Of a stretch of DNA of 64,000 nucleotides, positions 1 through 64,000 are shown in pieces. A program made the position numbers and the translations under genes. Source of the stretch: Natronorubrum halophilum (GTDB lineage: Archaea > Halobacteriota > Halobacteria > Halobacteriales > Natrialbaceae); contig NZ_QQTY01000002.1 of NCBI RefSeq assembly GCF_003670115.1, positions 1,054,001-1,118,000 of the forward strand. Direction: 5' to 3'. The notes under the pieces are model-generated. The model was given only the letters and a program-made list of their open reading frames with translations. It was not told the origin of the DNA and ran no database searches. Position 1 is the first letter of the stretch; each line of letters opens with the position of its first letter.

Positions 1-297
1 GCTCGAGGGCCAAAGCTACACGTACCGATCCCCGACTCGGTTCCGGACAGACACTTCTTTGCCAAGGGTCCGCCGGCAACTCGAACCTGCTATCTCTCGA
101 TAACCGAGCGCGGAAGCGATACCCATCGCGAGCAACTCCTGTTCCGCGATCACCTTCGCGCGAATCCAGACGCCGCGGCGGCCTACGAGCGGTTGAAGCG
201 GACGCTGGCGGCGCAGTTCCCGGATGACCGGCAGTCCTACACCGAACGGAAGTCGCGGTTCGTACACCGGATTCTCGAGGACGCGAGGTGCGAATGA
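1..297 (+). CDS. GrpB family protein, C-terminal part (5' end outside window)
   Basis: The gene enters from the left edge in frame 1 and stops with TGA at 295-297, leaving 98 residues. The visible part reads HFFAKGPPATRTCYLSI, then EQLLFRDHLRANPDAAAAYE and AAQFPDDRQSYTERKSRFV. This is the ordered C-terminal pattern of the GrpB/UPF0157 family, a nucleotidyltransferase-fold family sometimes fused to dephospho-CoA kinase. The biochemical role of stand-alone GrpB proteins is not established. The start and N-terminal half cannot be seen, so fusion to another domain cannot be excluded. Confidence 0.8.
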   Translation, partial: ARGPKLHVPIPDSVPDRHFFAKGPPATRTCYLSITERGSDTHREQLLFRDHLRANPDAAAAYERLKRTLAAQFPDDRQSYTERKSRFVHRILEDARCE

Positions 298-433
298 GCG
301 TCCCCTCGGCCGCTCTCCCGCGGCGAACGCTCGGTCGAGAATCCGGTTCGCACATTCGAGCGATCGTGTGCGTTTCGTGAATGACGCGTATCGAGGCGTT
401 TTTGATCGGTCCACACGAAGGGGGGATAGACCC

Positions 434-1120
434 GTGTTGTCGGTTGAACTCCACGCCCACTCGTCGCTGTCGTACGATGGCCGCGACCCGGTCGAACTGA
501 TCTTAGAACAGGCCGAAGCCGTCGGTCTGGACGCGATCGCGGTGACCGACCACGACGAAATCGATGCCAGCCTCGCCGCCGCCGAACTGGCCCCCAAGTA
601 CGGTCTGATCGGCATTCCGGCCATGGAAATCTCGAGCAAGGCCGGCCACATCCTCGGATTCGGACTGGAGGAGGCGGTCCCGCCCGGCCTCTCCTACGAA
701 TCGACCCTCGAGGCGATCCACGAGCAGGGAGGATTGGCGGTGATTCCCCACCCGTTTCAGGAGTCCCGTCACGGCGTGATGGCCCGGATCACGCGCGAGG
801 AACTCGCCGACGGTGACGCGATCGAGATCTACAACTCGCGGCTCCTTACCGGTCGGGCGAACCGACAGGCCGAACGCTTCGCGCAGTCTCGAGACCTTCC
901 GATGACCGCGGGCAGCGACGCCCACATCAGCGAGATGGTCGGCCAGGCCGTCACCCGCGTTGACGCCGAGCAGCGTAGCGCCGACGCGATTCTCGAGGCC
1001 ATTCGCGAGGGTCGGACCTCCGTCGAGGGCAAGCGAACGCCGTGGCGAATCAGCTTCCGGCAGGCCGCCGGCGGCGTCTCCCGGCGCGTCAGGAACTCCG
1101 TCCTGGGGCTGTTTCAATGA
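434..1120 (+). CDS. PHP domain phosphoesterase-like protein
   Basis: A 228-residue protein of the PHP (polymerase and histidinol phosphatase) superfamily of metal-dependent phosphoesterases. Metal-ligand motifs occur in the expected order: HAH at residues 7-9, TDHDE at 38-42, a conserved Glu at 65, IPHP at 104-107 and GSDAH at 160-164. I chose the GTG start at 434 because it sits just before the first motif and follows a purine-rich GGGGGATAGA stretch; an in-frame extension to 224 is not PHP-like. Its stop overlaps the next gene's start (ATGA at 1117-1120), so the two are co-translated. The substrate is unknown; small PHP proteins include nucleotide and phosphate-ester hydrolases. Confidence 0.85.
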   Translation: MLSVELHAHSSLSYDGRDPVELILEQAEAVGLDAIAVTDHDEIDASLAAAELAPKYGLIGIPAMEISSKAGHILGFGLEEAVPPGLSYESTLEAIHEQGGLAVIPHPFQESRHGVMARITREELADGDAIEIYNSRLLTGRANRQAERFAQSRDLPMTAGSDAHISEMVGQAVTRVDAEQRSADAILEAIREGRTSVEGKRTPWRISFRQAAGGVSRRVRNSVLGLFQ

Positions 1121-2250
1121 CGCTGCGCGGCGTCGACCCCGAGACCGTTCGAACGGCGCTCGAGCGCGCCGATCCGCTGCCGGGAACGGCCGGTTTCGCT
1201 GGCGAACTCGACGAAACCCTCGTTCGTGACGTCCTCGGTCGAGTCCCGCTCTACGTCGAGACCGACCGCGATTCGACGACCGAGCCGGGCTCACGATGGG
1301 CGTTCGAACCCGCCGTCCTCGACGATCCGGTGGCGCTTCCGCCGGGCGCAACGCTCGAATTGGTGGAGCCCGACGCCGAACCCGAGCGCCGCTGGACGCT
1401 CCCCGCGCCGGAGCCCGAACCGGATCGAGACGCCGCCCTCGAGCGGCTCTCGAGCGCGATCCGGACCGCGACGAGCGAGGCTCGAGCCGCCGACCGCGAT
1501 ATCGCCGTCGCCTTTTCGGGCGGCGTCGACTCGGCGCTGGTCGCCGAACTCCTCGACGCACCGCTGTACGTCGTCGGCTTCCCCGACAGCCACGACGTCG
1601 ACGCCGCCAAGACGGCCGCCGACGCGATGGGACGCGAACTGACCGTCGTCGACCTCGAGCCGGCCGACCTCGAGCGCGCCGTTCCGCAGGTCGCCCGCGC
1701 GACGGGGCGCACGAACGCGATGGACGTCCAGATCGCGCTGCCGCTGTACCTCGTCGGCGAACGCGTCGCTGCCGACGGCTTCGACGCGCTGGCGGTCGGC
1801 CAGGGCGCGGACGAACTGTTCGGCGGCTACGAGAAGGTCGTCCGCCTCGATCACCGCGTCGACGCCGAAACGACCCGCGGCGCGGTGCGCGAGCAGATCG
1901 AGAGCTTGTCCGAACAGCTTCCACGAGACGTCCACGCGATCGAAGCGACGGGGCTCGCGCCGGTTGCGCCCCTGTTACACGACGCCGTCGTCGACGCGGC
2001 GCTTCGGCTGCCGGACGAACTGCTGGCCGACGAAACGGAGCGCAAGCGCGCGCTTCGTCTCGTCGCGGCCGACTCGCTCCCAGCGGAGATCGCCTATCGA
2101 GAGAAAAAAGCCGTCCAGTACGGCAGTCTCGTCGCCCGCGAACTCGATCGCCTCGCCAGACAGGCCGGCTACAAGCGCCGGATCGACGACCACGTCACGA
2201 AGTACGTCCAGTCGCTGCTCGAGGAAGATACGGACCCGCCAGCGGCGTGA
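1117..2250 (+). CDS. asparagine synthase-like ATP-pyrophosphatase domain protein
   Basis: A 377-residue protein. A PP-loop AFSGGVDSALVAELL lies near residues 131-145 and a second conserved segment GQGADELFGGYEK near 228-240, both typical of the C-terminal synthetase domain of AsnB. That domain activates a carboxylate with ATP for amide formation. The N-terminal 125 residues are short and lack the Cys2 nucleophile of a class II glutaminase domain, so glutamine-dependent chemistry is not expected and free ammonia or another acceptor may be used. The gene overlaps the PHP gene by four bases. It could be an asparagine synthetase variant or an amide-forming enzyme with a different substrate. Confidence 0.8.
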   Translation: MTLRGVDPETVRTALERADPLPGTAGFAGELDETLVRDVLGRVPLYVETDRDSTTEPGSRWAFEPAVLDDPVALPPGATLELVEPDAEPERRWTLPAPEPEPDRDAALERLSSAIRTATSEARAADRDIAVAFSGGVDSALVAELLDAPLYVVGFPDSHDVDAAKTAADAMGRELTVVDLEPADLERAVPQVARATGRTNAMDVQIALPLYLVGERVAADGFDALAVGQGADELFGGYEKVVRLDHRVDAETTRGAVREQIESLSEQLPRDVHAIEATGLAPVAPLLHDAVVDAALRLPDELLADETERKRALRLVAADSLPAEIAYREKKAVQYGSLVARELDRLARQAGYKRRIDDHVTKYVQSLLEEDTDPPAA

Positions 2251-2402
2251 CGCAGGCTCGTGACCGGCTCTCGAGGGCGAGCCCGTCGCTGCTTTCCGCG
2301 GATTCGATGCGATCGACCGTCGCCGCCAGTCGTTCGTGACCGTTGATATTCCGGCCGAAAACCCGTCGCGACCACGGACCTGCCTGCCGATTCGTAGCCA
2401 AC

Positions 2403-2411
2403 CTATTTATG
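2403..2411 (+). promoter_or_regulatory. TATA box for a leaderless transcript (amphi-Trp gene)
   Basis: CTATTTATG is centred 27 nt before the ATG at 2434. This is the archaeal TATA-to-start-site distance, so transcription would begin at or next to the start codon. No Shine-Dalgarno sequence is visible. Confidence 0.6.
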
Positions 2412-2433
2412 TTCACTCGGTGGTCCATTCGGT

Positions 2434-2685
2434 ATGGGAGAAACGACCGCCACCGAAGATGAGGTCTCACGAGAGGAAGCGGCGGATCTGATCCAGGAAC
2501 TCGCTCGCGAACTCCGCAGCAAGGGACCCGCGGAGGTTCGTATCGGGAACAAGACGCTGACGTTATCCCCGTCACGAGAGATCGAGTACGGGATCGAAGT
2601 CGAGGAGCGCTCGCCGATGCTCGGCGGGCCGCGCGAGGAGATCACGGTGACGCTCGAGTGGGAAGTCGACGACGAAGCACCTTGA
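2434..2685 (+). CDS. amphi-Trp domain-containing protein
   Basis: An 83-residue acidic protein. Residues 11-35 (EVSREEAADLIQELARELRS) form an amphipathic helix followed by a short beta region ending in ITVTLEWEVDDE, the arrangement of the small amphi-Trp domain family with its conserved C-terminal Trp. The family's function is unknown; members in haloarchaea stand alone and are probably cytoplasmic. It is transcribed from its own leaderless promoter and lies convergent to the Mrp-type ATPase gene. Confidence 0.75.
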   Translation: MGETTATEDEVSREEAADLIQELARELRSKGPAEVRIGNKTLTLSPSREIEYGIEVEERSPMLGGPREEITVTLEWEVDDEAP

Positions 2686-2818
2686 CGTCGCCGGTTCCGG
2701 TCGCTCTCGAGGTCGTTCCAGCGTCGAAATAACGGCACCACAGAACCGCGAGCGTCGATTCTCGCCGCGGTGATCGCGGGCAGCGATACGATCGTCACAA
2801 CTGAAGTCAGCGGCTGCT

Positions 2819-3913
2819 CTAGTCTTCGGTCTCGGTCGGCAGCGCGTTTTCGGGCTCCTCGTCGCCGACGTTGTCGGCGACCGTGCGGCGGTTGACTTCA
2901 CCGATTCGGTCGGAGACCTCCGCGACGAACTCCTCGACGATCTCCTGGACCGGGCTCGAGTTGTCCTTGACCAGCGCGCCCTCGCTCCCCTCGGCACCGA
3001 AGTCGGGGTGGAGCGGGATCTGGCCGAGCAGCGGGATGTCGTACTTGTCGACGATCGTCTGTGCCCCTTCGGTGCCGAACAGACCGTGCTCGTCGTCGCA
3101 GGTCGGGCAGACGAACGAACTCATGTTCTCGACGACGCCGAGCACCGGCGTGTCGTGTTTGTTGAACATCTGGATCCCCTTTCGGGTGTCGTCGAGCGCC
3201 ATCTCCTGTGGCGTCGTGACGACGACGGAGCCCGTCACCGGCATCGACTGCAACAGGTTCAGCGTCGCGTCACCCGTTCCCGGCGGCAGGTCAACGATGA
3301 GGTAGTCGAGGCGACCCCACTCGACGCCCTCCAGGAACTTCAGCATGAACTTGTTGACCATCGGCCCGCGGAGGATCGCGGGGTCGTCTTCCTCTTCCAT
3401 CATGAAGCCCATGCTGATAACTCGGACGCCGTCCGATCGGGGCGGAACGATGTCCTCGCTCGGCGTGACGCCGGGCTCGCTCTCGACCGGCAGGATACGC
3501 GGCACGTTCGGTCCGTGGATATCGGCGTCGAGCAGGCCGACCATGGCACCGCGTTGCTCGAGACCCGCGGCGAGGTTCGCGGCGATCGTCGTTTTCCCGA
3601 CGCCACCCTTCCCCGAGGAGACGGCGATGACGTTGCGAACCCGCGGGAGCACCTCGTCGTCGAACCCGTGTTCCGCGCCGGTGTGTGCCCGCAAGTCGGC
3701 CTCGAGGCCGGCCTCGCCGACGACCTCGCGGATCCGATTCCCGAGTTCCATCTCGGAGGGCGCATACGGCGCGTTCAACGCGAGCGAGATCTTGGCCGTC
3801 TCGTCCTCGATCGTGACGTCGTTGACCAGGCCGAGCGAGACGATATCTTCGCCGATATCCGGGTCCTCGATTCCCTCGAGTTCGATCTTGAGTTCGTGTT
3901 CTGTGATACTCAT
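2819..3913 (-). CDS. Mrp/ApbC-family Fe-S cluster carrier ATPase
   Basis: A 364-residue protein. Residues 1-85 form a MIP18/DUF59 domain, followed by a deviant Walker A SGKGGVGKTTIAANLA at 100-115, the DADIHGPN and VDLPPGTGD motifs of the Mrp/NBP35 subfamily, and a CPTC pair near residue 270 that in characterised members bridges an Fe-S cluster between subunits. The family delivers assembled [4Fe-4S] clusters to apo-proteins in the cytoplasm. A TATA-like TACCTTATGC on the minus strand at 3936-3945 lies 27 nt before the ATG, supporting this start as leaderless. The neighbouring Fe-S oxidoreductase operon is a plausible client, but that is inference. Confidence 0.93.
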   Translation of the reverse strand: MSITEHELKIELEGIEDPDIGEDIVSLGLVNDVTIEDETAKISLALNAPYAPSEMELGNRIREVVGEAGLEADLRAHTGAEHGFDDEVLPRVRNVIAVSSGKGGVGKTTIAANLAAGLEQRGAMVGLLDADIHGPNVPRILPVESEPGVTPSEDIVPPRSDGVRVISMGFMMEEEDDPAILRGPMVNKFMLKFLEGVEWGRLDYLIVDLPPGTGDATLNLLQSMPVTGSVVVTTPQEMALDDTRKGIQMFNKHDTPVLGVVENMSSFVCPTCDDEHGLFGTEGAQTIVDKYDIPLLGQIPLHPDFGAEGSEGALVKDNSSPVQEIVEEFVAEVSDRIGEVNRRTVADNVGDEEPENALPTETED

Positions 3914-3935
3914 GGTGCGTAGTGTGCGTTAGTGA

Positions 3936-3945
3936 GCATAAGGTA
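3936..3945 (-). promoter_or_regulatory. TATA box for the Mrp-type gene
   Basis: The minus strand reads TACCTTATGC, centred 27 nt upstream of the ATG at 3913, consistent with leaderless transcription. Confidence 0.5.
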
Positions 3946-4063
3946 TCGGAACGGGATACGTGTGATGGTTCGGTGCTCGAGGCCGTCGACGAGCGGGAGA
4001 ACCGCGAGTGACGAAGCGAGAACGCAACCGACGATTTCGCGCGTCAACCGCCCTACTATAACG

Positions 4064-4348
4064 TCAGAAGCTTGGCACTCCGCCGTAGAAGATGATGCCG
4101 ATCAACACCGTCATGACGAACATCGAGATCCACATGGTCGTGGCGATTCCGACGAGATAGGTGACGCCGAGCAGGCCCGTTCTCGTGTCTCGAGGCAATC
4201 CGGTGAACCACGCGATGATCATGATGTAGATCGGAACCAGGATCACGCCGAAAATGATGTAGGTCCCCTCGTTGGGAAAGCCAGTCCACCCCTCCGTACC
4301 CTCGAATCCGTGATAGAGGACCGTCGCCAGAACGTCGACGAGCGCCAT
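4064..4348 (-). CDS. small membrane protein, paralogue of the oxidoreductase-associated subunit
   Basis: A 94-residue protein with hydrophobic segments YIIFGVILVPIYIMIIAWF and YLVGIATTMWISMFVMTVLI, then a short tail. It is clearly paralogous to the protein encoded at 4614-4940: both share VLYHGF-GTEG-TGFPN near the N-terminus and PRDTRT-LLGV-YLVGI in the middle, and the DNA is also visibly similar. I start it at MALVDVLATVLYHGF to match its paralogue; an ATG 45 nt upstream is less likely. A 265-bp gap separates it from the operon, so it may have its own promoter or be a trailing gene. Function unknown; probably a subunit or assembly partner of the NrfD-type complex. Confidence 0.75.
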   Translation of the reverse strand: MALVDVLATVLYHGFEGTEGWTGFPNEGTYIIFGVILVPIYIMIIAWFTGLPRDTRTGLLGVTYLVGIATTMWISMFVMTVLIGIIFYGGVPSF

Positions 4349-4613
4349 ACACGTGGTTTTACACCCGGCAGGGTCGTGGTTTCCCCTGACCATGCAGGGA
4401 CGTAATCACGCGCGACCACGGAGAGCGGTAACGCGCGTCGATCGGAAGCGAGTCACACACGGGTCGTACCGACGTGGGCGCAGGTACGCAATGACGCTCA
4501 GCGGCGACGAGAGGTCTATTCTGGGTAGATACTGCTCTCACAGCGGTGAATCGAGCGAAAAAACAGGGTCCGAAAATCACTGCAGGCGGACGTGACCGCT
4601 TGCAGCGAGCGGG

Positions 4614-4940
4614 TTACAGGAAGCCGAAGATCGGCGATTCCATGGACGGCCCGGTCGAACCGATCGGTTCCGGCAGCCCGCCGAAGAAGACGACGGCGAT
4701 GATCATGGTCAGGATGAACATCCCGATCCACATCTGGGCCGTGATGCCGACGAGATAGGAGACGCCGAGTAGCTCCGTTCTCGTGTCGCGTGGCTTGCCG
4801 GCGAACCACGAGATGACCATGATGTAGACCGGCACCAGGATGAGCGCGAAGATGAGGTAGGTCCCGATGTTCGGGAACCCGGTCAGACCTTCGGTACCGT
4901 CGAACCCGTGGTACAGGACCGTCGAAAGCGGGAGACTCAT
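4614..4940 (-). CDS. small membrane subunit of the Fe-S/NrfD oxidoreductase operon
   Basis: A 108-residue protein with two or three membrane segments (YLIFALILVPVYIMVISWF; YLVGITAQMWIGMFILTMIIAVVFF). The start overlaps the stop of the NrfD-like gene as ATGA at 4937-4940, so it is translationally coupled and likely part of the same membrane complex. It is a paralogue of the product of 4064-4348 but has a 14-residue C-terminal extension. I recognise no named family; a role as a structural or assembly subunit is inference from position. Confidence 0.8.
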   Translation of the reverse strand: MSLPLSTVLYHGFDGTEGLTGFPNIGTYLIFALILVPVYIMVISWFAGKPRDTRTELLGVSYLVGITAQMWIGMFILTMIIAVVFFGGLPEPIGSTGPSMESPIFGFL

Positions 4941-6304
4941 GCTTTCACCTCCTGTTCGGTCGGCTCAGCATCCGGTTCTCCGTGATCGTGAGCATGGTCG
5001 CCACGAAGGTGTTCGACCGCGTGGAGTTCGACCACCGGCACGATTTTCGAGACGACGAGGAACATCAACACGACCAGTCCGGTCGTTCCGACCAGCGACA
5101 GCCACTCGATCGCACTCGGGAAGTACTCGCCGGGGGTTGCCGTGTAGATATCGAACGTCGGGTGCAGGAAGCCCTCGACGACGAACAGTATCTTCTCGGC
5201 CAGCGTCGCGGAAAGTACGGCGAACGAAGCCAAGAGGGCCCGCGCCTTGGTGAACAGCGACGGGCGGATCGTCTGCGCGAAGATGTACGCCAGCGTCGCG
5301 AGGACCAGTCCCATCGAGACCTGATAAACCGGGTGGTTGACGGTCGCTTCTCGAGCAACGCCGACGTTGACCGGCGCCTTGAACAGGCCAACGACGTTCT
5401 GCTGGAGCTGCAACCAAAGGAAGAGGAGGCAGAAAAAGCCGAGCCACAGGAGTAGTCCGCGGAAGACGTCATCGGTCATGATGTGATCCCAGTCGTACGT
5501 TCGACGGAACGCGTAGGCGACGATGATCACGCCGCTGATCGCGGAGGTGAGCGCGATGGTGAGGAACTGTGGCCCCTGGACGGCGCTGAACCAGGCTGGC
5601 ATGCCGGGAAGCACCGAGAACAGCCACGGAATGACACCGCCGTGGAGGAGGAGCGGTGCCATGATGATGATCGCGAGCGCGAGCCACCAGACCATTCGCT
5701 CGACGACTTCGTCTTCGTCCTCGGTGTAGCCGAGGGTCATGACATTGTAGATCGGCGAGAAGTGGTCGGGAAGCTGATCGCGCAGTCGCGTAATATCGTA
5801 TCGAAGCGTGAGTGCGAGGTAGGTCGCCGTCAGCACGAAGTAGGCCGTGATGACGGTAACGTCCCACACCAGCGGCGAGTTGTTAACGGTGATGTGGTAG
5901 TGACCGAGCACGCTCGTGACCATCCGGTCCGGACGACCCATGTGGACCAGAATGTAGAAGCCGGCCGCCGAGAGGCCGGCGATCGTCAACAGTTCGGCGA
6001 GGCGCGCAACGGGCATGTACCGGTCCATACCGAGCAGGCGGACGGCCGCCGAGAGGATGATCCCCCCGTGGGCGATTCCGACCCACCAGATGAACGCGCC
6101 GATGTACAGTCCCCAGGTCACGCCGCCGCCGGAACCCCAGTCGGAGAGACCGGTGACGGCCATCCCCATGTACAACTGATACATCCAGGCGACGAGGAAC
6201 GCCGCGAGAGCCAGCGCAGCGAGACCGAACGCGACCAGATACCGCTTCGAGACGTTGTTGACCGGCCGGAGGATGTCGGCTTCGGTCGGCGTCTTGGTGC
6301 TCAT
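4937..6304 (-). CDS. NrfD/PsrC-type polytopic quinone-interacting membrane subunit
   Basis: A 455-residue protein with about ten predicted membrane helices, e.g. LVAFGLAALALAAFLVAWMY, LYIGAFIWWVGIAHGGIIL, LLTIAGLSAAGFYILVHMG and WLALAIIIMAPLLLHGGVI. The length and helix number resemble the larger NrfD-family members (PsrC, QrcD, ActC) that exchange electrons with menaquinone without heme. I start at ATG 6304, whose ATGA overlaps the stop of the Fe-S subunit gene. The tail is charged and His-rich (EHLRGDHAHDHGEPD). It should pass electrons between menaquinone and the Fe-S protein. The direction cannot be read from sequence. Confidence 0.92.
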   Translation of the reverse strand: MSTKTPTEADILRPVNNVSKRYLVAFGLAALALAAFLVAWMYQLYMGMAVTGLSDWGSGGGVTWGLYIGAFIWWVGIAHGGIILSAAVRLLGMDRYMPVARLAELLTIAGLSAAGFYILVHMGRPDRMVTSVLGHYHITVNNSPLVWDVTVITAYFVLTATYLALTLRYDITRLRDQLPDHFSPIYNVMTLGYTEDEDEVVERMVWWLALAIIIMAPLLLHGGVIPWLFSVLPGMPAWFSAVQGPQFLTIALTSAISGVIIVAYAFRRTYDWDHIMTDDVFRGLLLWLGFFCLLFLWLQLQQNVVGLFKAPVNVGVAREATVNHPVYQVSMGLVLATLAYIFAQTIRPSLFTKARALLASFAVLSATLAEKILFVVEGFLHPTFDIYTATPGEYFPSAIEWLSLVGTTGLVVLMFLVVSKIVPVVELHAVEHLRGDHAHDHGEPDAEPTEQEVKA

Positions 6305-8139
6305 AACGACCACCCCGTGTCACCGACTGTCTGCTCGTCGAGGACTTCCTTGCGGTTGTCCGTAAGCCCGACGTCCTCGTACGCGACCGGTCCGTCGACC
6401 TGTTCGGCGCTCGGACCGGGCTCGTTGCCGATATACGTGACGTTCGGGTTCGTCCCGACGTCCTCGAGCAGCTTGAACGTCGACGAATCGCCGCCAACGT
6501 AGGCCTCGAGGGCCTGCTCTGCGGTTTCCTCGTCGGTGATACCGGCTTCGGTCACCCACGGCTCCTCTTCTTCCTCGTTGAGGATCAGCAGCGCTTCCTC
6601 GACTTCGGCCGGCGTGATCTCGCGGGACTCGTAGCGATCGACGATATCCTGGACGCTCTGCTCGGAGTCGGCGATGACGGCGTCGAGTGCGCCGATCGCA
6701 CGGTCGAAGCGCTCCGAATCGACGTCGTCCTCGGAGGTCTCACCGAGGACGGCATCGACGAGCGTCTGGAGTTCGTCGTCCGAAAGGTCGTCGTCCTCGA
6801 ACTCGTCATCGAGTACGTCTTCGACGACGGATCGAAGCTCCTCGTCGGCGGCGGACGCCGCCTCCTCGGCGCTGTCGTAGTCCTCGGCGTCGATCAGGTA
6901 CTGCAGATCGGTCGCCTCGACCTCCTCGTTGAAGTACATGACGCCCTCGATGACGTCTTTCTCCCAGGGGCCGTCGATGTACGAGACGTCGAGCAGTTCG
7001 ATATCGCCGTTGACGAAGTCGTACGCCGACGCGACCTCCTCTCGGTTGGGGCTTTCGCCGTCGACGTCGTTCGCTGCACGTGTCTGGACGACGTTCGAGA
7101 GATACTGCTGCGGTCGGCTCTCGGGATCGTTCATGTCGCCGAAGTTGATCGCGTTCGGCGGACAGGCGTCCTCGCAGGCCGTCGTTCCGACCTTCTCGTC
7201 GCCCATGTGGCCGTCCTGTCGGGTCGGGCACATGGTACATTTGCTCATCGTGCCACGCGGCGCGCGGCTGTCGACCCAGCGACCACGGGAGTCTGTCATG
7301 TGATCGCCGTTCATATCGTTTTCTTCGGCGTGATCTTCAATCTCGCCCGTCGTAACGTCCGGTTCGTCCCACTGGAAGTAGTTGACGCCGTACGGACAGG
7401 CGACCTGACAGTACCGACAGCCGATACAGACGTCGTAGTCGGTCAGGACGAGGCCGTCCTTGTCCCGGGTGTGACGGGCCGTCGTCGGACAGACCTTCTC
7501 GCAGGGGGCGTCGGTACAGTGTTGACACGGTCGGATGAGTCGGTTCCGGCTCTGGCTGGGTTCCTCGCCAGGCTCCTCGTACTCGAGGATGTACATCCAG
7601 TTGACGCCCTGGTCGAGTTGGTTCTCTTCCTGACAGGCAGTCACGCAGGAGAGACAGCCGTCGCACTGCTCGAGGTCGAGAACCATCCCGAGCTGTTTGC
7701 CCTCGTTTTCGACGTCGCCGTAGCCCTGTTCGTCGGCCGCACCGAGATTCATTTCGGGGCCGTCGTCCGTCGCGCCCCACGCGCCGATCCCGACGGCCGT
7801 CGCACCGACGCCCATCTTCTTCATGACGTCGCGGCGACTCTCTTCGCCGTCGCCGTCGAAGGCCTCGAGCATTCGAGTCGCGGTGCCCTTTTTCTCTTCC
7901 TGGGCCTTCTCGTATGCTGCTTCGGTGGGACGGTCGTCGACGTCGAACTCCGACATCACGTCGTCGTGATACTTCTCGTGAAATTCGGCCTCGGAGAGCT
8001 CGCCCTTCGTGACCCGCATCGCGTCCTTGGCCATCTGCATACCGAGATCGCTGTCATACTCGGTCTCATCGAGCATTCCCTCGAGTTCGGTCTCCCACTC
8101 TTTTCCGAGCGGGTGGAATGATTCGTCGTCCGTGCTCAT
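6301..8139 (-). CDS. DmsB/NrfC-like 4x[4Fe-4S] electron-transfer subunit with extended Tat leader
   Basis: A 612-residue protein. Four cysteine motifs are visible: CDGCLSCVTAC near residue 158, CQHCTDAPCEKVC near 203, CIGCRYCQVAC near 240, and CTMC near 300 with CEDAC near 322. These would hold four [4Fe-4S] clusters. A twin-arginine motif SRRDVMKKMGVGATAVGIGA lies about 100 residues from the N-terminus, much deeper than a normal Tat signal. The usual C-terminal DmsB segment TFKLLEDVGTNPNVTYIG is displaced by an acidic insertion of roughly 200 residues (about 345-550). It is co-translated with the NrfD gene. Likely role: electron wire between a quinone site and an unidentified catalytic partner outside the membrane. 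Confidence 0.92.
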   Translation of the reverse strand: MSTDDESFHPLGKEWETELEGMLDETEYDSDLGMQMAKDAMRVTKGELSEAEFHEKYHDDVMSEFDVDDRPTEAAYEKAQEEKKGTATRMLEAFDGDGEESRRDVMKKMGVGATAVGIGAWGATDDGPEMNLGAADEQGYGDVENEGKQLGMVLDLEQCDGCLSCVTACQEENQLDQGVNWMYILEYEEPGEEPSQSRNRLIRPCQHCTDAPCEKVCPTTARHTRDKDGLVLTDYDVCIGCRYCQVACPYGVNYFQWDEPDVTTGEIEDHAEENDMNGDHMTDSRGRWVDSRAPRGTMSKCTMCPTRQDGHMGDEKVGTTACEDACPPNAINFGDMNDPESRPQQYLSNVVQTRAANDVDGESPNREEVASAYDFVNGDIELLDVSYIDGPWEKDVIEGVMYFNEEVEATDLQYLIDAEDYDSAEEAASAADEELRSVVEDVLDDEFEDDDLSDDELQTLVDAVLGETSEDDVDSERFDRAIGALDAVIADSEQSVQDIVDRYESREITPAEVEEALLILNEEEEEPWVTEAGITDEETAEQALEAYVGGDSSTFKLLEDVGTNPNVTYIGNEPGPSAEQVDGPVAYEDVGLTDNRKEVLDEQTVGDTGWSL

Positions 8140-8673
8140 TCTGGTCGAACACCTCTGGACGAGAATCCGTTCGATACGAAATAGTTACACGCCGACACAC
8201 AAGTGAATACGGTCATATGTGGATCCTCTACACGGGACTCATAACTAGATGACGTTGAAGTATAGACCCGATTTCCATGGCGTGAGAATCGATGCGAACA
8301 TGTTCGTAGGTATAAATAGGCCTATAGTAGATGCGGCCTGTACTGGACGGTATTCGTGAGCAGTTAGCAATCAACTCGAACGACACGTTTGGCCGGGGAC
8401 CCGTCCGACAACTGTGTTGGTGTTTGTGAATAACTCGGTCAGTTTAAGTCACGTCACAGACACGTTTGCGACGGTATCCAGTCGCCGATGGAAACGCAAC
8501 ACCACGGTATCCTCGAGAGGAGCCCCACACGCACGGCTGTTCGACGGTGATCTCAGGACGATTCGGCTCACGCTCGCCGACGGCGGTATCAGGTTCGACG
8601 GCGCACGGGATATCGAGCGTGCGGTACAGGCGGAGACGACGGCGCTGCTCGTTCTGGCGGGCGAGGCGACTGC
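8140..8673. other. 534-bp intergenic control region of the oxidoreductase operon
   Basis: The region separates the upstream HTH-10 regulator gene from the Fe-S/NrfD operon, which is on the same strand. It contains a minus-strand TATA element and two short perfect palindromes (listed separately) about 150-180 nt before the Fe-S gene start, implying a leader of about 150 nt. Short ORFs on the plus strand at 8414-8747 have no coding character. Confidence 0.5.
8295..8325 (-). promoter_or_regulatory. TATA box flanked by two palindromes (candidate operator)
   Basis: On the minus strand a TATA element CCTATTTATACC (8311-8322) is followed 5 nt later by the perfect 12-bp palindrome CGAACATGTTCG (8295-8306). 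It overlaps a second perfect palindrome ATAGGCCTAT (8316-8325) on its upstream side. The 12-bp palindrome would lie between the TATA box and the start of transcription, a typical position for an archaeal repressor or regulator site. It presumably controls the Fe-S/NrfD operon starting at 8139. Confidence 0.55.
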
Positions 8674-9348
8674 TCAACCCGTCGCGAGTTGATCCTCGAG
8701 CGAGTCGTTGGCACCGATCCCCGGGAGATCGCCGACGAACCGTTTGATGATCGCCTCCTCGGCCCGGTGGAGCGTCTCGCTGCAGGTCGATTTCGCGATG
8801 CCCAACTCTCCCGCGAGCTCCGTCAGCGAACAGCGTCGCGGCGTGTCGTAGTAGCCCTCCTCGACGGCGGCGACGACGACCTCGAGCTGTCGCTCCGAGA
8901 GGAGCTGACTCTCGTGGAGTCGCTCGCGAACGTGTTCGATCCGATACTGAAGACCGAACTGCTCGAGTTGCTCGGCGAGCCTGGCGAGACGGTCTCGAGA
9001 GCCGGTGACCTCGACCGTCGCCTCGCCGTCGATGATCTCGACGGGAAGCTCGATCGGCATTCCCGACTCTCGGGAGGAGAACAACAACAGCGGTTCGGTC
9101 GTCTCGAAGTGAACCGTCGCCTCGTCGTCGCTCCACTGGGCCAGCGTGAGTTCGGTGATCTGTGGATGGTCCTCCATATCCTCGACGGCGTTGCCGGCGT
9201 CCGGGCCGGCGATCCGGACGAGGGCGAATCCGGTCTCGGATCCGGGGACCGCCGCCAGTACCCGAAAGGTCGCCGTCGGATACGCCGTCGAGAGCTGTTG
9301 AATCCAGACCTGTTCGGGCATCGTGATTGTGAGTGTTGCCTGAGCCAT
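8674..9348 (-). CDS. HTH-10 (Bat/DmsR-like) transcriptional regulator
   Basis: A 224-residue protein. The C-terminal part (about 150-210) carries LSERQLEVVVAAVEEGYYDTPRRCSLTELAGELGIAKST split over a helix-turn-helix, the signature of the HTH_10 family founded by the bacterio-opsin activator Bat. The N-terminal 150 residues resemble the sensory half of small family members, with no PAS or GAF domain I can identify. In Halobacterium the related DmsR activates the DMSO-reductase operon beside it. Here the gene lies directly upstream of and co-oriented with an Fe-S/NrfD operon, so local control is likely. Its own promoter has overlapping inverted repeats. Confidence 0.88.
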   Translation of the reverse strand: MAQATLTITMPEQVWIQQLSTAYPTATFRVLAAVPGSETGFALVRIAGPDAGNAVEDMEDHPQITELTLAQWSDDEATVHFETTEPLLLFSSRESGMPIELPVEIIDGEATVEVTGSRDRLARLAEQLEQFGLQYRIEHVRERLHESQLLSERQLEVVVAAVEEGYYDTPRRCSLTELAGELGIAKSTCSETLHRAEEAIIKRFVGDLPGIGANDSLEDQLATG

Positions 9349-9386
9349 GCGAACGTGTTCCGTTCGATACTAGACGCCGTCCCGTA

Positions 9387-9420
9387 GAATATATTCACGC
9401 CGGTTCCCAACCGGTGGGAA
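9387..9420 (-). promoter_or_regulatory. promoter of the HTH-10 regulator with overlapping inverted repeats
   Basis: A TATA element GAATATATTC lies at 9387-9396, about 43 nt before the ATG at 9348. Immediately upstream are two overlapping inverted repeats: CCGGTT-CCC-AACCGG (9400-9414) and TTCCCA-ACCGG-TGGGAA (9404-9420). The position just upstream of TATA matches that of activator sites (UAS) for Bat-type regulators, suggesting autoregulation. Confidence 0.5.
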
Positions 9421-9580
9421 TGTCGCCCCATCGAACCCGCCATCGAACGGGTTCGATCGAACGCCCGCCCCACCGCGGCCCGAACGTCAACGGTGGCGAT
9501 CGGTCCGCCGAAACCGTTCTCGCCCACCGCGGCCGACACTGTCTGGAAATCACTTCGAGAAACAGCCACAGCCGACGGTC

Positions 9581-10495
9581 TCAGCGATCGCTCTCGAACG
9601 CCTCGAGAAGCAGTTCCGTCAGTCGTTCCGGCCGTTCGTGTTGGACCCAGTGGCTCGTCTCCGGCAGTAACTCGAGGCGGCTGTTCTCACAGTACTGGTC
9701 GGCGTCGATCGCCAGTTCGGTCGTCAGCGCGAAGTCGTCCGTTCCCCAGACGATCAGCGTCGGGGCGTCGATCCGCTCTCGAGGCAGCGAGGGCGGATAC
9801 CGTCCCGCCGCCCGGTACCAGTTGAGCATCGCCGTGAGCGCGCCGTCTCGACGCCAGGCGCGGCGATACCGGTCGAACGCCGCGTCGGTGAACGTTCCCG
9901 GTGCGGCGGTCTCCCGGAGCGCTCGCTCGAGCAGGGCGAAGTTTCCGGCCCGGCAGGCGAGTTCGGGGAGCCACGGTAGCTGGTAGCAAAAGGCGTACCA
10001 GCTTCGCCGAAGTTGTTCGGGATTCGAGAGCAGGTGGTGGCGATAGACCACCGGATGCGGGGCGTTGACGATCGCGAGTCGGTCGACCGCTTCGGGGCGT
10101 CGAAGCGCGAGGTCCCAGGCGACTGCACCGCCCCAGTCGTGGCCGACGACGCGGGCGCTGTCGCGCCCTTCGCTCGCGATCAACTCGACGATATCCTGCG
10201 AGCACTCGGAGGTTCGGTACGGCCGCACTCCCGACGGTTTCTCGCTCAGGTTGTACCCGCGCTGGTCGGGAACGAGCACCCGATAGCCGGCGTCGACGAG
10301 CGGTTCGATCTGGCGTCGCCAGCCGTACCAGAACTCAGGAAAGCCGTGGAGCAAGACGACCAGCGGATCGGATCGCTCGCCGGCCGCGACGACGTGCAAC
10401 TCGACCCCGTTGACGGTTCGAACGGTCGACTCCGCCTCGACCGACGAGAGGAGGGTTGCACCCGTCTCGTAGCGCTCCGTCGAAATAGCGGCCAT
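9581..10495 (-). CDS. alpha/beta hydrolase, epoxide hydrolase/dehalogenase-like
   Basis: A 304-residue alpha/beta-hydrolase-fold protein. The oxyanion motif HGFPE is at 50-54. The nucleophile elbow VGHDWGG has Asp120 in place of Ser, as in soluble epoxide hydrolases and haloalkane/haloacetate dehalogenases. WGTDDF near 251-256 supplies the acid and SHWVQHE with His282 the base. The cap region carries RSWYAFCYQLPWLPE, typical of epoxide-hydrolase-like members. It is probably cytoplasmic, with no signal peptide and an unknown substrate. It stands alone, with no obvious operon partner. Confidence 0.88.
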   Translation of the reverse strand: MAAISTERYETGATLLSSVEAESTVRTVNGVELHVVAAGERSDPLVVLLHGFPEFWYGWRRQIEPLVDAGYRVLVPDQRGYNLSEKPSGVRPYRTSECSQDIVELIASEGRDSARVVGHDWGGAVAWDLALRRPEAVDRLAIVNAPHPVVYRHHLLSNPEQLRRSWYAFCYQLPWLPELACRAGNFALLERALRETAAPGTFTDAAFDRYRRAWRRDGALTAMLNWYRAAGRYPPSLPRERIDAPTLIVWGTDDFALTTELAIDADQYCENSRLELLPETSHWVQHERPERLTELLLEAFESDR

Positions 10496-10869
10496 ACGTA
10501 CGCTGACAACGCGATCAGTGAAATCCGTTCGGGAGCGGACGTGAAACGATAGGGCTGGTGGCCCTCAAAGCGATCCCAACCCCCCAAACGCGGGCAGCTT
10601 ACGATGTCGTTTCGAGTCCGAACGGCCGTCCATTTACTCCGGGCGGACTCCGTTGAAACCTCGAGGAGTTACAAGCGTAGCCGATAGTATAACTGGACGC
10701 TGACTCCGCCGAAGTCCCAGTCGCTCCGATTCGTCGCCGGGTCATTTCAGCTAGCGCGCCGTGCCGCGGCTCGCTACTCCTCGACGAACTCATCGAGGTA
10801 TCCCGTGTTTGGAGCACTATCAACCTCACTGAACTTCCCGCGCCGTCGACGCATCAGGCTTCGTCCGGG
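10496..10869. other. 374-bp intergenic region, no supported gene
   Basis: It lies between the MOSC gene and the alpha/beta hydrolase gene, both on the minus strand. A 26-codon ORF (10774-10854, minus) begins shortly after and in frame with the MOSC stop, but it is too short to call. A 76-codon minus ORF (10599-10829) has no coding bias. I see nothing else. Confidence 0.4.
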
Positions 10870-11361
10870 TTATTCGAGCGGCTCGATGGCGTCTCCGAGG
10901 CGAATTATCCCCTCTTCAAGAATGTCCGCTCGGAGCCCACCTCGGTGAGTGAGTGCCTGCAATACGCCGTCTTGAGTGATGCGCTGAAGGTGGTTACACG
11001 GTTCACACAGTCGGTCTCCTCGACAGATGGCGTCACCGACTCGAAATCGTTGTCCGACGAGATGATTGAGTGCGACATCACGGGTTTCAATATTCCGTCG
11101 GTGTTCTCCCGGTGCAAGTTCGATTCCCGCTTCACGTTCGATTGCTGTCACAGCCTCCTGCTCGATCAACGTGAGGTCGTATCCATCACGGCGTTCCTCG
11201 TCTGACTCCCACTCGACGAAAGTCCCCGTCTCGATCCCGCTAAAGTAGCGATCACCTCGGAGCCCCTTCCCGGCGACCGCTTCGACGTCGGTTTGTTCTT
11301 CCATCTCCGCTTCGGCTTCAGGTGCGATAACAATTCGTTCGACGGTGCCACTACCAGTCAT
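10870..11361 (-). CDS. MOSC domain-containing protein
   Basis: A 163-residue protein. GKGLRGDRYFSG near residues 30-41, the LTLIE segment, HRRNIETRD near 85-93, and the cysteine-bearing LCEPCNHLQ followed by HRGGLRADIL are the conserved blocks of the MOSC domain. This beta-barrel is related to the C-terminal domain of molybdenum cofactor sulfurase and binds sulfur or reduces amidoximes. The start at 11361 is supported by a TATA box 26 nt upstream (leaderless). Codons such as ATA, ATT and AAA are more frequent than in its neighbours. A Mo-related role is possible, but no partner lies adjacent. Confidence 0.9.
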   Translation of the reverse strand: MTGSGTVERIVIAPEAEAEMEEQTDVEAVAGKGLRGDRYFSGIETGTFVEWESDEERRDGYDLTLIEQEAVTAIEREAGIELAPGEHRRNIETRDVALNHLVGQRFRVGDAICRGDRLCEPCNHLQRITQDGVLQALTHRGGLRADILEEGIIRLGDAIEPLE

Positions 11362-11371
11362 GCGGGCTATG

Positions 11372-11392
11372 CTGTCTGACAGAAATATAAAC
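11372..11392 (-). promoter_or_regulatory. promoter of the MOSC gene with small inverted repeat
   Basis: The minus strand carries GTTTATATTT (11383-11392), centred about 26 nt before the ATG at 11361. An inverted repeat CTGTC-T-GACAG (11372-11382) sits directly between TATA and the predicted start, where a repressor could block initiation. Confidence 0.5.
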
Positions 11393-11582
11393 GCTCGGAT
11401 GCAAGTATTGCTGGTTAAGTAACTCAACGGCGTGTCCGCACGCCCACCAAATAGCTGTTTCAGCGTGAGAGTGTCGGACTAACAGGATTTCAACAGAGCC
11501 TACGGGCGGTAATCGTCGCGACGGGTATCCGGCGGGCCGTTCTGCGGTTTACAATGCGCCGTGAAGTCGACGGTCTCCCGCC

Positions 11583-11708
11583 TCACGTCCAGACGCGAAG
11601 GCAGTCGCTCGAGCAAAAGTGCAGATCGATACGCTCCGTCGGGTCGTTCTCGACGTGAGTCGTGAGCGTGTACGCGACCTCTGCCGACGCACAGTTATCG
11701 CAGTTCAT
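11583..11708 (-). CDS. 41-residue haloarchaeal zinc-finger protein
   Basis: A short minus-strand ORF that reads MNCDNCASAEVAYTLTTHVE, continues to LHFCSSDCLRVW and ends in Thr. Two cysteine pairs (Cys3/Cys6 and Cys33/Cys37) about 27 residues apart form a C2C2 treble-clef-like zinc finger, as in many small zinc-finger proteins of haloarchaea. The CxxC plus FCS-x-x-C pattern with a trailing hydrophobic helix is strongly protein-like and its codons end mostly in G or C. Function unknown; proteins of this class are suspected adaptor or regulatory factors. It lies between the TFB gene and the MOSC gene. Confidence 0.72.
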   Translation of the reverse strand: MNCDNCASAEVAYTLTTHVENDPTERIDLHFCSSDCLRVWT

Positions 11709-11840
11709 GCGAGACGAATCACGGGAGATGATATTCAGTATGTCGTGATTATCAGCTTCGACGTACCGGTTAGTCGCGAACTAACTTCAGTAAGACGGTA
11801 TTGCAGGCGGGCGAGAACCGGTACCGGGAAAGCCGACGGC

Positions 11841-12824
11841 TCAGGCCGGGGCGTTCTCTTCGGCCTCGAGCAACTCGTGATACCGGTTGCGGATGGTGAC
11901 CTCGGAGATGCTGGCGACCTCGCTGACGTCGTTCTGGGTGACCTTCTCGTTGGTCAACAGGGCGGCGGCGTACACCGAGGCGGCGGCGAGGCCGACCGGC
12001 GACTTACCGCTGTGGATCCCCTGTTCTTTCGCCGTCGAGAGCAGCGTTCGAGCCCGGCGTTCGGTTTCATCCGAAAGTTCGAGATCGCTGGCGAACCGCG
12101 GCACGTAGCTCTCCGGATCGGCCGGCTGGACCTCGAGGCCGAGTTCCCGGATCACGTAGCGATACGTCCGGGCGACTTCGTCCTTCTCGACGCGGCTGAC
12201 GGCCGAAATTTCGTCGAGGCTGCGCGGCGTGCCGGCCTGACGGGCGGACGCGTACAGCGAGGCCGTCGCGACGCCCTCGATCGATCGCCCGGGGAGGAGA
12301 TCCTCCTCGAGCGCGCGGCGATAGATCACGCTGGCGGTCTCACGGACGTTCTCCGGGAGACCGAGCGCGCTGGCCATTCGGTCGATTTCGCCGAGGGCCT
12401 GCTTGAGGTTGCGCTCCTTGGAGTCGCGGGTGCGAAAGCGCTCGTTCCAGGTGCGCAGCCGTTGCATCTTCTGGCGCTGACGGGTCGAGAGGGATTTCCC
12501 GTAGGCGTCTTTGTTCTGCCAGCCGATGTTCGTCGACAGGCCCTGGTCGTGCATCATGTTCGTCGTCGGCGCCCCGACGCGGGATTTCTCGTCCTTTTCG
12601 GCGGAGTCGAACGCTCGCCACTCCGGCCCGCGGTCGATCTCACTCTCGTCGACGACGAGACCACAGTCCGCACAGACGGTTTCAGCGTGTTCGGTGTCGG
12701 AGATGAGCTGTCCGGCACATTCCGGACACTGCTCTCGGGCTTGCTCGTCCGCTTGCCCGAGTGACTCGTCTGACTCGTGCTGGCGTCGCTTGCCGCTCTG
12801 GGTTCGGATCGTGGTATCAGGCAT
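11841..12824 (-). CDS. tfb: transcription initiation factor IIB (TFB)
   Basis: A 327-residue archaeal TFB. The N-terminal zinc ribbon has Cys33/Cys36 and Cys51/Cys54, followed by the B-finger/linker (DRGPEWRAFDS) and two cyclin-like repeats with ATASLYASARQAGTPRSLDE and GLAAASVYAAALLTN signatures. The C-terminal HTH (TQNDVSEVASISEVTIRNRY) contacts the BRE. It bridges TBP, promoter DNA and RNA polymerase. Haloarchaea carry several TFB paralogues with partly different promoter preferences, so which one this is cannot be decided here. A TTGTG-N6-CACAA inverted repeat overlaps its start codon (12824-12839). Confidence 0.96.
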   Translation of the reverse strand: MPDTTIRTQSGKRRQHESDESLGQADEQAREQCPECAGQLISDTEHAETVCADCGLVVDESEIDRGPEWRAFDSAEKDEKSRVGAPTTNMMHDQGLSTNIGWQNKDAYGKSLSTRQRQKMQRLRTWNERFRTRDSKERNLKQALGEIDRMASALGLPENVRETASVIYRRALEEDLLPGRSIEGVATASLYASARQAGTPRSLDEISAVSRVEKDEVARTYRYVIRELGLEVQPADPESYVPRFASDLELSDETERRARTLLSTAKEQGIHSGKSPVGLAAASVYAAALLTNEKVTQNDVSEVASISEVTIRNRYHELLEAEENAPA

Positions 12825-12839
12825 TGTGTTGAATCACAA
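12824..12839. repeat. inverted repeat at the TFB start codon
   Basis: TTGTG (12824-12828) and CACAA (12835-12839) with a 6-nt loop overlap the ATG of the TFB gene. It could be an operator or a 5' hairpin. The arms are only 5 bp, so chance occurrence is possible. Confidence 0.3.
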
Positions 12840-13063
12840 CGATCGCTTGAAAACGTACTGTCGTGGATCATTCCCTGGTATCGCAGTCACTTAAATTCTT
12901 CGATAGTATTGCGAGATGAACGCGCGACTGCCGTACAACGTCCGCGCTCGAGCGTCACGCCGCCCCGATCGAACGTCGCGGGACGGATCGAATTACGGAT
13001 CGCGGGACCGCGGCGTGTACGCGTATCGAAACCCTTACTCCCCGCTGGCAAGTGCGAGCAAGC

Positions 13064-13342
13064 ATGAGCGACGACGCCGTCAGTCCCGAGGAGGTCCGCC
13101 ACGTCGCGGAGCTGGCTCGCGTCGATCTCGCGGACGACGAGGTCGACCGGTTCACGCGACAGTTCGCGGACATCCTCGAGTACTTCGAGACGTTAGACGA
13201 GGTGCCGGAGGTCGACCGCGAGGCCGACCTGACGAACGTGATGCGACCGGACGAGGGACGCGACTCGCTCGAGCGCGACGAAGCGCTCGAGAACGCACCG
13301 GAGACCGAGGACGGCTACTTCAAGGGGCCGAACGTTTCCTGA
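13064..13342 (+). CDS. gatC: Asp-tRNA(Asn)/Glu-tRNA(Gln) amidotransferase subunit C
   Basis: A 92-residue GatC. VSPEEVRHVAELARVDLADDEVD forms the conserved helical start; ADILEYFETLDEVPEVD and the C-terminal DGYFKGPNV match GatC chaperone subunits, which wrap around GatA and stabilise the complex. The stop (TGA at 13340-13342) is two bases before the gatA start. Start at ATG 13064; a TATA-like CCCTTACTC about 30 nt upstream suggests a near-leaderless message. Confidence 0.93.
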   Translation: MSDDAVSPEEVRHVAELARVDLADDEVDRFTRQFADILEYFETLDEVPEVDREADLTNVMRPDEGRDSLERDEALENAPETEDGYFKGPNVS

Positions 13343-13344
13343 TC

Positions 13345-14652
13345 ATGTCGAACGATATTTTCATTACCGAAACGACGATCGAAGGCGGAGACGACGGCTC
13401 GCTCGCGGGCACGACCGTCGCCGTCAAGGACAACATTTCGACCGAAGGCGTTCGGACGACCTGCGGCTCGCGGATGCTCGAGGAGTACGTCCCGCCCTAC
13501 GACGCGACGGTCGTCTCCCGTCTCAAGGAGGCCGGAGCGACCATCGTCGGCAAGTCGAACATGGACGAGTTCGGCATGGGGACGACGACCGAAACCTCGT
13601 TCTTCGGCCCGACGGACAACCCCGCTGCACCGGGTCACGTCCCCGGCGGCTCCTCCGGCGGCTCCGCCGCCGCTGTCGCCGCGGGCGAGGCCGACGTCGC
13701 ACTCGGCTCGGACACGGGCGGGTCGATCCGCTGTCCGGCCGCCTTCTGTGGCGTCGTCGGGATCAAGCCCAGCTACGGGCTGGTGTCGCGCTACGGACTG
13801 GTCGCCTACGGCAACAGTCTCGAGCAGATCGGTCCCTTCGCGAACACCGTCGAGGACGCCGCATCCCTGCTCGATGTGATCGCCGGTCCCGACGAGCACG
13901 ACGCGACCACCCGCGAACCGCCCTACGACGAGGGTGCCGACTGGTCGGATTCCGACGGTGAGATCGACGGAACGTACGCCGACGCCGCCACCGGCGACGT
14001 CGACGGCCTCTCGATCGGCGTCCCCACGGAACTGCTCGAGGGGGCCGACGAGGGCGTCGTCGAGACGTTCTGGGACGCCATCGCCGACCTCGAGGACCAG
14101 GGTGCGGAGTACCACGAAGTCTCCCTGCCCTCGGTCGAGCACGCCGTCGAGGCCTACTACGTGATCGCGATGTCGGAAGCGTCCTCGAACCTCGCGCGGT
14201 TCGACGGCGTCCGCTACGGTCACTCGGCCGACGCCGACGGGAACTGGAACGAGACCTTCGCACGGACTCGCAAGGAAGGGTTCGGCGACGAGGTCAAGCG
14301 TCGTATCCTGCTCGGAACCTACGCCCTCTCGGCCGGCTACCACGACAAGTACTACAAGAAGGCCCAGGACGCCCGAGCGTGGGTCAAACAGGACTTCGAC
14401 GACGCGCTTTCGGAGGCGGACGTCCTCGCCTCGCCGACGATGCCGGTGCCGCCGTTCGAACTCGGCGAGAGCCTCGACGACCCGCTCCAGATGTACCTCG
14501 CCGACGCGAACACCGTCCCCGTGAACCTCGCCGATCTTCCGGCTATCTCGGTGCCCGCCGGCGAGACCGACGGCCTCCCGGTCGGACTCCAGTTCGTCGG
14601 CCCGGCGTTCGGCGAACGGCGACTGATCCGCGCCGCAAGCGCACTCGAGTGA
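13345..14652 (+). CDS. gatA: Asp-tRNA(Asn)/Glu-tRNA(Gln) amidotransferase subunit A
   Basis: A 435-residue amidase-signature enzyme that releases ammonia from glutamine for transamidation of mischarged Asp-tRNA(Asn) or Glu-tRNA(Gln). Catalytic elements are visible: Lys28 in TVAVKDNIS, the Gly/Ser-rich GGSSGGSAAAVAAG near 100-113, and GSDTGGSIRCPAAFCG near 120-135 with the nucleophilic Ser. Length is normal for the family. gatB is not in this window; haloarchaea often keep it apart from gatCA. The gene directly follows gatC and the two are evidently co-transcribed. Confidence 0.96.
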   Translation: MSNDIFITETTIEGGDDGSLAGTTVAVKDNISTEGVRTTCGSRMLEEYVPPYDATVVSRLKEAGATIVGKSNMDEFGMGTTTETSFFGPTDNPAAPGHVPGGSSGGSAAAVAAGEADVALGSDTGGSIRCPAAFCGVVGIKPSYGLVSRYGLVAYGNSLEQIGPFANTVEDAASLLDVIAGPDEHDATTREPPYDEGADWSDSDGEIDGTYADAATGDVDGLSIGVPTELLEGADEGVVETFWDAIADLEDQGAEYHEVSLPSVEHAVEAYYVIAMSEASSNLARFDGVRYGHSADADGNWNETFARTRKEGFGDEVKRRILLGTYALSAGYHDKYYKKAQDARAWVKQDFDDALSEADVLASPTMPVPPFELGESLDDPLQMYLADANTVPVNLADLPAISVPAGETDGLPVGLQFVGPAFGERRLIRAASALE

Positions 14653-14685
14653 CGCTGTTCGCGGCGTGCAGTTCGGTGAAAGATA

Positions 14686-14696
14686 CTTATATATAC
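14686..14696 (+). promoter_or_regulatory. TATA box for the hypothetical gene at 14747
   Basis: CTTATATATAC is a strong TATA element about 55 nt before the ATG at 14747. It predicts a leader of roughly 30 nt and separates this gene from the gatCA operon. Confidence 0.55.
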
Positions 14697-14746
14697 TAAT
14701 TTGTCTAACAGTAATCGTACCGAACCAGTTGCTCGGTGACCGCCCA

Positions 14747-15160
14747 ATGAAAATCACGGAAGATCAACAGGTCGAATTTGACGAATTCTCCCGAGCATGT
14801 GACCTCGTCGAGGGGTACTTCGACGAGACGATCGACGACGTCGCACTCCACGCCTCGGTCTCTCGACGCCAGCTCGTCGCCGTGCTCGCTCGAGCACAGC
14901 TCTCCGGACGGCAACTGGCGATCGACGGCCTCACAGAGCAGGGTGACGTCGTCTACCAGTCTAACGACGAAACGCTCCTCTGGCTCGATGGCGGGTTCTG
15001 GACGGATATGCGCGGTCGCCACCACCTCGCGCCCGACGAAGGACGGGCCGCACGCGAAGTCCATCGGCGACTCATCGAGGCGATCGATGGCGATGTGTCC
15101 TACTACAATCACGAACGCGATCCGTTCGTCCTCATCGAACGGTTCGAGCCATACGAGTAG
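14747..15160 (+). CDS. conserved-looking hypothetical protein, possibly DNA-binding
   Basis: A 137-residue acidic cytoplasmic protein I do not recognise. Residues 15-55 (FDETIDDVALHASVSRRQLVAVLARAQL) could form a helix-turn-helix-like three-helix unit. The C-terminal half has LLWLDGGFWTDMRGRHHLAP and ends VSYYNHERDPFVLIERFEPYE. There are no cysteines forming metal sites and no membrane segment. Its strong independent promoter suggests a single-gene transcript. The DNA-binding idea is tentative. Confidence 0.7.
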   Translation: MKITEDQQVEFDEFSRACDLVEGYFDETIDDVALHASVSRRQLVAVLARAQLSGRQLAIDGLTEQGDVVYQSNDETLLWLDGGFWTDMRGRHHLAPDEGRAAREVHRRLIEAIDGDVSYYNHERDPFVLIERFEPYE

Positions 15161-15288
15161 CCCTCGTTCTACCGTTTTGATTCCGGCGCAGCCGTCGCTC
15201 TACTGACAACCGCCGAGAACGCGCTGATCGCCACTCGACCTCGAGAAGCGGGAGAATCCCTCGAGTCGGCCGCAATCGCCGGGTGGAA

Positions 15289-15648
15289 CTACTCTTCGTA
15301 CGCGAGGTTCATGATCCACTGCGAGAAGGCGTCGTTGTTGGCGTCGACTTCCTCCTCGCCGATAAACGGCGAGAGCATGTCGCCGGCCATCAGGAGGGTG
15401 AAATCGAGATCGCGAGCCGTCGGCGTGATGTGGTAGGTGTTGTGGCCGTCGTACACCGTTTCCTCGCGATCGACCAGTTCCTTCTCGACGAGCGACTCGA
15501 CGATCCGGCTCCCTTTGCGCGAGGAGACATCGAGTTCCTTCCAAAAATCGCTCTGGTGAATACCACCGCTCTGGCGAACGAGTTCGAGTCCGGCCCGCTC
15601 GTCCTCGGAGAGTTCGGCTTCGATCGCGGAAACGCTCACGGTGACCAC
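15289..15648 (-). CDS. winged-helix (MarR/TrmB-like) transcriptional regulator
   Basis: A 119-residue protein starting with GTG. LSEDERAGLELVRQSGGIHQSDFWKELDVSSRKGSRIVESLVEKELVDREETVYDG is split over three helices and a wing, a typical winged-helix DNA-binding domain. The C-terminal tail (FTLLMAGDMLSPFIGEEEVDANNDAF) may dimerise. No ligand domain is seen. It stands alone between a plus-strand hypothetical gene and the NRDE gene. Its target is unknown. A GGCGAGGTGG stretch precedes the GTG and could be a ribosome-binding site. Confidence 0.82.
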   Translation of the reverse strand: MVTVSVSAIEAELSEDERAGLELVRQSGGIHQSDFWKELDVSSRKGSRIVESLVEKELVDREETVYDGHNTYHITPTARDLDFTLLMAGDMLSPFIGEEEVDANNDAFSQWIMNLAYEE

Positions 15649-15711
15649 CTCGCCGTACTCGTCGCTACAGGCAGGAGTGCGTCCATGTGCGTATGAGATG
15701 GATCGAGGCGC

Positions 15712-16512
15712 TTAAATGTGCCCTTCGGCATCGCAGTCGGAATTATCGGCGGAGGCGACCGTCTCGGTGCCGTGCTCGAGGTCGACAGGTTCGTACGACG
15801 TCGTGCAGGGCGGTCCCGGCGCGAACGAGTACCGTCCCCGCCCCTCGACCCCGAGTGCGATCAACGACGACGATCGCGTGCCGTACCCGTCCCCGTGGAC
15901 ACAGACGCCGTACTCGTGATCGCCGAGCACGTTGCCGGCGCGCTCGAGCCACGCCGAAACAGACTCGTCGCCGCTGACGGACAGGGTTTCGCGGACCGCT
16001 CGAGCGTTGTCGGCCTGGACTCGAGCCGCGTCGGACCGAATCGTCGGGATATCGACGACCTCGTCGACGGCGACGTTGACCACGACGTGGACGCCGGGTT
16101 CGAACTCGATCCGGGACCGCTCGCCGTCCCACTGGTAACAGTAGGCCGCCGATTCGTCGGCGATCACGAGGTAGAAGCCGTCGTACTCGTCGCGTTCGGT
16201 CGCGTCCTCGAGAACCTCGGCCGCCGCCGCGGCGGACTCGGCCTCGAGCACGTCGGCGACGAGCAATCCCCGCGAGCGCTCCCCGGCGAGGTCGGCGTCG
16301 GTCCACTTGTTCGTGATACCGGCGAAGACCCCGTGTTCGTTGTATCCGATCCACGTGCCGCCGGCTTCGGCGTCCCGCGGGGCGACGATCAGCGGGTCCT
16401 CGCGGTAGATGTCCGGCGGGAGCGCGTCTCGCTCGAGGAACTCGTCCCGATTCGCGGCGACCGCGACCGGCGCATCGTCGAAGACTCGCCAGGCGAGAGT
16501 GAGTGTACACAC
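15712..16512 (-). CDS. NRDE family (TANGO2-like) protein
   Basis: A 266-residue protein starting MCTLTLAWRVF, with AANRDEFLERD near 18-28 carrying the family's NRDE signature and Cys2 exposed after processing. GGTWIGYNEHGVFAGITN and SRGLLVADVL follow in the order seen in the TANGO2/NRDE family, whose N-terminal-nucleophile-like fold and heme- or lipid-related role are still debated. The start is GTG 16512. A TAGTTAAGGC element centred 26 nt upstream argues for a leaderless transcript from this codon. Confidence 0.9.
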   Translation of the reverse strand: MCTLTLAWRVFDDAPVAVAANRDEFLERDALPPDIYREDPLIVAPRDAEAGGTWIGYNEHGVFAGITNKWTDADLAGERSRGLLVADVLEAESAAAAAEVLEDATERDEYDGFYLVIADESAAYCYQWDGERSRIEFEPGVHVVVNVAVDEVVDIPTIRSDAARVQADNARAVRETLSVSGDESVSAWLERAGNVLGDHEYGVCVHGDGYGTRSSSLIALGVEGRGRYSFAPGPPCTTSYEPVDLEHGTETVASADNSDCDAEGHI

Positions 16513-16578
16513 GGAGTATGAGAGGAGCGCCAGCGCCTTAACTACGGTTCCACGCCACGAGGGCGCGCCGCTACGTTT

Positions 16579-18198
16579 TCACCGCGGCTCACTTCCGTCC
16601 GTTCCTGCCTCGAGCAGTCGGTCGCGAACCGCGTCGCGGTCGACGGTTCCCGACGCGGTTCGGGGGAGCGAATCGGCGACGCCGATCGTCTTCGGTCGCT
16701 TGAACCCGGCGAGACGCGCGTCGCAGTGTTCGAGGATCGACTCGAGATCGATCGTCCCGTCCGGTTCGTGTCCGCCGCCGTCGACGGGGATGACCAGCGC
16801 GCCAACCCGTTCGCCCCATTCCGGGTCCTCGAGGCCGACGACTGCGGCCTCCTCGACGGCCGGATGGGATCGCAGCGCCTCGAGCACTTCCCCGGGGTCG
16901 ACGTTCTCGCCGCCGGTCACGATCCGATCGGTCCGTCGGTTGAGCACCCACAGGTAGCCGTCCGCGTCTTCGTAGCCGATATCGCCCGTGTACAGTCCGC
17001 GCTCGCCGAACGCCGCATCCGTCACCTCGTCGCCGAGATAGCCCGGCGTCACCGTCGGACCCGAAACCACGAGTTCCCCCGGTTCGCCGGCTGAAACCGG
17101 ATCGCCCGTCCCGTCGACGACCGTCACGTCGGTACAGACGAGCGACTGGCCGACCGTCCCCTCGCGGGTCGCCGTCGCTTCGGGGGTGGCCGTCGCGATC
17201 TGAGACGCCGTCTCGGTCATCCCGTAGGTCGGATACGCCGGAACGTCGGCCGCCCGACAGCGCTCGAGCAACTCGCTCGAGGCGGGGGCTCCACCGAGCA
17301 GGACGAATCGCAGCGCGTCCGTCGGCTCCCAGCCGGCGTCGAGCAGCCGTTTGCACATCGTCGGCACGAGCGAGACGCCCGTAACGGCGTACTCCTCGAG
17401 AACTCGTCGAGTCTCGTGGCGATCGAACGTTCGCTGGATGACGACCGTCGTGCCGTACAGCGTCGACCGGAGGACGGGAGCAAGTCCGCCCATGTGGTAC
17501 ATGGGAAGACAACACAGCCAGCGATCGGCCGGATCGACGCCCAGCCGGAACGCGGAGGCCGTCGCGCTCGCGACGAGGTTTCCGACCGTCAGCCGAACGC
17601 CCTTCGGCTCGCCGGAGGTCCCCGAGGTGAACATGAGCAACAGCGTGTCGTCGCGCTCGAGCGAAACGGGGTCGACAGACGCCCGGGTTCGTCGATCCGA
17701 ATCCGACCCGTTCTCACCGCCAGCGGCCGGGCGCAATCGTCGCGCCCGATCCGTCGCCGGTTCGTCCACCGTCAGCACCGGTGTCGAGTTTCCTTCTGCA
17801 TCGATCTCCGTGGGGAGTTCGAGGGCCGGCGACTCGGTATCGCGCTCGCAGACGATCGCCGCGAGATCGGTCCGATCGGCCTTCGCGGCCAGTTCGCCGA
17901 CGGTTTCGCGGACGTTCAGTGGGACGACGGTGACTCCCGTCCGCATCGCGGCGAAAAAGACGGCGACGAACGCGGGCCTGGTATCCATGAGGACGCCGAT
18001 CCGGGTTCGATCGCTCCGATCGCGATCGGCGGCGACCGTCTCGAGGCTCCGGGCCACACGATCCGCGCGCCGGTCGAGTTCTCGAAACGTCAGGGTCGTC
18101 CCCGTCCCGTCGTCGATCAGGGCCGTCCGCTGGGGCGTCGCCGCCGTCCGGTGAGAGAGGAGGTCTCGAGTCGGCCACTCGACCGGGTCGCCCGTCAC
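16579..18198 (-). CDS. menE: o-succinylbenzoate--CoA ligase
   Basis: A 539-residue acyl-adenylate-forming enzyme. The P-loop MFTSGTSGEPKGVRLT lies near 186-201, TYGMTETASQIA marks the adenylate-binding site, and GLYTGDIGYEDADGYLWVLNRR is the hinge region. FKRPKTIGVADSLPRTASG carries the catalytic lysine region near the C-terminus. It should convert o-succinylbenzoate to its CoA thioester in menaquinone synthesis. The GTG start (18198) overlaps the menC stop as GTGA, giving a coupled menA-menC-menE operon and supporting the MenE assignment over other acyl-CoA ligases. Confidence 0.93.
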   Translation of the reverse strand: MTGDPVEWPTRDLLSHRTAATPQRTALIDDGTGTTLTFRELDRRADRVARSLETVAADRDRSDRTRIGVLMDTRPAFVAVFFAAMRTGVTVVPLNVRETVGELAAKADRTDLAAIVCERDTESPALELPTEIDAEGNSTPVLTVDEPATDRARRLRPAAGGENGSDSDRRTRASVDPVSLERDDTLLLMFTSGTSGEPKGVRLTVGNLVASATASAFRLGVDPADRWLCCLPMYHMGGLAPVLRSTLYGTTVVIQRTFDRHETRRVLEEYAVTGVSLVPTMCKRLLDAGWEPTDALRFVLLGGAPASSELLERCRAADVPAYPTYGMTETASQIATATPEATATREGTVGQSLVCTDVTVVDGTGDPVSAGEPGELVVSGPTVTPGYLGDEVTDAAFGERGLYTGDIGYEDADGYLWVLNRRTDRIVTGGENVDPGEVLEALRSHPAVEEAAVVGLEDPEWGERVGALVIPVDGGGHEPDGTIDLESILEHCDARLAGFKRPKTIGVADSLPRTASGTVDRDAVRDRLLEAGTDGSEPR

Positions 18199-19289
18199 TC
18201 CGCCCACACCCCCTCGACGCCGAGGCCCTTCGCCTGCGGGACGACGGCCGCTCCCTTCTCGAGGAGCACGGGATCGCGACCCAGATCGGCGGCGAGTAGA
18301 TTCGCCGTCGCCAGTCCGCACGCCGGCACCTCGGGGATCGATGCGGCGAGATGAACCGCTCCCGTCCGGGCGACGACGCCGTCGATCGTGGTCGTCACGA
18401 TCGGCGTGATCTCGAGTTCCTGAACCCACGCGGCGACCTTGCGGGCGACGTCGACGCCGCCGAGCGCCATGGGTTTCAGGACGACGGCGTCGGCCGCTTC
18501 GGCCTCGCAGATCGCGTCGATCCCGTGCTCGAGGAGTCCCTCGTCCAGGGCGATCGCAACCCCGTCGCCCCCCTGGGCCTCCCGGAGATCCGCGTGTCCC
18601 TCGAGCGAGCCTCCAGGGAGCGGTTGCTCGGCGATCGAGACTTCGAGTTCGTCGAAGGCCTCGAGGGCCGTCACCGCCTCCTCGTAGGTCCACGCCTCGT
18701 TCGCGTCGACCCGCAGTTCGACGTCGGGGCCGACGACCTCGCGGGTTCGCCGCACGCGTTCGATATCGGCGTCGACGGACCGGCGGCCGACTTTCAGTTT
18801 GCAACAATTGAACCCGCGATCGACGGCTTCGCTGGCCTCGCGAGCGGTCTCGGTCGGCGATCCGTCTCCGATCGTCGCGTTGACCGGCACCCGACCGACC
18901 ATGGGTCCCTTCCCGATGTGCCGGTACAGCGGCGTCGCCTCGCGGGTGGCCTGCAGATCCGCGAGTGCGAGCGTGACCGCGTGCCTGGCCGCGACCTGCC
19001 CGGCGACCGCCTCGAGCGCCTCCTTCGGCGCGGTCCGAATCGCGTCGCCGGCGCGCTCGAGGGCGGCCCCGCAGTCCGCGGGCGATTCGGTCCAGCCCGG
19101 CAGCGGCGCGGCTTCGCCGTAGCCGACCACCGGATCGCTCCCGTCGGAGGCCGCGTCGACGATTCGGATGAGAAACCCGTCTCGCGAGTCGATCGTTCCG
19201 TTCGCCGTCTCGAGCGGACTGGCGAGTTCGAGGGAGAACGACCGGTACTCGAGTTCGAGCGATCGGTTCTCGTCGCAGCCGTCGTTCAC
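18195..19289 (-). CDS. menC: o-succinylbenzoate synthase
   Basis: A 364-residue enolase-superfamily enzyme that dehydrates SHCHC to o-succinylbenzoate. A KxK acid/base motif (CKLKVG) lies near 165-170. Metal ligands are in LRVDANEAW (about 191-199), AEQPLP and ALDEGL, with the second lysine in VVLKPMALGG near 268. The start is GTG 19289, whose GTGA overlaps the stop of menA; a much longer in-frame ORF upstream merely overlaps menA and is not real. The flanking menA and menE genes make the assignment secure against other enolase-superfamily functions. Confidence 0.94.
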   Translation of the reverse strand: MNDGCDENRSLELEYRSFSLELASPLETANGTIDSRDGFLIRIVDAASDGSDPVVGYGEAAPLPGWTESPADCGAALERAGDAIRTAPKEALEAVAGQVAARHAVTLALADLQATREATPLYRHIGKGPMVGRVPVNATIGDGSPTETAREASEAVDRGFNCCKLKVGRRSVDADIERVRRTREVVGPDVELRVDANEAWTYEEAVTALEAFDELEVSIAEQPLPGGSLEGHADLREAQGGDGVAIALDEGLLEHGIDAICEAEAADAVVLKPMALGGVDVARKVAAWVQELEITPIVTTTIDGVVARTGAVHLAASIPEVPACGLATANLLAADLGRDPVLLEKGAAVVPQAKGLGVEGVWAE

Positions 19290-20227
19290 ACCACCACCCC
19301 GACGGCGAACAACGCCGCGTAGATCGCCAGCAGTTTGCCCGTCCCCTCGAGGGCGGGGTTGAGCGCCTCGCCGTCGGTGCGCGTACACACCGTTCGAGCG
19401 ATGACGGCCGCGTAGGGCAGCGTCACCAGCGGGAGCAACGCACCGGGGCCGAACCCCTCGCCGAGCCAGAACCACAGCGGCGTGACGTAGGCGAGCGCGA
19501 GGAGCGAAACGTACTCGAGGCGACTCCACCGGTAGCCGAGTCGAACCGCGAGCGTCCCTTTCCCGGTCTCCGCGTCGGTTTTCCGGTCGCGAATGTTGTT
19601 CACGACGAGGATGGCCGTCGAGAGGCCGGCGACGGGGAGACTCGCGACGAACGCTTCTCGCGTGACCGTCCCTTCGGGCACCGTCGTCGCCAGGGGCTCC
19701 GCGAGGGTGGCTGCGGCCTGGACGTAGAACGTGCCCATCACGGCGACGATCCCGAAGAAGACGAAGACGAAGAGGTCGCCGAGTCCGTGATACCCCAGCG
19801 GGTAGGGGCCGCCGGTGTAGGCCCACCCGCAGAAGACGCTCACGAGCCCGACGACGAGAATCGGGACGCCGCCGGCGTAGACGAGGTACGTTCCGGTAAC
19901 GATCGCCAGCGCGAACGTCACGATCGTGGCCAGTTTGACCTGCGCCGGCGAGATGAGTCCCGACTGCGTAACCCGCGTGAACCCCTCCCGATCCTCCGTG
20001 TCCGCACCCTTGATCGCGTCGTAGTAGTCGTTCGCGAAGTTGGTTCCGATCTGGATCAGCGCCGCCCCGACGAACGCCATCACCGCCGGAAGCGGGGCGA
20101 ACACGCCCTCGTGGATCGCCAGCCCCGTCGCGACGATTATCGGCGCTGCAGCCGCGGGCAAGGTCTGTGGTCGTGCAGCCATCACCCACGCCTTCGTCCG
20201 CGAGATATCGACCTCGGCCGTACTCAT
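19286..20227 (-). CDS. menA: 1,4-dihydroxy-2-naphthoate polyprenyltransferase
   Basis: A 313-residue UbiA-superfamily membrane prenyltransferase with about eight or nine helices. The first Asp-rich motif [14 protein letters not shown] (about 61-74) binds the prenyl diphosphate via magnesium; the second is [22 protein letters not shown]. It attaches the isoprenoid chain to DHNA to form demethylmenaquinone. It is the first gene of the menA-menC-menE operon, reading leftward, and overlaps menC by four bases. Confidence 0.95.
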
Positions 20228-20327
20228 TGCTCGAGTATCCCACTCGTGGGAGTGTCAACGTTGGCATTGCAGCCGACCGGCAGGTCCCCGCTCGGGTCGA
20301 TCGAAACGCCGCTACCGACCGACTCGA

Positions 20328-20993
20328 TCACGGTTGAGAGCCGATGCGGCGGCTCCACAGCACCAACAGCGCACCGATCCCGGCCAGCGTTAACGGGAGC
20401 GTGAAGCCGGCGATGGAATCGTCGTTCTGCTCGGCCGAATCGCCACCGGCGACGAGGACGGTGGCGTTCCGTTCCACCGACGGCTGTGGATAGTCGCTGA
20501 CGAGGATCGCCTCGGCGTCTGCAATCCCGATCGTCTCGGTCGTCGACGGGGCGTCCTCGGCGACCGCGACCTCGACCGTGGCCGCCGTCTCGGTCGCTTT
20601 TGCGCCGTCGCCGGAGGGAGTCCGCTCCTGGTTGACCGTCACCTTTCCGTTCTCGTCGTCGATCTCGACCGTGCCATCGACCGTCGCGTTGGAATCGCCG
20701 TCGGCCAGCATCGGTCCGTGTTCGACGTCGGTCACGGTGAACACGTCGGGATCGTACTCGAGCGCGAACGAGAGTTCGTGGATTCCGTCGCCGGTGTAAT
20801 CGCCGTGACTTCGTACGACGAGATCGAACGACACGGTCTCGCCTGGGTCGGCGTCGATCTCACCCGGATCGGTGTAGAGTATCGACGCGTTGTCGCCGGC
20901 ACCGACTATCATCGGGAACGCGAGACCAGCGATAAGGCTACACGAAAGCGCGATCAGCAGGACGATCGAAACGCGAGAGACCCGTGATTTCAT
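20328..20993 (-). CDS. exported cohesin-domain protein with C-terminal membrane anchor
   Basis: A 221-residue protein. An N-terminal hydrophobic segment (VSIVLLIALSCSLIAGLAFPMIVGA split over 9-33) acts as a signal peptide. A beta-sandwich follows with GETVSFDLVVRSHGD and ELSFALEYDPDVFTVTDVE, the opening strands of cohesin-type domains; the C-terminal LPLTLAGIGALLVLWSRR is a membrane anchor. In archaea such domains occur outside any cellulosome and probably mediate surface protein interactions. It is the last gene of a three-gene exported operon; only 13 bp separate it from the iron lipoprotein gene. Confidence 0.8.
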   Translation of the reverse strand: MKSRVSRVSIVLLIALSCSLIAGLAFPMIVGAGDNASILYTDPGEIDADPGETVSFDLVVRSHGDYTGDGIHELSFALEYDPDVFTVTDVEHGPMLADGDSNATVDGTVEIDDENGKVTVNQERTPSGDGAKATETAATVEVAVAEDAPSTTETIGIADAEAILVSDYPQPSVERNATVLVAGGDSAEQNDDSIAGFTLPLTLAGIGALLVLWSRRIGSQP

Positions 20994-21006
20994 TGGCTGT
21001 AGATCC

Positions 21007-22275
21007 TCATTCGCGCTCCGGAACCGTCAACTCGAGCGGCGGCATCTCGAGGAACGCCGTCTCGTACCCCTGGTGGCGAGCGACCTGTGGCGGGGATTCG
21101 ATCGCGATCGTCACGGCGTCGCCCGGCCGAGCGTCCGGGAGGGACGCGCCGTAGTGGAGGTCGTACTCGCTGTCGATGGTCTGCTCGAGGATCGTTTCGT
21201 CCGCGCCGGCGACCGTCTCACCGTCGCGCTCGACCGTTACGTTCATGGTCATATCCGCGAGCGGGACGCGGTTGTAGGGCGTGCGCGGCGAGACGAGCAG
21301 GTAGCGGTCGTCGCCGTCGGCCAGTCGAGAACCGGACTCGAACAGCGTGACGAGGAACGCCGCGTCGCCGCTTCGAGGAAGGTCGGTATCGGAGTCGTCG
21401 GTCGGCTCGAGGTGCGTTCCCGGATACGCGTCGGCTGACGGAAGCGCGGAGTAGGGGATGGCAGCCTGACCGTGGCCATCGTCGCTGTGATCGTCGTGTT
21501 CGTCTCCGCCGTCACCGTGGCCGCCGTCGCCGTCCCCGTGGTCGTCGCCGTCGTTCTCGCCGTGGGTCATCGGCTCGAGGGCACCGAGCGCTCCCCACTC
21601 CTCCTCGTCGAGGTACTCGACGCCCTGCGTGACCGCTTCTCGGAACGACTCGTCGTAGTCGAACTCGAACGTCGCGGTTTCGACGTCGGTGAACCGTCCC
21701 TCGAGTTCGCCGGCCGTCCGCGCTGGAAGCGGCGGCAGTTCGACTTCGACCGCGTAGGTGCCGTCCCCCTCGAGGGGAACGTTGTCGCCGAAGTGAAAGC
21801 CCATCTGCTGGGAGATCATGGCCCACGGCGACGTCGGCGAGCCCACCTGCTCGCCGTCCAGCGAGACTCTGATCACGGCACCGGAGTCGACCGGCAGAAC
21901 GATTCCGGTCTCGTCGTCCCAGAGGGTAATCATCATGTGGACGCCCCGGCTCTGCTCGGGAACGACGCGTTCGACTTCGTCCTCGCTCCCGCTCCCGCCG
22001 ACGAGCCAGAACGGATGCGGATACGAGAGCATCGGCGCAAGGGTGTAGTCACCGGCCTCGATCGGCTCGAGCATCCGCATCGATTCCCGGTGCGTCGGGA
22101 GATAGACCGCCGCTGGCGGGTCCTCAACCATCGGAAACCCGGGCAGGTCGTCGACGTTCTCCTCGGAGTCCTCGTCTTCGCCGTCGTCGCCGAGACAGCC
22201 CGCCAGCGCGAGCGCCCCGGTTGCGACGCCTGTTCGCTTGAGGAACGTTCGTCGATCGGGATCGTGTTCGTGCAT
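21007..22275 (-). CDS. Tat lipoprotein, iron-transport-associated (Tp34/P19-like)
   Basis: A 422-residue protein. The Tat signal RRTFLKRTGVATGALALAGC ends in a lipobox with Cys27, so it is probably lipid-anchored outside the cell. The first half (PMLSYPHPFWLVGG, GVHMMITLWDDETG, MGFHFGDNVPLEGDGTYAVE) resembles the periplasmic high-affinity Fe/Cu-binding P19/Tp34 family. A His/Asp-rich linker around residues 235-270 (HGDGDGGHGDGGDEHDDHSD) looks metal-binding. A second beta domain follows. It is co-transcribed with a DyP-like peroxidase gene upstream, reminiscent of the iron-acquisition EfeO/EfeB pairing. Confidence 0.8.
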   Translation of the reverse strand: MHEHDPDRRTFLKRTGVATGALALAGCLGDDGEDEDSEENVDDLPGFPMVEDPPAAVYLPTHRESMRMLEPIEAGDYTLAPMLSYPHPFWLVGGSGSEDEVERVVPEQSRGVHMMITLWDDETGIVLPVDSGAVIRVSLDGEQVGSPTSPWAMISQQMGFHFGDNVPLEGDGTYAVEVELPPLPARTAGELEGRFTDVETATFEFDYDESFREAVTQGVEYLDEEEWGALGALEPMTHGENDGDDHGDGDGGHGDGGDEHDDHSDDGHGQAAIPYSALPSADAYPGTHLEPTDDSDTDLPRSGDAAFLVTLFESGSRLADGDDRYLLVSPRTPYNRVPLADMTMNVTVERDGETVAGADETILEQTIDSEYDLHYGASLPDARPGDAVTIAIESPPQVARHQGYETAFLEMPPLELTVPERE

Positions 22276-22311
22276 GTGTCTGGTCGTGAGCGGTGGTGGC
22301 TCGGTGCGTCG

Positions 22312-23577
22312 TTACTCCGGAGATGGGGCCGCCGACGGCAACGCCCGAATCGAACGGGGCGGAATCAGATAGTTGCCGCGCCGGTTGACGAAGAGATAGC
22401 TCAAAATTCCGTTATTCGAGTGGCCGACGGCGAGATCATCGCCCGTCATCGCCTCGCGAACGCGGACGAAATCCCCGATCCCGTGTTGCAGGGAGACGAA
22501 GTGCAAGCCCGGACCGCCTCCGTCGACGGTGTTGAAATCCCGTCGCAACAGCGGCGGTTCGCCGTCCTCTCTCGCTCGAGCGGCCTTCTGGGCGTGCCCG
22601 ACGACGCCGCTCCGCGCGTCGGACTCGGTGGCTTCGATCCGCTCGTCGGTCAGCCCGTTCGAGTTCGTCAGCTTTTCGCCGACGTCGCCGACCAGGTCTT
22701 CGTCGGCGTGTTCCGGGCTGAACGTCTTCCTGATCCGCATGGAGTGACTGTCCTGCTCGAGCCACGTTCGGAGCTGAATGTCCATCGACTCGATGTGCTG
22801 CGTCGTCCCCCCCGCGAACGGGCCGTCTTCGATCGTCACCCGGTCCTCGGTCGCCTGGCTCCGCTCGAATCCGGAGCGAAAGCCCATGAAGAACGGGGCC
22901 TCCTCAGGAACCGAGTCGGGAACGCCCGAGACGTCGGTGTGCTCGGCGGGCATTCCCGCACCGACGAAGCCGGTCCGGCGCTGGTCGTCTACGCGTTCGA
23001 ACGCGCCGGTGAGGTCGGTCTCGAGGTCGGTGCCGTTGAGTTCGGTCCGCTCGCCGAACAGCCCCTCTTCGGCCTCGAGAACGACCTGCGAGTGGTCGCT
23101 GGCGAGGTGAAGGACGGCGTCGAACTCGTCGAGCGTCGGATCTTCCCCGGCGGCCAGCGCCTCCGGTTCCGGGAGGTCGACCGCCTCGGGCAGCGGCTCG
23201 TCGAACCGGTCGAAGTACGCGGGCGTGTAGCCGAGCGTGAAGAGCAGTCCCTCATTGCTCCGCTCGTAGGCGCGCTCGAGCGCCCGGAGGGCCGCCTCGA
23301 CCCGCTCTCGAGCGTCGTCGCTCGGCTCCGTATCCAGCGAGAGCGGAACCAGAACGTGGTGTTCCGCCGGCCGAACGTTTCCGTCGTCGTCTCGGGGCAG
23401 GGCGTCGTTCCACGCGTGCTGTCGCGCTGGAAGCGCGTCGGGGTCGTCCGTTCCGGAAGGGACGTCGGTCCCGTCGCTCTCGGACATGCAGGCGCTGAGC
23501 GCGGTTGCGCCGCCGACAGCGACGAGGCTTCGGAGGTAGTCCCGACGGGACAGCGCGGACCGATCGGGGAGTGTCAC
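22312..23577 (-). CDS. DyP-peroxidase-like Tat lipoprotein
   Basis: A 421-residue protein starting at GTG 23577, preceded by a good ribosome-binding site (GGAGG). SRRDYLRSLVAVGGATALSAC is a Tat signal with lipobox Cys30. The body has HHVLVPLSLDT, LLFTLGYTPAYFDRF, a HSMRIRKTFSPEHA segment that aligns in position with the heme-pocket His/Arg region of DyP peroxidases, and GPGLHFVSLQHGIGDF. The canonical GxxDG motif is not visible, so catalytic activity is uncertain. It leads a three-gene operon with an iron lipoprotein and a cohesin protein. A role in extracellular heme or iron handling, like EfeB, is inference. Confidence 0.7.
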   Translation of the reverse strand: MTLPDRSALSRRDYLRSLVAVGGATALSACMSESDGTDVPSGTDDPDALPARQHAWNDALPRDDDGNVRPAEHHVLVPLSLDTEPSDDARERVEAALRALERAYERSNEGLLFTLGYTPAYFDRFDEPLPEAVDLPEPEALAAGEDPTLDEFDAVLHLASDHSQVVLEAEEGLFGERTELNGTDLETDLTGAFERVDDQRRTGFVGAGMPAEHTDVSGVPDSVPEEAPFFMGFRSGFERSQATEDRVTIEDGPFAGGTTQHIESMDIQLRTWLEQDSHSMRIRKTFSPEHADEDLVGDVGEKLTNSNGLTDERIEATESDARSGVVGHAQKAARAREDGEPPLLRRDFNTVDGGGPGLHFVSLQHGIGDFVRVREAMTGDDLAVGHSNNGILSYLFVNRRGNYLIPPRSIRALPSAAPSPE

Positions 23578-23597
23578 TGCTAGGTCCTCCGGGCTGG

Positions 23598-23612
23598 AAC
23601 GCCCAAAGCGTT
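23598..23612. repeat. inverted repeat upstream of the DyP-like gene
   Basis: AACGC-CCAAA-GCGTT lies 21-35 nt before the GTG start of the DyP-like lipoprotein gene. It might be an operator for a metal-responsive regulator, but the 5-bp arms are short. Confidence 0.3.
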
Positions 23613-23826
23613 GCCCTTTTTCTCGAACCGGCCCCGGTGGACGACGGCGGGAGGGCTTGATTCACCGCCACACAGGAGGGAGCGGGACGGTATCGGTCCG
23701 TCAGAACGATCTCGCCGGAGACGACCGATCGGAGATTCCGGACTGTGTAGCCGGCGGTCCGGAGCAGCGATTCGAACTCGAGTCGACGCCCGTTCCGGTG
23801 CTAGCTGGAACGAGAGAGGCGGCCGA

Positions 23827-24771
23827 TCAGTAGTGCCACGGGTAGTCGTCGAAGTCGGGGTCGCGCCCCTCGACGAACGCGTCCCGCCCCTCTTTCCCCT
23901 CGTCGGTCATGTAGCCCAGTCGGGTCGCCTCCCCCGCGAACACCTGCTGGCCGACCATCCCGTCGTCGGTCATGTTGAACGCGTACTTGAGCATCCGCAT
24001 CGCCGTCGGGCTCTTCGCGTTGATGCGCTCGCCCCACTCAAGGGCGGTCTCTTCGAGTTCTTCGTGAGGAACTGCCTCGTTGACCATCCCCATTTCGGCG
24101 GCCTCCTCGGCGGAGTAGGTCTTTCCGAGGAAGAACACCTCGCGGGCCTTCTTCTGGCCGATCTGCTTGGCGAGGTAGGCCGAGCCGAAGCCGGCGTCGT
24201 AGCTCGCCACGTCGGGGTCCGTCTGGAGGAACTTCGCGTGCTCTTCGCTCGCGATCGTGAGGTCGCAGACGACGTGCAGCGAGTGGCCGCCGCCGACGGC
24301 CCACCCCGGGACGACGCAGACGACCACCTTCGGAACGTGTCGAATCAGCCGCTGGACCTCGAGAATGTGGAGTCGCCCCTGCTCCGATGCTCGTGCTCGC
24401 GGACCCTGTCCGCTCGCTTCTTCCGAGGCGCTCCGCGCCTCGCTCTCCTCATCGTCCTCGTACTGATATCCGTCCTTACCGCGAACGGTCTGGTCGCCGC
24501 CGGAACAGAAGGCCCAGCCGCCGTCTTTCGACGACGGGCCGTTACCGGTCAGCAGGATACAGCCGACGTCGGTCTGGCGTTTGGCGTGGTCCAGCGCGTC
24601 GTACAGTTCGTCGACCGTTCCCGGGCGAAACGCGTTGCGCACGTCGGGCCGGTCGAACGCGATCCGGACCGTTCCGGAGTCGATCGCTCGGTGGTACGTA
24701 ATATCCCGAAAATCGCGCTCGAGATCGTCGATCGGCTCCCACTGCGCCTCGTCGAAGAGTTCCGAAACCAT
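23827..24771 (-). CDS. menB: 1,4-dihydroxy-2-naphthoyl-CoA synthase
   Basis: A 314-residue crotonase-superfamily enzyme. WAFCSGGDQTVRG near 86-98 and VPGWAVGGGHSLHVVCDLTIAS form the oxyanion-hole regions. DVASYDAGFGSAYLAKQIG and the C-terminal GRDPDFDDYPWHY are MenB signatures. It cyclises o-succinylbenzoyl-CoA to DHNA-CoA. A polar insert (DDEESEARSASEEASGQG) lies after the first active-site loop. Start ATG 24771 gives MVSELFDEAQWEP; a longer in-frame extension is not MenB-like. It is separated from the menACE operon by the exported iron operon. Confidence 0.95.
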   Translation of the reverse strand: MVSELFDEAQWEPIDDLERDFRDITYHRAIDSGTVRIAFDRPDVRNAFRPGTVDELYDALDHAKRQTDVGCILLTGNGPSSKDGGWAFCSGGDQTVRGKDGYQYEDDEESEARSASEEASGQGPRARASEQGRLHILEVQRLIRHVPKVVVCVVPGWAVGGGHSLHVVCDLTIASEEHAKFLQTDPDVASYDAGFGSAYLAKQIGQKKAREVFFLGKTYSAEEAAEMGMVNEAVPHEELEETALEWGERINAKSPTAMRMLKYAFNMTDDGMVGQQVFAGEATRLGYMTDEGKEGRDAFVEGRDPDFDDYPWHY

Positions 24772-25017
24772 TGCCTCGAGTTTGGTGTGCCGCGGGTGAA
24801 ATAGGTTCGCGTCGCCGCCGCTCGCGGCCGCTCCCTGGAGCGGCCTCAGTCCCGAATCAGTGCGGATAACAACCGGCGACGGGCGCATACGCGGCTCCCC
24901 CCAGTCCGAGTAAATCAGCCGATCCGCTGATGGGAGTCCGTTCAGATCGATCGTACAGCCGCCGTTCGATCGGAGCAGTTTCCGGCGACGAAATACCAGT
25001 TCGCGATGACACGGATC

Positions 25018-25028
25018 GTTTTATTACC
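25018..25028 (+). promoter_or_regulatory. TATA box of the receiver/HEAT/GT2 operon
   Basis: GTTTTATTACC is centred about 23 nt before the first ATG (25046) and 35 nt before the second (25058). The spacing slightly favours translation from 25058 after a very short leader. Confidence 0.5.
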
Positions 25029-25057
25029 GTAAGCGTCGTTTCGATATGTACTTCGTG

Positions 25058-26125
25058 ATGACAGAATCGGACGAGAGCGCCCCGCACGCATTCGAGTTCC
25101 GTCGCCAGCTAGGCGTCATTCTCGCCAAGGCCACGCTGCTCGAGGACGAGTCCCTCGGCCCGGTGACACCCGAACAGCGTGACGCGCTCGAGGAGGTCGT
25201 CGCGGCGACACTGAAACTGACTGCGGAAACGGCGGACACGCTAGAAACGCACGGTGACACCCCGCAGACGACCGACGACCGGTCTCAGTCGACCGACGAC
25301 GATCTGGCGCTCGACCAGCCGGCCGACGATATCCTGACGCCCGGCGAATCGCCGGCCACACCGGAGTCGGCGACGGTGCTCGACTCGATCGTCCTCGGGG
25401 TCGGCGACGACGAGGAGTTCGTGACGTCGCTGGAGAGACAGTTCGAGCGTGCCGGGTACGCGGTTCACACCGCGACCGACGGCGACGACCTGCGGACGAT
25501 GCTCGACCGATCGCGCCCACAACACCTCGTTCTGGACTGCCGATTTCCGGCGGGGACCTTCCACGACGGCCTCGAGCGAACGATCAGTGGACTCGACGGC
25601 GAAACGTCGCTGACGCTCGTGTCGACGGTGGAAGGCGACCTCCCGGGACCGCTTCAGGGGATCGCGGGCATACTCGCGTCGAGCATCGAGCCGGAACCCC
25701 TCGCGGCACTCCTCGAGAACCGGTTCGAGCTTCCGATCGAGTCCTCGAACGCCGGCACGGCGGTCGCCGTTGTCGGCGACGTCGGAGACCGTTTCCTCGC
25801 GACGCTCGACGAACTCGACAACTCGATCGATCGGGTGACGCACTCGTCCGCCACGGCGCTCGACGCGGTTGATCCGGGCGACGTGGATTTCGTCTTTCTC
25901 TCCGGCCCGGCGATCGATCACGCCGACGAATCCGCGTTGGCCGGGCTCCGAAACCCGACCGACGGGGAAGCGATACCGCTCGTCGCGGTCGGATCGACGC
26001 CGACCGAGGCCGAGTGGGTGCCGTTCCGCGGCCACCGAACGCTCGCACAGACACCGCTCACATCGACCCAGCTTGCCGCGGCAGTACTCGCGGCGATCGA
26101 GCCGGATCCGGACGAGGAACGATGA
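25058..26125 (+). CDS. pseudo-sensor with DHp-like helix pair and two degenerate receiver domains
   Basis: A 355-residue acidic protein. The N-terminal segment FRRQLGVILAKATLLEDESL-GPVTPEQRDALEEVV resembles the HisKA dimerisation hairpin of histidine kinases but lacks the phosphorylated His, and no ATPase domain follows. After a linker, residues about 120-220 form a receiver-like domain that still has an Asp (HLVLDCRF). A second one (GTAVAVVGDVGDRF onward) lacks it (FVFLSGP). The stop overlaps the start of a CheY-like gene (ATGA). It probably acts as a scaffold or regulator for the operon's glycosyltransferase. An alternative start is ATG 25046. Confidence 0.75.
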   Translation: MTESDESAPHAFEFRRQLGVILAKATLLEDESLGPVTPEQRDALEEVVAATLKLTAETADTLETHGDTPQTTDDRSQSTDDDLALDQPADDILTPGESPATPESATVLDSIVLGVGDDEEFVTSLERQFERAGYAVHTATDGDDLRTMLDRSRPQHLVLDCRFPAGTFHDGLERTISGLDGETSLTLVSTVEGDLPGPLQGIAGILASSIEPEPLAALLENRFELPIESSNAGTAVAVVGDVGDRFLATLDELDNSIDRVTHSSATALDAVDPGDVDFVFLSGPAIDHADESALAGLRNPTDGEAIPLVAVGSTPTEAEWVPFRGHRTLAQTPLTSTQLAAAVLAAIEPDPDEER

Positions 26126-26493
26126 CACGTCACGTCCTGATCGCCGAGGACGACCGGCCGATCATCGAGATACTCCGCTATCGGCTCGAGAACGAGACGT
26201 TCGACGTCGACGTCGTCGACGACGGTGACGACTGCTGGGAGTTTCTCCAGTCGGCCGACCAGCTCCCCGACGCGCTCTTGCTCGATATTATGATGCCCGG
26301 ACTCAACGGATTCACGATTCTCAAGCGACTCCGTGCCGAGGAACAGTACGACGATCTCGTCATCGTTCTCGTCACCGGACGGGGACTCGAGGAGGACGTC
26401 CTTCGGGGATTCGAACTCGGGGCGGACGACTACGTGATGAAACCGTTCAGTCCGTCAGAGATCGTCGTCCGCCTCAAACGACTGCTGCGATAA
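26122..26493 (+). CDS. stand-alone response-regulator receiver (CheY-like)
   Basis: A 123-residue receiver domain with all key residues: acidic pair Glu9/Asp10/Asp11, phospho-acceptor Asp55 in LLLDIMMPG, Thr85 in LVTGRG and Lys107 in YVMKPFSP. There is no output domain. It overlaps the upstream pseudo-sensor gene (ATGA) and the downstream HEAT gene (TAATG), so output is most likely protein-protein contact with the operon's HEAT protein or synthase. The kinase that phosphorylates it is not in the window. Confidence 0.93.
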   Translation: MTRHVLIAEDDRPIIEILRYRLENETFDVDVVDDGDDCWEFLQSADQLPDALLLDIMMPGLNGFTILKRLRAEEQYDDLVIVLVTGRGLEEDVLRGFELGADDYVMKPFSPSEIVVRLKRLLR

Positions 26494-27572
26494 TGGTAGA
26501 CCTACAGGATGCGTTCGTCGTCATCGTCTCGCTCTGTCTGTTCGCCGGAGGGCTCACGCTTGCGCTCTCAGTCGTGCTCTTCTGGTTTGATCAGCGGCGC
26601 GAATCGGTTCGGGCCGCACTACTCCCCGCGCTGTTCGAGCAACTCGAGGATCCGGGGCCGGAATCGGTAGCGTGGTACGGGTCCCTCTCGGTGATCGAAC
26701 AGTACGTCGTTCGGCGAACGATCGTCCGGTATCTACGTCGGCTTCAGGGTAGCGATCATCAACAACTGGTTACGCTGTCGTCCGAGTTGGGACTGGACGA
26801 GCAAGCCATCTCGCTGCTTCGGAGCCGATTCTCGTTCAACACGCTTCGCGGACTCATCTGGCTGACCCTGCTCGAGCGACCGGTTTCGAAGGAGTTGTTA
26901 CAGAAACACTGTACGAACCGACCGAACGTCCGCGCGGCCGCCGCCCGACTCATCTACGCGGTCGGCGAGGAGAACGCCGGGAGGGACGGGACCGCGTTAC
27001 TCCTCCGGGACGGGGATCAACCGCTCTCGGTGTACGGAATCGACACGCTGTATCTGCTCAATAAATCCGATGCGACGCCGTTGCTGTCCAACGCGGAAGT
27101 CGACGCCAGTTGGTGGGACAACAGACTGTTGTTGCAGTGTTTGACCGTCCTCGCTCACTGTCAGTCGGCCGAACGGGTCGAGCACTTCGAGTGGATCCCG
27201 CCGCTGCTGTCCGACGACTCCCCGCAGATCCGAGCCGGCGCGTTGAACGCGTTCGAGCGCCACGGATGGCGCGACGCGTTCCGCGAGCACGTCGACATCG
27301 AACAGGTGGTCGCCGATCGGTACCCTGAGGTTCGAACGGCCGGCTACGAACTGCTCAGCCAGTGGGGCGACCGGCGAGCGATCGAGTGGCTTCACTACGC
27401 GGTTCTCAACGATCCCGACGATCGCTCTCGGCTCGCTGCGGCCCGCACGTTGGTCTCGACGGGCCACGACCTCCCGACGCCGACGGAGTCGGCCACCGAC
27501 ACTATCCGAACCGTCGACTGGGCGCGCGCCGAACTGCGATCCAGACGGAGGGTGGCAACCGGATGGTCGTAA
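26493..27572 (+). CDS. membrane-anchored HEAT-repeat protein
   Basis: A 359-residue protein. A single N-terminal membrane helix (AFVVIVSLCLFAGGLTLALSVVLFW, split, residues 7-31) is followed by a cytoplasmic solenoid of helical repeats, e.g. NVRAAAARLIYAVGEE, DSPQIRAGALNAFERHG, YPEVRTAGYELLSQWGDRRA and DRSRLAAARTLVSTG, typical of HEAT/PBS-lyase repeats. Such scaffolds bind partner proteins. It is translationally coupled on both sides: its ATG uses the last base of the receiver's TAA, and its end overlaps the glycosyltransferase gene by 10 bp. Linking the receiver to the synthase is the simplest role. Confidence 0.87.
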   Translation: MVDLQDAFVVIVSLCLFAGGLTLALSVVLFWFDQRRESVRAALLPALFEQLEDPGPESVAWYGSLSVIEQYVVRRTIVRYLRRLQGSDHQQLVTLSSELGLDEQAISLLRSRFSFNTLRGLIWLTLLERPVSKELLQKHCTNRPNVRAAAARLIYAVGEENAGRDGTALLLRDGDQPLSVYGIDTLYLLNKSDATPLLSNAEVDASWWDNRLLLQCLTVLAHCQSAERVEHFEWIPPLLSDDSPQIRAGALNAFERHGWRDAFREHVDIEQVVADRYPEVRTAGYELLSQWGDRRAIEWLHYAVLNDPDDRSRLAAARTLVSTGHDLPTPTESATDTIRTVDWARAELRSRRRVATGWS

Positions 27573-28969
27573 GTGTCGATCTGAGCCCGCTGATCTGGGC
27601 GATCAGCTGGTTCTTCCTGTCGTACTTCGTACTCGTCAACGGGAGTTATCTGTTCGTTCACCTGGTCTCGATCGTCTCCCTCCAGCGGGGCCTCCGGGAG
27701 TGGTTGCTCGAGTCGACGTACAACCCGTACCAGTCGCCGTTTCTCCCCGGAATCGCCATCATCGTCCCCGCGTACAACGAGGAGGCGGTGATCAGCAACT
27801 CGGTCCGCTCGCTGTTGAACCTCGAGTACGGCGTCTTCGAGGTCGTCGTCGTCAACGACGGCTCGACCGACGAGACGCTCGAGCGACTGCTCGAGGATTT
27901 CGACCTCGACCCGGTCGGCGCGGAGGTTCCGTTCGACCTTCCCTGTGAACCCGTCGATCAGGTGTACCAGTCGACGGAGGTCGACCTCGTCGTCATCGAC
28001 AAAGAAAACGGCGGGAAGGCGGACGCGCTCAACGCGGGCGTTTTCTTCACCGATCAGCCGCTGTTCTGTGCGATCGACGCCGACAGCATCGTCGAGCGGG
28101 AGGCCCTTCTCGAGGTGATAGAACCGTTTCTGCGGGATCCAGAGCAGACGATCGCAACCGGCGGCGCCGTCCGCGTCGCGAACGGCTGTTCGGTTACTCG
28201 GGGGACCGTTACCGACGTCGGGCTTTCGAAGAACCGACTCGCGAGCCTCCAGACCGTGGAGTACCTTCGGGCGTTTCTCTCGGGACGGGTCGGACTCAGC
28301 GCGCTCGGGGGGCTACTGATCATCTCCGGTGCGTTCGGCGTGTTTCGCACGAGCGCGGTACGGGAGGTCGGTGGGTATTCGACGGAGACGATAACCGAGG
28401 ATATGGAACTCATCGTTCGTCTCCACCATCACTATGCGGGCACCGACTACCGAATCTCGTTCGTTCCGTACCCCGTCGTGTGGACCGAGGTCCCGTCCTC
28501 CAGACGGGCCCTGGCGCGCCAGCGGATGCGCTGGTATCAGGGCCTACTCGAGACGCTCTGGACGCACCGCAGAATGATCGGGAACCCGAAATACGGCTCG
28601 ATCGGGCTCTTTGCGCTGCCGTTTTTCCTCTTCATCGAAACCATCGGGCCGCTGATCGAAGGGGTCGGCTACATCGTCGTCCCCTTCGCGTTCATCCTCG
28701 GCATGTTGAACGTCCCGTTTTTCCTGCTCTTTCTCGGGGTCGCAGTCGGCGTCGGGACGTTGCTTTCCTGGCTGAGCGTCCTCAACGAGGTCATCAGCTT
28801 CCGGCGCTACCGAAGTCCCGGGGATATCGCCAAACTCCTCGGGTACGGGCTGCTCGAGCACGCACCCTACCGCCAGTGGAAGGCGGCGATTACGTGGCTG
28901 GCGCTCGTCCAGTACGTTCGCGGCGAATCAGCGTGGGGCGAGATGGTGCGAGTCGGCTTCGAGCGCTAA
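27563..28969 (+). CDS. processive membrane GT2 glycosyltransferase (IcaA/BcsA/hyaluronan-synthase-like)
   Basis: A 468-residue polysaccharide-synthase-type protein. It has an N-terminal membrane helix (LIWAISWFFLSYFVLVNGSYL), then a family-2 domain with IIVPAYNEEAVI, VVNDGST near 95-101, CAIDADS near 169-175, TITEDME near 276 and the processivity motif RQRMRWYQG near 318-326. About four C-terminal membrane helices follow. This layout polymerises a sugar nucleotide and moves the chain through the membrane. ATG 27563 overlaps the HEAT gene. The polymer cannot be identified from sequence; poly-N-acetylglucosamine-like, cellulose-like or hyaluronan-like are all possible. Confidence 0.9.
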   Translation: MVVSVDLSPLIWAISWFFLSYFVLVNGSYLFVHLVSIVSLQRGLREWLLESTYNPYQSPFLPGIAIIVPAYNEEAVISNSVRSLLNLEYGVFEVVVVNDGSTDETLERLLEDFDLDPVGAEVPFDLPCEPVDQVYQSTEVDLVVIDKENGGKADALNAGVFFTDQPLFCAIDADSIVEREALLEVIEPFLRDPEQTIATGGAVRVANGCSVTRGTVTDVGLSKNRLASLQTVEYLRAFLSGRVGLSALGGLLIISGAFGVFRTSAVREVGGYSTETITEDMELIVRLHHHYAGTDYRISFVPYPVVWTEVPSSRRALARQRMRWYQGLLETLWTHRRMIGNPKYGSIGLFALPFFLFIETIGPLIEGVGYIVVPFAFILGMLNVPFFLLFLGVAVGVGTLLSWLSVLNEVISFRRYRSPGDIAKLLGYGLLEHAPYRQWKAAITWLALVQYVRGESAWGEMVRVGFER

Positions 28970-29070
28970 CGGGAGTCGCCGACGCTCTTCGACGGTATCC
29001 CCGTGCGTCGAGGCGAAACGCCGAGCGGATTCGACGCAATACGACGTTACAGCCGTCGAAGCACGCACGT

Positions 29071-29079
29071 CATTTATGT
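29071..29079 (+). promoter_or_regulatory. TATA box for the DUF1616 gene
   Basis: CATTTATGT is centred 29 nt before the ATG at 29104, so the message is probably leaderless and independent of the preceding operon. Confidence 0.5.
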
Positions 29080-29103
29080 TCGTGCCTCTGCTACGTGTTT
29101 TGA

Positions 29104-30168
29104 ATGATCGATGCGAAATCCCTCTGGCTTATTCTCCCTCGCCAGATCCGGGAGTTGCCGGCGGATTTAATCGCCGTCCTCATCGTCGTCGCTGCGACCA
29201 ACGCCGCGGCGTTGCTTCCCGTCGTTCGGGAGACGCCGATTCGAGTTCCGCTCGGGCTCGCGTTCTTGCTTTTCCTCCCCGGATACGCGTTCGTCGCCGC
29301 CCTCTTTCCGGAGGCGAGCGAGCGATCCCGTTCCGGCGACGAGACTGACGGATCGAACGGCTCCGAAGCCGAATCACCCGATTTCGACAACGGATCTGCT
29401 CTCCTCGGCACGACGAGTATCACCGGCATCGAACGGGGCGCGCTCTCATTCGGTTTGAGCGTCGCCATCGTTCCGCTGATCGCACTCCTCCTCGATTTCA
29501 CGCTACGGAGACCCAGCCTCACGTCGATCCTGATCGTGACCAGCGCGTTCGTCGTTCTCTCGTCTATCGTTGCGGGGATCCGGCGCTGGAATCTGTCTCC
29601 GGAAAACCGCTTTGCGGTCCCGTACCGTCTGTGGATCGAATCCGGACGAGAGAGGGTCTTCGGATCGGATAGCCGTGGAACCGTGATCGTGAACGTGCTA
29701 CTGGTCGCTTCCGTGCTCCTCGCCCTCGGTACGGTCGGCTACGCGATCGCCGTTCCGCAAGACGGCGAACGGTTCTCGTCGGCCTACATTTTGGTCGAAA
29801 ACGACGGCGGAGAGCTCGTCGCCGACGGGTATCCGACCGAGTACGACAGCGGAGAATCCCGGGAGATCGTGTTCGGGATCGACAATCAGGAGCACCGAAC
29901 CGTTGACTACACGACGGTCTTCGCGATACAAGAAATCGAGACCCAAAACAACGAAACGATCGTCATCGAACAGGAGGAACTCGATCGATTCGAGGCGCAG
30001 CTGGCACACGGAGAGAGCTGGCACCACGATCACGAAATCGACCCGACGATGACCGGCGAGAACCTTCGCCTGGTGTGGCTGGTGTACCTCGACGGGGAAC
30101 CACCGGACGAACCGACGCTCGAGAACGCGGATCGATCCGTCGACCTCTGGATCGACGTCGACGAATAA
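29104..30168 (+). CDS. DUF1616 domain membrane protein
   Basis: A 354-residue protein. The segment VRETPIRVPLGLAFLLFLPG followed by YAFVAALFP is the DUF1616 hallmark, with further helices around LSVAIVPLIALLLDF, LTSILIVTSAFVVLSSIVAG and VLLVASVLLALGTVGYAIAV. The C-terminal part (from about 235) is an extracellular beta-rich domain with ILVENDGGELVADGYP and EIVFGIDNQEHRTVDYT. In haloarchaea this family sits next to N-glycosylation and surface-glycan genes, which fits this neighbourhood. Function is unknown. Confidence 0.87.
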   Translation: MIDAKSLWLILPRQIRELPADLIAVLIVVAATNAAALLPVVRETPIRVPLGLAFLLFLPGYAFVAALFPEASERSRSGDETDGSNGSEAESPDFDNGSALLGTTSITGIERGALSFGLSVAIVPLIALLLDFTLRRPSLTSILIVTSAFVVLSSIVAGIRRWNLSPENRFAVPYRLWIESGRERVFGSDSRGTVIVNVLLVASVLLALGTVGYAIAVPQDGERFSSAYILVENDGGELVADGYPTEYDSGESREIVFGIDNQEHRTVDYTTVFAIQEIETQNNETIVIEQEELDRFEAQLAHGESWHHDHEIDPTMTGENLRLVWLVYLDGEPPDEPTLENADRSVDLWIDVDE

Positions 30169-30306
30169 GCACGGGTTCGGTCGCGTGCTACCGAAACGCC
30201 GACCGAAGACGGTTCTGGCACGGCTACAGCGCCGTGGCGTTCGATAGATCCGCGAAACCGAAACGGTGTGTGATCGTCGAATAACGGTTTGTACCCGGTG
30301 AGCGGC

Positions 30307-31824
30307 TTATGAATCCGGTATCAACTGACGGATACCCGGGATTCGGCGCTGGATGATCTCCTCGAGAAACTCGACGAATACCAGATCGTACGTCTCTAAT
30401 GACCGGCTTGCGATCACGATACCGAGCGTCAAGACGGTCACCACGATCGCGAATGCACAAATCGTGAGGGCGGTGGTTGGGACGACGCTACGGAAGAGAA
30501 ACCCGAAGGGGAGCAAGACGAGCGGGAGCGCAACGACCGCTCTAATCGACGTTTCAGTGAAGGGCCTGACATCGAAATTCCGCGATAAAAAGGCGTAGAT
30601 GAGGATATTCAGGGCGATGTACGACGCTGCGGACGCGATGGCCGCTCCGATAAACCCGTACAGCGGAATGAGCACGAGGTTCCCGACGACGTTGACGATG
30701 AACGCGGCCACGTTCGTTATCAGGATGAATTTCGTGTACCCGAACGCCGAGAGGGTTTCGCGATTGCGTCCGACCGCCGCGTTGATGAAAAACCCGATAG
30801 AAAGTATTGCGAGCGCAACACCGCCGGTGGAATATTCGTCGCCGAACGTAAGCGAAATGATCTCCCCCGGGAACACGACGAACAGGACAAATATCGGAAA
30901 GGTGAGAACGTAGGTCCATTTAGAGGTCATCGTATACAGCGTTTTGACCCCGTCCAGGTCGTCTTTGTTGTCCAGTCTGGAGGCGACGGGGAGGTAAAGG
31001 TACCCGAACGTGCCGAGCAGCAATACCAGGGCCCCGGCGAGCGGATACGCCGAATTGTATATTCCGACCTCGGTCGACGAACGAAAGTAACCGAGCATCA
31101 GCGTATCCGTCCTCGCGAGAAGCGTGGAAACGACCGTCGAGACGACTAAGGGGGTCGAAAACGCCGTTATCTCCCGTACGTGGAGCGTGAACGAACCGAA
31201 GAGGGGCATGAACCGGCGGAGAAGAGCGAAGGTGACGACCGTGGTCAGCACCGCAGCGATCAGGTAACTGTACCCAGTCGCGATCACGTCCATCCCCGCC
31301 GCGAGGAGGAGAGCCAGAACGAGCAGTCGAAGACTCGGGTAGCCGATGTCTTCCGCAACGATCTTGTACCGCGTTTTTTCGAATCCGCGAATCGCACTCA
31401 CGCCGAGACTGAACGTAACCACGAACGGGATCGTCAGGACAAATAACAGGAGCAGAGAGAGCGACCGAGCGTCTTCAAACAACAGGGATACGATGGTTTC
31501 GTCAAACACCAGCAGGAGTACGCAGATACCGCCGGCTATCGGAAGCGTGACGACCAGTCCGGTCACCCACGTTCCTCTGATATCCGCCGGGCTATCGTAT
31601 CTCGCCATGAAACGGGGTATCCCCTGTTGGTAACCGGCCAGCGCGAGCGTCACCGCGAGCATCATGAGATCGACCGCGATACTGAACTCACCGTACGCGT
31701 TCGCCGACAACACTCGACCGAGAAGAACGCGTTCGAACAGGACGGCGACGGAGCCGAAAACCGTTCCGACGAACATCAATCCCGCGCTCGAAAGAACCTT
31801 CCCGAGGTCGTGTTCGCGGTCCAT
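30307..31824 (-). CDS. oligosaccharide flippase (Wzx-like, MOP superfamily)
   Basis: A 505-residue protein with about 14 membrane helices. It begins LGKVLSSAGLMFVGTVFGSVAVLF with the typical PST/Wzx opening, then RVLSANAYGEFSIAVDLM and TLMLGYFRSSTEVGIYNSAYPLAGAL. It should flip lipid-linked glycans to the outer face. Codons are less GC-rich than in the housekeeping genes. It follows the phosphodiesterase gene on the same strand by two bases, so they are co-transcribed. Confidence 0.9.
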   Translation of the reverse strand: MDREHDLGKVLSSAGLMFVGTVFGSVAVLFERVLLGRVLSANAYGEFSIAVDLMMLAVTLALAGYQQGIPRFMARYDSPADIRGTWVTGLVVTLPIAGGICVLLLVFDETIVSLLFEDARSLSLLLLFVLTIPFVVTFSLGVSAIRGFEKTRYKIVAEDIGYPSLRLLVLALLLAAGMDVIATGYSYLIAAVLTTVVTFALLRRFMPLFGSFTLHVREITAFSTPLVVSTVVSTLLARTDTLMLGYFRSSTEVGIYNSAYPLAGALVLLLGTFGYLYLPVASRLDNKDDLDGVKTLYTMTSKWTYVLTFPIFVLFVVFPGEIISLTFGDEYSTGGVALAILSIGFFINAAVGRNRETLSAFGYTKFILITNVAAFIVNVVGNLVLIPLYGFIGAAIASAASYIALNILIYAFLSRNFDVRPFTETSIRAVVALPLVLLPFGFLFRSVVPTTALTICAFAIVVTVLTLGIVIASRSLETYDLVFVEFLEEIIQRRIPGIRQLIPDS

Positions 31825-31826
31825 CG

Positions 31827-33458
31827 TCAGAGGTAGCCGAGGTCACTCAATCGATCGCGGACTTCGTCTTGATCCTGGTCGTACTCCACCTCCTGAGGTA
31901 TCGAAACGTCGTACTCCGCTACAGTCGTCGAGGCGGTCAGGAGGTCGTCGCGAGTATCGCCGGTCATCTGTTTCGGAACGGGGTATCCCAGCACTGACAT
32001 CGTCATCGGCGCGATATCGACGAGATCGATCCGACTCCGTTCGTCGGTTTCCTCGAACCCCGGTCCGGACCCGATAAAGACGCCGGTGCGCTTGTGGTCG
32101 TACGTCGACGCGGGGAGGAACTCCGTTCCGTACAATTTCGTCGAAACGGTGTGGTTCATATCGGTCGGTAAGAACAGCACATCACACGCCCACTCGCTGT
32201 ACGGCCCCGTGTAGAGCTCCTCTCTCGGACGAACGAATTCGAACGCCTTCTCGCCGGTCGGCATCCGCAAAGAGGACAGGAGTGAGATGATCTCGCTCCG
32301 AACGTCCTCGTACGCCGATCGAGGCACGACCCCTGATGGATCGCGACCTGCGACGTTGATCCGAATCCCCTGTTCGGATCCGTGACGGCAGTAGGCCACG
32401 GAATCTTCCCACACCACGTTCCGTGCAGCCCCCTTCCAGAGTCGCTCCGGAAGGCGTCCGATCAGTGGCTCCGCCAGACCGAGTCGATCGGCGACGTTGT
32501 ACAGTTTCGCCGGCGGGAGCCCGACCGCGGAGCTCGCTTTGAAACCGGTCTGAAACAGTGTCGAAAGCGGACCCGTCTCCTCGCCGTTCGCCGTGCGTTC
32601 GATGTTGACGTCACCCGGCCCAGTGCTATCGACGCTCGAGGTGAGGAACCCGTTGTTCTCCAGGATCTGATTGACGTGTATCTGATAGCCGTCCACCGGT
32701 CCCATCCCGTGATCCGAGCAGACGATGATGTTCGTCTCGTCGTCGACGGCATCACGAAGCACCTCGAGCGCATCGTTCGCGGCCGCGTAGACCCGTCTGA
32801 AATGGCGCGGATCGCTCGAGTTGTGGAATATCGCGTCCGTCTTTTGGAATTGAACGATCGCGAGCTGCCACGGGTGGGCGTCCAGTACGTGAGCCCCGGC
32901 ACGAGCGCGCATCCCGAGTAAATCGACGTAGCCGGCAACCCGTTTCTCGGCGTCGGTCGTCGCTTCGTCCTTCGAATAGATACGATACCGTTCGCCGATC
33001 GCTTCAGAAATGTCTTCACGAATACCCTTCGGATATCCCGGTTCGTCGGCCGGAGAGAGGTACCCCGGAATCAGTACCCCGTCCAGTGGCTCCGCGGGGT
33101 GGGTGACCGGGAGATTCATCACCACCGAGGGGACGTCGATCGACGTGAGATACGTCCACAGCGCTGGAGCGCGGACGTCGGCTCTGGTGACCGTTCGTGC
33201 AGTATCCGGGTAGCGATCCTCGTGGTGGAAGAAATCGAATACCCCGTGGTGATCCGGCGAGACGCCCGTGTACATCGAAGGCCAGGCGCTTCCCGTCCAC
33301 GGCGGATGAACGGACTCGAGTCGAGCGGTCGTCCCGTCCTCCCGGAGCGAGTTGATCTCGCTTACGTCGGCTGCAAATCGATCGAGATACCGCCAGTCCA
33401 TTCCGTCGAAGCCGACGATAAGCGTCTTATTTCCGGAGTGTTCATTTTTACTAATCAT
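31827..33458 (-). CDS. type I phosphodiesterase / alkaline phosphatase family protein (first of divergent pair)
   Basis: A 543-residue protein of the nucleotide pyrophosphatase/phosphodiesterase branch of the alkaline phosphatase superfamily. TLIVGFDGMDW near 11-21 gives the first metal Asp, WPSMYTGVSPDHHG carries the nucleophile Thr, and IVCSDHGMGP supplies the second-site Asp/His. There is no signal peptide. It may cleave or transfer phospho-sugars during surface-glycan synthesis. I start at ATG 33458 (MISKNEHSGN); an in-frame upstream extension of 46 residues looks unusually protein-like. TATA-like GGGATAAACC lies about 20-26 nt upstream. Co-transcribed with the flippase. Confidence 0.85.
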   Translation of the reverse strand: MISKNEHSGNKTLIVGFDGMDWRYLDRFAADVSEINSLREDGTTARLESVHPPWTGSAWPSMYTGVSPDHHGVFDFFHHEDRYPDTARTVTRADVRAPALWTYLTSIDVPSVVMNLPVTHPAEPLDGVLIPGYLSPADEPGYPKGIREDISEAIGERYRIYSKDEATTDAEKRVAGYVDLLGMRARAGAHVLDAHPWQLAIVQFQKTDAIFHNSSDPRHFRRVYAAANDALEVLRDAVDDETNIIVCSDHGMGPVDGYQIHVNQILENNGFLTSSVDSTGPGDVNIERTANGEETGPLSTLFQTGFKASSAVGLPPAKLYNVADRLGLAEPLIGRLPERLWKGAARNVVWEDSVAYCRHGSEQGIRINVAGRDPSGVVPRSAYEDVRSEIISLLSSLRMPTGEKAFEFVRPREELYTGPYSEWACDVLFLPTDMNHTVSTKLYGTEFLPASTYDHKRTGVFIGSGPGFEETDERSRIDLVDIAPMTMSVLGYPVPKQMTGDTRDDLLTASTTVAEYDVSIPQEVEYDQDQDEVRDRLSDLGYL

Positions 33459-33788
33459 TATTGGCGCTGGGTTTATCCCGTCGTGGAGGGCGTACAACCG
33501 CTCGAGAACGTTACCGAATTCTACTGGAGATAGAGCGCCCGGGTACTTGAAATCCTCCCACGGTTTCCTTACCGGTCGTCGGCATAATGGTCCCATTCCG
33601 GAACGTTCATCCTCGGTTTCCGAGAGTATCTTTCCGATTGTGAAATATCAGATTCCGGTTGTGTGGGCGGTGTGTGAACGATCGATAGCGGCCAGAAAAG
33701 TAACATACCGACGATGGTAATATCCTGACCGGAGATACTATATAATTACTGAAGAACGCCTTTACCCTTCGGTCACGAGTGGATAGCT
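33459..33788. other. 330-bp divergent promoter region between the two phosphodiesterase genes
   Basis: Two promoters diverge here: a plus-strand TATA (ATACTATATAATT, 33735-33747) before 33789, and a minus-strand GGGATAAACC near 33474-33484 before 33458. The first 140 bp on the minus side are in an open frame continuous with the 31827-33458 gene. The rest is AT-richer and holds no gene I can support. Confidence 0.45.
33735..33747 (+). promoter_or_regulatory. TATA box for the phosphodiesterase gene at 33789
   Basis: ATACTATATAATT is a strong TATA element about 48 nt before the ATG at 33789, predicting a leader of about 20 nt. Confidence 0.5.
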
Positions 33789-35369
33789 ATGTCCACCCCT
33801 CCTGACGCGAACGGTGCGTTCGTTTTCGGACTGGACGGTGCCCCGTGGGATTTGCTCGAGAAGTGGGCCGAATCGGGCGAACTTCCGAACTTCAATACGA
33901 TCATCGACGAAGGGGTTTCGGGACCGCTCGAGAGTACGGTTCCGCCGACGACTCCCGTCGCGTGGCCCTCTATCGCGTCGGGGGTAACGGCTGGAAAACA
34001 CGGAATCTACTCGTTTCGCCGCCTCACATCCGATTATCGGTACGAGATAAATACGAGCGCAGCGATCCGGCAACCGCTGCTGTGGGACATCTGTTCGCCC
34101 TCGGTCGTCGGCAACGTCCCGATGACATACCCGCCGAAAGAGATCGACGGCGAGATGGTGACCGGCATGATGACGCCCTCCCTCGAGGGGGCATTTACGC
34201 ACCCGCCGGAACTGGCCGACAAAATACGAAGCCGAATTCCCGAGTACGAGGTCGGATTGAGCTGGAGTTCGTACCAGGGGAAAGAGGAGCAATTTATCGA
34301 CGACCTACACGAGTTACTGGAGAACAGGTATCAGCTGATGAAGTTACTGTTCGAGAACGACGAGTGGGAGCTGTTTTTCTTCGTCTACACCTCTCCCGAT
34401 CGGTTACAGCACCTGATCTGGGAGGAGGACGTGTTACTGGATTACTACAAACGAATAGACGATATCTTGGGAGAGGTACTCGAGTACGTCCAGGATCGGG
34501 GAGCCCACCTGTACGTCGTCTCCGATCACGGGTTCGGACCCGTTTCCGAGAACGTCCACGTGAACACGATTCTCGAAAACGAGGGGTTCCTCGATGTCGG
34601 CGGAAACAAGAGCCGTTCGACGCTTTCCAGGGCGGGCATCACCAAGAACAGGGTGTTAGGCCTACTCGAGTCCGTTAACGCCAAAGAGGCTGCGTTGTCG
34701 TACGTTCCGGACGCGGTCATCCGCGACATCGCGACGCGGGTTCCGGGTGAGCACGGACTCTTCGACGTCGATATCAGCAGTACCGAAGCGATGGCGCACG
34801 AATACGGGTTAATCTATATCAACGACGACGAGCGATTCGACGAGGGAGTCGTCCCGGCCGACAACCGCCAAGCCGTGAAAGACGATATTTTGGCCGCACT
34901 GGACTCCGACGAGGGTGCCGAACCGTACCGGTCACTACTGAGCGCCCACGACGGAACGGAGCTGTTTCCGACCGACGCGGATGCGCCCGATCTCGTCGTC
35001 GTCGTGAAAGACGGCTACGAGATCAGTACGGCGATTGCACCGGAGGTACTGACCCCGTTACCGGAGAAAGGCGCAACCCACCGAAAGCAGGGGATATTCT
35101 TCGCCTGGGGTGAAGATATCCGCCACGAGTCCGTCGACACCGGGTTCTCCGTGTACGACGTTGCCCCGACGTTGTTACACGGACTCGGAAAACCGGTTCC
35201 CGAGAACGTGGACGGTCAGGTTCGTAAACAGATCTTCGAGGAGGGGTCGGAGCCGTACGGTTCGGCGGTGGAAACGACGTCGTATACGAGCGAATCACGA
35301 TCCGGCGGACGAGACGAGGACTTCGAAGACGTCGAAAGCCGATTACGCGGGTTAGGATACATCGACTGA
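33789..35369 (+). CDS. type I phosphodiesterase / alkaline phosphatase family protein (second of pair)
   Basis: A 526-residue paralogue of the divergent gene product. FVFGLDGAPWDLLEK near 12-26 holds the first metal Asp. TPVAWPSIASGVTAGKHG has Ser where the nucleophile Thr usually sits. YVVSDHGFGPVSENVHVN gives the second-site metal ligands, and THRKQGIFFAWGEDIR and YDVAPTLLHGLG complete the family pattern. The end (EDFEDVESRLRGLGYID) matches that of its neighbour (EVRDRLSDLGYL). It has no signal peptide. Its substrate is probably a glycan- or lipid-linked phosphodiester, given the surrounding flippase and glycosyltransferases. Confidence 0.87.
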   Translation: MSTPPDANGAFVFGLDGAPWDLLEKWAESGELPNFNTIIDEGVSGPLESTVPPTTPVAWPSIASGVTAGKHGIYSFRRLTSDYRYEINTSAAIRQPLLWDICSPSVVGNVPMTYPPKEIDGEMVTGMMTPSLEGAFTHPPELADKIRSRIPEYEVGLSWSSYQGKEEQFIDDLHELLENRYQLMKLLFENDEWELFFFVYTSPDRLQHLIWEEDVLLDYYKRIDDILGEVLEYVQDRGAHLYVVSDHGFGPVSENVHVNTILENEGFLDVGGNKSRSTLSRAGITKNRVLGLLESVNAKEAALSYVPDAVIRDIATRVPGEHGLFDVDISSTEAMAHEYGLIYINDDERFDEGVVPADNRQAVKDDILAALDSDEGAEPYRSLLSAHDGTELFPTDADAPDLVVVVKDGYEISTAIAPEVLTPLPEKGATHRKQGIFFAWGEDIRHESVDTGFSVYDVAPTLLHGLGKPVPENVDGQVRKQIFEEGSEPYGSAVETTSYTSESRSGGRDEDFEDVESRLRGLGYID

Positions 35370-35379
35370 TCCATCCGCG

Positions 35380-37140
35380 CTATTCGACGTAGTAGAGGTC
35401 GAACCCGTCGGAGGAGTGGACGTGGTGAACGCCCGGTTCCGTTTCGATATATTCAAAGTCGTCCCGGTCAAATCGCTCTCCGTCGATCGAGCGAAGGTGG
35501 TACGCTCTATCGGAATCGGAGACGGTGAGTAATTTCGGCTGTTCGTACTCGTCTCGTATCGACTGGTTGGCAAAGTGATCGGGAACTGGTTCGTAGGGTT
35601 GCCCACCGTAGTACTCGTTTCGGTCGTGTCCTGTGAACCCCTCCGTTGCATCACCGTATCTGAAAGTCAGCGAGCTGAGATCCGCGTAGGTGACCTCTTC
35701 GCTCCATGTGTCGAGGGTGGCATCGTAGCCGTGCATCTGCGCTTCCGTTACGTGTCCGCTCCCGCGGTATAAGTACGGAGACGTGTGAACGATCGGTACT
35801 GAAAGGACGAGAAACAGTAGTATGATCACGGCGACCGTTTCTCGACCGATCTCGAGACTGAACCGTTCCCGAATCGCACCGAGTCCGTAGATAATACCGA
35901 TCGAACCGAAAACGGTCACGATCGCCATAATGAACCCGAAATGTCGAAGATACTGTGTAGAGACGTTTCCTGACAGATACACCACGAACAGTCCGGTTAC
36001 AGGGATCATAGAGAACATGAAATACAGGAGGAGGTCGTATCGGTATTTGGATACCTCGTCAGTTTCCCTCGTTCGGCGTACGAGTAGACTCGTAAGCAAA
36101 TATGCCGACAACAGACAGTAGATGAAGCTTACCAGAAACAGTTTGGCGAAGATCTCTTCGACGCTCGCACCGACCCCTGCCAGGGAGACCCCTGCATCGC
36201 TGATCCGTTCGCCGGCGACGGTTTCGATGAACGTAGAGACGATCACCCGGTGAAAAGCGGTTTCGAACGTCCGGTATTGGTTGATCCAGACCCACCACAG
36301 TAAATAAAAGGCGAGAACGGAGAGGAGCTCTACGGTGATTCTGAGTCTATTTCTTGCCGTGAAGGTTGGGAACACGATTACGAGAACGACAACAGTCGAG
36401 AGGATCAGGAGAAGGTTCGCCGCCTGTTGTGGGTGGATGAGGATGAAAGACAGCGAAATGAACAGGAAGATCAAGAGATCCGCGGGTCGGTTCCGCTGAA
36501 TCAGTCTGATGAAACAATAGATCGGTACTACCGAATACATGATCGCATGGGACGTGGGATGGAAATTCAGGTGAACTGCTACGTGATTTATCGGCAACAA
36601 CAGAAACGCGGAGTAGAGGGCGACAATGGGTAACAGCGTGTTAAAACGACTGAACAACGCTTGTGCGACTAGCGGTACGAAGAGGATGAACGACAGGAGG
36701 AACGCGTAGACGACGAGCATCATCGAATGCGGTATCGAGACCGACGTGACGAAGTGAATCGCACTCGCCAGCAGGTGAGAGCCGGGGTACAGCAGTTCGG
36801 CCACCGGAATCGTCCCGTCTACCAGGTCCTTGGTCAATCCCCAGTGGGTCATACTATCGAACGGGCCGACGAAGTGATAGCCGCGTATGAGCGGGAGCGC
36901 GTAGATATTCACGACGGATAACGCTCCGAGAAGTATGCCGCCCCACCGCTCGTACTGTTTCTCAGAGACGGAGAAAAAGACCGAGATAACCAACGAAATC
37001 GAAACGCCGATCCAGAAGAGTACCGGCGTCCCGTTGTACACCGAGAGTTCGTACCCCGTTGCAGGGTTATTGTGTGCTACCGCGACGGCGACCGTCACCG
37101 AACAGAACCCGATGATCAGCGATAGTTTTCTACGATCCAT
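35380..37140 (-). CDS. large polytopic membrane protein, glycan-region associated (possible GT-C)
   Basis: A protein of about 586 residues with roughly 12-13 membrane helices and a C-terminal extracellular tail of about 120 residues (TYADLSSLTFRYGDATEG onward). It has the look of GT-C-type or dolichol-linked glycan enzymes, with a loop after the second or third helix (RGYHFVGPFDSMTHWGLTKD). I cannot find a definite catalytic motif. It starts at MDRRKL (37140) or MAEM (37149), overlapping the glycosyltransferase gene upstream, so both are in one operon. AT-richer codons (ATA, TTT, AAT) suggest a different history from the flanking housekeeping genes. Confidence 0.8.
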   Translation of the reverse strand: MDRRKLSLIIGFCSVTVAVAVAHNNPATGYELSVYNGTPVLFWIGVSISLVISVFFSVSEKQYERWGGILLGALSVVNIYALPLIRGYHFVGPFDSMTHWGLTKDLVDGTIPVAELLYPGSHLLASAIHFVTSVSIPHSMMLVVYAFLLSFILFVPLVAQALFSRFNTLLPIVALYSAFLLLPINHVAVHLNFHPTSHAIMYSVVPIYCFIRLIQRNRPADLLIFLFISLSFILIHPQQAANLLLILSTVVVLVIVFPTFTARNRLRITVELLSVLAFYLLWWVWINQYRTFETAFHRVIVSTFIETVAGERISDAGVSLAGVGASVEEIFAKLFLVSFIYCLLSAYLLTSLLVRRTRETDEVSKYRYDLLLYFMFSMIPVTGLFVVYLSGNVSTQYLRHFGFIMAIVTVFGSIGIIYGLGAIRERFSLEIGRETVAVIILLFLVLSVPIVHTSPYLYRGSGHVTEAQMHGYDATLDTWSEEVTYADLSSLTFRYGDATEGFTGHDRNEYYGGQPYEPVPDHFANQSIRDEYEQPKLLTVSDSDRAYHLRSIDGERFDRDDFEYIETEPGVHHVHSSDGFDLYYVE

Positions 37141-38035
37141 TTCTGCCAACCTTGCTCACTAACCGACCGAATATTTCAGACGTGCGTTCCCTCCAAAAAT
37201 ATGCCCGAACGTCCGGATCCTCGATTCGCGGTGCGCGTCGGAGGAAGTTCGAAAAGTATCCGTACAGGTAGCCGATCGACTGTTTGAGCGGTGACCCGGT
37301 GGGGTTGTGAATGGCCTTCAAAAGGATGACGACGGGATGGTATCCGACGTAATAGTTATCGGCACCGTTCGAAACGCCGCGTTCGAAACGATTCTCCTTG
37401 CCGCCGGTAGGTCTGGACTGAGTCGCCCACTCATCGAGGTCGGCCGCGTAAGCGCACTTTCCGCCCATCAGACGCGCCTTGGCTTTTGTGACACTATCGA
37501 CGCACGGGCTGAGAGGCGGACCGGAGATGGCTCTGTAGAACTCCCCGGCGATTACCGTCGCCCCGCCGATCGGCTGGTCGCTGAACCGCTCCTCCTGAGA
37601 CCGTTCGCCATCGTGGTCTATCCGAAGCCCACCGCTGACGACGAAGATCTCTTCGTCGTCCTCGAGGATTTCGAGCAGGGACTCGAGGTATCCCGGCGTC
37701 AAACGCATATCTCCATCGAGAATCATGTAGTAGTCGAGGTCGTCTCGCCACCGTCGATACAGGTACCGGTACCCGGTCGCGATCACGCTGGCGTAATGCG
37801 CACCGATATCGTATTCGGGACGTCCCTCGAGCGATATCGCGTGTACCCAGTCGAGTCGCGAACTGACCGATCGGATGATCTCCGAACTGCCGTCGGCACT
37901 CCCGTCGTCGACGATGATCCACGCTCGCGGTCGGACCGATTGAGCGACTACCGAACCGATTAGCGCGGGAAGGTTTTCGACTTCGTCTTTGACGGGCGTG
38001 ATGATCCCGGCGTCGACCACGTTTGTGTCGGTCAT
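37130..38035 (-). CDS. family 2 glycosyltransferase
   Basis: A 301-residue GT-A enzyme. IITPVKDEVENLPALIGSV and WIIVDDGSADGSSEII give the nucleotide-binding start; YYMILDGDMRLTPGYLESLL holds the metal-binding DxD variant near 117-119. No membrane helix is evident. ATG 38035 was chosen since an in-frame upstream stretch (to 38209) is low-complexity and Arg-rich. It is the first gene of a two-gene operon with the large membrane protein, and probably adds a sugar to a surface glycan. Confidence 0.87.
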   Translation of the reverse strand: MTDTNVVDAGIITPVKDEVENLPALIGSVVAQSVRPRAWIIVDDGSADGSSEIIRSVSSRLDWVHAISLEGRPEYDIGAHYASVIATGYRYLYRRWRDDLDYYMILDGDMRLTPGYLESLLEILEDDEEIFVVSGGLRIDHDGERSQEERFSDQPIGGATVIAGEFYRAISGPPLSPCVDSVTKAKARLMGGKCAYAADLDEWATQSRPTGGKENRFERGVSNGADNYYVGYHPVVILLKAIHNPTGSPLKQSIGYLYGYFSNFLRRAPRIEDPDVRAYFWRERTSEIFGRLVSKVGRNGS

Positions 38036-38553
38036 CGGTATCGTTGCCTTCGTGACGTACTGCCCGGGCGGTCCGTTTCGCCCCCTTCCTCGAGTAGGCC
38101 ATCCGTACTCCCGACCGGGCGACTTGCCGGTGCGTTTGAGCGCAGTTCGGCGTTCGTCGTCCCGCTCCGCAGTGGCTGGCTCGGAACCGATCGACACGGT
38201 ACCGCCCACGATCGATAACCGAAGCCGGCCGCCGTATTGCCACTCATGCTGGTGCGTTCATCTGTTAGCTAGTGGTGAAGGGGTGACAACATAAACGAGA
38301 AGTATTGTTTCAGGGGGAAAAGCGGGTGACGGTCGCGATAGCACGCGATTTACACCCCGTGGACCGATGGTGTCGACGAGGGGGCGCGAGTGACGGCCGT
38401 TCAACGACCGAATTCCGTCGAAACGACTCGCGACGGCTCTCGCGAGAGAATCGGCGACACGAGGTTTTCGATTCCGCCCGCGAGCGCCCGTCCAGGGCCG
38501 CCAATACTCGAGCTTGAGCGAGGGTATCGAGTGCGTATTCGTCAAACGCAGGT
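38036..38553. other. 518-bp intergenic region, no gene supported
   Basis: It lies between the divergently oriented GT2 operon (minus) and the MoxR-cluster operon (plus). Open frames on both strands are Arg/Ser/Pro-rich and not protein-like. It must contain both promoters; an AT-rich patch (AACATAAACGAG near 38290) is the best candidate for a TATA element. Confidence 0.4.
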
Positions 38554-38868
38554 GTGCTGTTTATGATCGCAGGCGTCGTCGTTCTCGTGATGGGAACCCA
38601 GCGATGGATTCGGTTCGTGAACCTCCAGATCGCGTGGATGCTTTTCGCGGTTCTGTTGCTTGCAGCGGTCGAGGGGGCGTCTCTCGAGTTGTTCTTCTCG
38701 CTCTCGCTGCTCGGCCTGTTCGTCATCGCCGGGATCACGACTCCCTTCAGCGTTGTCCCCGAGTGGCGGCGTCGGCTCCAGTGGCTCATCGTACTGGGAA
38801 CCGTCGTGTTCGCGTTCCTGGTCTTTCAGCGAGTGCTAGACATCGCCGGCGGCGTTTCACCGGGGTAA
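38554..38868 (+). CDS. small membrane protein at the head of the MoxR cluster
   Basis: A 104-residue protein with three membrane helices (MIAGVVVLVMGTQRW, LQIAWMLFAVLLLAAVEG, FSLSLLGLFVIAGITTPFSV and LIVLGTVVFAFLVF, partly overlapping). It starts at GTG 38554 or ATG 38563. It lies 68 bp before a DUF4350 gene on the same strand, in a cluster with MoxR and DUF58 genes. I do not recognise its family. Confidence 0.72.
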   Translation: MLFMIAGVVVLVMGTQRWIRFVNLQIAWMLFAVLLLAAVEGASLELFFSLSLLGLFVIAGITTPFSVVPEWRRRLQWLIVLGTVVFAFLVFQRVLDIAGGVSPG

Positions 38869-38936
38869 ATCGTGGGTAGTCAGCTACACCAGCCATCCAG
38901 AGACGCACGAGCGCCAACCGAGAGCCGAGGACACCG

Positions 38937-39962
38937 ATGAAACTGCACGAGTGGATTACGACTGATCGACAGCGTAACTGGCCCGAGACGCTGGCCGTCG
39001 TATTCGGGGCCGTCGTCGTCCTGACGGTCGTTCTGGCCGTCGCGACGTCCGCCGCGTCGTTCGGTCCGTACAACTACGCCTGGGACGGAACGTCGGAGTT
39101 CCGAGATCGAGTCGCAGAGGATCCCGACACCGAGCTCGAGATCGTCAACGAAACTGACCAGTACGAGGACGAAGACGCCGACGAAACCGTCGCGTTCGTG
39201 ATCGCGCCCGAGACCGACTACGGCGAGACCGATACCGAACGGGTCCGCCAGTTCGTCGAAGACGGCGGCACGCTCGTCGTGCTCGATGATTTCGGCCAGC
39301 ACTCGAACGAGTTGCTGTCCGCGATCGGCGCCGACGCTCGAACGGACGGACAACTGCTTCGCGACGACGTCAACCACGAGTCCACACCGATGATGCCCGT
39401 GGCAACGCCTGTCGGGGATGACGCGCTCGCGCCCGGCGTCGACGAGGTGACGTTGAATCACGCATCGGCGGTCGAACCGGGGAACGCGACGGTTCTCGTC
39501 AGGACGAGCGAGTTCGCGTATCTCGTCGAGGACGAGGAGGCGAATCTGAGCGCCGACGGCGAACTCGAACCGAGGCCGGTGGCGACGACCGAGGATATCG
39601 GTGACGGACAGGTCGTCGTCGTCAGCGATCCGAGCGTGCTCATCAATACGATGATCGACCGATCGGACAATGCGGCGTTCGTCGAGGGATTCTACGCGGA
39701 CAAATCGGTCGTCCTCTTAGACGTTTCGCACGGGACCTCGGTCCCGCCGTTGATAGCGCTCCTCACCGACTTCCGGACCGAGCCGGTCGCACAGATAGCC
39801 GTTGGGCTTCTCGGGATCGGTCTCATCGCCGGCCTCTCCGGGCGGCTATCGAACGTGACCGCCCTCGCTCGAGAGGACCGAAAATCGACAGATCGCCGCA
39901 CCGATCCTGATGCAAGCGACAGACAAACACCCGCTGCACCCGAACGACAAGACACGAAATAA
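38937..39962 (+). CDS. DUF4350 domain membrane protein
   Basis: A 341-residue protein. An N-terminal membrane helix (TLAVVFGAVVVLTVVLAVATSA, split, about 19-40) is followed by a soluble domain with FVIAPETDYGETDTERVRQF and DGGTLVVLDDFGQHSNELL. That is the class-I-glutamine-amidotransferase-like Rossmann core seen in DUF4350. A second helix (IAVGLLGIGLIAGLSGR) lies near the C-terminus. DUF4350 proteins accompany MoxR ATPases and DUF58/DUF4129 proteins in archaea and bacteria. They are thought to act in membrane-complex assembly, but mechanism is unknown. Confidence 0.85.
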   Translation: MKLHEWITTDRQRNWPETLAVVFGAVVVLTVVLAVATSAASFGPYNYAWDGTSEFRDRVAEDPDTELEIVNETDQYEDEDADETVAFVIAPETDYGETDTERVRQFVEDGGTLVVLDDFGQHSNELLSAIGADARTDGQLLRDDVNHESTPMMPVATPVGDDALAPGVDEVTLNHASAVEPGNATVLVRTSEFAYLVEDEEANLSADGELEPRPVATTEDIGDGQVVVVSDPSVLINTMIDRSDNAAFVEGFYADKSVVLLDVSHGTSVPPLIALLTDFRTEPVAQIAVGLLGIGLIAGLSGRLSNVTALAREDRKSTDRRTDPDASDRQTPAAPERQDTK

Positions 39963-39976
39963 CAAAGTGATTACAG

Positions 39977-40975
39977 ATGACTAACGACAACGAGACCGCG
40001 TCGGACAGTTCACACTCGACGACGCCAAGTGAGCTATACGATCGATTGTACGCGGAGATCAGTCGGGTTCTCGTCGGCAACGAGGAAACGGTCAGACACC
40101 TCACCGTGTCCACGTTGACCGGCGGTCACGTCCTGCTCGTGGGGAATCCGGGCGTCGCGAAGACGACGATCGCCAAACTCTTCGCCACCGCCATCGGGCT
40201 CAGCTACCGGCGCATCCAGATGACGCCCGACATCCTCCCCGCAGATATCACCGGAACGCACATCTATCGGCAGAATACCGGCGAGTTCGAACTCCAGCGC
40301 GGCCCCATCTTCTCCAATCTCCTCGTCGCGGACGAACTCAACCGCGCGACGCCGAAAACCCAGAGCGCGCTGCTCGAGGCGATGCAGGAACAGCAGGTGA
40401 CCATAGAGGGCGAAACGCTCCAGTTACCCGGCCCGTTCCTGGTCATTGCGACGCTCAATCCGATCGAAAACGAGGGTGTCTTCGACCTCCCGGTCGCCCA
40501 GCGCGACCGGTTTCAGCTGCAATTGACGGTCGAGCGACCCGAACGAGCGGACGCACACGAACTCCTCGATCGAATCGACGAAAAACCGGACCTCGCCGAT
40601 CCCACCGCGACGCAGGTAACGTCCGCCGATGAGATCGCCGAAGCCCAGGAAATCGTCTGGGACGTCTACGTTGCGGAGGAGATCATCGACTACATTCTCG
40701 ATCTGGTCGAGGGGACGCACTCGCACCCGGACGTCCGTCACGGCGCGTCCCCTCGGGCGAGTATCGCGTTTCTCAACGCGTCGAAGGCGTCCGCGGCGAT
40801 CGACGGTCGCGACTACGTCATTCCCGACGACGTAAAAGCGCTCACCGAGTTCGTGCTGGCCCACAGGCTCGTCTTGAACACCGACGCGGAGTTGAGCGAC
40901 GTTACGGCTGCGGACGTCATCGCCGACGTCATCGATGCGACGGATCCGGTAAGCGTGAGTCCGGAGCAGCGGTAA
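39977..40975 (+). CDS. MoxR-family AAA+ ATPase
   Basis: A 332-residue protein with Walker A GNPGVAKTTIAK near 54-65, Walker B LLVADELNRATPKTQ near 113-127, the sensor-1 region FLVIATLNPIENEGVFDLPVAQRDRF and an Arg-finger/lid region with HPDVRHGASPRASIAFL. MoxR ATPases work as chaperones with vWA or DUF58 proteins to insert cofactors or mature membrane complexes. The gene lies 14 bp after the DUF4350 gene. Confidence 0.95.
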   Translation: MTNDNETASDSSHSTTPSELYDRLYAEISRVLVGNEETVRHLTVSTLTGGHVLLVGNPGVAKTTIAKLFATAIGLSYRRIQMTPDILPADITGTHIYRQNTGEFELQRGPIFSNLLVADELNRATPKTQSALLEAMQEQQVTIEGETLQLPGPFLVIATLNPIENEGVFDLPVAQRDRFQLQLTVERPERADAHELLDRIDEKPDLADPTATQVTSADEIAEAQEIVWDVYVAEEIIDYILDLVEGTHSHPDVRHGASPRASIAFLNASKASAAIDGRDYVIPDDVKALTEFVLAHRLVLNTDAELSDVTAADVIADVIDATDPVSVSPEQR

Positions 40976-41018
40976 TCGGTATCGATACGAGCGATGGTGC
41001 CGTCGAACGCGACCCGTT

Positions 41019-41903
41019 TTACGATTCCTCGACGTCCCAGCGACACGTTACCAGCCAGTCGTATCTCGAGCCACCGTCCGTTACCTCGAGAGAAACGACG
41101 CGGTCGAGACCGATCGCGACGCCGCAGCCGAGAAACGACGCGATCGGATGATCGAGTCGGTCGACGTCGCCAAAGGTGCTGTCAGCGATCCCGAACGTGA
41201 TTCGGCCGCCGTCGACGTCGACTTCGGGGTCGACGACCGCAGCCAGTTCGAACTGCTCGACGACTCCAGCAGCGAGCTGTGAAGCGAGCTGTTCGGGGGC
41301 CGCCGTCAGGTCCTCGGAAAGCGTGTTTCGAAACTCCCGGAAGAGTTCTCCGCCGGTCGGCTGGAGAACCAGGCCGCGACCGTCATCTTCGGTAACGACC
41401 GGGCCGGATCGAGGCGACGGGATCTCGGGGTCCGCTTCGAGCGGAACGAAGAGCCGAGCCGAAGGGGGTGCGTCGTCGGTCGGGACGTACAGTCGCTCCT
41501 CGCGGAGTCCCAGTTCGGCTGCGACCGCGGCGAGCGTGTCGGCCAGCGGCGTGTAGACTCGTTCACCGATCTCTGCTGCGACGAACTGACCCGGTACGAG
41601 ATAGGAGGTGAGAACCGCGGCGAACAGTCCCGTTCCGGCGAGTGCGAAGAGGACGTCTCGAGTGTTCTCGAACGCGATGCCGGCGATTGCTGCCACGAGC
41701 CCGAGCCCGACGAACAGAAGCGCCGCTCGCCGGAAATCCGCTCGACGGGCGTTGGCGTACTGGATTCGGAGCCGTCGGTTCTCCTCCGCGAGTCGTTCCG
41801 CCCTGGCTTCGTACCGGTCCGTTCTGCGTTCGTCGTCAGACCGCGCTACCGTGTTCGTCGTTTCCGCCTCGACGTGTTCGACGTTCGGCTCGTCGGCGCT
41901 CAC
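41019..41903 (-). CDS. membrane protein of the MoxR/DUF58 cluster (coiled coil plus two helices)
   Basis: A 294-residue protein. Residues 25-60 (RTDRYEARAERLAEENRRLR) form a charged coiled coil. Two helices follow (AALLFVGLGLVAAIAGIAF and VLFALAGTGLFAAVLTSYLV). The C-terminal soluble domain contains GGELFREFRNTLSEDLTAAPEQLASQLAAGVVE, split, then VDPEVDVDGGRITFGIADSTF. I do not recognise a named domain. Its start overlaps the stop of the upstream membrane-protein gene (ATGA at 41900-41903), and that one overlaps the DUF58 gene, so it is part of the same coupled operon. Confidence 0.8.
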   Translation of the reverse strand: MSADEPNVEHVEAETTNTVARSDDERRTDRYEARAERLAEENRRLRIQYANARRADFRRAALLFVGLGLVAAIAGIAFENTRDVLFALAGTGLFAAVLTSYLVPGQFVAAEIGERVYTPLADTLAAVAAELGLREERLYVPTDDAPPSARLFVPLEADPEIPSPRSGPVVTEDDGRGLVLQPTGGELFREFRNTLSEDLTAAPEQLASQLAAGVVEQFELAAVVDPEVDVDGGRITFGIADSTFGDVDRLDHPIASFLGCGVAIGLDRVVSLEVTDGGSRYDWLVTCRWDVEES

Positions 41904-42478
41904 GTCGGCTCACCTCCGCCGGTCCGGTCGGCCGATCGGTCCGCGTGTTCACCGTCGGAACGCACACCGCTCGAGCGATCGTCCGACACGAGTCCGAGCG
42001 CGACGAGTTCGTATCGGTGCAGCCCGTAGCTCAAGAGTGCGAACGCGACGAGCGTCCCACTTACGGCGATCCACAGCGGCCACGTCTCGAGCGCTCCCCA
42101 GCCGACTCCACGGAGAACGGCTATCGATACGAGCGCCACGGTTCCCGTCCGGATTCGTCGGCGTGTTCTAGCCGCTACGGTGAGGACCAAAAGTACCATC
42201 GCGGTCGTCACCAACGCGAACGAAAAGCCGTCGATTCCGTCGGGGAATAACCCGACCAGGAGCACGGCGGCGGCAGCGATCGCGTACGGCGTGCCGAATC
42301 CGTACCACGTCGCTGCGACCACGAGTCCGGCGAGTGCGCCAATCGGTCCGGTGATCGCTGCGACGGTACCGGCGAGGACGAGGACCGCAATGGCCCCGCT
42401 CCACGTTCTCTCCGCGATAGCTCCGCCCAGCCGCGACGCACGCTCCGGTGGTCGAGCGGAAGGATCGTTCTCTCCCAT
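41900..42478 (-). CDS. polytopic membrane protein of the MoxR/DUF58 cluster
   Basis: A 192-residue protein with about five membrane helices (AIAVLVLAGTVAAITGPIG, ALAGLVVAATWYGFGTPYAI, FSFALVTTAMVLLVLTVAA, TVALVSIAVLRGVGWGAL and LWIAVSGTLVAFALLSYGL). It has charged termini and no recognisable catalytic motif. It shares one base with the stop of the DUF58 gene (42478) and overlaps the next gene by four bases, so it is translated as part of the DUF58 operon. Confidence 0.82.
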   Translation of the reverse strand: MGENDPSARPPERASRLGGAIAERTWSGAIAVLVLAGTVAAITGPIGALAGLVVAATWYGFGTPYAIAAAAVLLVGLFPDGIDGFSFALVTTAMVLLVLTVAARTRRRIRTGTVALVSIAVLRGVGWGALETWPLWIAVSGTLVAFALLSYGLHRYELVALGLVSDDRSSGVRSDGEHADRSADRTGGGEPT

Positions 42479-43932
42479 CAGGCAACACCACTCGGACGGT
42501 TTTCCTGGCGCATAGCCGAGAGCAACGTTGCAAACCGATCCTTCGACCCGACTTCGACCACGTTGACGCCCTCTATCCGCTCGAGCGACCGTCGGTACTC
42601 TTCGAACGCCGCGTAACGCTGGGCGACCGTTTGTGTATCGGTCATCTCCTGGATGTCGAACAACACGCCTGGCGCGAGAACGACGAGTACCCGGTTCAAA
42701 CTATGACGTGCGGTCTTGACCGTCCGATAGAGTTCGGCTCGGTCGTGGTCGTCCGTAAAGAGGATCATCCAGACGGGAGCTCGCTGTCGAACGACTGCCG
42801 ACTCCACCGCCGAGTGGAACGGATCGTCCTCGAATCGATGCTCGTAGGTCAGCTGTCGTTCGTAGTACGGGACGATCACATCCCCGAAATCGCCGGAACG
42901 GTCGAGCGTTTTCAGCCGTTCGATTCGCCGTCGAAGGTCCGTGTCCGTGAGTCGCTCCCCGAGGCCATCGGAGCGCCGCAGCGGTCGGTCGGGCGCCTCC
43001 ATCGGCTCGAGCGCGAGTAATCGACGCCTGACCGTATCGTACGTGCGCGAGGAGGAAGCGGTTTTCAACCGTCCGGTAATGCCGTCGTTCCCGACCGTCA
43101 ACAGCCCGATCGGATCGCCGTGTTCGTGGACGTGATCGGTCGTCGCCAACGCGACTTCCCGGAGGTAATCCAGTTTCGATTCCGCGGGTGCACCGTCGCC
43201 GAGCGACGTCCGATGGTCGACCACGAGCATCGTACCGCGGGTCGTTTGACTCTCGAAGTCGCGAACGTACAGTTTTCCGAGCCTGGCGGTCACGTTCCAG
43301 TCGATTCGATTCAACATATCTCCCGCGGTATACTCTCGAATATCGATGGGTTCGATTCCGGACCCGAACCGCGACGTGACGTGTTTTCCCATCGCAGTCG
43401 TGATGCGGTCGACGACCAACTCCGTGTCGGGATATCGCGAGGTCTGTGCGCCGACGGTTACCTCCGGCGTCGGGCCTGCACCGATCGTTTCGGCGAAGAG
43501 ACCGTCGGTCGCAACGATCGTCGGCTGCGTGAAGTCGTGCATTCCCGCCACGGGCCACTTCGCGGAGACCGTCTTCGACGCACCGGTCTCGTTCGGTCCG
43601 ATCGAGACGGTGAGCGGGTCGTCGGTGTTCGCTCCTATCGGGGGCCCGCCCGCCACGTCAAGTGCGAGTCCCGACGGCTGATCGAGTGAGACGGCGAGCG
43701 TGACGGGAACGGCCTCCTCCGTTTTCACGGCTGGACGTTCGATCGACTGATCGACGACGATCGAGTCGTTCACCCGCGACAGCGCCGAGTAAAACCGATA
43801 CTGGCGGGAGAGTACCCACGCGCCGATCAGAATCGGCCCTGCGAGTAAGAGCGGACGTGCCAGAACGATCGACAGCGTCGCAACGAATACGATGAGTACG
43901 CCGATCGCGACGGTGTGGCGCGTGGGACGCAT
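42478..43932 (-). CDS. DUF58 domain-containing membrane protein
   Basis: A 484-residue protein. Two N-terminal membrane helices (VAIGVLIVFVATLSIVLARPLLLAG, split) precede a CARDB/PapD-like region. Then comes the DUF58 signature IDIREYTAGDMLNRIDWNVT followed by ARLGKLYVRDFESQ and a vWA-like fold with MLVVDHRTSLGDG. DUF58 proteins are the partners of MoxR ATPases. The gene is divergent from the DUF4129-like gene, and the ACAGTT/AACTGT inverted repeat lies between them. Confidence 0.92.
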   Translation of the reverse strand: MRPTRHTVAIGVLIVFVATLSIVLARPLLLAGPILIGAWVLSRQYRFYSALSRVNDSIVVDQSIERPAVKTEEAVPVTLAVSLDQPSGLALDVAGGPPIGANTDDPLTVSIGPNETGASKTVSAKWPVAGMHDFTQPTIVATDGLFAETIGAGPTPEVTVGAQTSRYPDTELVVDRITTAMGKHVTSRFGSGIEPIDIREYTAGDMLNRIDWNVTARLGKLYVRDFESQTTRGTMLVVDHRTSLGDGAPAESKLDYLREVALATTDHVHEHGDPIGLLTVGNDGITGRLKTASSSRTYDTVRRRLLALEPMEAPDRPLRRSDGLGERLTDTDLRRRIERLKTLDRSGDFGDVIVPYYERQLTYEHRFEDDPFHSAVESAVVRQRAPVWMILFTDDHDRAELYRTVKTARHSLNRVLVVLAPGVLFDIQEMTDTQTVAQRYAAFEEYRRSLERIEGVNVVEVGSKDRFATLLSAMRQENRPSGVA

Positions 43933-44019
43933 ACCATCCGCTACGGTCGGCGTGCTGTTGAAGCTAGTCCTTAGATGTAACTCCCAAATACGTAATATCT
44001 AAACAGAGCTTCCCTGTTG

Positions 44020-44033
44020 ACAGTTAAAACTGT
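44020..44033. promoter_or_regulatory. inverted repeat between divergent DUF58 and DUF4129-like genes
   Basis: ACAGTT-AA-AACTGT forms a 14-nt inverted repeat in the 191-bp gap between two divergent operons of the MoxR cluster. The gap is AT-rich, with possible TATA elements GCATTTAAAA (plus, near 44050) and TTAGATATTACG (minus, near 44000). It is a candidate shared operator. Confidence 0.4.
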
Positions 44034-44123
44034 GTGATATTGTTTCATGTCGCATTTAAAATCCACGATCAATGCGAATTGGAGGCCCAGTTTTTTCCCC
44101 TCTCGGCGGCTCTAGAGGAGTGG

Positions 44124-46217
44124 ATGTTCGCTCTCCGCGTCCTCGCAATCGTCGTTTTGCTGATCTGTACACCAGTGACGATGATCTGCGGTGGAGTCGC
44201 CGCCACCGGAGGGGCAACGGTCGAAATGACCGACGGGGCGACGGCACAAAACGAGACCGACGCCCATCGAGATCCGGGGACGGTCGACGAAGACGGCGAT
44301 CTGGAAGCCGTCGAGCAGTGGCTCGTCAGCCGGATGAGCGATCTGCTCGCCGAGAGTTCGGCCGAACTCAGCGACGGCGACACCGACAGTGCGAGAGCGT
44401 CCCAGGAAGAGTACCAACGACGCCTCGAACAGCTCGAGGACATTTCGGGTGAGGTCGGGGCCCAAGAGGAGGTCGCGTTGTTCGAACAACTCGGCGTCGA
44501 GCAGGAGCAGTTGATCGACCAGGTCGAGGAGTACGAAACGCTCGAGGCCGAGTACGCGGCGGCTCGCGAGGACGGAGACGAGGAGCGGGCGCGAGAGCTC
44601 GCTCGCGAACTCGACGAGCAGCGGATCGAGATCGAAGAGACGACGCAGACGCTCGACGAAACGTCCAGGACGGTCTCGACCGAAACCGGGATGGACACGA
44701 CCGAGTCGCGCGAGACGATCGATTCCATCGAAGCGGAAATCGACGCCAACGCGACGGAGATACAGGAGGAAGCGTTAAACGGCACTGAACTGGAGATCGA
44801 TGCCGACGAGGACATCTCGTTTCAGGAGCCGCTCGAGGCCGAGGGCACCATAACGACGACTGACGGCGAGCCGATCGACGCCGACGAGATCGAGTTGCTC
44901 GTCGAGAACGAAACGATCGTCACGGAACTCGATGACGGCGAGTTCGAGTTCGAGTACCGGCCGACCGATCTTCCGCTCGATACGGAGTCGTTGACGGTAG
45001 AGTACGTTCCTGCATCCGACTCGCCGTACGCGTCGACCGAGACCGACGTCCCGGTCTCGGTCGAACAGGTCGAACCGACGCTGACGGTGTCGGAACTGCC
45101 GTCCGAGGTGGCGTACGAAGACAACGTCACGATCGAATCCGAACTGGAAGTCGATGATGAGGCGGTCGACGGCATTCCGATCGCCGCCGAACTGGACCGC
45201 GCCGGGAGCGACGAAACGATCGAACTGGCCGACAACGAGACGACGAACGGATCGGCCGCCATCGACGGTCCCGTTCCGGCCGACATTCCGGACGGGGAGT
45301 ACGAACTCGTCGTCGGGGTTCCGTTCGCCGATCGAGCGATCGCGGGCGTCACCTCCCGCGAGTCGATCGTCGTCGCCGAGACGGACACCGAACTCGAGAT
45401 CGAAGTCGACCAGCTCGTACGCGAAGCCGACCGCGAGGTGGCAGTCCGCGGGACGTTCGTGACGGCTGACGGCGAGGAGATCAGTCGCCAGCCCATCGAG
45501 GTGTTCGTCGGTGGCGTCTCGGTCGGGACGGCTGTCACCGATCGGAACGGGGAGTTCGACGAGGTCGTCCCGCTCCCCGAAGATGTCGGATCCGGAGAAG
45601 TCGAGGTGACGGGCGCATACGACGGCGAAGAGACGAACCTAGAGAGCGCGTCGGCGACGTCGACTGTGGCCGTTCCAAGCGACGGTATCATCGGGATGAC
45701 CATGTCCCTCGAGCGGTGGGTCGGGCTGGGGATTATCGTCGCCGTCGGTCTCTTCGCCGGGAGTCAGCTGTATCGACGGCGAAACCGTCACGGAACGCCC
45801 CTCGACGAAGACGCCACGTGGGAGCCCCTTTCGTCCGCGGACGTCGACCGCGTCTCGGAGACGACTGACCCGCTCCTCCTACGTGCGTCCGATCAGCTAT
45901 CGAACGACCGTCCCGACGACGCGGTTCGGACGTGTTACACCGCCGTCCGCAACCTGCTCACCGAGCGTGCCGGTATCCCGCGATCGATAACCCCTCGAGA
46001 GCTGCTCACGGCGGCCGAGGACGACGAATCGTTCCTCCCGCAGGAGCCGCGTCAGACGGACGAAAACGACGAGTCGGTTTCCCACTCGGAGCGACTTCTG
46101 ACGGTCGTCAACGGTCACGAGCGGGCTGCCTACCGCCCCGGCGGTATCTCGACCGAGGAGGCGAGAGCGGTGCTCGAGCGATCCGTGGAGCTGTGTGAGG
46201 GCGACGAAACTGAGTAG
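44124..46217 (+). CDS. DUF4129-like exported protein of the MoxR cluster
   Basis: A 697-residue protein. An N-terminal signal/anchor (MFALRVLAIVVLLICTPVTM) is followed by a long acidic coiled coil (about 60-220; EEVALFEQLGVEQEQLIDQV). Two or three Ig-like beta domains follow (e.g. PTLTVSELPSEVAYEDNVTI; DQLVREADREVAVRGTFVTA), then a membrane helix (WVGLGIIVAVGLFAGSQLY). The cytoplasmic C-terminal domain DAVRTCYTAVRNLLTERAGI with RSITPRELL resembles DUF4129. I start at ATG 44124, right before the signal sequence; an in-frame ATG at 44034 would add 30 polar residues. Confidence 0.82.
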   Translation: MFALRVLAIVVLLICTPVTMICGGVAATGGATVEMTDGATAQNETDAHRDPGTVDEDGDLEAVEQWLVSRMSDLLAESSAELSDGDTDSARASQEEYQRRLEQLEDISGEVGAQEEVALFEQLGVEQEQLIDQVEEYETLEAEYAAAREDGDEERARELARELDEQRIEIEETTQTLDETSRTVSTETGMDTTESRETIDSIEAEIDANATEIQEEALNGTELEIDADEDISFQEPLEAEGTITTTDGEPIDADEIELLVENETIVTELDDGEFEFEYRPTDLPLDTESLTVEYVPASDSPYASTETDVPVSVEQVEPTLTVSELPSEVAYEDNVTIESELEVDDEAVDGIPIAAELDRAGSDETIELADNETTNGSAAIDGPVPADIPDGEYELVVGVPFADRAIAGVTSRESIVVAETDTELEIEVDQLVREADREVAVRGTFVTADGEEISRQPIEVFVGGVSVGTAVTDRNGEFDEVVPLPEDVGSGEVEVTGAYDGEETNLESASATSTVAVPSDGIIGMTMSLERWVGLGIIVAVGLFAGSQLYRRRNRHGTPLDEDATWEPLSSADVDRVSETTDPLLLRASDQLSNDRPDDAVRTCYTAVRNLLTERAGIPRSITPRELLTAAEDDESFLPQEPRQTDENDESVSHSERLLTVVNGHERAAYRPGGISTEEARAVLERSVELCEGDETE

Positions 46218-46256
46218 CCGATGCGGTACGGATCCGTCACCGGTCGAACGGGTCCG

Positions 46257-47327
46257 TCACGGATCGATCGAGGCTTCGAGGACCGCGACGATCTTCTCGG
46301 CGGTGTGCCCGTCGCCGTACAACGAAGGCGCTGATCGCGGCCACGACGTCGATCGAAGCGCCTCGAGAATCGCCGACCGATCGGCGCCGACGAGTCGGTT
46401 CCAGCCGCTGTCGACCGTCTCCTGCCACTCGGTCTCCTCGCGCAGCGTGATGCAGGGCGTCTCGAGGTAGAACGCCTCCTTCTGTACCCCGCCGGAGTCG
46501 GTGACGACGCGCTCGGCACCCTCGAGAAGTCGCACGAAATCGAGGTAGCCGACGGGATCGATGATCTCGAGGTCCCGTTTCGCGTCCTCCCACAGCCCGT
46601 ACTCGCGCAGGGCCGCTTCCGTTCGCGGGTGAAGGGGAACGACGACCCGCCGCGGCGCATCGGCGAGAGCGTTGATGATAGCGGTCAGTCGACTCGGCGT
46701 ATCGGTGTTTTTCGGTCGGTGGATCGTTCCCAGAACGTAGTCGCCCTCCTCGAGCGTCGATCGCTCGAGGATCTCGCTCCGGTCCGCCGCTCGCCCTCGA
46801 GCCCAGCGGACGGCGTCGTATCCGACGTCGCCGACGACGTGGACGCCGTCCGTGATGCCTTCCTCTTCGAGCATCGTCTTCGCCAGGTCGCTCGGTGCGA
46901 ACAGCAGATCGGAGACGTGATCCGTGAGGACCCGATTGATCTCCTCCGGCATCGATCGGTCGTGGCTTCGGAGCCCGGCTTCGACGTGGGCGATCGGAAC
47001 GTCAAGCTTCGAAGCGGCGATCGCTCCCGCGAGCGTCGAGTTCGTATCGCCGTAGAGGAGGATGAGCGCCGGCGACTCCTCGAGCAGGATCTCCTCGATA
47101 CCCTCGATCATCGCCGCGGTCTGTCGGCCGTGCGTATCGGAGCCGACGCCGAGGTTGTAGTCCGGCTCCGGTATCGAGAGCTCTTCGAAGAAGACCGCCG
47201 ACAGGTCGTCGCTGTAGTGTTGACCCGTGTGAACGAGGCGTTCCTCGTGATCGGGCTCGAGTCGGCGAGAGACCACGAACGCTTTGACGAACTGCGGGCG
47301 AGCGCCGACGACGGAGACGATCTTCAT
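46257..47327 (-). CDS. UDP-N-acetylglucosamine 2-epimerase, non-hydrolysing (WecB/WbpI-like)
   Basis: A 356-residue GT-B-fold epimerase. KIVSVVGARPQFVKA opens the protein, with TGQHYSDDLSAVFFEEL, HVEAGLRSHDRSMPEEINR and VTDSGGVQKEAFYLETPCITLREETEWQETV (split) giving the UDP-binding and catalytic Asp/Glu/His residues. In this operon the likely substrate is UDP-GlcNAc(3NAc)A, converted to the mannuronic form as by WbpI; plain UDP-GlcNAc is the alternative. The start overlaps the stop of the DUF354 gene (ATGA at 47324-47327). Confidence 0.93.
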   Translation of the reverse strand: MKIVSVVGARPQFVKAFVVSRRLEPDHEERLVHTGQHYSDDLSAVFFEELSIPEPDYNLGVGSDTHGRQTAAMIEGIEEILLEESPALILLYGDTNSTLAGAIAASKLDVPIAHVEAGLRSHDRSMPEEINRVLTDHVSDLLFAPSDLAKTMLEEEGITDGVHVVGDVGYDAVRWARGRAADRSEILERSTLEEGDYVLGTIHRPKNTDTPSRLTAIINALADAPRRVVVPLHPRTEAALREYGLWEDAKRDLEIIDPVGYLDFVRLLEGAERVVTDSGGVQKEAFYLETPCITLREETEWQETVDSGWNRLVGADRSAILEALRSTSWPRSAPSLYGDGHTAEKIVAVLEASIDP

Positions 47328-48367
47328 GCGCCACCGCCGACGTCGTGGATCTGTTCGAGCATGTACTCGGTGACGTCGATCTTCTCCTCGACGAGCCGGG
47401 CTCGCTTCGTTTCCCACGTCTCCTGTAGATCCGGCGAGCGGAGCAGGTCGGAGACGAGTTCGATCGTTTCGTCGGGGTCCGATCGGGAGTACAGGAGTCC
47501 GTACTCGTCCTCGAGTTCGACGAAGTTGCTCATGTCGGATTCGCCGGCGAACGTATTCGATCGAACCGCCGGCGTGCCGAGGACGGCGGCTTCGGTTGCC
47601 ATCGTCTGGGAGTCGCCGACGTACAGGTCGGCGTAGTACAGCAAGTCGTGCATCCGTTCGGGCGGGATCGGCAGGCGGTAGGATTCGAACTCGTCGGGGA
47701 GCGGTCGCTCGCTGCTGATGTAGACCGCGCCGTACTCGTCGAGGGCCGAGACGAGTTCGCGCTTGGCCTCGCTCGAGAGGCCGCGCTGTCCGACGTCGTG
47801 GTGTGCGCCCCAGGAGACGAACCGAACGACGGCGTATGGTTCCTCGGGTTCGATCCCGAACGCTCGGAGCGAATCCGGATCGGGGCTGAATCGATCCGGG
47901 TGGAGATACGCGAGTTCGTGGTACCCGTCGTACGTCCGGTGTTTGTCGCCGTGATCGACGCTGAAGTTCGTCGGCGTACAGAGGCGATCGACGAACGGGA
48001 GCGTCAGCGACGACGCGAGTTTGACCGGCTCGCTGTCGTTGAACGCGATCACCGGACAGTCGAGCAATCGTCCGGCGTGAGCGGTCGCGGGGCTCATGAC
48101 GCAGAGCGCGACGTCGGGTTCGAACCGCTTGACCATCTGAATCGTTCGGACTTCGCGTGTCAGCCACTCGGAGAGTAACGAGAGCTTCCGAGTGCCGATC
48201 CTCGAGATGGGGAGGTGGTCGATCTCGTAACTGTCGAGCAACTGGATCGTGACGTCCTTCTCGCGGGAGAGCACCAGCACGTCGTGGCCGTCCTCCTCGA
48301 GCGCGCGAACGGCGTGTTTGAAGAGGTGGACGTGCGCGGGGTGGCTGACGTCGAACAGTACCTTCAT
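47324..48367 (-). CDS. DUF354 family (GT-B-like) protein
   Basis: A 347-residue protein beginning MKVLFDVSHPAHVHLFKHAV, the DUF354 signature, with CPVIAFNDSEPVKLASSL and YYADLYVGDSQTMATEAAVL in the C-terminal Rossmann half. DUF354 proteins resemble UDP-GlcNAc 2-epimerases and GT-B glycosyltransferases and often sit beside WecB-type genes in archaea. It overlaps both neighbours by four bases. A role as glycosyltransferase is inference. Confidence 0.9.
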   Translation of the reverse strand: MKVLFDVSHPAHVHLFKHAVRALEEDGHDVLVLSREKDVTIQLLDSYEIDHLPISRIGTRKLSLLSEWLTREVRTIQMVKRFEPDVALCVMSPATAHAGRLLDCPVIAFNDSEPVKLASSLTLPFVDRLCTPTNFSVDHGDKHRTYDGYHELAYLHPDRFSPDPDSLRAFGIEPEEPYAVVRFVSWGAHHDVGQRGLSSEAKRELVSALDEYGAVYISSERPLPDEFESYRLPIPPERMHDLLYYADLYVGDSQTMATEAAVLGTPAVRSNTFAGESDMSNFVELEDEYGLLYSRSDPDETIELVSDLLRSPDLQETWETKRARLVEEKIDVTEYMLEQIHDVGGGA

Positions 48368-49443
48368 CGCGTGTCGGGTTCCGACCGCCGGTCGTCGATT
48401 TCGATCGACTCGGAATCGGATCGGGTCGTCTCGATCCGGAACTCTTTGTCCTCGTTCTGCTCCATGTCGAACACCATCGCGAGCAGCAAGAAGAGCCATC
48501 CCAGCGCGAACAACAGGAGGCTCGAGGCCGCCTTTAGGTGGGTCTGTTCGTCGCGGTCGGTCGCCGCGTAGAGCGTCCGGAGGCCGCCGAGTACGCCGCT
48601 CCCTGCCGTCGCCGCACCGGCGTAGTACAACAGCGCCAGCGGGTGGAAGTCCCGAACCAGGTACTTGACCTTCAGCCGCCAGAGGAAACTCGAGAGCAAC
48701 ATGAGAGAGACCTTTCGGATGTACTGCGGGTACATGATACCCGACTGTTCGGTGCCGTATATCGCCGGGATCGACACGTCGGCGATCCGCATCTCCTGAA
48801 CGTTCAACATCACCAGGAGATGGTTGCAGTAGCCGTAGTACTCGTAGAGTTCGTCGAGTTCGATCGCCTCGAGCGCGTCGGTCGAGATCGCCGTGTAGCC
48901 GTTCTGGGGATCCGACGTTTTCCAGTAGCCGCTGGCGATCTTCGTCAGCAACGATAGCACGGTGTTTCCGAAAAAGCGCCACGCGGACATTCCCTCCCGA
49001 AACTGCCGTGAGTGCAGTCGATTGGCCTTCGCGTAATCGGCTTCGTCTTCGACGATCGGATCGAGCAACTGCGGAAGAACGTCGGGATCCATCTGTTCGT
49101 CGCCGGCCATGACGGCGACGACGTCGAGGCCGTCCTCGAGGGCCGCGACGTATCCGGTCTTGATGGCTGCGCCGACGCCGCGATTCCGCTCGTGGCGAAT
49201 CGGCACGATCCGGCGATCGAACGAGCGTCCCCCGTCCGTTCCCGCCTCGGCGTCGAGGGGGCGGCCCCCGTCGTTGAGGCGCTCGGCGGAGCGCTCGATT
49301 TCCGCCCACGTGTCGTCGCTCGAGCCGTCGTCGATCACGTACGCTCGATCGACATACGACGGGAGCGTCTCGAGCATCGTTTCGATGTGCCCCATCTCGT
49401 TGTAGGCCGGCACGACGACACCGACGGCGCTGTCTCTATACAC
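48364..49443 (-). CDS. dolichyl-phosphate-mannose-synthase-type GT2 glycosyltransferase with C-terminal helices
   Basis: A 359-residue enzyme. VGVVVPAYNEMGHIETMLET and AYVIDDGSSDDTW form the nucleotide-sugar site. HERNRGVGAAIKTGYVAAL and VVAVMAGDEQMDPDVLPQLL give the metal-binding region, followed by DPQNGYTAIS. Two C-terminal helices (LLYYAGAATAGSGVLGGL; ASSLLLFALGWLFLLLAMVF) anchor it, as in polyprenyl-phosphate transferases. I choose GTG 49443, since GGAGGTGA stands five bases before it; the gene overlaps the end of the dehydrogenase gene. It probably charges a dolichol carrier or extends the glycan with the operon's sugar. Confidence 0.88.
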   Translation of the reverse strand: MYRDSAVGVVVPAYNEMGHIETMLETLPSYVDRAYVIDDGSSDDTWAEIERSAERLNDGGRPLDAEAGTDGGRSFDRRIVPIRHERNRGVGAAIKTGYVAALEDGLDVVAVMAGDEQMDPDVLPQLLDPIVEDEADYAKANRLHSRQFREGMSAWRFFGNTVLSLLTKIASGYWKTSDPQNGYTAISTDALEAIELDELYEYYGYCNHLLVMLNVQEMRIADVSIPAIYGTEQSGIMYPQYIRKVSLMLLSSFLWRLKVKYLVRDFHPLALLYYAGAATAGSGVLGGLRTLYAATDRDEQTHLKAASSLLLFALGWLFLLLAMVFDMEQNEDKEFRIETTRSDSESIEIDDRRSEPDTR

Positions 49444-50839
49444 CGCGATCACCTCCGACGCCGATCGTGTACAGTCGGTGGCCGGCGTCGGTGATCTCGG
49501 CGGGTGCGAAGGCATCGCGGCCGTCGAGAACGAACAGCTGACCGTTCTCGCGCTCGAGTTCGTCCCACCGTATCGATTCGAACTCCTCATGGGGCGTGAC
49601 GACGACGACGGCGTCGAACGGTCGCTCCTCGAGTTCGGCGAGGGAGAGCCGTTGAAGGTCGAATTCCTCGACGGATTCGAGCATCGGATCGACGCCGTAC
49701 ACCGACGCCTCCCGCTCCGACAGCTGTTGCGCGATTGCCAGCGACGGCGACGCCCGAATCTCCTCGACGCCCGGCCGGTACGTGAGTCCCAGCAGGAGGA
49801 TCGAGGCCTCCGAGAGCGCCACCCCCTCGGCCTCGAACTCCTCGCGGAGCTTCTCGACGACGAACGCCGGCATCGCGTCGTTGACCGCTCGAGCGGTCTC
49901 GAGCAGCGGCGTCGGCGTCTCGAACGGCGCGATCACGAAGTAGGGATAGAAGGGGATGCAGTGGCCGCCAACGCCCGGTCCGGGCCGGTGAATGTCGCAG
50001 TAGGGCTGGGTGTTCGCGATCTCGATCGCCTCTAACACGTCGATTCCCAGTTCGTCCGTCATCGTCGCCAACTCGTTCGCGAGCGCGATGTTGACGTCCC
50101 GGTAGAGCCCCTCGAACACCTTCACGGCTTCCGCGGTCGTCGCGTCCGAGACGCGAAGCACCTTCGCGTCCGTGAGTTCGCCGTAAATGAGCTCCGTCAC
50201 GCGCCCGCTTTCGGCGTCGATACCGCCGACGACCTTCGGATACGCACCCCGGATGTCCCTGAGCGCGCGGCCGCTCGAGGTTCGCTCGGGGCAGACGGCG
50301 AGTCCGAACTCGCCGACCGACAGGCCGGATGCGGACTCGAGGGCGGGGCGGATTCGCTCGGCCGTCGTTCTCGGCGGCACGGTGCACTCGATAACGACGA
50401 TGTCACCCGCCTCGAGTCCCGAGCCGATATCCTCGATGACAGCGTCGAGGATCGAGAGGTCGGGTTCGTGGTCGGCCGTGATCGGCGTCGGAACGATCAC
50501 GACGTGGACGGAGCCGTATTCGGCGGCCTCGAGCGGATCGGCCGTCGCCGAGAGCGCCCCTTCCGAGACGAGTTCCGAGACGAGTTCCGGGAGTCCCGGC
50601 TCTCCTTTGACGTGGCACCGACCCTCGTTGAGCTCCTCGACGACCGCGGGATTCACGTCGGCTCCGAGGACGTTTTTCGTCGTCTTCGCGTACATCGCTG
50701 CAAGCGGGAGCCCCATCTTCCCGAGTCCGTAGACCGACACTGGAACGGAGCCGCTTCGCAGCGCCTCGATCTGGTGCTCGCCGGATTGCGACGAGTTGTA
50801 CAACCGCGTCGATTCGGTTTCGGATTGTTGATTAGTCAT
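49436..50839 (-). CDS. UDP-sugar 6-dehydrogenase (WbpA/WecC-like)
   Basis: A 467-residue nucleotide-sugar dehydrogenase. VSVYGLGKMGLPLAAMYA is the NAD-binding fold, CPERTSSGRALRDIR and FEGLYRDVNIALANELA lie in the central domain, and GVGGHCIPFYPYFV holds the catalytic Cys. It oxidises C6 of UDP-GlcNAc or UDP-ManNAc to the uronic acid by two NAD-dependent steps. With WbpB-, WbpD-, WbpE- and WbpI-like neighbours, UDP-GlcNAc to UDP-GlcNAcA is the likely reaction. It overlaps the oxidoreductase gene by 8 bp. Confidence 0.93.
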   Translation of the reverse strand: MTNQQSETESTRLYNSSQSGEHQIEALRSGSVPVSVYGLGKMGLPLAAMYAKTTKNVLGADVNPAVVEELNEGRCHVKGEPGLPELVSELVSEGALSATADPLEAAEYGSVHVVIVPTPITADHEPDLSILDAVIEDIGSGLEAGDIVVIECTVPPRTTAERIRPALESASGLSVGEFGLAVCPERTSSGRALRDIRGAYPKVVGGIDAESGRVTELIYGELTDAKVLRVSDATTAEAVKVFEGLYRDVNIALANELATMTDELGIDVLEAIEIANTQPYCDIHRPGPGVGGHCIPFYPYFVIAPFETPTPLLETARAVNDAMPAFVVEKLREEFEAEGVALSEASILLLGLTYRPGVEEIRASPSLAIAQQLSEREASVYGVDPMLESVEEFDLQRLSLAELEERPFDAVVVVTPHEEFESIRWDELERENGQLFVLDGRDAFAPAEITDAGHRLYTIGVGGDRGV

Positions 50840-51818
50840 TGGCGATCTGAGATGGTTTTGGAAGGGTCTTTCCTTTCTTGTCGATTTTTTGTGCGATCTC
50901 GAGCGCCCGGAGCCCGTCGCTGACGGTCACCTCCGGTTCGCCGTTCGAAGCGACGGCCTCGAGAAACGACTCGAGTTCCTTGGCGAGTGGCTCCTCGCCG
51001 TAAATCTGTGGCTGTTCGATGGTGTTCATCTCGCGAAACAGCGCTCGTCCCTGTTCCTCGAGATACTCCGGCATCGAATTTCGGTGAATATCGATCGACT
51101 GGTCGTTGTAGTCGAGTTTGACGAGGCACTCTTCGGCGGTGATATCGAGCGTTCGCGCCGTTTGCTGTGTCAGCCGACTCGCCGTCAACGATGCCATCAC
51201 GCCCGAATCGAACTCGAGCAGTCCCGTGGCGTGTCTGTTTCCGTACACGCCGGCGCTCTGGATGGTAGACGGCATCTCGTCGAGCAACATGAGGACGATG
51301 TCGATGTCGTGGATCATGAGATCGATCACCGCGCTGTCGTGGATGTCGCGGTTCGGCGGCGGGCCGAGACGCTTCGACGTGATATCGATGACCGTCAGAT
51401 CGTCGAAAAAGTCCAGAAGGGCGATGATGGCGGGGTTGAACCGTTCGATGTGGCCGATCTGGACGACCTGTTTCGATTCCGCCGCCTTTTCGAGAAGGCT
51501 GTGTCCGCGGCGAAGGTCGCCGACGACTGGCTTCTCGATCAGGATCCCGATATCGGTTTCGAGGCACTTCACGGCGAGATCGTAGTGGTGGTTCGTCGGC
51601 ACGACGATCGACGCGGCGTCGACGGAATCGAGCAACTGCTCGAGGTCCATGGCCGTCGTCTCGTACTCGTCGGCGGCCCGTTCGGCGAGCGCTCGGTCGT
51701 GATCGGAGACGCCGACGAGATTCGCCGACGGGAGGTTTTTGTACACTCGTGCGTGGTGTTGGCCCATCGTGCCGACGCCGATGACGCCGACGTCGATTGG
51801 GGGAGTCTCAGTTGTCAT
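50832..51818 (-). CDS. Gfo/Idh/MocA-family UDP-sugar 3-oxidoreductase (WbpB-like)
   Basis: A 328-residue protein. VGVIGVGTMGQHHARVYKNL forms the Rossmann NAD site, then IVVPTNHHYDLAVKCLETDI and GILIEKPVVGDL carries the EKP catalytic-lysine motif near 94-96. IGHIERFNPAI follows. In the Wbp pathway WbpB oxidises C3 of UDP-GlcNAcA to a 3-keto sugar, with alpha-ketoglutarate recycling the cofactor. Position next to an aminotransferase gene strongly supports this role. Its stop overlaps the next gene. Confidence 0.9.
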   Translation of the reverse strand: MTTETPPIDVGVIGVGTMGQHHARVYKNLPSANLVGVSDHDRALAERAADEYETTAMDLEQLLDSVDAASIVVPTNHHYDLAVKCLETDIGILIEKPVVGDLRRGHSLLEKAAESKQVVQIGHIERFNPAIIALLDFFDDLTVIDITSKRLGPPPNRDIHDSAVIDLMIHDIDIVLMLLDEMPSTIQSAGVYGNRHATGLLEFDSGVMASLTASRLTQQTARTLDITAEECLVKLDYNDQSIDIHRNSMPEYLEEQGRALFREMNTIEQPQIYGEEPLAKELESFLEAVASNGEPEVTVSDGLRALEIAQKIDKKGKTLPKPSQIAND

Positions 51819-51848
51819 TGATTTTCGTGGTGGGGAAGTGGATGCATC

Positions 51849-52928
51849 TCAGGTGAGGTACCGCGTGATCACCGTCGAGATTCGATCGATCTCCGCGTCC
51901 GAAACCGAGGGGTGGACGGGAAGCGAGAGGACGTCCCGCGCCGCTTGCTCTGCTAGCGGCGCGTCCGCGTCGATCCCGTCGTACGCGGGCTGTTCGTGAA
52001 TGCAGGTGGGATAGTAGACGCCGCTCCCGATATCGTGGTCGGCGAGGTAGTCCGCGAGGCGGGTGCGGTCGCGCGAGCGGACGCGAACGGTGTACTGGTG
52101 GAACGCGTGTTTCGCCGGGGGCGGTTCGACCGGAAGCACGAGATCCGTGTCCGAAAGTCCAGCGGAGAGTCGGGTGGCATTTTCCCGACGCCGTTCGACG
52201 AACTCGGGAAGCCGCTCGAGTTGGACGCGCCCGATCGCCGCTGCGATGTTGGTCATCCGGAAGTTGTGCCCGACCGTCGCGTGAGCGTACGTGTCGGTCC
52301 GGCCGTGGTTGACGAACTGCCGAACGCGCGCTGCAACACCGGGTCGGTCGGTCACGACGATCCCGCCCTCGCCGGTCGTCATGTTCTTCGTCGGATAGAA
52401 CGAGAAACACGCCGCGTCGCCGAACGATCCGACGGGCGTTCCGTCGTACGTTGCGCCGTGTGCCTGCGCCGCGTCCTCGACGAGCGGAACGTCGAGATCC
52501 GCGGCGAGATCGACAAAGGCGTCCATCTCGGCCGGAAGGCCGTAGAGATGAACGACCACGATCGCGTCGATCTCCTCCTCGGCAGCGACGGCTCGAGCCG
52601 CCGCCGGATCCAGATTGTACGTCTCCGGATCGATGTCCGCGAAGACGGGATCGGCACCGACGAGCCTGATCGCGTTCGCCGTCGCGATGAACGAGAACGG
52701 CGTGGTGAGCACTCGGTCACCGGGGCCGATCCCGAGGCCGATAAGTGCGGCGTGGAGCGCGGTGGTTCCGTTCGAGGTCGCGACGCCGTGATCAACGCCA
52801 CAGAAGGCACTGAACTCGCGTTCGAACTCCCGAACCGTCGACCCGTCGGCGATCATGCCGCTTCGGATAACCTCCGCGACGCGTTCGACTTCCGCCTCGC
52901 CGAGAATCGGTCTCGCAATCGCGGACAT
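51849..52928 (-). CDS. DegT/DnrJ/EryC1/StrS PLP aminotransferase (WbpE-like)
   Basis: A 359-residue PLP enzyme of the sugar-aminotransferase family. CGVDHGVATSNGTTALHAAL binds cofactor phosphate, VEDAAQAHGATYDGTPVGSF carries the PLP-contacting Asp, and FSFYPTKNMTTGEGG holds the Schiff-base Lys near 180. It would aminate the 3-keto sugar made by the WbpB-like enzyme. Start ATG 52928 shares a base with the TAA of the acetyltransferase gene (TAATG), so the two are coupled. Confidence 0.92.
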   Translation of the reverse strand: MSAIARPILGEAEVERVAEVIRSGMIADGSTVREFEREFSAFCGVDHGVATSNGTTALHAALIGLGIGPGDRVLTTPFSFIATANAIRLVGADPVFADIDPETYNLDPAAARAVAAEEEIDAIVVVHLYGLPAEMDAFVDLAADLDVPLVEDAAQAHGATYDGTPVGSFGDAACFSFYPTKNMTTGEGGIVVTDRPGVAARVRQFVNHGRTDTYAHATVGHNFRMTNIAAAIGRVQLERLPEFVERRRENATRLSAGLSDTDLVLPVEPPPAKHAFHQYTVRVRSRDRTRLADYLADHDIGSGVYYPTCIHEQPAYDGIDADAPLAEQAARDVLSLPVHPSVSDAEIDRISTVITRYLT

Positions 52929-53473
52929 TACGGTCGATTCCGCCCCCGCAACTGTTCGGGAAGCCGTTCGAGCGTCGCCGGGCACCCAACCGCCAGCCGT
53001 CGCTTCGGAACGTCTCTCGTAATGATCGAACCGGCGGCGACGAACGAACCGTGACCGATCGTGATTCCCGGAAGCACCGTCGCGTTGGCTCCGACCGAGA
53101 CGTGGTCCTCGAGCGTCGGTCCGCGAAGGGAGGTTTGTTTACGCGTCGGTGCGGGATCGTTCGTCATGACCGCTCCCGGGCCGACGAAGACGTTGTCGCC
53201 GATCGTCGTGTTGGTGGGGACGTACACGTCGGTCTGTAGGCTTACGTTCGATCCGACGTCAGTCTCGCCGTCGATAACGGTGTTCGTCCCGACGAGGACG
53301 TTGTCTCCGAGCGTCGTGAACTCGCGAACGACCGCGTTATGCCCGGTCTGGAAGTCGTCGCCGCTAACGACATCGTTGTAGATGACCGTCCCACTCCTGA
53401 TCGTCGGGTTTTCGCCGAGAACTGGCGGTCGTGAGTCCGGTTCGTACTCATATCCTACTATCGCATTAGACAT
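52928..53473 (-). CDS. left-handed beta-helix N-acetyltransferase (WbpD-like)
   Basis: A 181-residue hexapeptide-repeat acyltransferase. Repeats such as TIRSGTVIYNDVVSGDDF, NVLVGTNTVIDGETDVGSNV and NVFVGPGAVMTNDPAPTR build the left-handed beta-helix; GHNAVVREF carries the probable catalytic His and SVGANATVLPGITIGHGSFV closes the helix. WbpD acetylates the 3-amino group of the UDP-sugar. It is the first gene of the seven-gene operon. Homologues of PglD or perosamine acetyltransferase type are alternatives, but the neighbours favour WbpD. Confidence 0.9.
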   Translation of the reverse strand: MSNAIVGYEYEPDSRPPVLGENPTIRSGTVIYNDVVSGDDFQTGHNAVVREFTTLGDNVLVGTNTVIDGETDVGSNVSLQTDVYVPTNTTIGDNVFVGPGAVMTNDPAPTRKQTSLRGPTLEDHVSVGANATVLPGITIGHGSFVAAGSIITRDVPKRRLAVGCPATLERLPEQLRGRNRP

Positions 53474-54020
53474 ATCACGTCACAGTTGACTCCCGCTTGG
53501 CAAGAACCGGTGCGATCGTTCAGCCTGTTAACGACGATAATTCGCACGAACCGCGTATCGGACGTTCCGAGCGGATTCGCTCTCGAGTTCCCGTCGGGAA
53601 CCATCTCGTGTTTATACTGGGAAACAGACTATTGGGACTGCGGTATTGCGGCCACTACAGGTCAATAGACGCTCGATCACACGACATCTCTGCGATCGGT
53701 GATATTCGCTCCAACTGCTTCGACGCCCGTACTCCCTGTGGCGTTTCCCAACCATCCGCGGTGACAAACGCCGTTCCTGTACGACGGTATCTGGCCGCGA
53801 CTAACTCGATCCTAACGCAGTTCCAACGTGGAGCGGTCGCGACCGCCGTCGAAACGGTTCATCGCGCTAGTGTCAAACGGTAAATCTCTATTTCGCACGT
53901 CCAATAGCTAGCTATTCGACTCGTTTCGGAGGGGAAACCGGCCGGTGAACCGGACGGCACCGATCGAGCGATACCGAGAAAACTCGACCGTTCACCGGGC
54001 GTTCGTCCGTCGATACCGAC
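53474..54020. other. 547-bp intergenic region upstream of the sugar operon
   Basis: It holds the promoter of the Wbp-like operon: a minus-strand TATA candidate AGTATAAACA near 53610-53619 would give a leader of over 100 nt. Plus-strand ORFs at 53486-53883 lack coding character. A perfect 14-bp palindrome lies at 53903-53916 (listed separately). I see no other gene. Confidence 0.4.
53903..53916. repeat. perfect 14-bp palindrome in intergenic DNA
   Basis: AATAGCTAGCTATT is fully self-complementary. It lies between the Wbp-like operon and the end of the MATE gene, away from any clear promoter. Function unknown. Confidence 0.35.
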
Positions 54021-55487
54021 TCAATCGGCGGGTGCGGGCGAGGTATCGATAACGCCGCTCGTCCACGTCCCCCGAAGGAACCAGAGCCCCGCGACGAGGA
54101 CGCTCACGACGTTCGATACCGCCATCGCGTACCAGACGCCGGTCTCGCCGATCCCGGCCCACTGAATCAGGCCGAACGCGATCGGGATCTGAATGACCCA
54201 CAGCGAGAGGATCGAAAACCCCATCGCGATCCGCGTACTCCCGCTGCCCCGGAACGCCCCCATCAGTATCTGAAACACCCCGAGGAAGGCGAACGTCGGC
54301 CCGACGATCATGAGGAACTCCGCACCCATTCGAACGACGTCGCTCGACTCGTCGCCCGTCAGGAAGACGCCGATGATCTCGGGTGCGAACGCGTAGACGA
54401 CGACGCTCACCGCCGCGAACGCGCCGCCGACAAGTCCCGCGTTCAACAACACGCCCCGGCGGGCGCGGTCGCTCTTTTTCGCGCCGAGGTTCTGTCCGAC
54501 GACCACCTCGGTCGCCTGTGCGATTCCCAGCGATAGCAGCGTGAACACGGCGTAGACGCGGCTGCCGATACCGTAGGCCGCGACGGCGTCGGCGCCGGCG
54601 ATAGCGACGAACGCCGTCAACACCGTCAGTCCGAGCGCTCGAGTGCTCTGTTCGATCCCCGCGGGGATTCCCAGTCGGACGATCGTTTTGACGGTCTCGA
54701 ACCGCAGCCGAAACTGCGACAGCGACGGCCGAATGCCGAGCTGGCCGGAAAAGAGGAGCCAGATGCCGACCGCCGCGCCGACCGCGCGGCTGAACACGGT
54801 CGCGATCGCGGCACCCTGTACGCCGAATCCGGCGAATCCGGTCGCGGCGTAGAACGTCGACTCGAGGCCGCCCAGCCCGAGGACGTGAAAGACCGGATTG
54901 TTCTCGAAGCCGAGAATGAGGAACGGATCGAGGGCGACGTTGAGGACGACGCTGATGGTCATCAGGTAAAGCGGCGTGCGCGTATCGCCCCAGCCGCGCA
55001 GCAACGCCTGAAACATGAAGAACGCGAACACCGTCACCGTGCCGAGGAACCACGCTCGCGTGTAGCTCACGGCCATTCCGTGAACCGGACTTCCGGCTTC
55101 CGCGCCGATGAGCGCGATCAGCTGCGGTGTGAAGACGTAGCCGACGATCGAGGCGACGATCGACACGAGCAGGACGAACGAAATCGTTTGGCCGACGACG
55201 TGATCGACCTCCTCGTGATTGTCCGCCCCCTTGTGTTGGGCGATCAGGATGGTTCCGGCGACGGTAAAGCCGCCGCCGACGCTGATCACCAGAAAGATGA
55301 TCGGGAAGGCAAAGGAGATGGCGGCGACGGCGTCCGACCCGACCCGGCCGACCCAGAACGTATCAGCGACGTTGTAGGCGACCTGAAGCAACTGCGTGAG
55401 GACGAGCGGAATCGCCAGAAAGGCGATCGGCTTCAACAGGTCGCCGTCGGTTACGTCGACGGCGCGACTCTCGCCGGCACCACTCAT
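54021..55487 (-). CDS. MATE family efflux transporter
   Basis: A 488-residue protein with 12 membrane helices of the multidrug and toxin extrusion family. LLKPIAFLAIPLVLTQLLQV and YNVADTFWVGRVGSDAVAAI are the hallmark opening, repeated in the second half as VRLGIPAGIEQSTRALGLTV. It exports organic cations or drugs using Na+ or H+. I start at ATG 55487. An in-frame GTG at 55637 would add a 50-residue Arg/Pro-rich leader but is exactly 30 nt from the TATA box, so the true 5' end is uncertain. A TetR-type palindrome sits at the promoter. Confidence 0.92.
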   Translation of the reverse strand: MSGAGESRAVDVTDGDLLKPIAFLAIPLVLTQLLQVAYNVADTFWVGRVGSDAVAAISFAFPIIFLVISVGGGFTVAGTILIAQHKGADNHEEVDHVVGQTISFVLLVSIVASIVGYVFTPQLIALIGAEAGSPVHGMAVSYTRAWFLGTVTVFAFFMFQALLRGWGDTRTPLYLMTISVVLNVALDPFLILGFENNPVFHVLGLGGLESTFYAATGFAGFGVQGAAIATVFSRAVGAAVGIWLLFSGQLGIRPSLSQFRLRFETVKTIVRLGIPAGIEQSTRALGLTVLTAFVAIAGADAVAAYGIGSRVYAVFTLLSLGIAQATEVVVGQNLGAKKSDRARRGVLLNAGLVGGAFAAVSVVVYAFAPEIIGVFLTGDESSDVVRMGAEFLMIVGPTFAFLGVFQILMGAFRGSGSTRIAMGFSILSLWVIQIPIAFGLIQWAGIGETGVWYAMAVSNVVSVLVAGLWFLRGTWTSGVIDTSPAPAD

Positions 55488-56091
55488 GTTCCACCGACAC
55501 GAGTTGCGTTCGAAACGGGAGCGGTTCGCAACCGGGGTGAACGTGCGTCGTTCCGCGTCGACTTCCGAGCGGCGGAAAACGCCCTCGAGCGGGGCCGGTC
55601 GGGGACGAAGAGGGGGAAACGGTTGTGCGGTCGCCACATACTGACTGACTAGTCAGTCAGTCCATAAATGCGTTGTGTGGAACACTATCTCATAAGGTTA
55701 CTCGTCGACAGCTTTCGTGTTCAACTTGGGAAAGTCGGTACGTGTGTCGTCTGCGTCCGGGACGAGCCGTGTCAGTTCTCGCTGCTCTACGGGCGATGGA
55801 CGCCTCGAGCGCGCCCGTACGTCTCACTGCCGTCGAGTCGTTGCTCTGGGAACCAGCCTGCACTGCCGTGACCGGCTCGGTTTCCCCACTAGCGTCGCAG
55901 TTCAGCCGGTAGGCTGTGCCTCGTACCCCTGCCCATTTCGTATATCGCCATGGGGTTTATCTGTCGCAAATCGGCCTCGTAGCGCGGTGATCGAATCAGC
56001 GATCACAATTGACTCATCAGTTCAGGCGACTTGTATTCGGGGCGGACAGTCAACGAACCCACACGATTTTCTTCCACGGCCACCGATCGTG
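55488..56091. other. 604-bp divergent region between MATE and DnaJ genes
   Basis: It contains the MATE promoter with its 22-bp palindrome (55640-55661) and the DnaJ promoter. A TATA-like GTTTATC near 55956 may serve the DnaJ gene after a long leader. Plus-strand ORFs from 55668 are not protein-like, and no TetR gene is present. Confidence 0.4.
55640..55661. promoter_or_regulatory. perfect 22-bp palindrome, TetR-type operator, with adjacent TATA box
   Basis: The core TGACTGACTAGTCAGTCA extends to 22 fully self-complementary bases. The minus-strand TATA GCATTTATG (55663-55671) abuts it, so the palindrome occupies the span between TATA and the expected transcription start of the MATE gene. TGAC-n-GTCA palindromes of this kind are common TetR/AcrR operators. 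Binding there would block polymerase. The repressor gene is not adjacent. Confidence 0.7.
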
Positions 56092-57054
56092 ATGCAGTCG
56101 ATGGGCGAGACGTACTACGAGATCCTCGAGGTCGAAGCCGACGCCAGCCGAGACGATATTCAGGCGGCCTACCGCGAGCGCGTCCTCGAGACCCATCCGG
56201 ATCACAACGACGCGCCCGACGCCGCCGAGCAGTTCAAACGCGTCTCGACGGCGAAGTCGGTGCTGACCGACGGCACCGAACGGGCCAGATACGACCGACT
56301 CGGCCACGACGCCTACGCGCGACTCGCCCGGCGGACCGCCCGCTCGAGCGAGTCGAACGCCGACGAATCGAATACGGCCGACGCGAACGCATCGGCGACG
56401 GACGACTCGAGCGAGAGCACGACCGCCGGCCGACGGTCGGGCGGTTACACCAGCCAGACGCGGACGGGAACCGGTCGAACGCGCGCCGGAGCGGAATCGG
56501 ATCGCAGCGGTCGAACGACGAGCCATCACGCCCGTCAGCGGAACCGACGCCGCCGAAAGACGGCCCAACGACGGGCCAGAAGCGGCTGGCCGTTCGAATC
56601 CGACAGTCGAGCGGCCTCGAGTGCCGGAACCGACACGACGGCGGGAGGCCACGCCGACGAGGATTCGGCGTCGACGTTCCGGTACGCCGTCCACGACTGG
56701 GACGACGATATCGACCTCGAGCGGGACGGCCGACCGGTCGATCGGACGACGGCGGTGACGATCGGCTGTCTCTGGGTACTCTATCCGGTGTTCGTCGCCG
56801 CGAGTCTCAGCCCGCTGTTTCCGACGTTGGTCAACGGAATCGTCGCCGCGTGCGCGCTCGGTCTCGTCGGTTACCTGCTGACGAGACCCCGAGTCGCGAC
56901 CCTGGTGTTCGGATCGTGGAGCCTGTTGTTTCCGATCGGAATGATCCAGACGGGCGTCCTCACACCGTTCTCGGTCAGCGGGCTCGTCACGCTCGGATTC
57001 GTGTGGATTCCGTTCGGGTACGCCCTCGCGCTCTGGTGGGCGCTACGTCCCTGA
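56092..57054 (+). CDS. membrane-anchored DnaJ (J-domain) protein
   Basis: About 320 residues. The J domain occupies residues 1-70: ETYYEILEVEADASRDDIQA, the HPD motif in ETHPDHND, then RARYDRLGHDAYAR. It is followed by a low-complexity Ser/Thr/Arg-rich linker of about 110 residues and two or three C-terminal membrane helices (VTIGCLWVLYPVFVAASL; LVTLGFVWIPFGYALALWW). There is no zinc finger or client-binding domain, so it should recruit DnaK to the membrane. Starts at 56089 (GTG), 56092 or 56101 are all possible. Convergent with menD, ending one base before its stop. Confidence 0.88.
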   Translation: MQSMGETYYEILEVEADASRDDIQAAYRERVLETHPDHNDAPDAAEQFKRVSTAKSVLTDGTERARYDRLGHDAYARLARRTARSSESNADESNTADANASATDDSSESTTAGRRSGGYTSQTRTGTGRTRAGAESDRSGRTTSHHARQRNRRRRKTAQRRARSGWPFESDSRAASSAGTDTTAGGHADEDSASTFRYAVHDWDDDIDLERDGRPVDRTTAVTIGCLWVLYPVFVAASLSPLFPTLVNGIVAACALGLVGYLLTRPRVATLVFGSWSLLFPIGMIQTGVLTPFSVSGLVTLGFVWIPFGYALALWWALRP

Positions 57055-58893
57055 CTACGACTCCCGCTCGGTATCGATTCGCTCGAGAACTTGCCGCTCG
57101 AGGGCGTTCCGTCGCCGATGATTCGCTTCCGAATCGAATCCGACGGCGAGCACCTGCGTGCCCTCGCGCTCGAGCGAGCGCCGATACGCGGCCGCGAAGT
57201 CGACGGGATCGACGCGCTCGAACTCGAGCCCGTACAGCTCCGCGAGGGCCGCAAAGTCGAGGCCGTGGGGCGTCTTGAACTGGTCCGTAAACGGCGGTTC
57301 GAAGCCTTCGATCGGGAGTTTGTGAAAGATGCCGCCGCCGTCGTTGTTCAACAAAACGATCGTGGCGTCGACGCCACAGCGGTCGACCGCGAGCAGCCCG
57401 TTCGAATCGTGGTAGAAGGCGAGATCGCCGGTAACGAGCACGAGCGGGTCGTCGGTCGCGCTGCCGGCTCCGAGGGCGGTGCTCGCGATCCCGTCGATGC
57501 CGCTCGCCCCGCGATTTCCGAGAACCGTAAGATCGGCGGTTCGCGGGCGACCGAACCGATCCGCGTCCCGGATCGGCATACTGTTCGAGACGAAGACGGT
57601 CGCCGGATCGGGGGCGTCCTCGAAGACGGTCGCGAGCACGGCACCCTCGAACGGATCGGATTCGAGTCCGTCCGGTGTGAGCGCGTCATCTCGAACGTCC
57701 CAGTGGCGGCGCTCCGCCTCGTCGAAATAGGCGAGCCACTGGCTCGTCGGTTCTCGGGACCCCGAACCGACGTTCGAGTCGATATCCTCGAGTTCCTCGG
57801 CGTTCTCGGACAGGCGCTCGAACACGCGTCCGGGCGACGCCGCGAGCAGATCCGTCGCGGTGAAGGTCGCCTCGCGCCACGCGCCGGCGGGATCGAGGAG
57901 GAACTGTCGAGCCTCCGAATCGCCCAATGCGTGACGGAGCGGTTTCGAGGTCGGCGACGCGCCGAACCGGACGACGACGTCCGGATCCGGGATTGCATCG
58001 ATGTAGCCGTCGTATCCGCCGTAGATCAGTTTCTCGCTCGTATCGCTCTCACTCTTATCCGCGACGTGCGGGCCGAATCGCAGGTTCGAGAGCGGATCCG
58101 CGAGGATCGGCGCGCCGATGCGTTCGGCGACGGCGACGACGTGGTCGGGTTCGAGCCCCGACAGAGCCGCGGGATCGGCCGGTCCCGCCGCGATCAGCGG
58201 CCGATCGGCATCGGCGAGCGCACGCACGAGAGATCGGTACTGCTCGTCCTCGAGCGTCTGCGTACCGGCGCTGGTCCGGACGAACGCTCCCTCGCGCCCC
58301 CGACCGGCCAGCGTCTCCGCGAACGCGTCCGGCACGGCTCCCGGAACCTCCATCGGCTCGAGCGGCTTCCGGAACGGACAGTTCAGGTGGACGGGGCCGG
58401 GGTCGGTTCCCGCCGTCTCGAACAGCGCCCGCGCGGCGGTCGTCCTGAGACTCCGGACTTTGCGCTCGTCGGCTTCGGGCTCCGGAAGCTCCGCGTGCCA
58501 CCGAACCGCGCCGCCGTAGAGTGCGACCTGATCGACCGTCTGATTCGCGCCGCTGTCGCGGAGTTCGCGGGGGCGGTCGGCCGTGAGGACGAGCAACGGC
58601 ACCCGCGCCTGATCGGCCTCCATCACGGCGGGGTGGAAGTTCGCCGCCGCCGTCCCGGAGGTACAGACCAGCGCCGTCGGCTCGCCGGTACGACGAGCGC
58701 GGCCGAGCGCGAAAAAGGCCGCCGAGCGTTCGTCGAGATGCGAGTAGACCTCGATCCCGGCGCGCTCGGCGAACGCGACCGTCAGCGGCGTCGATCGACT
58801 CCCCGGAGCGAGACAAACGGCCTCGAGTCCTCCCTTCGCGAGTTCGTCGACGAGGACGCGCCCCCAGAGGGTCGCGCGGTTTGGCGTGCTCAT
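57055..58893 (-). CDS. menD: SEPHCHC synthase (2-succinyl-5-enolpyruvyl-6-hydroxy-3-cyclohexene-1-carboxylate synthase)
   Basis: A 612-residue thiamine-diphosphate enzyme. CLAPGSRSTPLTVAFAE and HLDERSAAFFALGRA (the ThDP-activating Glu) lie in the first domain. VLGNRGASGIDGIASTALGA and IVLLNNDGGGIFHKLPIEG, with the ThDP/Mg motif, lie in the third. It joins isochorismate to succinic semialdehyde from alpha-ketoglutarate, the first committed menaquinone step. Full length. The gene lies 4 bp after the isochorismate synthase stop. Confidence 0.95.
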   Translation of the reverse strand: MSTPNRATLWGRVLVDELAKGGLEAVCLAPGSRSTPLTVAFAERAGIEVYSHLDERSAAFFALGRARRTGEPTALVCTSGTAAANFHPAVMEADQARVPLLVLTADRPRELRDSGANQTVDQVALYGGAVRWHAELPEPEADERKVRSLRTTAARALFETAGTDPGPVHLNCPFRKPLEPMEVPGAVPDAFAETLAGRGREGAFVRTSAGTQTLEDEQYRSLVRALADADRPLIAAGPADPAALSGLEPDHVVAVAERIGAPILADPLSNLRFGPHVADKSESDTSEKLIYGGYDGYIDAIPDPDVVVRFGASPTSKPLRHALGDSEARQFLLDPAGAWREATFTATDLLAASPGRVFERLSENAEELEDIDSNVGSGSREPTSQWLAYFDEAERRHWDVRDDALTPDGLESDPFEGAVLATVFEDAPDPATVFVSNSMPIRDADRFGRPRTADLTVLGNRGASGIDGIASTALGAGSATDDPLVLVTGDLAFYHDSNGLLAVDRCGVDATIVLLNNDGGGIFHKLPIEGFEPPFTDQFKTPHGLDFAALAELYGLEFERVDPVDFAAAYRRSLEREGTQVLAVGFDSEANHRRRNALERQVLERIDTERES

Positions 58894-58897
58894 CGAA

Positions 58898-60256
58898 TCA
58901 CCTGAGTTCGTCGAGGATCGGTCGGAACTTCAACTGTACTTCCTCCCACTCGTCGCGAGGGTCGCTGTCGGCGACGATTCCGTTACCGGCAAAGAGCGTG
59001 ACCGTCTCGTCGGTCGCGATTCCCGATCTGATGCCGACCGCGAACTCGCCGTCGCCCGCGTCGTCGAACCAGCCGATCGGCGCGGCGTACCAGCCCCGTT
59101 CGAAGGTTTCCGTGTCGTGGATGGTCTCCCACGCTGTCGCCGGCGGGACGCCACCGACGGCGGGCGTCGGATGCAGCGCTTCGACGATCTCGAGGATGTG
59201 GCTATCTCCACCAAGTGTCGCCGATATCGGCGTCTGCAGGTGTTGAATCGTCGCTAACCGTCTTACCGTTCGGTCGCCGACGGTAAGTTCGCGTGCGAGG
59301 GGCTCGAGTTGGTTCCGTATCGCCTCGACGACGAGTCCGTGCTCGTGTTGTACCTTCTCGCTGTCGGTCATTCGCGCGGCGTGGGCGTCGTCTTCGTCGG
59401 GCGTCTCGCCGCGCGGTACAGAGCCCGCGAGGGCCTCCGTCTCGATGCGGTTGCCCCGCTTCGAGACGAGGCGCTCCGGTGGCGCGCCGAAAAAGGTGCC
59501 GCCCACCTCGTTGCCGATCAGGAACCGATAGCAGTTCGGATACCGTCGGCGCAGTCGCTCGAGCGTTCCGGGAACGTCGACCGACGCCTCGAGGGCAGCC
59601 GAGAGGGACTGGGCGAGGACGACCTTCGTGAGGTCCCCGCCGTCGATCCGCTCGAGGGCGGTTTCGACCTGGGTCGTCCAGTCTTCGGGGGAGGTCGTCC
59701 GCCGCGTCGACGTGACGCCGGGACTGGTGCCGCTGGGTTGCATCGCCGGGAAATCCGCCAGTCGGTCGTCCCAGCGCGCGAGCCAATCCGCGGCCTCCTC
59801 GTCGCGGCTCCCGACGGCCGTCAGCCAGGTCCCGTCGTCGCTTCGGACGACGAGAATCCGCGGAATAACGAACGACGCCGCGTCGAACCCGGACCAGGGT
59901 GGGCTCGGCTCGTGTCCGTCGTGAAACGCGAACCCGCCGAACGCCCGCGGGCGGGCGACTCGGGGCCCGTCGTGTTCGAGTCCGTCGAAGGCGGCGTCGG
60001 CTTTCGACCGAATGCGGTCGAATCGACCCGGCCCGCTGGCGGTCACCCGAGCGGCGATACCGCGTCCAACGACCTCGAGACCGTCGGGCGTGGCCCACAG
60101 CACCCGCGACTCGGCGTCGGCGTCGAGGATCGCACCGAACGAAACGTCCTCGAGTTCGCGGCTGTGGCTGACGAGAGCGGTCGTTTCGTCGGCTGGCAGC
60201 GAGTCCACCCCACCCGCCAACCGACGCTCACCCGACGATCGATCCATCGAACCCAC
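58898..60256 (-). CDS. menF: isochorismate synthase
   Basis: A 452-residue chorismate-binding enzyme. GGDLTKVVLAQSLSAAL near 200-216, FLIGNEVGGTFFGAPPERLV, IETEALAGSVPRGETPDEDD, EKVQHEHGLVVEAIRNQLEP and FAGNGIVADSDPRDEWEEVQ are the conserved MenF/EntC/PabB blocks. The adjacent menD gene fixes the function as isochorismate synthesis from chorismate for menaquinone. Start ATG 60256 or 60247. It heads a menF-menD pair. Confidence 0.94.
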   Translation of the reverse strand: MGSMDRSSGERRLAGGVDSLPADETTALVSHSRELEDVSFGAILDADAESRVLWATPDGLEVVGRGIAARVTASGPGRFDRIRSKADAAFDGLEHDGPRVARPRAFGGFAFHDGHEPSPPWSGFDAASFVIPRILVVRSDDGTWLTAVGSRDEEAADWLARWDDRLADFPAMQPSGTSPGVTSTRRTTSPEDWTTQVETALERIDGGDLTKVVLAQSLSAALEASVDVPGTLERLRRRYPNCYRFLIGNEVGGTFFGAPPERLVSKRGNRIETEALAGSVPRGETPDEDDAHAARMTDSEKVQHEHGLVVEAIRNQLEPLARELTVGDRTVRRLATIQHLQTPISATLGGDSHILEIVEALHPTPAVGGVPPATAWETIHDTETFERGWYAAPIGWFDDAGDGEFAVGIRSGIATDETVTLFAGNGIVADSDPRDEWEEVQLKFRPILDELR

Positions 60257-60387
60257 CTCAGGACCGCCGTGCCTTCAGCCTAACTATCCTGATCGCTGTC
60301 CAGTGGTGGTTGCACGCCGTATTCTCGTGAACGCAATCCGAATCCGTCGGAGACCGCGGAGCGCGTCCTCCGGGAACGGCTCGCGGG

Positions 60388-60981
60388 CTAGCTGTACCGT
60401 TCTTCCTGCCACGGGTTTGCCGTTTGAGAGTAGCCGCGTCGCTCCCAGTAGCCGCGCTCGGGTTCGGTGAGGAACTCGATGCCGTCGACCCATTTCGCCC
60501 CCTTGTAGGCGTACCTGTGGGGCGTAACGACCCGTAGCGGTCCGCCGTGATCCTCGGACAGGGCGTCGCCGTCGTACTCCCAGGCGAACAGTACTTCCTC
60601 GCGCAGGCAGTCCTCGAGCGGGAGATCGGTCGTGTAGCCGTCGAGCGCGGAGAACATGACGTGGACCGCACCGTCGTCGACCCCCGCTCGATCGGCGAGT
60701 TCCGGGAACGAGACGCCCGTAAACTCGCAATCGAACTTGCTCCAGCCGGTGACGCAGTGGAAGTCCTGTCGTTGGGTTTCACCGGGAAGGTCGCGGAACT
60801 CGTCCCACGAGAACGCGAGTTCTTCCTCGACGGCACCCGTAACGGTGAACTCCCACGTCTCGAGATCCCAATCGGGCGTTCCGCTCTTCGAGAGGACCGG
60901 GAACGCCGAGGTTTCGCGCTGGCCCGGCGGAAGCCGTTCGTCGCCGAACTCCTGGTAGAGGTCCGTGACGTCGTTGATCAT
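60388..60981 (-). CDS. sulfite-oxidase-fold molybdopterin oxidoreductase, single domain
   Basis: A 197-residue protein with the Mo-binding Cys76 in DFHCVTGWSKFDCEFTG. GVSFPELADRAGVDDGAVHV, LPLEDCLREEVLFAWEYDG, HGGPLRVVTPHRYAYKGAKW and VDGIEFLTEPERGYWE follow in the order of MsrP/YedY-like sulfite oxidase folds. It lacks a Tat signal and the dimerisation domain of sulfite oxidases, so it is probably cytoplasmic. Substrate unknown; methionine-sulfoxide-type or other S/N-oxides are possible. Confidence 0.9.
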   Translation of the reverse strand: MINDVTDLYQEFGDERLPPGQRETSAFPVLSKSGTPDWDLETWEFTVTGAVEEELAFSWDEFRDLPGETQRQDFHCVTGWSKFDCEFTGVSFPELADRAGVDDGAVHVMFSALDGYTTDLPLEDCLREEVLFAWEYDGDALSEDHGGPLRVVTPHRYAYKGAKWVDGIEFLTEPERGYWERRGYSQTANPWQEERYS

Positions 60982-61273
60982 ATACGTGCGTTCGTCGCGA
61001 CGACCGTAGATGTGACGCTACCGTCGTGGCACCCGCAGACGGAGGCAGTGTAGCGATGCCGTGGCCGCGCTCCAGTTGCCGGTCGTCTCGGTACGACAGC
61101 GTGACCGGTAGCTCCCGGGCGGAGTGATACGACTCCCACCGAATAAGCTCGTATTCCCGGGAGGGAACCGTACCTGAAACGTACTGAAAGAGTCGAATCG
61201 ACGTCACAATTCGGAGGCTTCCTCGCGAAACCCTCGCCATCCCTTAGTACGGTCTCGGCTAGTCAGGTAGTGT

Positions 61274-61573
61274 ATGGAAAGCAGACAACAGATGACGGAA
61301 CGAGAGATGTCCGGACAGGCAGCGGAAGAGGTCGGCGAACAGGCCATGGGTCCCGCGTTCATCGCGTCGGCCGCATCGGTCGGGCTCTCGCTGTACTACT
61401 TCTTCATCCGGGGAGAACGCCAGCTCGGTACGTTCATCGGGCTCTGGCCGCCGACCATCCTCGCGTTCGCGAGCTACTTCAACCAGCGGAAAATGCGCCA
61501 GCAGCTCGATTCGATCACCCAGCCGGGGACGACGCTCAAGAACGCGTTCGACTCGGTGATGGGGAACAAGTAA
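61274..61573 (+). CDS. small haloarchaeal membrane protein
   Basis: A 99-residue protein with a polar N-terminus and one or two hydrophobic segments: AFIASAASVGLSLYYFFIRG (about 29-48) and TFIGLWPPTILAFASYF. A charged C-terminal tail (NQRKMRQQLDSITQPGTTLK) looks cytoplasmic. A CCTTAGTACG element centred about 28 nt before ATG 61274 suggests a leaderless transcript, though ATGs at 61292 and 61307 are possible. Function unknown. Confidence 0.75.
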   Translation: MESRQQMTEREMSGQAAEEVGEQAMGPAFIASAASVGLSLYYFFIRGERQLGTFIGLWPPTILAFASYFNQRKMRQQLDSITQPGTTLKNAFDSVMGNK

Positions 61574-61836
61574 CTGAATCGACGCGGATCGGAACGACCG
61601 CAGCGAGCATCCTTCTCATAACCGATTCGGCGGGCGGCGACCGTCGATCTTCGGCCATCGGTTGTACACAGCCGCCAGCGATCCCGCTCGGTGGAGCGCG
61701 ACTCCTCTCAACAGGCAGTACTTCCCTCACTCGCCGACCGCGGGTCGATCTACCGCTAACCCGACAGTCTGATGGGAGATACGTTCATCATCAATAGTGA
61801 CTGGTACGGGTGATCGCGAGTAGAGTCCCCGTCAAA

Positions 61837-61846
61837 CCTAAATACC
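61837..61846 (+). promoter_or_regulatory. TATA box for the ribbon-helix-helix gene
   Basis: CCTAAATACC is centred about 28 nt before the ATG at 61869, giving a leaderless transcript. Confidence 0.5.
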
Positions 61847-61868
61847 CCCTCGCCGAAAGCCGAATCAG

Positions 61869-62096
61869 ATGCCGAAAGTAGAGATCACCATACCAGAGCA
61901 CCTCGAGATGCAAATCGCCCAGATGGTCGAGCGCGGTGAATTCGTCAACCGTGAGGAGGCGATCGAGGACCTCCTGTCGACGGGCATCAAGGCCTACAAG
62001 ACCAGTGGACCGATGGACGAAGAGGAAGGAACGACCGGCGGCACCGGCCTCGAAGACGACGGCATGATGGGCCACGACGACGAGTACGTCTTCTAA
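61869..62096 (+). CDS. ribbon-helix-helix (CopG-like) protein
   Basis: A 75-residue protein. KVEITIPEHLEMQIAQMVERGEFVNREEAIEDLL, split into strand and two helices, is a CopG/MetJ-type ribbon-helix-helix that would dimerise and bind DNA. A Gly/Asp/Met-rich acidic tail (DDGMMGHDDEYVF) follows. There is no adjacent toxin gene, so an antitoxin role is not supported; a small transcription factor is likely. The target is unknown. Confidence 0.85.
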   Translation: MPKVEITIPEHLEMQIAQMVERGEFVNREEAIEDLLSTGIKAYKTSGPMDEEEGTTGGTGLEDDGMMGHDDEYVF

Positions 62097-62130
62097 CTCG
62101 GTTTTCGTATTACTCCCTCAGCCGTTAGCA

Positions 62131-62313
62131 TCAGACCGTTAGCAGCGGGATTCCGAACGCTACGGCTACGCCGATCGCCATGACGAGAAAGCCGACGGCG
62201 ACCGCACGCGAGGAATACTCGCTCATCGGGGCGGTCGTTCGCTCGGCCTCGAGATCGTGGCCGACATCGGCGGCCGAATCCTCGTCCACTTCCGGGTCCG
62301 TATCGTCGCTCAT
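62131..62313 (-). CDS. 60-residue single-span membrane protein
   Basis: A protein starting MSDDTDPEVDEDSAADVGHD, with an acidic N-terminal half and a C-terminal helix VAVGFLVMAIGVAVAFGIPLL. The start at 62313 is supported by a minus-strand TATA CTTTATTATGC (62333-62343), 26 nt upstream (leaderless). Small one-helix proteins of this layout are common in haloarchaea. Function unknown. Confidence 0.72.
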   Translation of the reverse strand: MSDDTDPEVDEDSAADVGHDLEAERTTAPMSEYSSRAVAVGFLVMAIGVAVAFGIPLLTV

Positions 62314-62429
62314 AGGTGCGTGTTGCCGATTGAGCATAATAAAGTCACCTACACGGAAAGCGGGTTGTCCCGATCGCCCGATGCAGACCACTTTACTACT
62401 CCGGGTCCCAACGCTCGCACAACACCCAT

Positions 62430-63245
62430 ATGGTACTGACCAAGCGAATCATCCCGTGTATCGACGTCGACCTGGACGAGGACGGGAACCCGGCGGTCTA
62501 CACCGGCGTTCACTTCGAGGATCTCAAGTACACCGGCGATCCGGTCGAGATGGCCAAAGCGTACAACGAAGCGGGCGCCGACGAGTTCGTCTTCCTCGAT
62601 ATCACCGCCTCCGCGGAGGGGCGCGAGACCATGCTCGACGTCGTCGAACGCGTCGCCGACGAGGTCTTCATCCCGCTCACGGTCGGCGGCGGTATCCGAA
62701 CGACGGACGACATCAAGGAAACGCTGCGCGCCGGCGCGGACAAGGTCTCGATCACGACGGGCGCGCTCGAGCGACCCGAACTGATAAACGAGGGCGCGCG
62801 CGCCTTCGGTAGCCAGTGCATCGTCATCAGCGTCGACGCCAGACGGCGCTTCGACGAGGGCGGCGAGCACTACGTCGAGATCGACGGCGAGTCCTGCTGG
62901 TTCGAGTGTACGAAGAAAGGCGGTCGCGAAGGGACGGAAATCGACGTCCTCGAGTGGGCCGCGGAGGCCGAAACGCGGGGCGCGGGCGAACTGTTCGTCA
63001 ACTCGATCGACAAGGACGGCACGAAAGACGGCTACGACATCCCGCTGACGGCGGCCGTCAGCGAGGCCGTCGACACGCCGGTCATCGCCTCTTCGGGCTG
63101 TGGCGGTCCCGAGGACATGCACGAAGTGTTCACCGAGGCCGACGCCGACGCCGGCCTCGCGGCGTCGATCTTCCACTTCGACGAGCACTCGATCGACGAC
63201 GTGAAGCGGTATCTCGAGGAGCGGGACGTTCCGGTTCGGCGCTGA
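62430..63245 (+). CDS. hisF: imidazole glycerol phosphate synthase cyclase subunit
   Basis: A 271-residue (beta/alpha)8-barrel His[20 protein letters not shown] supplies the first catalytic Asp (Asp12), [10 protein letters not shown]-type [20 protein letters not shown] binds phosphate, and [17 protein letters not shown] supplies the second catalytic Asp. [10 protein letters not shown] and AASIFHF form the other phosphate site. It makes IGP and AICAR from PRFAR using ammonia from HisH, in histidine synthesis. The gene stands alone, as his genes usually do in haloarchaea. Confidence 0.96.
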
Positions 63246-63315
63246 GAGCGGCGACGGAGTCGTCACGTTTCGGTTTTCAATACGCTTATACTCGCAGCGT
63301 CGCGCTCTACTACCT

Positions 63316-64000
63316 GTGAAGTGGCGGTGTACGTGGTGTGGCAAACCACACGCGGAAAACGATCCACCCTGCGACAACTGCGGACACAACGCCTTCGAGA
63401 AGGCCGTCGTCCGCGAAGGGGACGACGAGTCGTCCGTCCCGCGGACCGACACGGTCGACACCGGAACGACCTACGTCTGGACCTGTCCGAACTGCGGCCG
63501 CGATCACGTCAAGAACAACCCGCCCTGCTCGCGGTGCGGTAATCCCGAACTCGAGAAGACCGAACAGACCTACGACGACGTCGAGCGAGATCTGGTCACC
63601 CCGGGATGGCTCGAGGTAGCCAGACCCTACACGCCGATCGTCGTCGTCTTCGGCCTGATCGTCGCGCTGTTCGCGACCGGGATCGTTCCGCTCTCGATTA
63701 TTCCCGGCGTCGGCGCGCCGTCGCCGCCCGACGCGCCGGGCGAGGGAACGGAGGCGGCCGGCCTCGATCTCGAAGCCGCCGAAGGGGAGGTTCACGAGCG
63801 ACTCGAGGCCGAACGGGACGGAGACGCCTCGCGAACGCACGACGGCGACCTCGCGGCGTACGCCGAGTACCACAACCGCGCGCTGGTCGCGATCGAATAC
63901 GAGGGTGCGGAGCCCGACGGGGTGGAACCGAGTGACTTCGGCGCGGACTGTCGGGACGCACCCCACATTAGACAGTTTCCGGGGACCCTGTCAACTGCCG
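63316..64000 (+). CDS. zinc-ribbon membrane protein with possible CAP-like domain (3' end outside window)
   Basis: The visible part is 228 codons. Two zinc ribbons open the protein: KWRCTWCGKPHAENDPPCDN with CGHNAF, and WTCPNCGRDHVKNNPPCSRC with GNPELEK. A membrane helix follows (YTPIVVVFGLIVALFATGIV, about 107-126). The outer part contains EGEVHERLEAERDGDASRTH and DGDLAAYAEYHNRALVAIEY, resembling the start of CAP/SCP domains. The GTG start at 63316 is 28 nt after the TATA element GCTTATACTC (63284-63293), so it is leaderless. No stop occurs before 64000. Confidence 0.78.
   Translation, partial: MKWRCTWCGKPHAENDPPCDNCGHNAFEKAVVREGDDESSVPRTDTVDTGTTYVWTCPNCGRDHVKNNPPCSRCGNPELEKTEQTYDDVERDLVTPGWLEVARPYTPIVVVFGLIVALFATGIVPLSIIPGVGAPSPPDAPGEGTEAAGLDLEAAEGEVHERLEAERDGDASRTHDGDLAAYAEYHNRALVAIEYEGAEPDGVEPSDFGADCRDAPHIRQFPGTLSTA

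Follow-up and report, generated by a model that had tools for sequence, protein, structure and literature searches.

A receiver-HEAT-GT2 gene module shared by haloarchaea and bacteria, with proposed two-component control of a polysaccharide synthase

Described systems and the four-gene operon

Stand-alone receivers make up ~40% of archaeal response regulators and, since most of them have no conserved gene neighborhood, their outputs are obscure (PMC5847659). In Methanobacteriaceae, a receiver (REC) is fused to a GT2 of family PF13641, e.g., MTH_548 (PMC5847659). Such proteins join archaeal receiver domain(s) to a BcsA-like GT2 and, by analogy, show independently that a receiver can couple to such a synthase. 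Their likeness to the locus described here is one of domain family; each is a single fused protein of another lineage with no HEAT adaptor reported (PMC5847659), whereas in our window (the whole 64,000-nt stretch of Natronorubrum halophilum DNA that was analyzed) receiver and synthase are separate ORFs. PgaC/IcaA (TIGR03937) resembles the window's synthase in its DxD, TED, and QxxRW motifs and in being membrane-embedded; however, it is partnered by PgaD, with c-di-GMP, whereas the window's synthase is accompanied by a HEAT protein and a receiver. In E. coli, the exopolysaccharide synthase NfrB-NfrA likewise has a processive GT2 whose operon supplies a local signaling input of its own (PMC8669469), and its TPR beta-barrel partner is comparable to a TPR-YaiO gene in one of the bacterial loci below, but that input is c-di-GMP via MshEN, with neither receiver nor HEAT protein. 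The window's synthase carries neither MshEN nor PilZ. Finally, a table of Clostridium perfringens NELoc-2 genes places a HEAT protein (CP4_0467) next to a "chitin synthase" GT2 (CP4_0468); it proposes no functional link between them and lists no receiver (PMC2879425). Their size and annotation fit the HEAT-GT2 pair described here, and they are possibly the same pair. We found no description of a receiver-HEAT-GT2 trio in the open full-text literature searched, which takes in a minority of subscription journals, in agreement with an earlier note on this DNA, which knew of no characterized archaeal system of this composition.

The operon and its candidate promoter are as follows:

25019..25026, + strand: TTTTATTA, candidate TATA box of archaeal type for this operon, from a reading of the sequence
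25058..26125, + strand: gene A, DHp-like hairpin with no acceptor His (F12), then REC1 and a pseudo-REC2
26122..26493, + strand: gene B, stand-alone CheY-like receiver (PF00072), phospho-acceptor Asp55 (codon 26284-26286)
26493..27572, + strand: gene C, one membrane helix at the N-terminus, then a HEAT solenoid predicted to be cytoplasmic (PF13646, AlphaFold2, family alignment)
27563..28969, + strand: gene D, membrane GT2 (PF13641) of the processive type by its DxD, TED, and QxxRW motifs

The four genes, which lie in a haloarchaeal genome of 4.67 Mb (designated G000), overlap end to end on the + strand, by ATGA (A/B), TAATG (B/C), and 10 bp (C/D), exactly as the earlier note had described them. 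Since TTTTATTA sits 27 nt before an ATG at 25046, gene A may begin there, as a leaderless transcript. Scans for sigma-70 promoters and for terminators gave nothing of use, in keeping with an archaeal genome. The receiver, the membrane HEAT protein, and the D-family GT2 thus lie on one strand in the order that we call the REC-HEAT-GT2 module and, because this order is conserved in dozens of genomes, it is no chance arrangement.

Gene B matched PF00072 with 94 bits, and its Asp10, Asp55, and Lys107 were invariant across 24 relatives. It consists of a receiver domain alone, with the acidic pocket, acceptor Asp, Thr/Ser, and Lys of a CheY-like stand-alone response regulator, so that the earlier description of an intact receiver with no output domain stands. 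Gene C gave a PF13646 HEAT match and an AlphaFold2 model (pLDDT 91.5) in which a single long helix at the N-terminus (residues 2-52) is followed by a solenoid made entirely of helices; together these bear out its earlier designation as a membrane-anchored HEAT solenoid. Since Foldseek returned only generic HEAT/ARM solenoids, none of them at E <0.001, the fold of C names no specific partner.

Gene D matched PF13641 with 90 bits as well as cellulose-synthase structures, and its DGS, DxD (D172/D174), TED (278-280), and QxxRW (320-324) motifs were invariant across 24 relatives. By these motifs and by its family and structure matches, D is classed as a processive-type GT2 synthase, as in the earlier note, which had pointed to QxxRW. 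The best-scoring named GT2 family was TIGR03937 (the PNAG synthase PgaC), at 136 bits, far below the equivalog cut-off of 422 for assignment as a PNAG synthase. Halorubrum modules have GlmS and a GlmU-like nucleotidyltransferase as neighbors, and a GlcNAc-type polymer is plausible for D. Pfam showed neither PilZ nor MshEN on D.

Several features of the D family and of the flanks were also observed. In L042, L052, and other Halorubrum-type loci, D has a C-terminal tail of up to ~250 aa with repeats such as GDGGFVWTTDPS, a type of tail not present in most other genera. In L061 (G060), D is split between two frames at 10513-11930 (profile positions 7-265, then 262-470), by a frameshift or an assembly error. 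Positions 29104-35369 of the window encode a DUF1616 protein, a Wzx-like flippase, and two divergent PF01663 phosphodiesterase-type proteins; this stretch resembles a glycan-biosynthesis neighborhood, and GC dips at 30-38 kb. In the closest relatives, mutL (L031 5344-7656) lies directly 5' of gene A, an arrangement not conserved in the window.

Distribution of the module in haloarchaea and bacteria

Across 292 haloarchaeal genomes of the class, a search with C found it in 48 genomes (20 of 77 genera), and a search with D found D in the same 48 in equal copy number. There are 51 copies of each, including three in G248 and two in G089, and in all 51 the C gene immediately precedes D, with both on one strand. 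Detailed reading of 41 loci, the window's included, showed B immediately 5' of C in 40 cases. C and D are present with no B nearby in the haloarchaeal loci L070, L076, and L079, which indicates that the module does not strictly require B in cis. Since the haloarchaeal D proteins formed one clade (SH-aLRT 100) in a tree with their relatives, a single origin in the class is likely. In several loci, the module adjoins a kinase: a HATPase protein overlaps B in L051, a PAS/GAF kinase is found in L048, and GAF kinases in L031, L040, L065, and L042.

Outside haloarchaea, a single-sequence contig search with C gave no matches, and an alignment-based search with D returned relatives with 41-50% identity under at least 16 bacterial phylum labels, including Bacillota, Actinomycetota, Bacteroidota, Gemmatimonadota, Acidobacteriota, Pseudomonadota, Nitrospirota, and Fidelibacterota. 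Among the matches listed, 64 non-haloarchaeal loci had enough upstream sequence for gene order to be counted; a membrane-anchored protein of ~350 aa was directly 5' of D in 54 of these, a receiver was upstream in 48, and a GG[DE]EF motif was upstream in 12. The haloarchaeal C profile matched 44 of 56 of these ~350-aa proteins, and a profile-profile comparison with hhalign gave E 1e-26. The bacterial receivers occur alone, after a kinase, or within HPt-REC-GGDEF-REC proteins such as those identified by Pfam in L103 (Bacillaceae), where HEAT follows, and in L109. Among 21 bacterial loci that have several receivers, it is the HEAT-adjacent one that most resembles B in 20. In L113 (Luteimonas), a CHASE3-PAS-kinase-REC protein, a REC, and TPR-YaiO precede HEAT and GT2. 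From these gene orders, the trio appears to be kept as a unit, with GGDEF as an addition in some bacteria.

Absence of synteny in other genomes had been named in advance as grounds for discarding the earlier interpretation; instead, nearly all carriers proved to have the B-C-D order, which is also found in bacteria. The same result overturned the idea that this composition is archaeal, since the module is pan-prokaryotic and some bacterial versions carry GGDEF between two receivers. We likewise rejected the module as an archaeal invention, on the D relatives and gene order in at least 16 bacterial phyla, and B as a chance neighbor of C and D.

The earlier premise that archaea generally lack c-di-GMP fared well, in that neither G000 nor any of the 48 module-bearing haloarchaeal genomes contained a GGDEF domain. 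The scarcity of GGDEF in haloarchaea agrees with a published census (PMC5847659). With neither PilZ nor MshEN on the synthase and no GGDEF in the genome, D does not have the marks of a c-di-GMP-controlled synthase. GGDEF matches occurred in three of the 292 haloarchaea (G197, G033, and G217), all without the module; such matches are unusual for archaea.

Two exceptional arrangements were seen outside haloarchaea. In L138, a Thermoplasmatota MAG, a HEAT-GT2 pair has no receiver nearby and D groups with Bipolaricaulota, which suggests transfer or a misbinned contig. In the Nitrospira loci L096, L107, L118, and L121, no HEAT gene adjoins D, and a C-like HEAT gene lies ~4 kb away on the opposite strand.

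Gene A, protein E, and a second locus

Spo0B- and ChpT-like proteins are DHp-type phosphotransferases that have no kinase activity. The long forms of A are similar to them in having a DHp hairpin with an intact His and no recognizable ATPase. Three such relatives (L048, L060, and L062) carry an intact HELRTPL H-box and GAF-like sequence, showed no recognizable ATPase, and directly precede B in their own loci. The A of the window differs in that its hairpin has no His and receiver-like domains replace the degenerate ATPase. Its HisKA match (12.7 bits) was below the cut-off and REC1 scored 27.4 bits. The model (pLDDT 71) has a helical hairpin at 7-65 and alpha/beta domains at 110-221 and 234-347, and Foldseek matches to PleD and other receivers confirmed receiver folds, not function. 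In an alignment of the window's A with 13 relatives (14 sequences), the DHp phospho-acceptor position (residue 12) holds F in the window's protein, and the remaining short forms have either F or Y there, so the window's A does not have the His of a histidine kinase. It had no PF02518 match to HATPase_c, for which the modeled architecture leaves no space. Arg15 and Leu18 of the hairpin are conserved. In REC1, Asp160 at the acceptor position and Ser189 are invariant in all 14 sequences and the Lys is lost; in REC2, no conserved acceptor Asp was found. Thus, of the earlier account of A as a His-less, HisKA-like hairpin followed by two decayed receivers, loss of the His held while decay was overstated for REC1.

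Since dN/dS of A was 0.24-0.34 in close pairs, A is maintained by purifying selection, and we rejected the possibility that it is a decaying pseudogene. Nonetheless, it changes more quickly than its neighbors, for which dN/dS was 0.04-0.22 (B), 0.15-0.26 (C), and 0.04-0.12 (D). It is also the variable part of the module: most haloarchaeal loci have none, and some have a long A with an intact His or a true kinase; A as a constant member, as the four-gene description could be taken to imply, was therefore not upheld. Purifying selection and the invariance of Asp160 and Ser189 would also suit an A that is an active signaling protein rather than a pseudo-kinase scaffold, e.g., through phosphorylation of REC1 Asp160. 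Loss of the conserved receiver Lys and the lack of A in most loci argue against such activity, which we regard as rather unlikely and which, in any case, is compatible with the explanation for B, C, and D favored below.

A further gene, E, encodes a secreted protein of ~750 aa near the module in Halorubrum and family f3, often with a Tat motif and lipobox. E had no match in Pfam, NCBIfam, or PDB; its conserved EW.P and EFG motifs, taken by themselves, suggest a TIM-barrel glycosidase. It was found in 35 of the 292 haloarchaeal genomes, namely 34 of the 48 module carriers (14 have none) and, as a fragment, one of the 244 genomes that lack the module (Fisher p 5e-32), and it lies within ~10 kb of D in 26 of the 34 genomes. 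In Bacillaceae, a 41%-identical relative of E is found directly 3' of the trio; one wrongly specified alignment row (L065:2666-2668) was excluded. In the window's genome, E is on a contig other than the window's, at the head of a second locus (G000:C1:903769-909387, corresponding to L153:8770-14388):

G000:C1:903769-906039: E
G000:C1:906162-907301: PAS-HisKA-HATPase kinase, after E
G000:C1:907651-909387: long A with intact His, after the kinase

The long A encoded here shares 48-50% identity with its counterparts ahead of B in L060 and L062. In G071, E and an orthologous kinase (68% identical) lie a few kb from the trio; a long A beside E was not found in G071, G062, or G116. Judging by these neighborhoods, the system is likely split in two in the window's genome, with the second locus as the other half. 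The kinase at G000:C1:906162-907301 is the best candidate for phosphorylating B, an assignment drawn from gene neighborhood in one relative, G071.

Proposed mechanism, alternatives, and significance

The explanation that best accounts for these results, and in which we have moderate confidence, is kinase-to-receiver control of the processive polymer synthase D through the HEAT adaptor C. A histidine kinase, with G000:C1:906162-907301 as the best candidate, would phosphorylate Asp55 of B, and phosphorylated B would dock on membrane-anchored C, predicted to sit on or beside D. Docking would then switch the synthesis or secretion of a D-made surface polysaccharide, plausibly one containing GlcNAc. 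The hairpin of A would neither phosphorylate nor accept phosphate, yet its retained DHp-like surface could dock receivers without phosphotransfer, making A a scaffold or buffer that most likely holds B near D or tunes its phosphorylation. E, as a Tat lipoprotein with glycosidase-like motifs, may act on the polymer extracellularly. We infer every arrow of this scheme from conservation, adjacency, and motif integrity; this applies to phosphotransfer, B-C-D contact, the direction of control, the identity of the polymer, and the roles of A and E. The earlier interpretation, taken as a whole, is therefore partly supported. More tentatively, at somewhat under even confidence, we propose that in many bacteria as well as haloarchaea a phosphorylated CheY-like receiver directly binds the synthase's HEAT adaptor to gate polysaccharide synthesis with no second messenger.

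C could instead be an obligate structural partner of D, i.e., an assembly or polymer-translocation subunit, with B controlling something else, such as localization of the complex, so that phosphorylation does not gate catalysis. Linkage of C to D is indeed tighter than that of B to C, as the two always co-occur and L070, L076, and L079 have no B nearby. Against this, B immediately precedes C with a single exception among the 41 haloarchaeal loci read, and the most B-like of several bacterial receivers nearly always (20 of 21 loci) adjoins the HEAT gene; we consider this alternative unlikely. B itself could signal elsewhere or serve as a phosphate sink. We find it improbable that the glycan made by D serves S-layer or lipid-linked glycosylation, not exopolysaccharide, with the operon belonging to the neighboring genes: a Wzx-like flippase and a DUF1616 gene do follow it (29104-31824), but a search with the window's proteins found no recurrence of them at the other 40 loci, while D carries QxxRW and its recurring partner is the secreted glycosidase-like protein E. 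That the four genes are co-transcribed with no mechanistic link is very hard to credit since, common as gene overlaps are in compact genomes, the order is kept across haloarchaea and at least 16 bacterial phyla despite divergent flanks.

If control of D through B and C is as proposed, receiver-HEAT gating would be a post-translational control parallel to c-di-GMP, and the bacterial REC-GGDEF-REC versions would combine both. The results suggest direct two-component control of a GT2 family that is present in at least 16 bacterial phyla and has some cultured, tractable members, and they newly tie the unannotated secreted protein family E to the same polymer. The module thus looks like a widespread, uncharacterized on/off switch for sugar-polymer production. 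For haloarchaea, it offers one archaeal stand-alone receiver a specific and nearly invariant predicted target, through which the question of what CheY-like proteins regulate in archaea becomes concretely testable.
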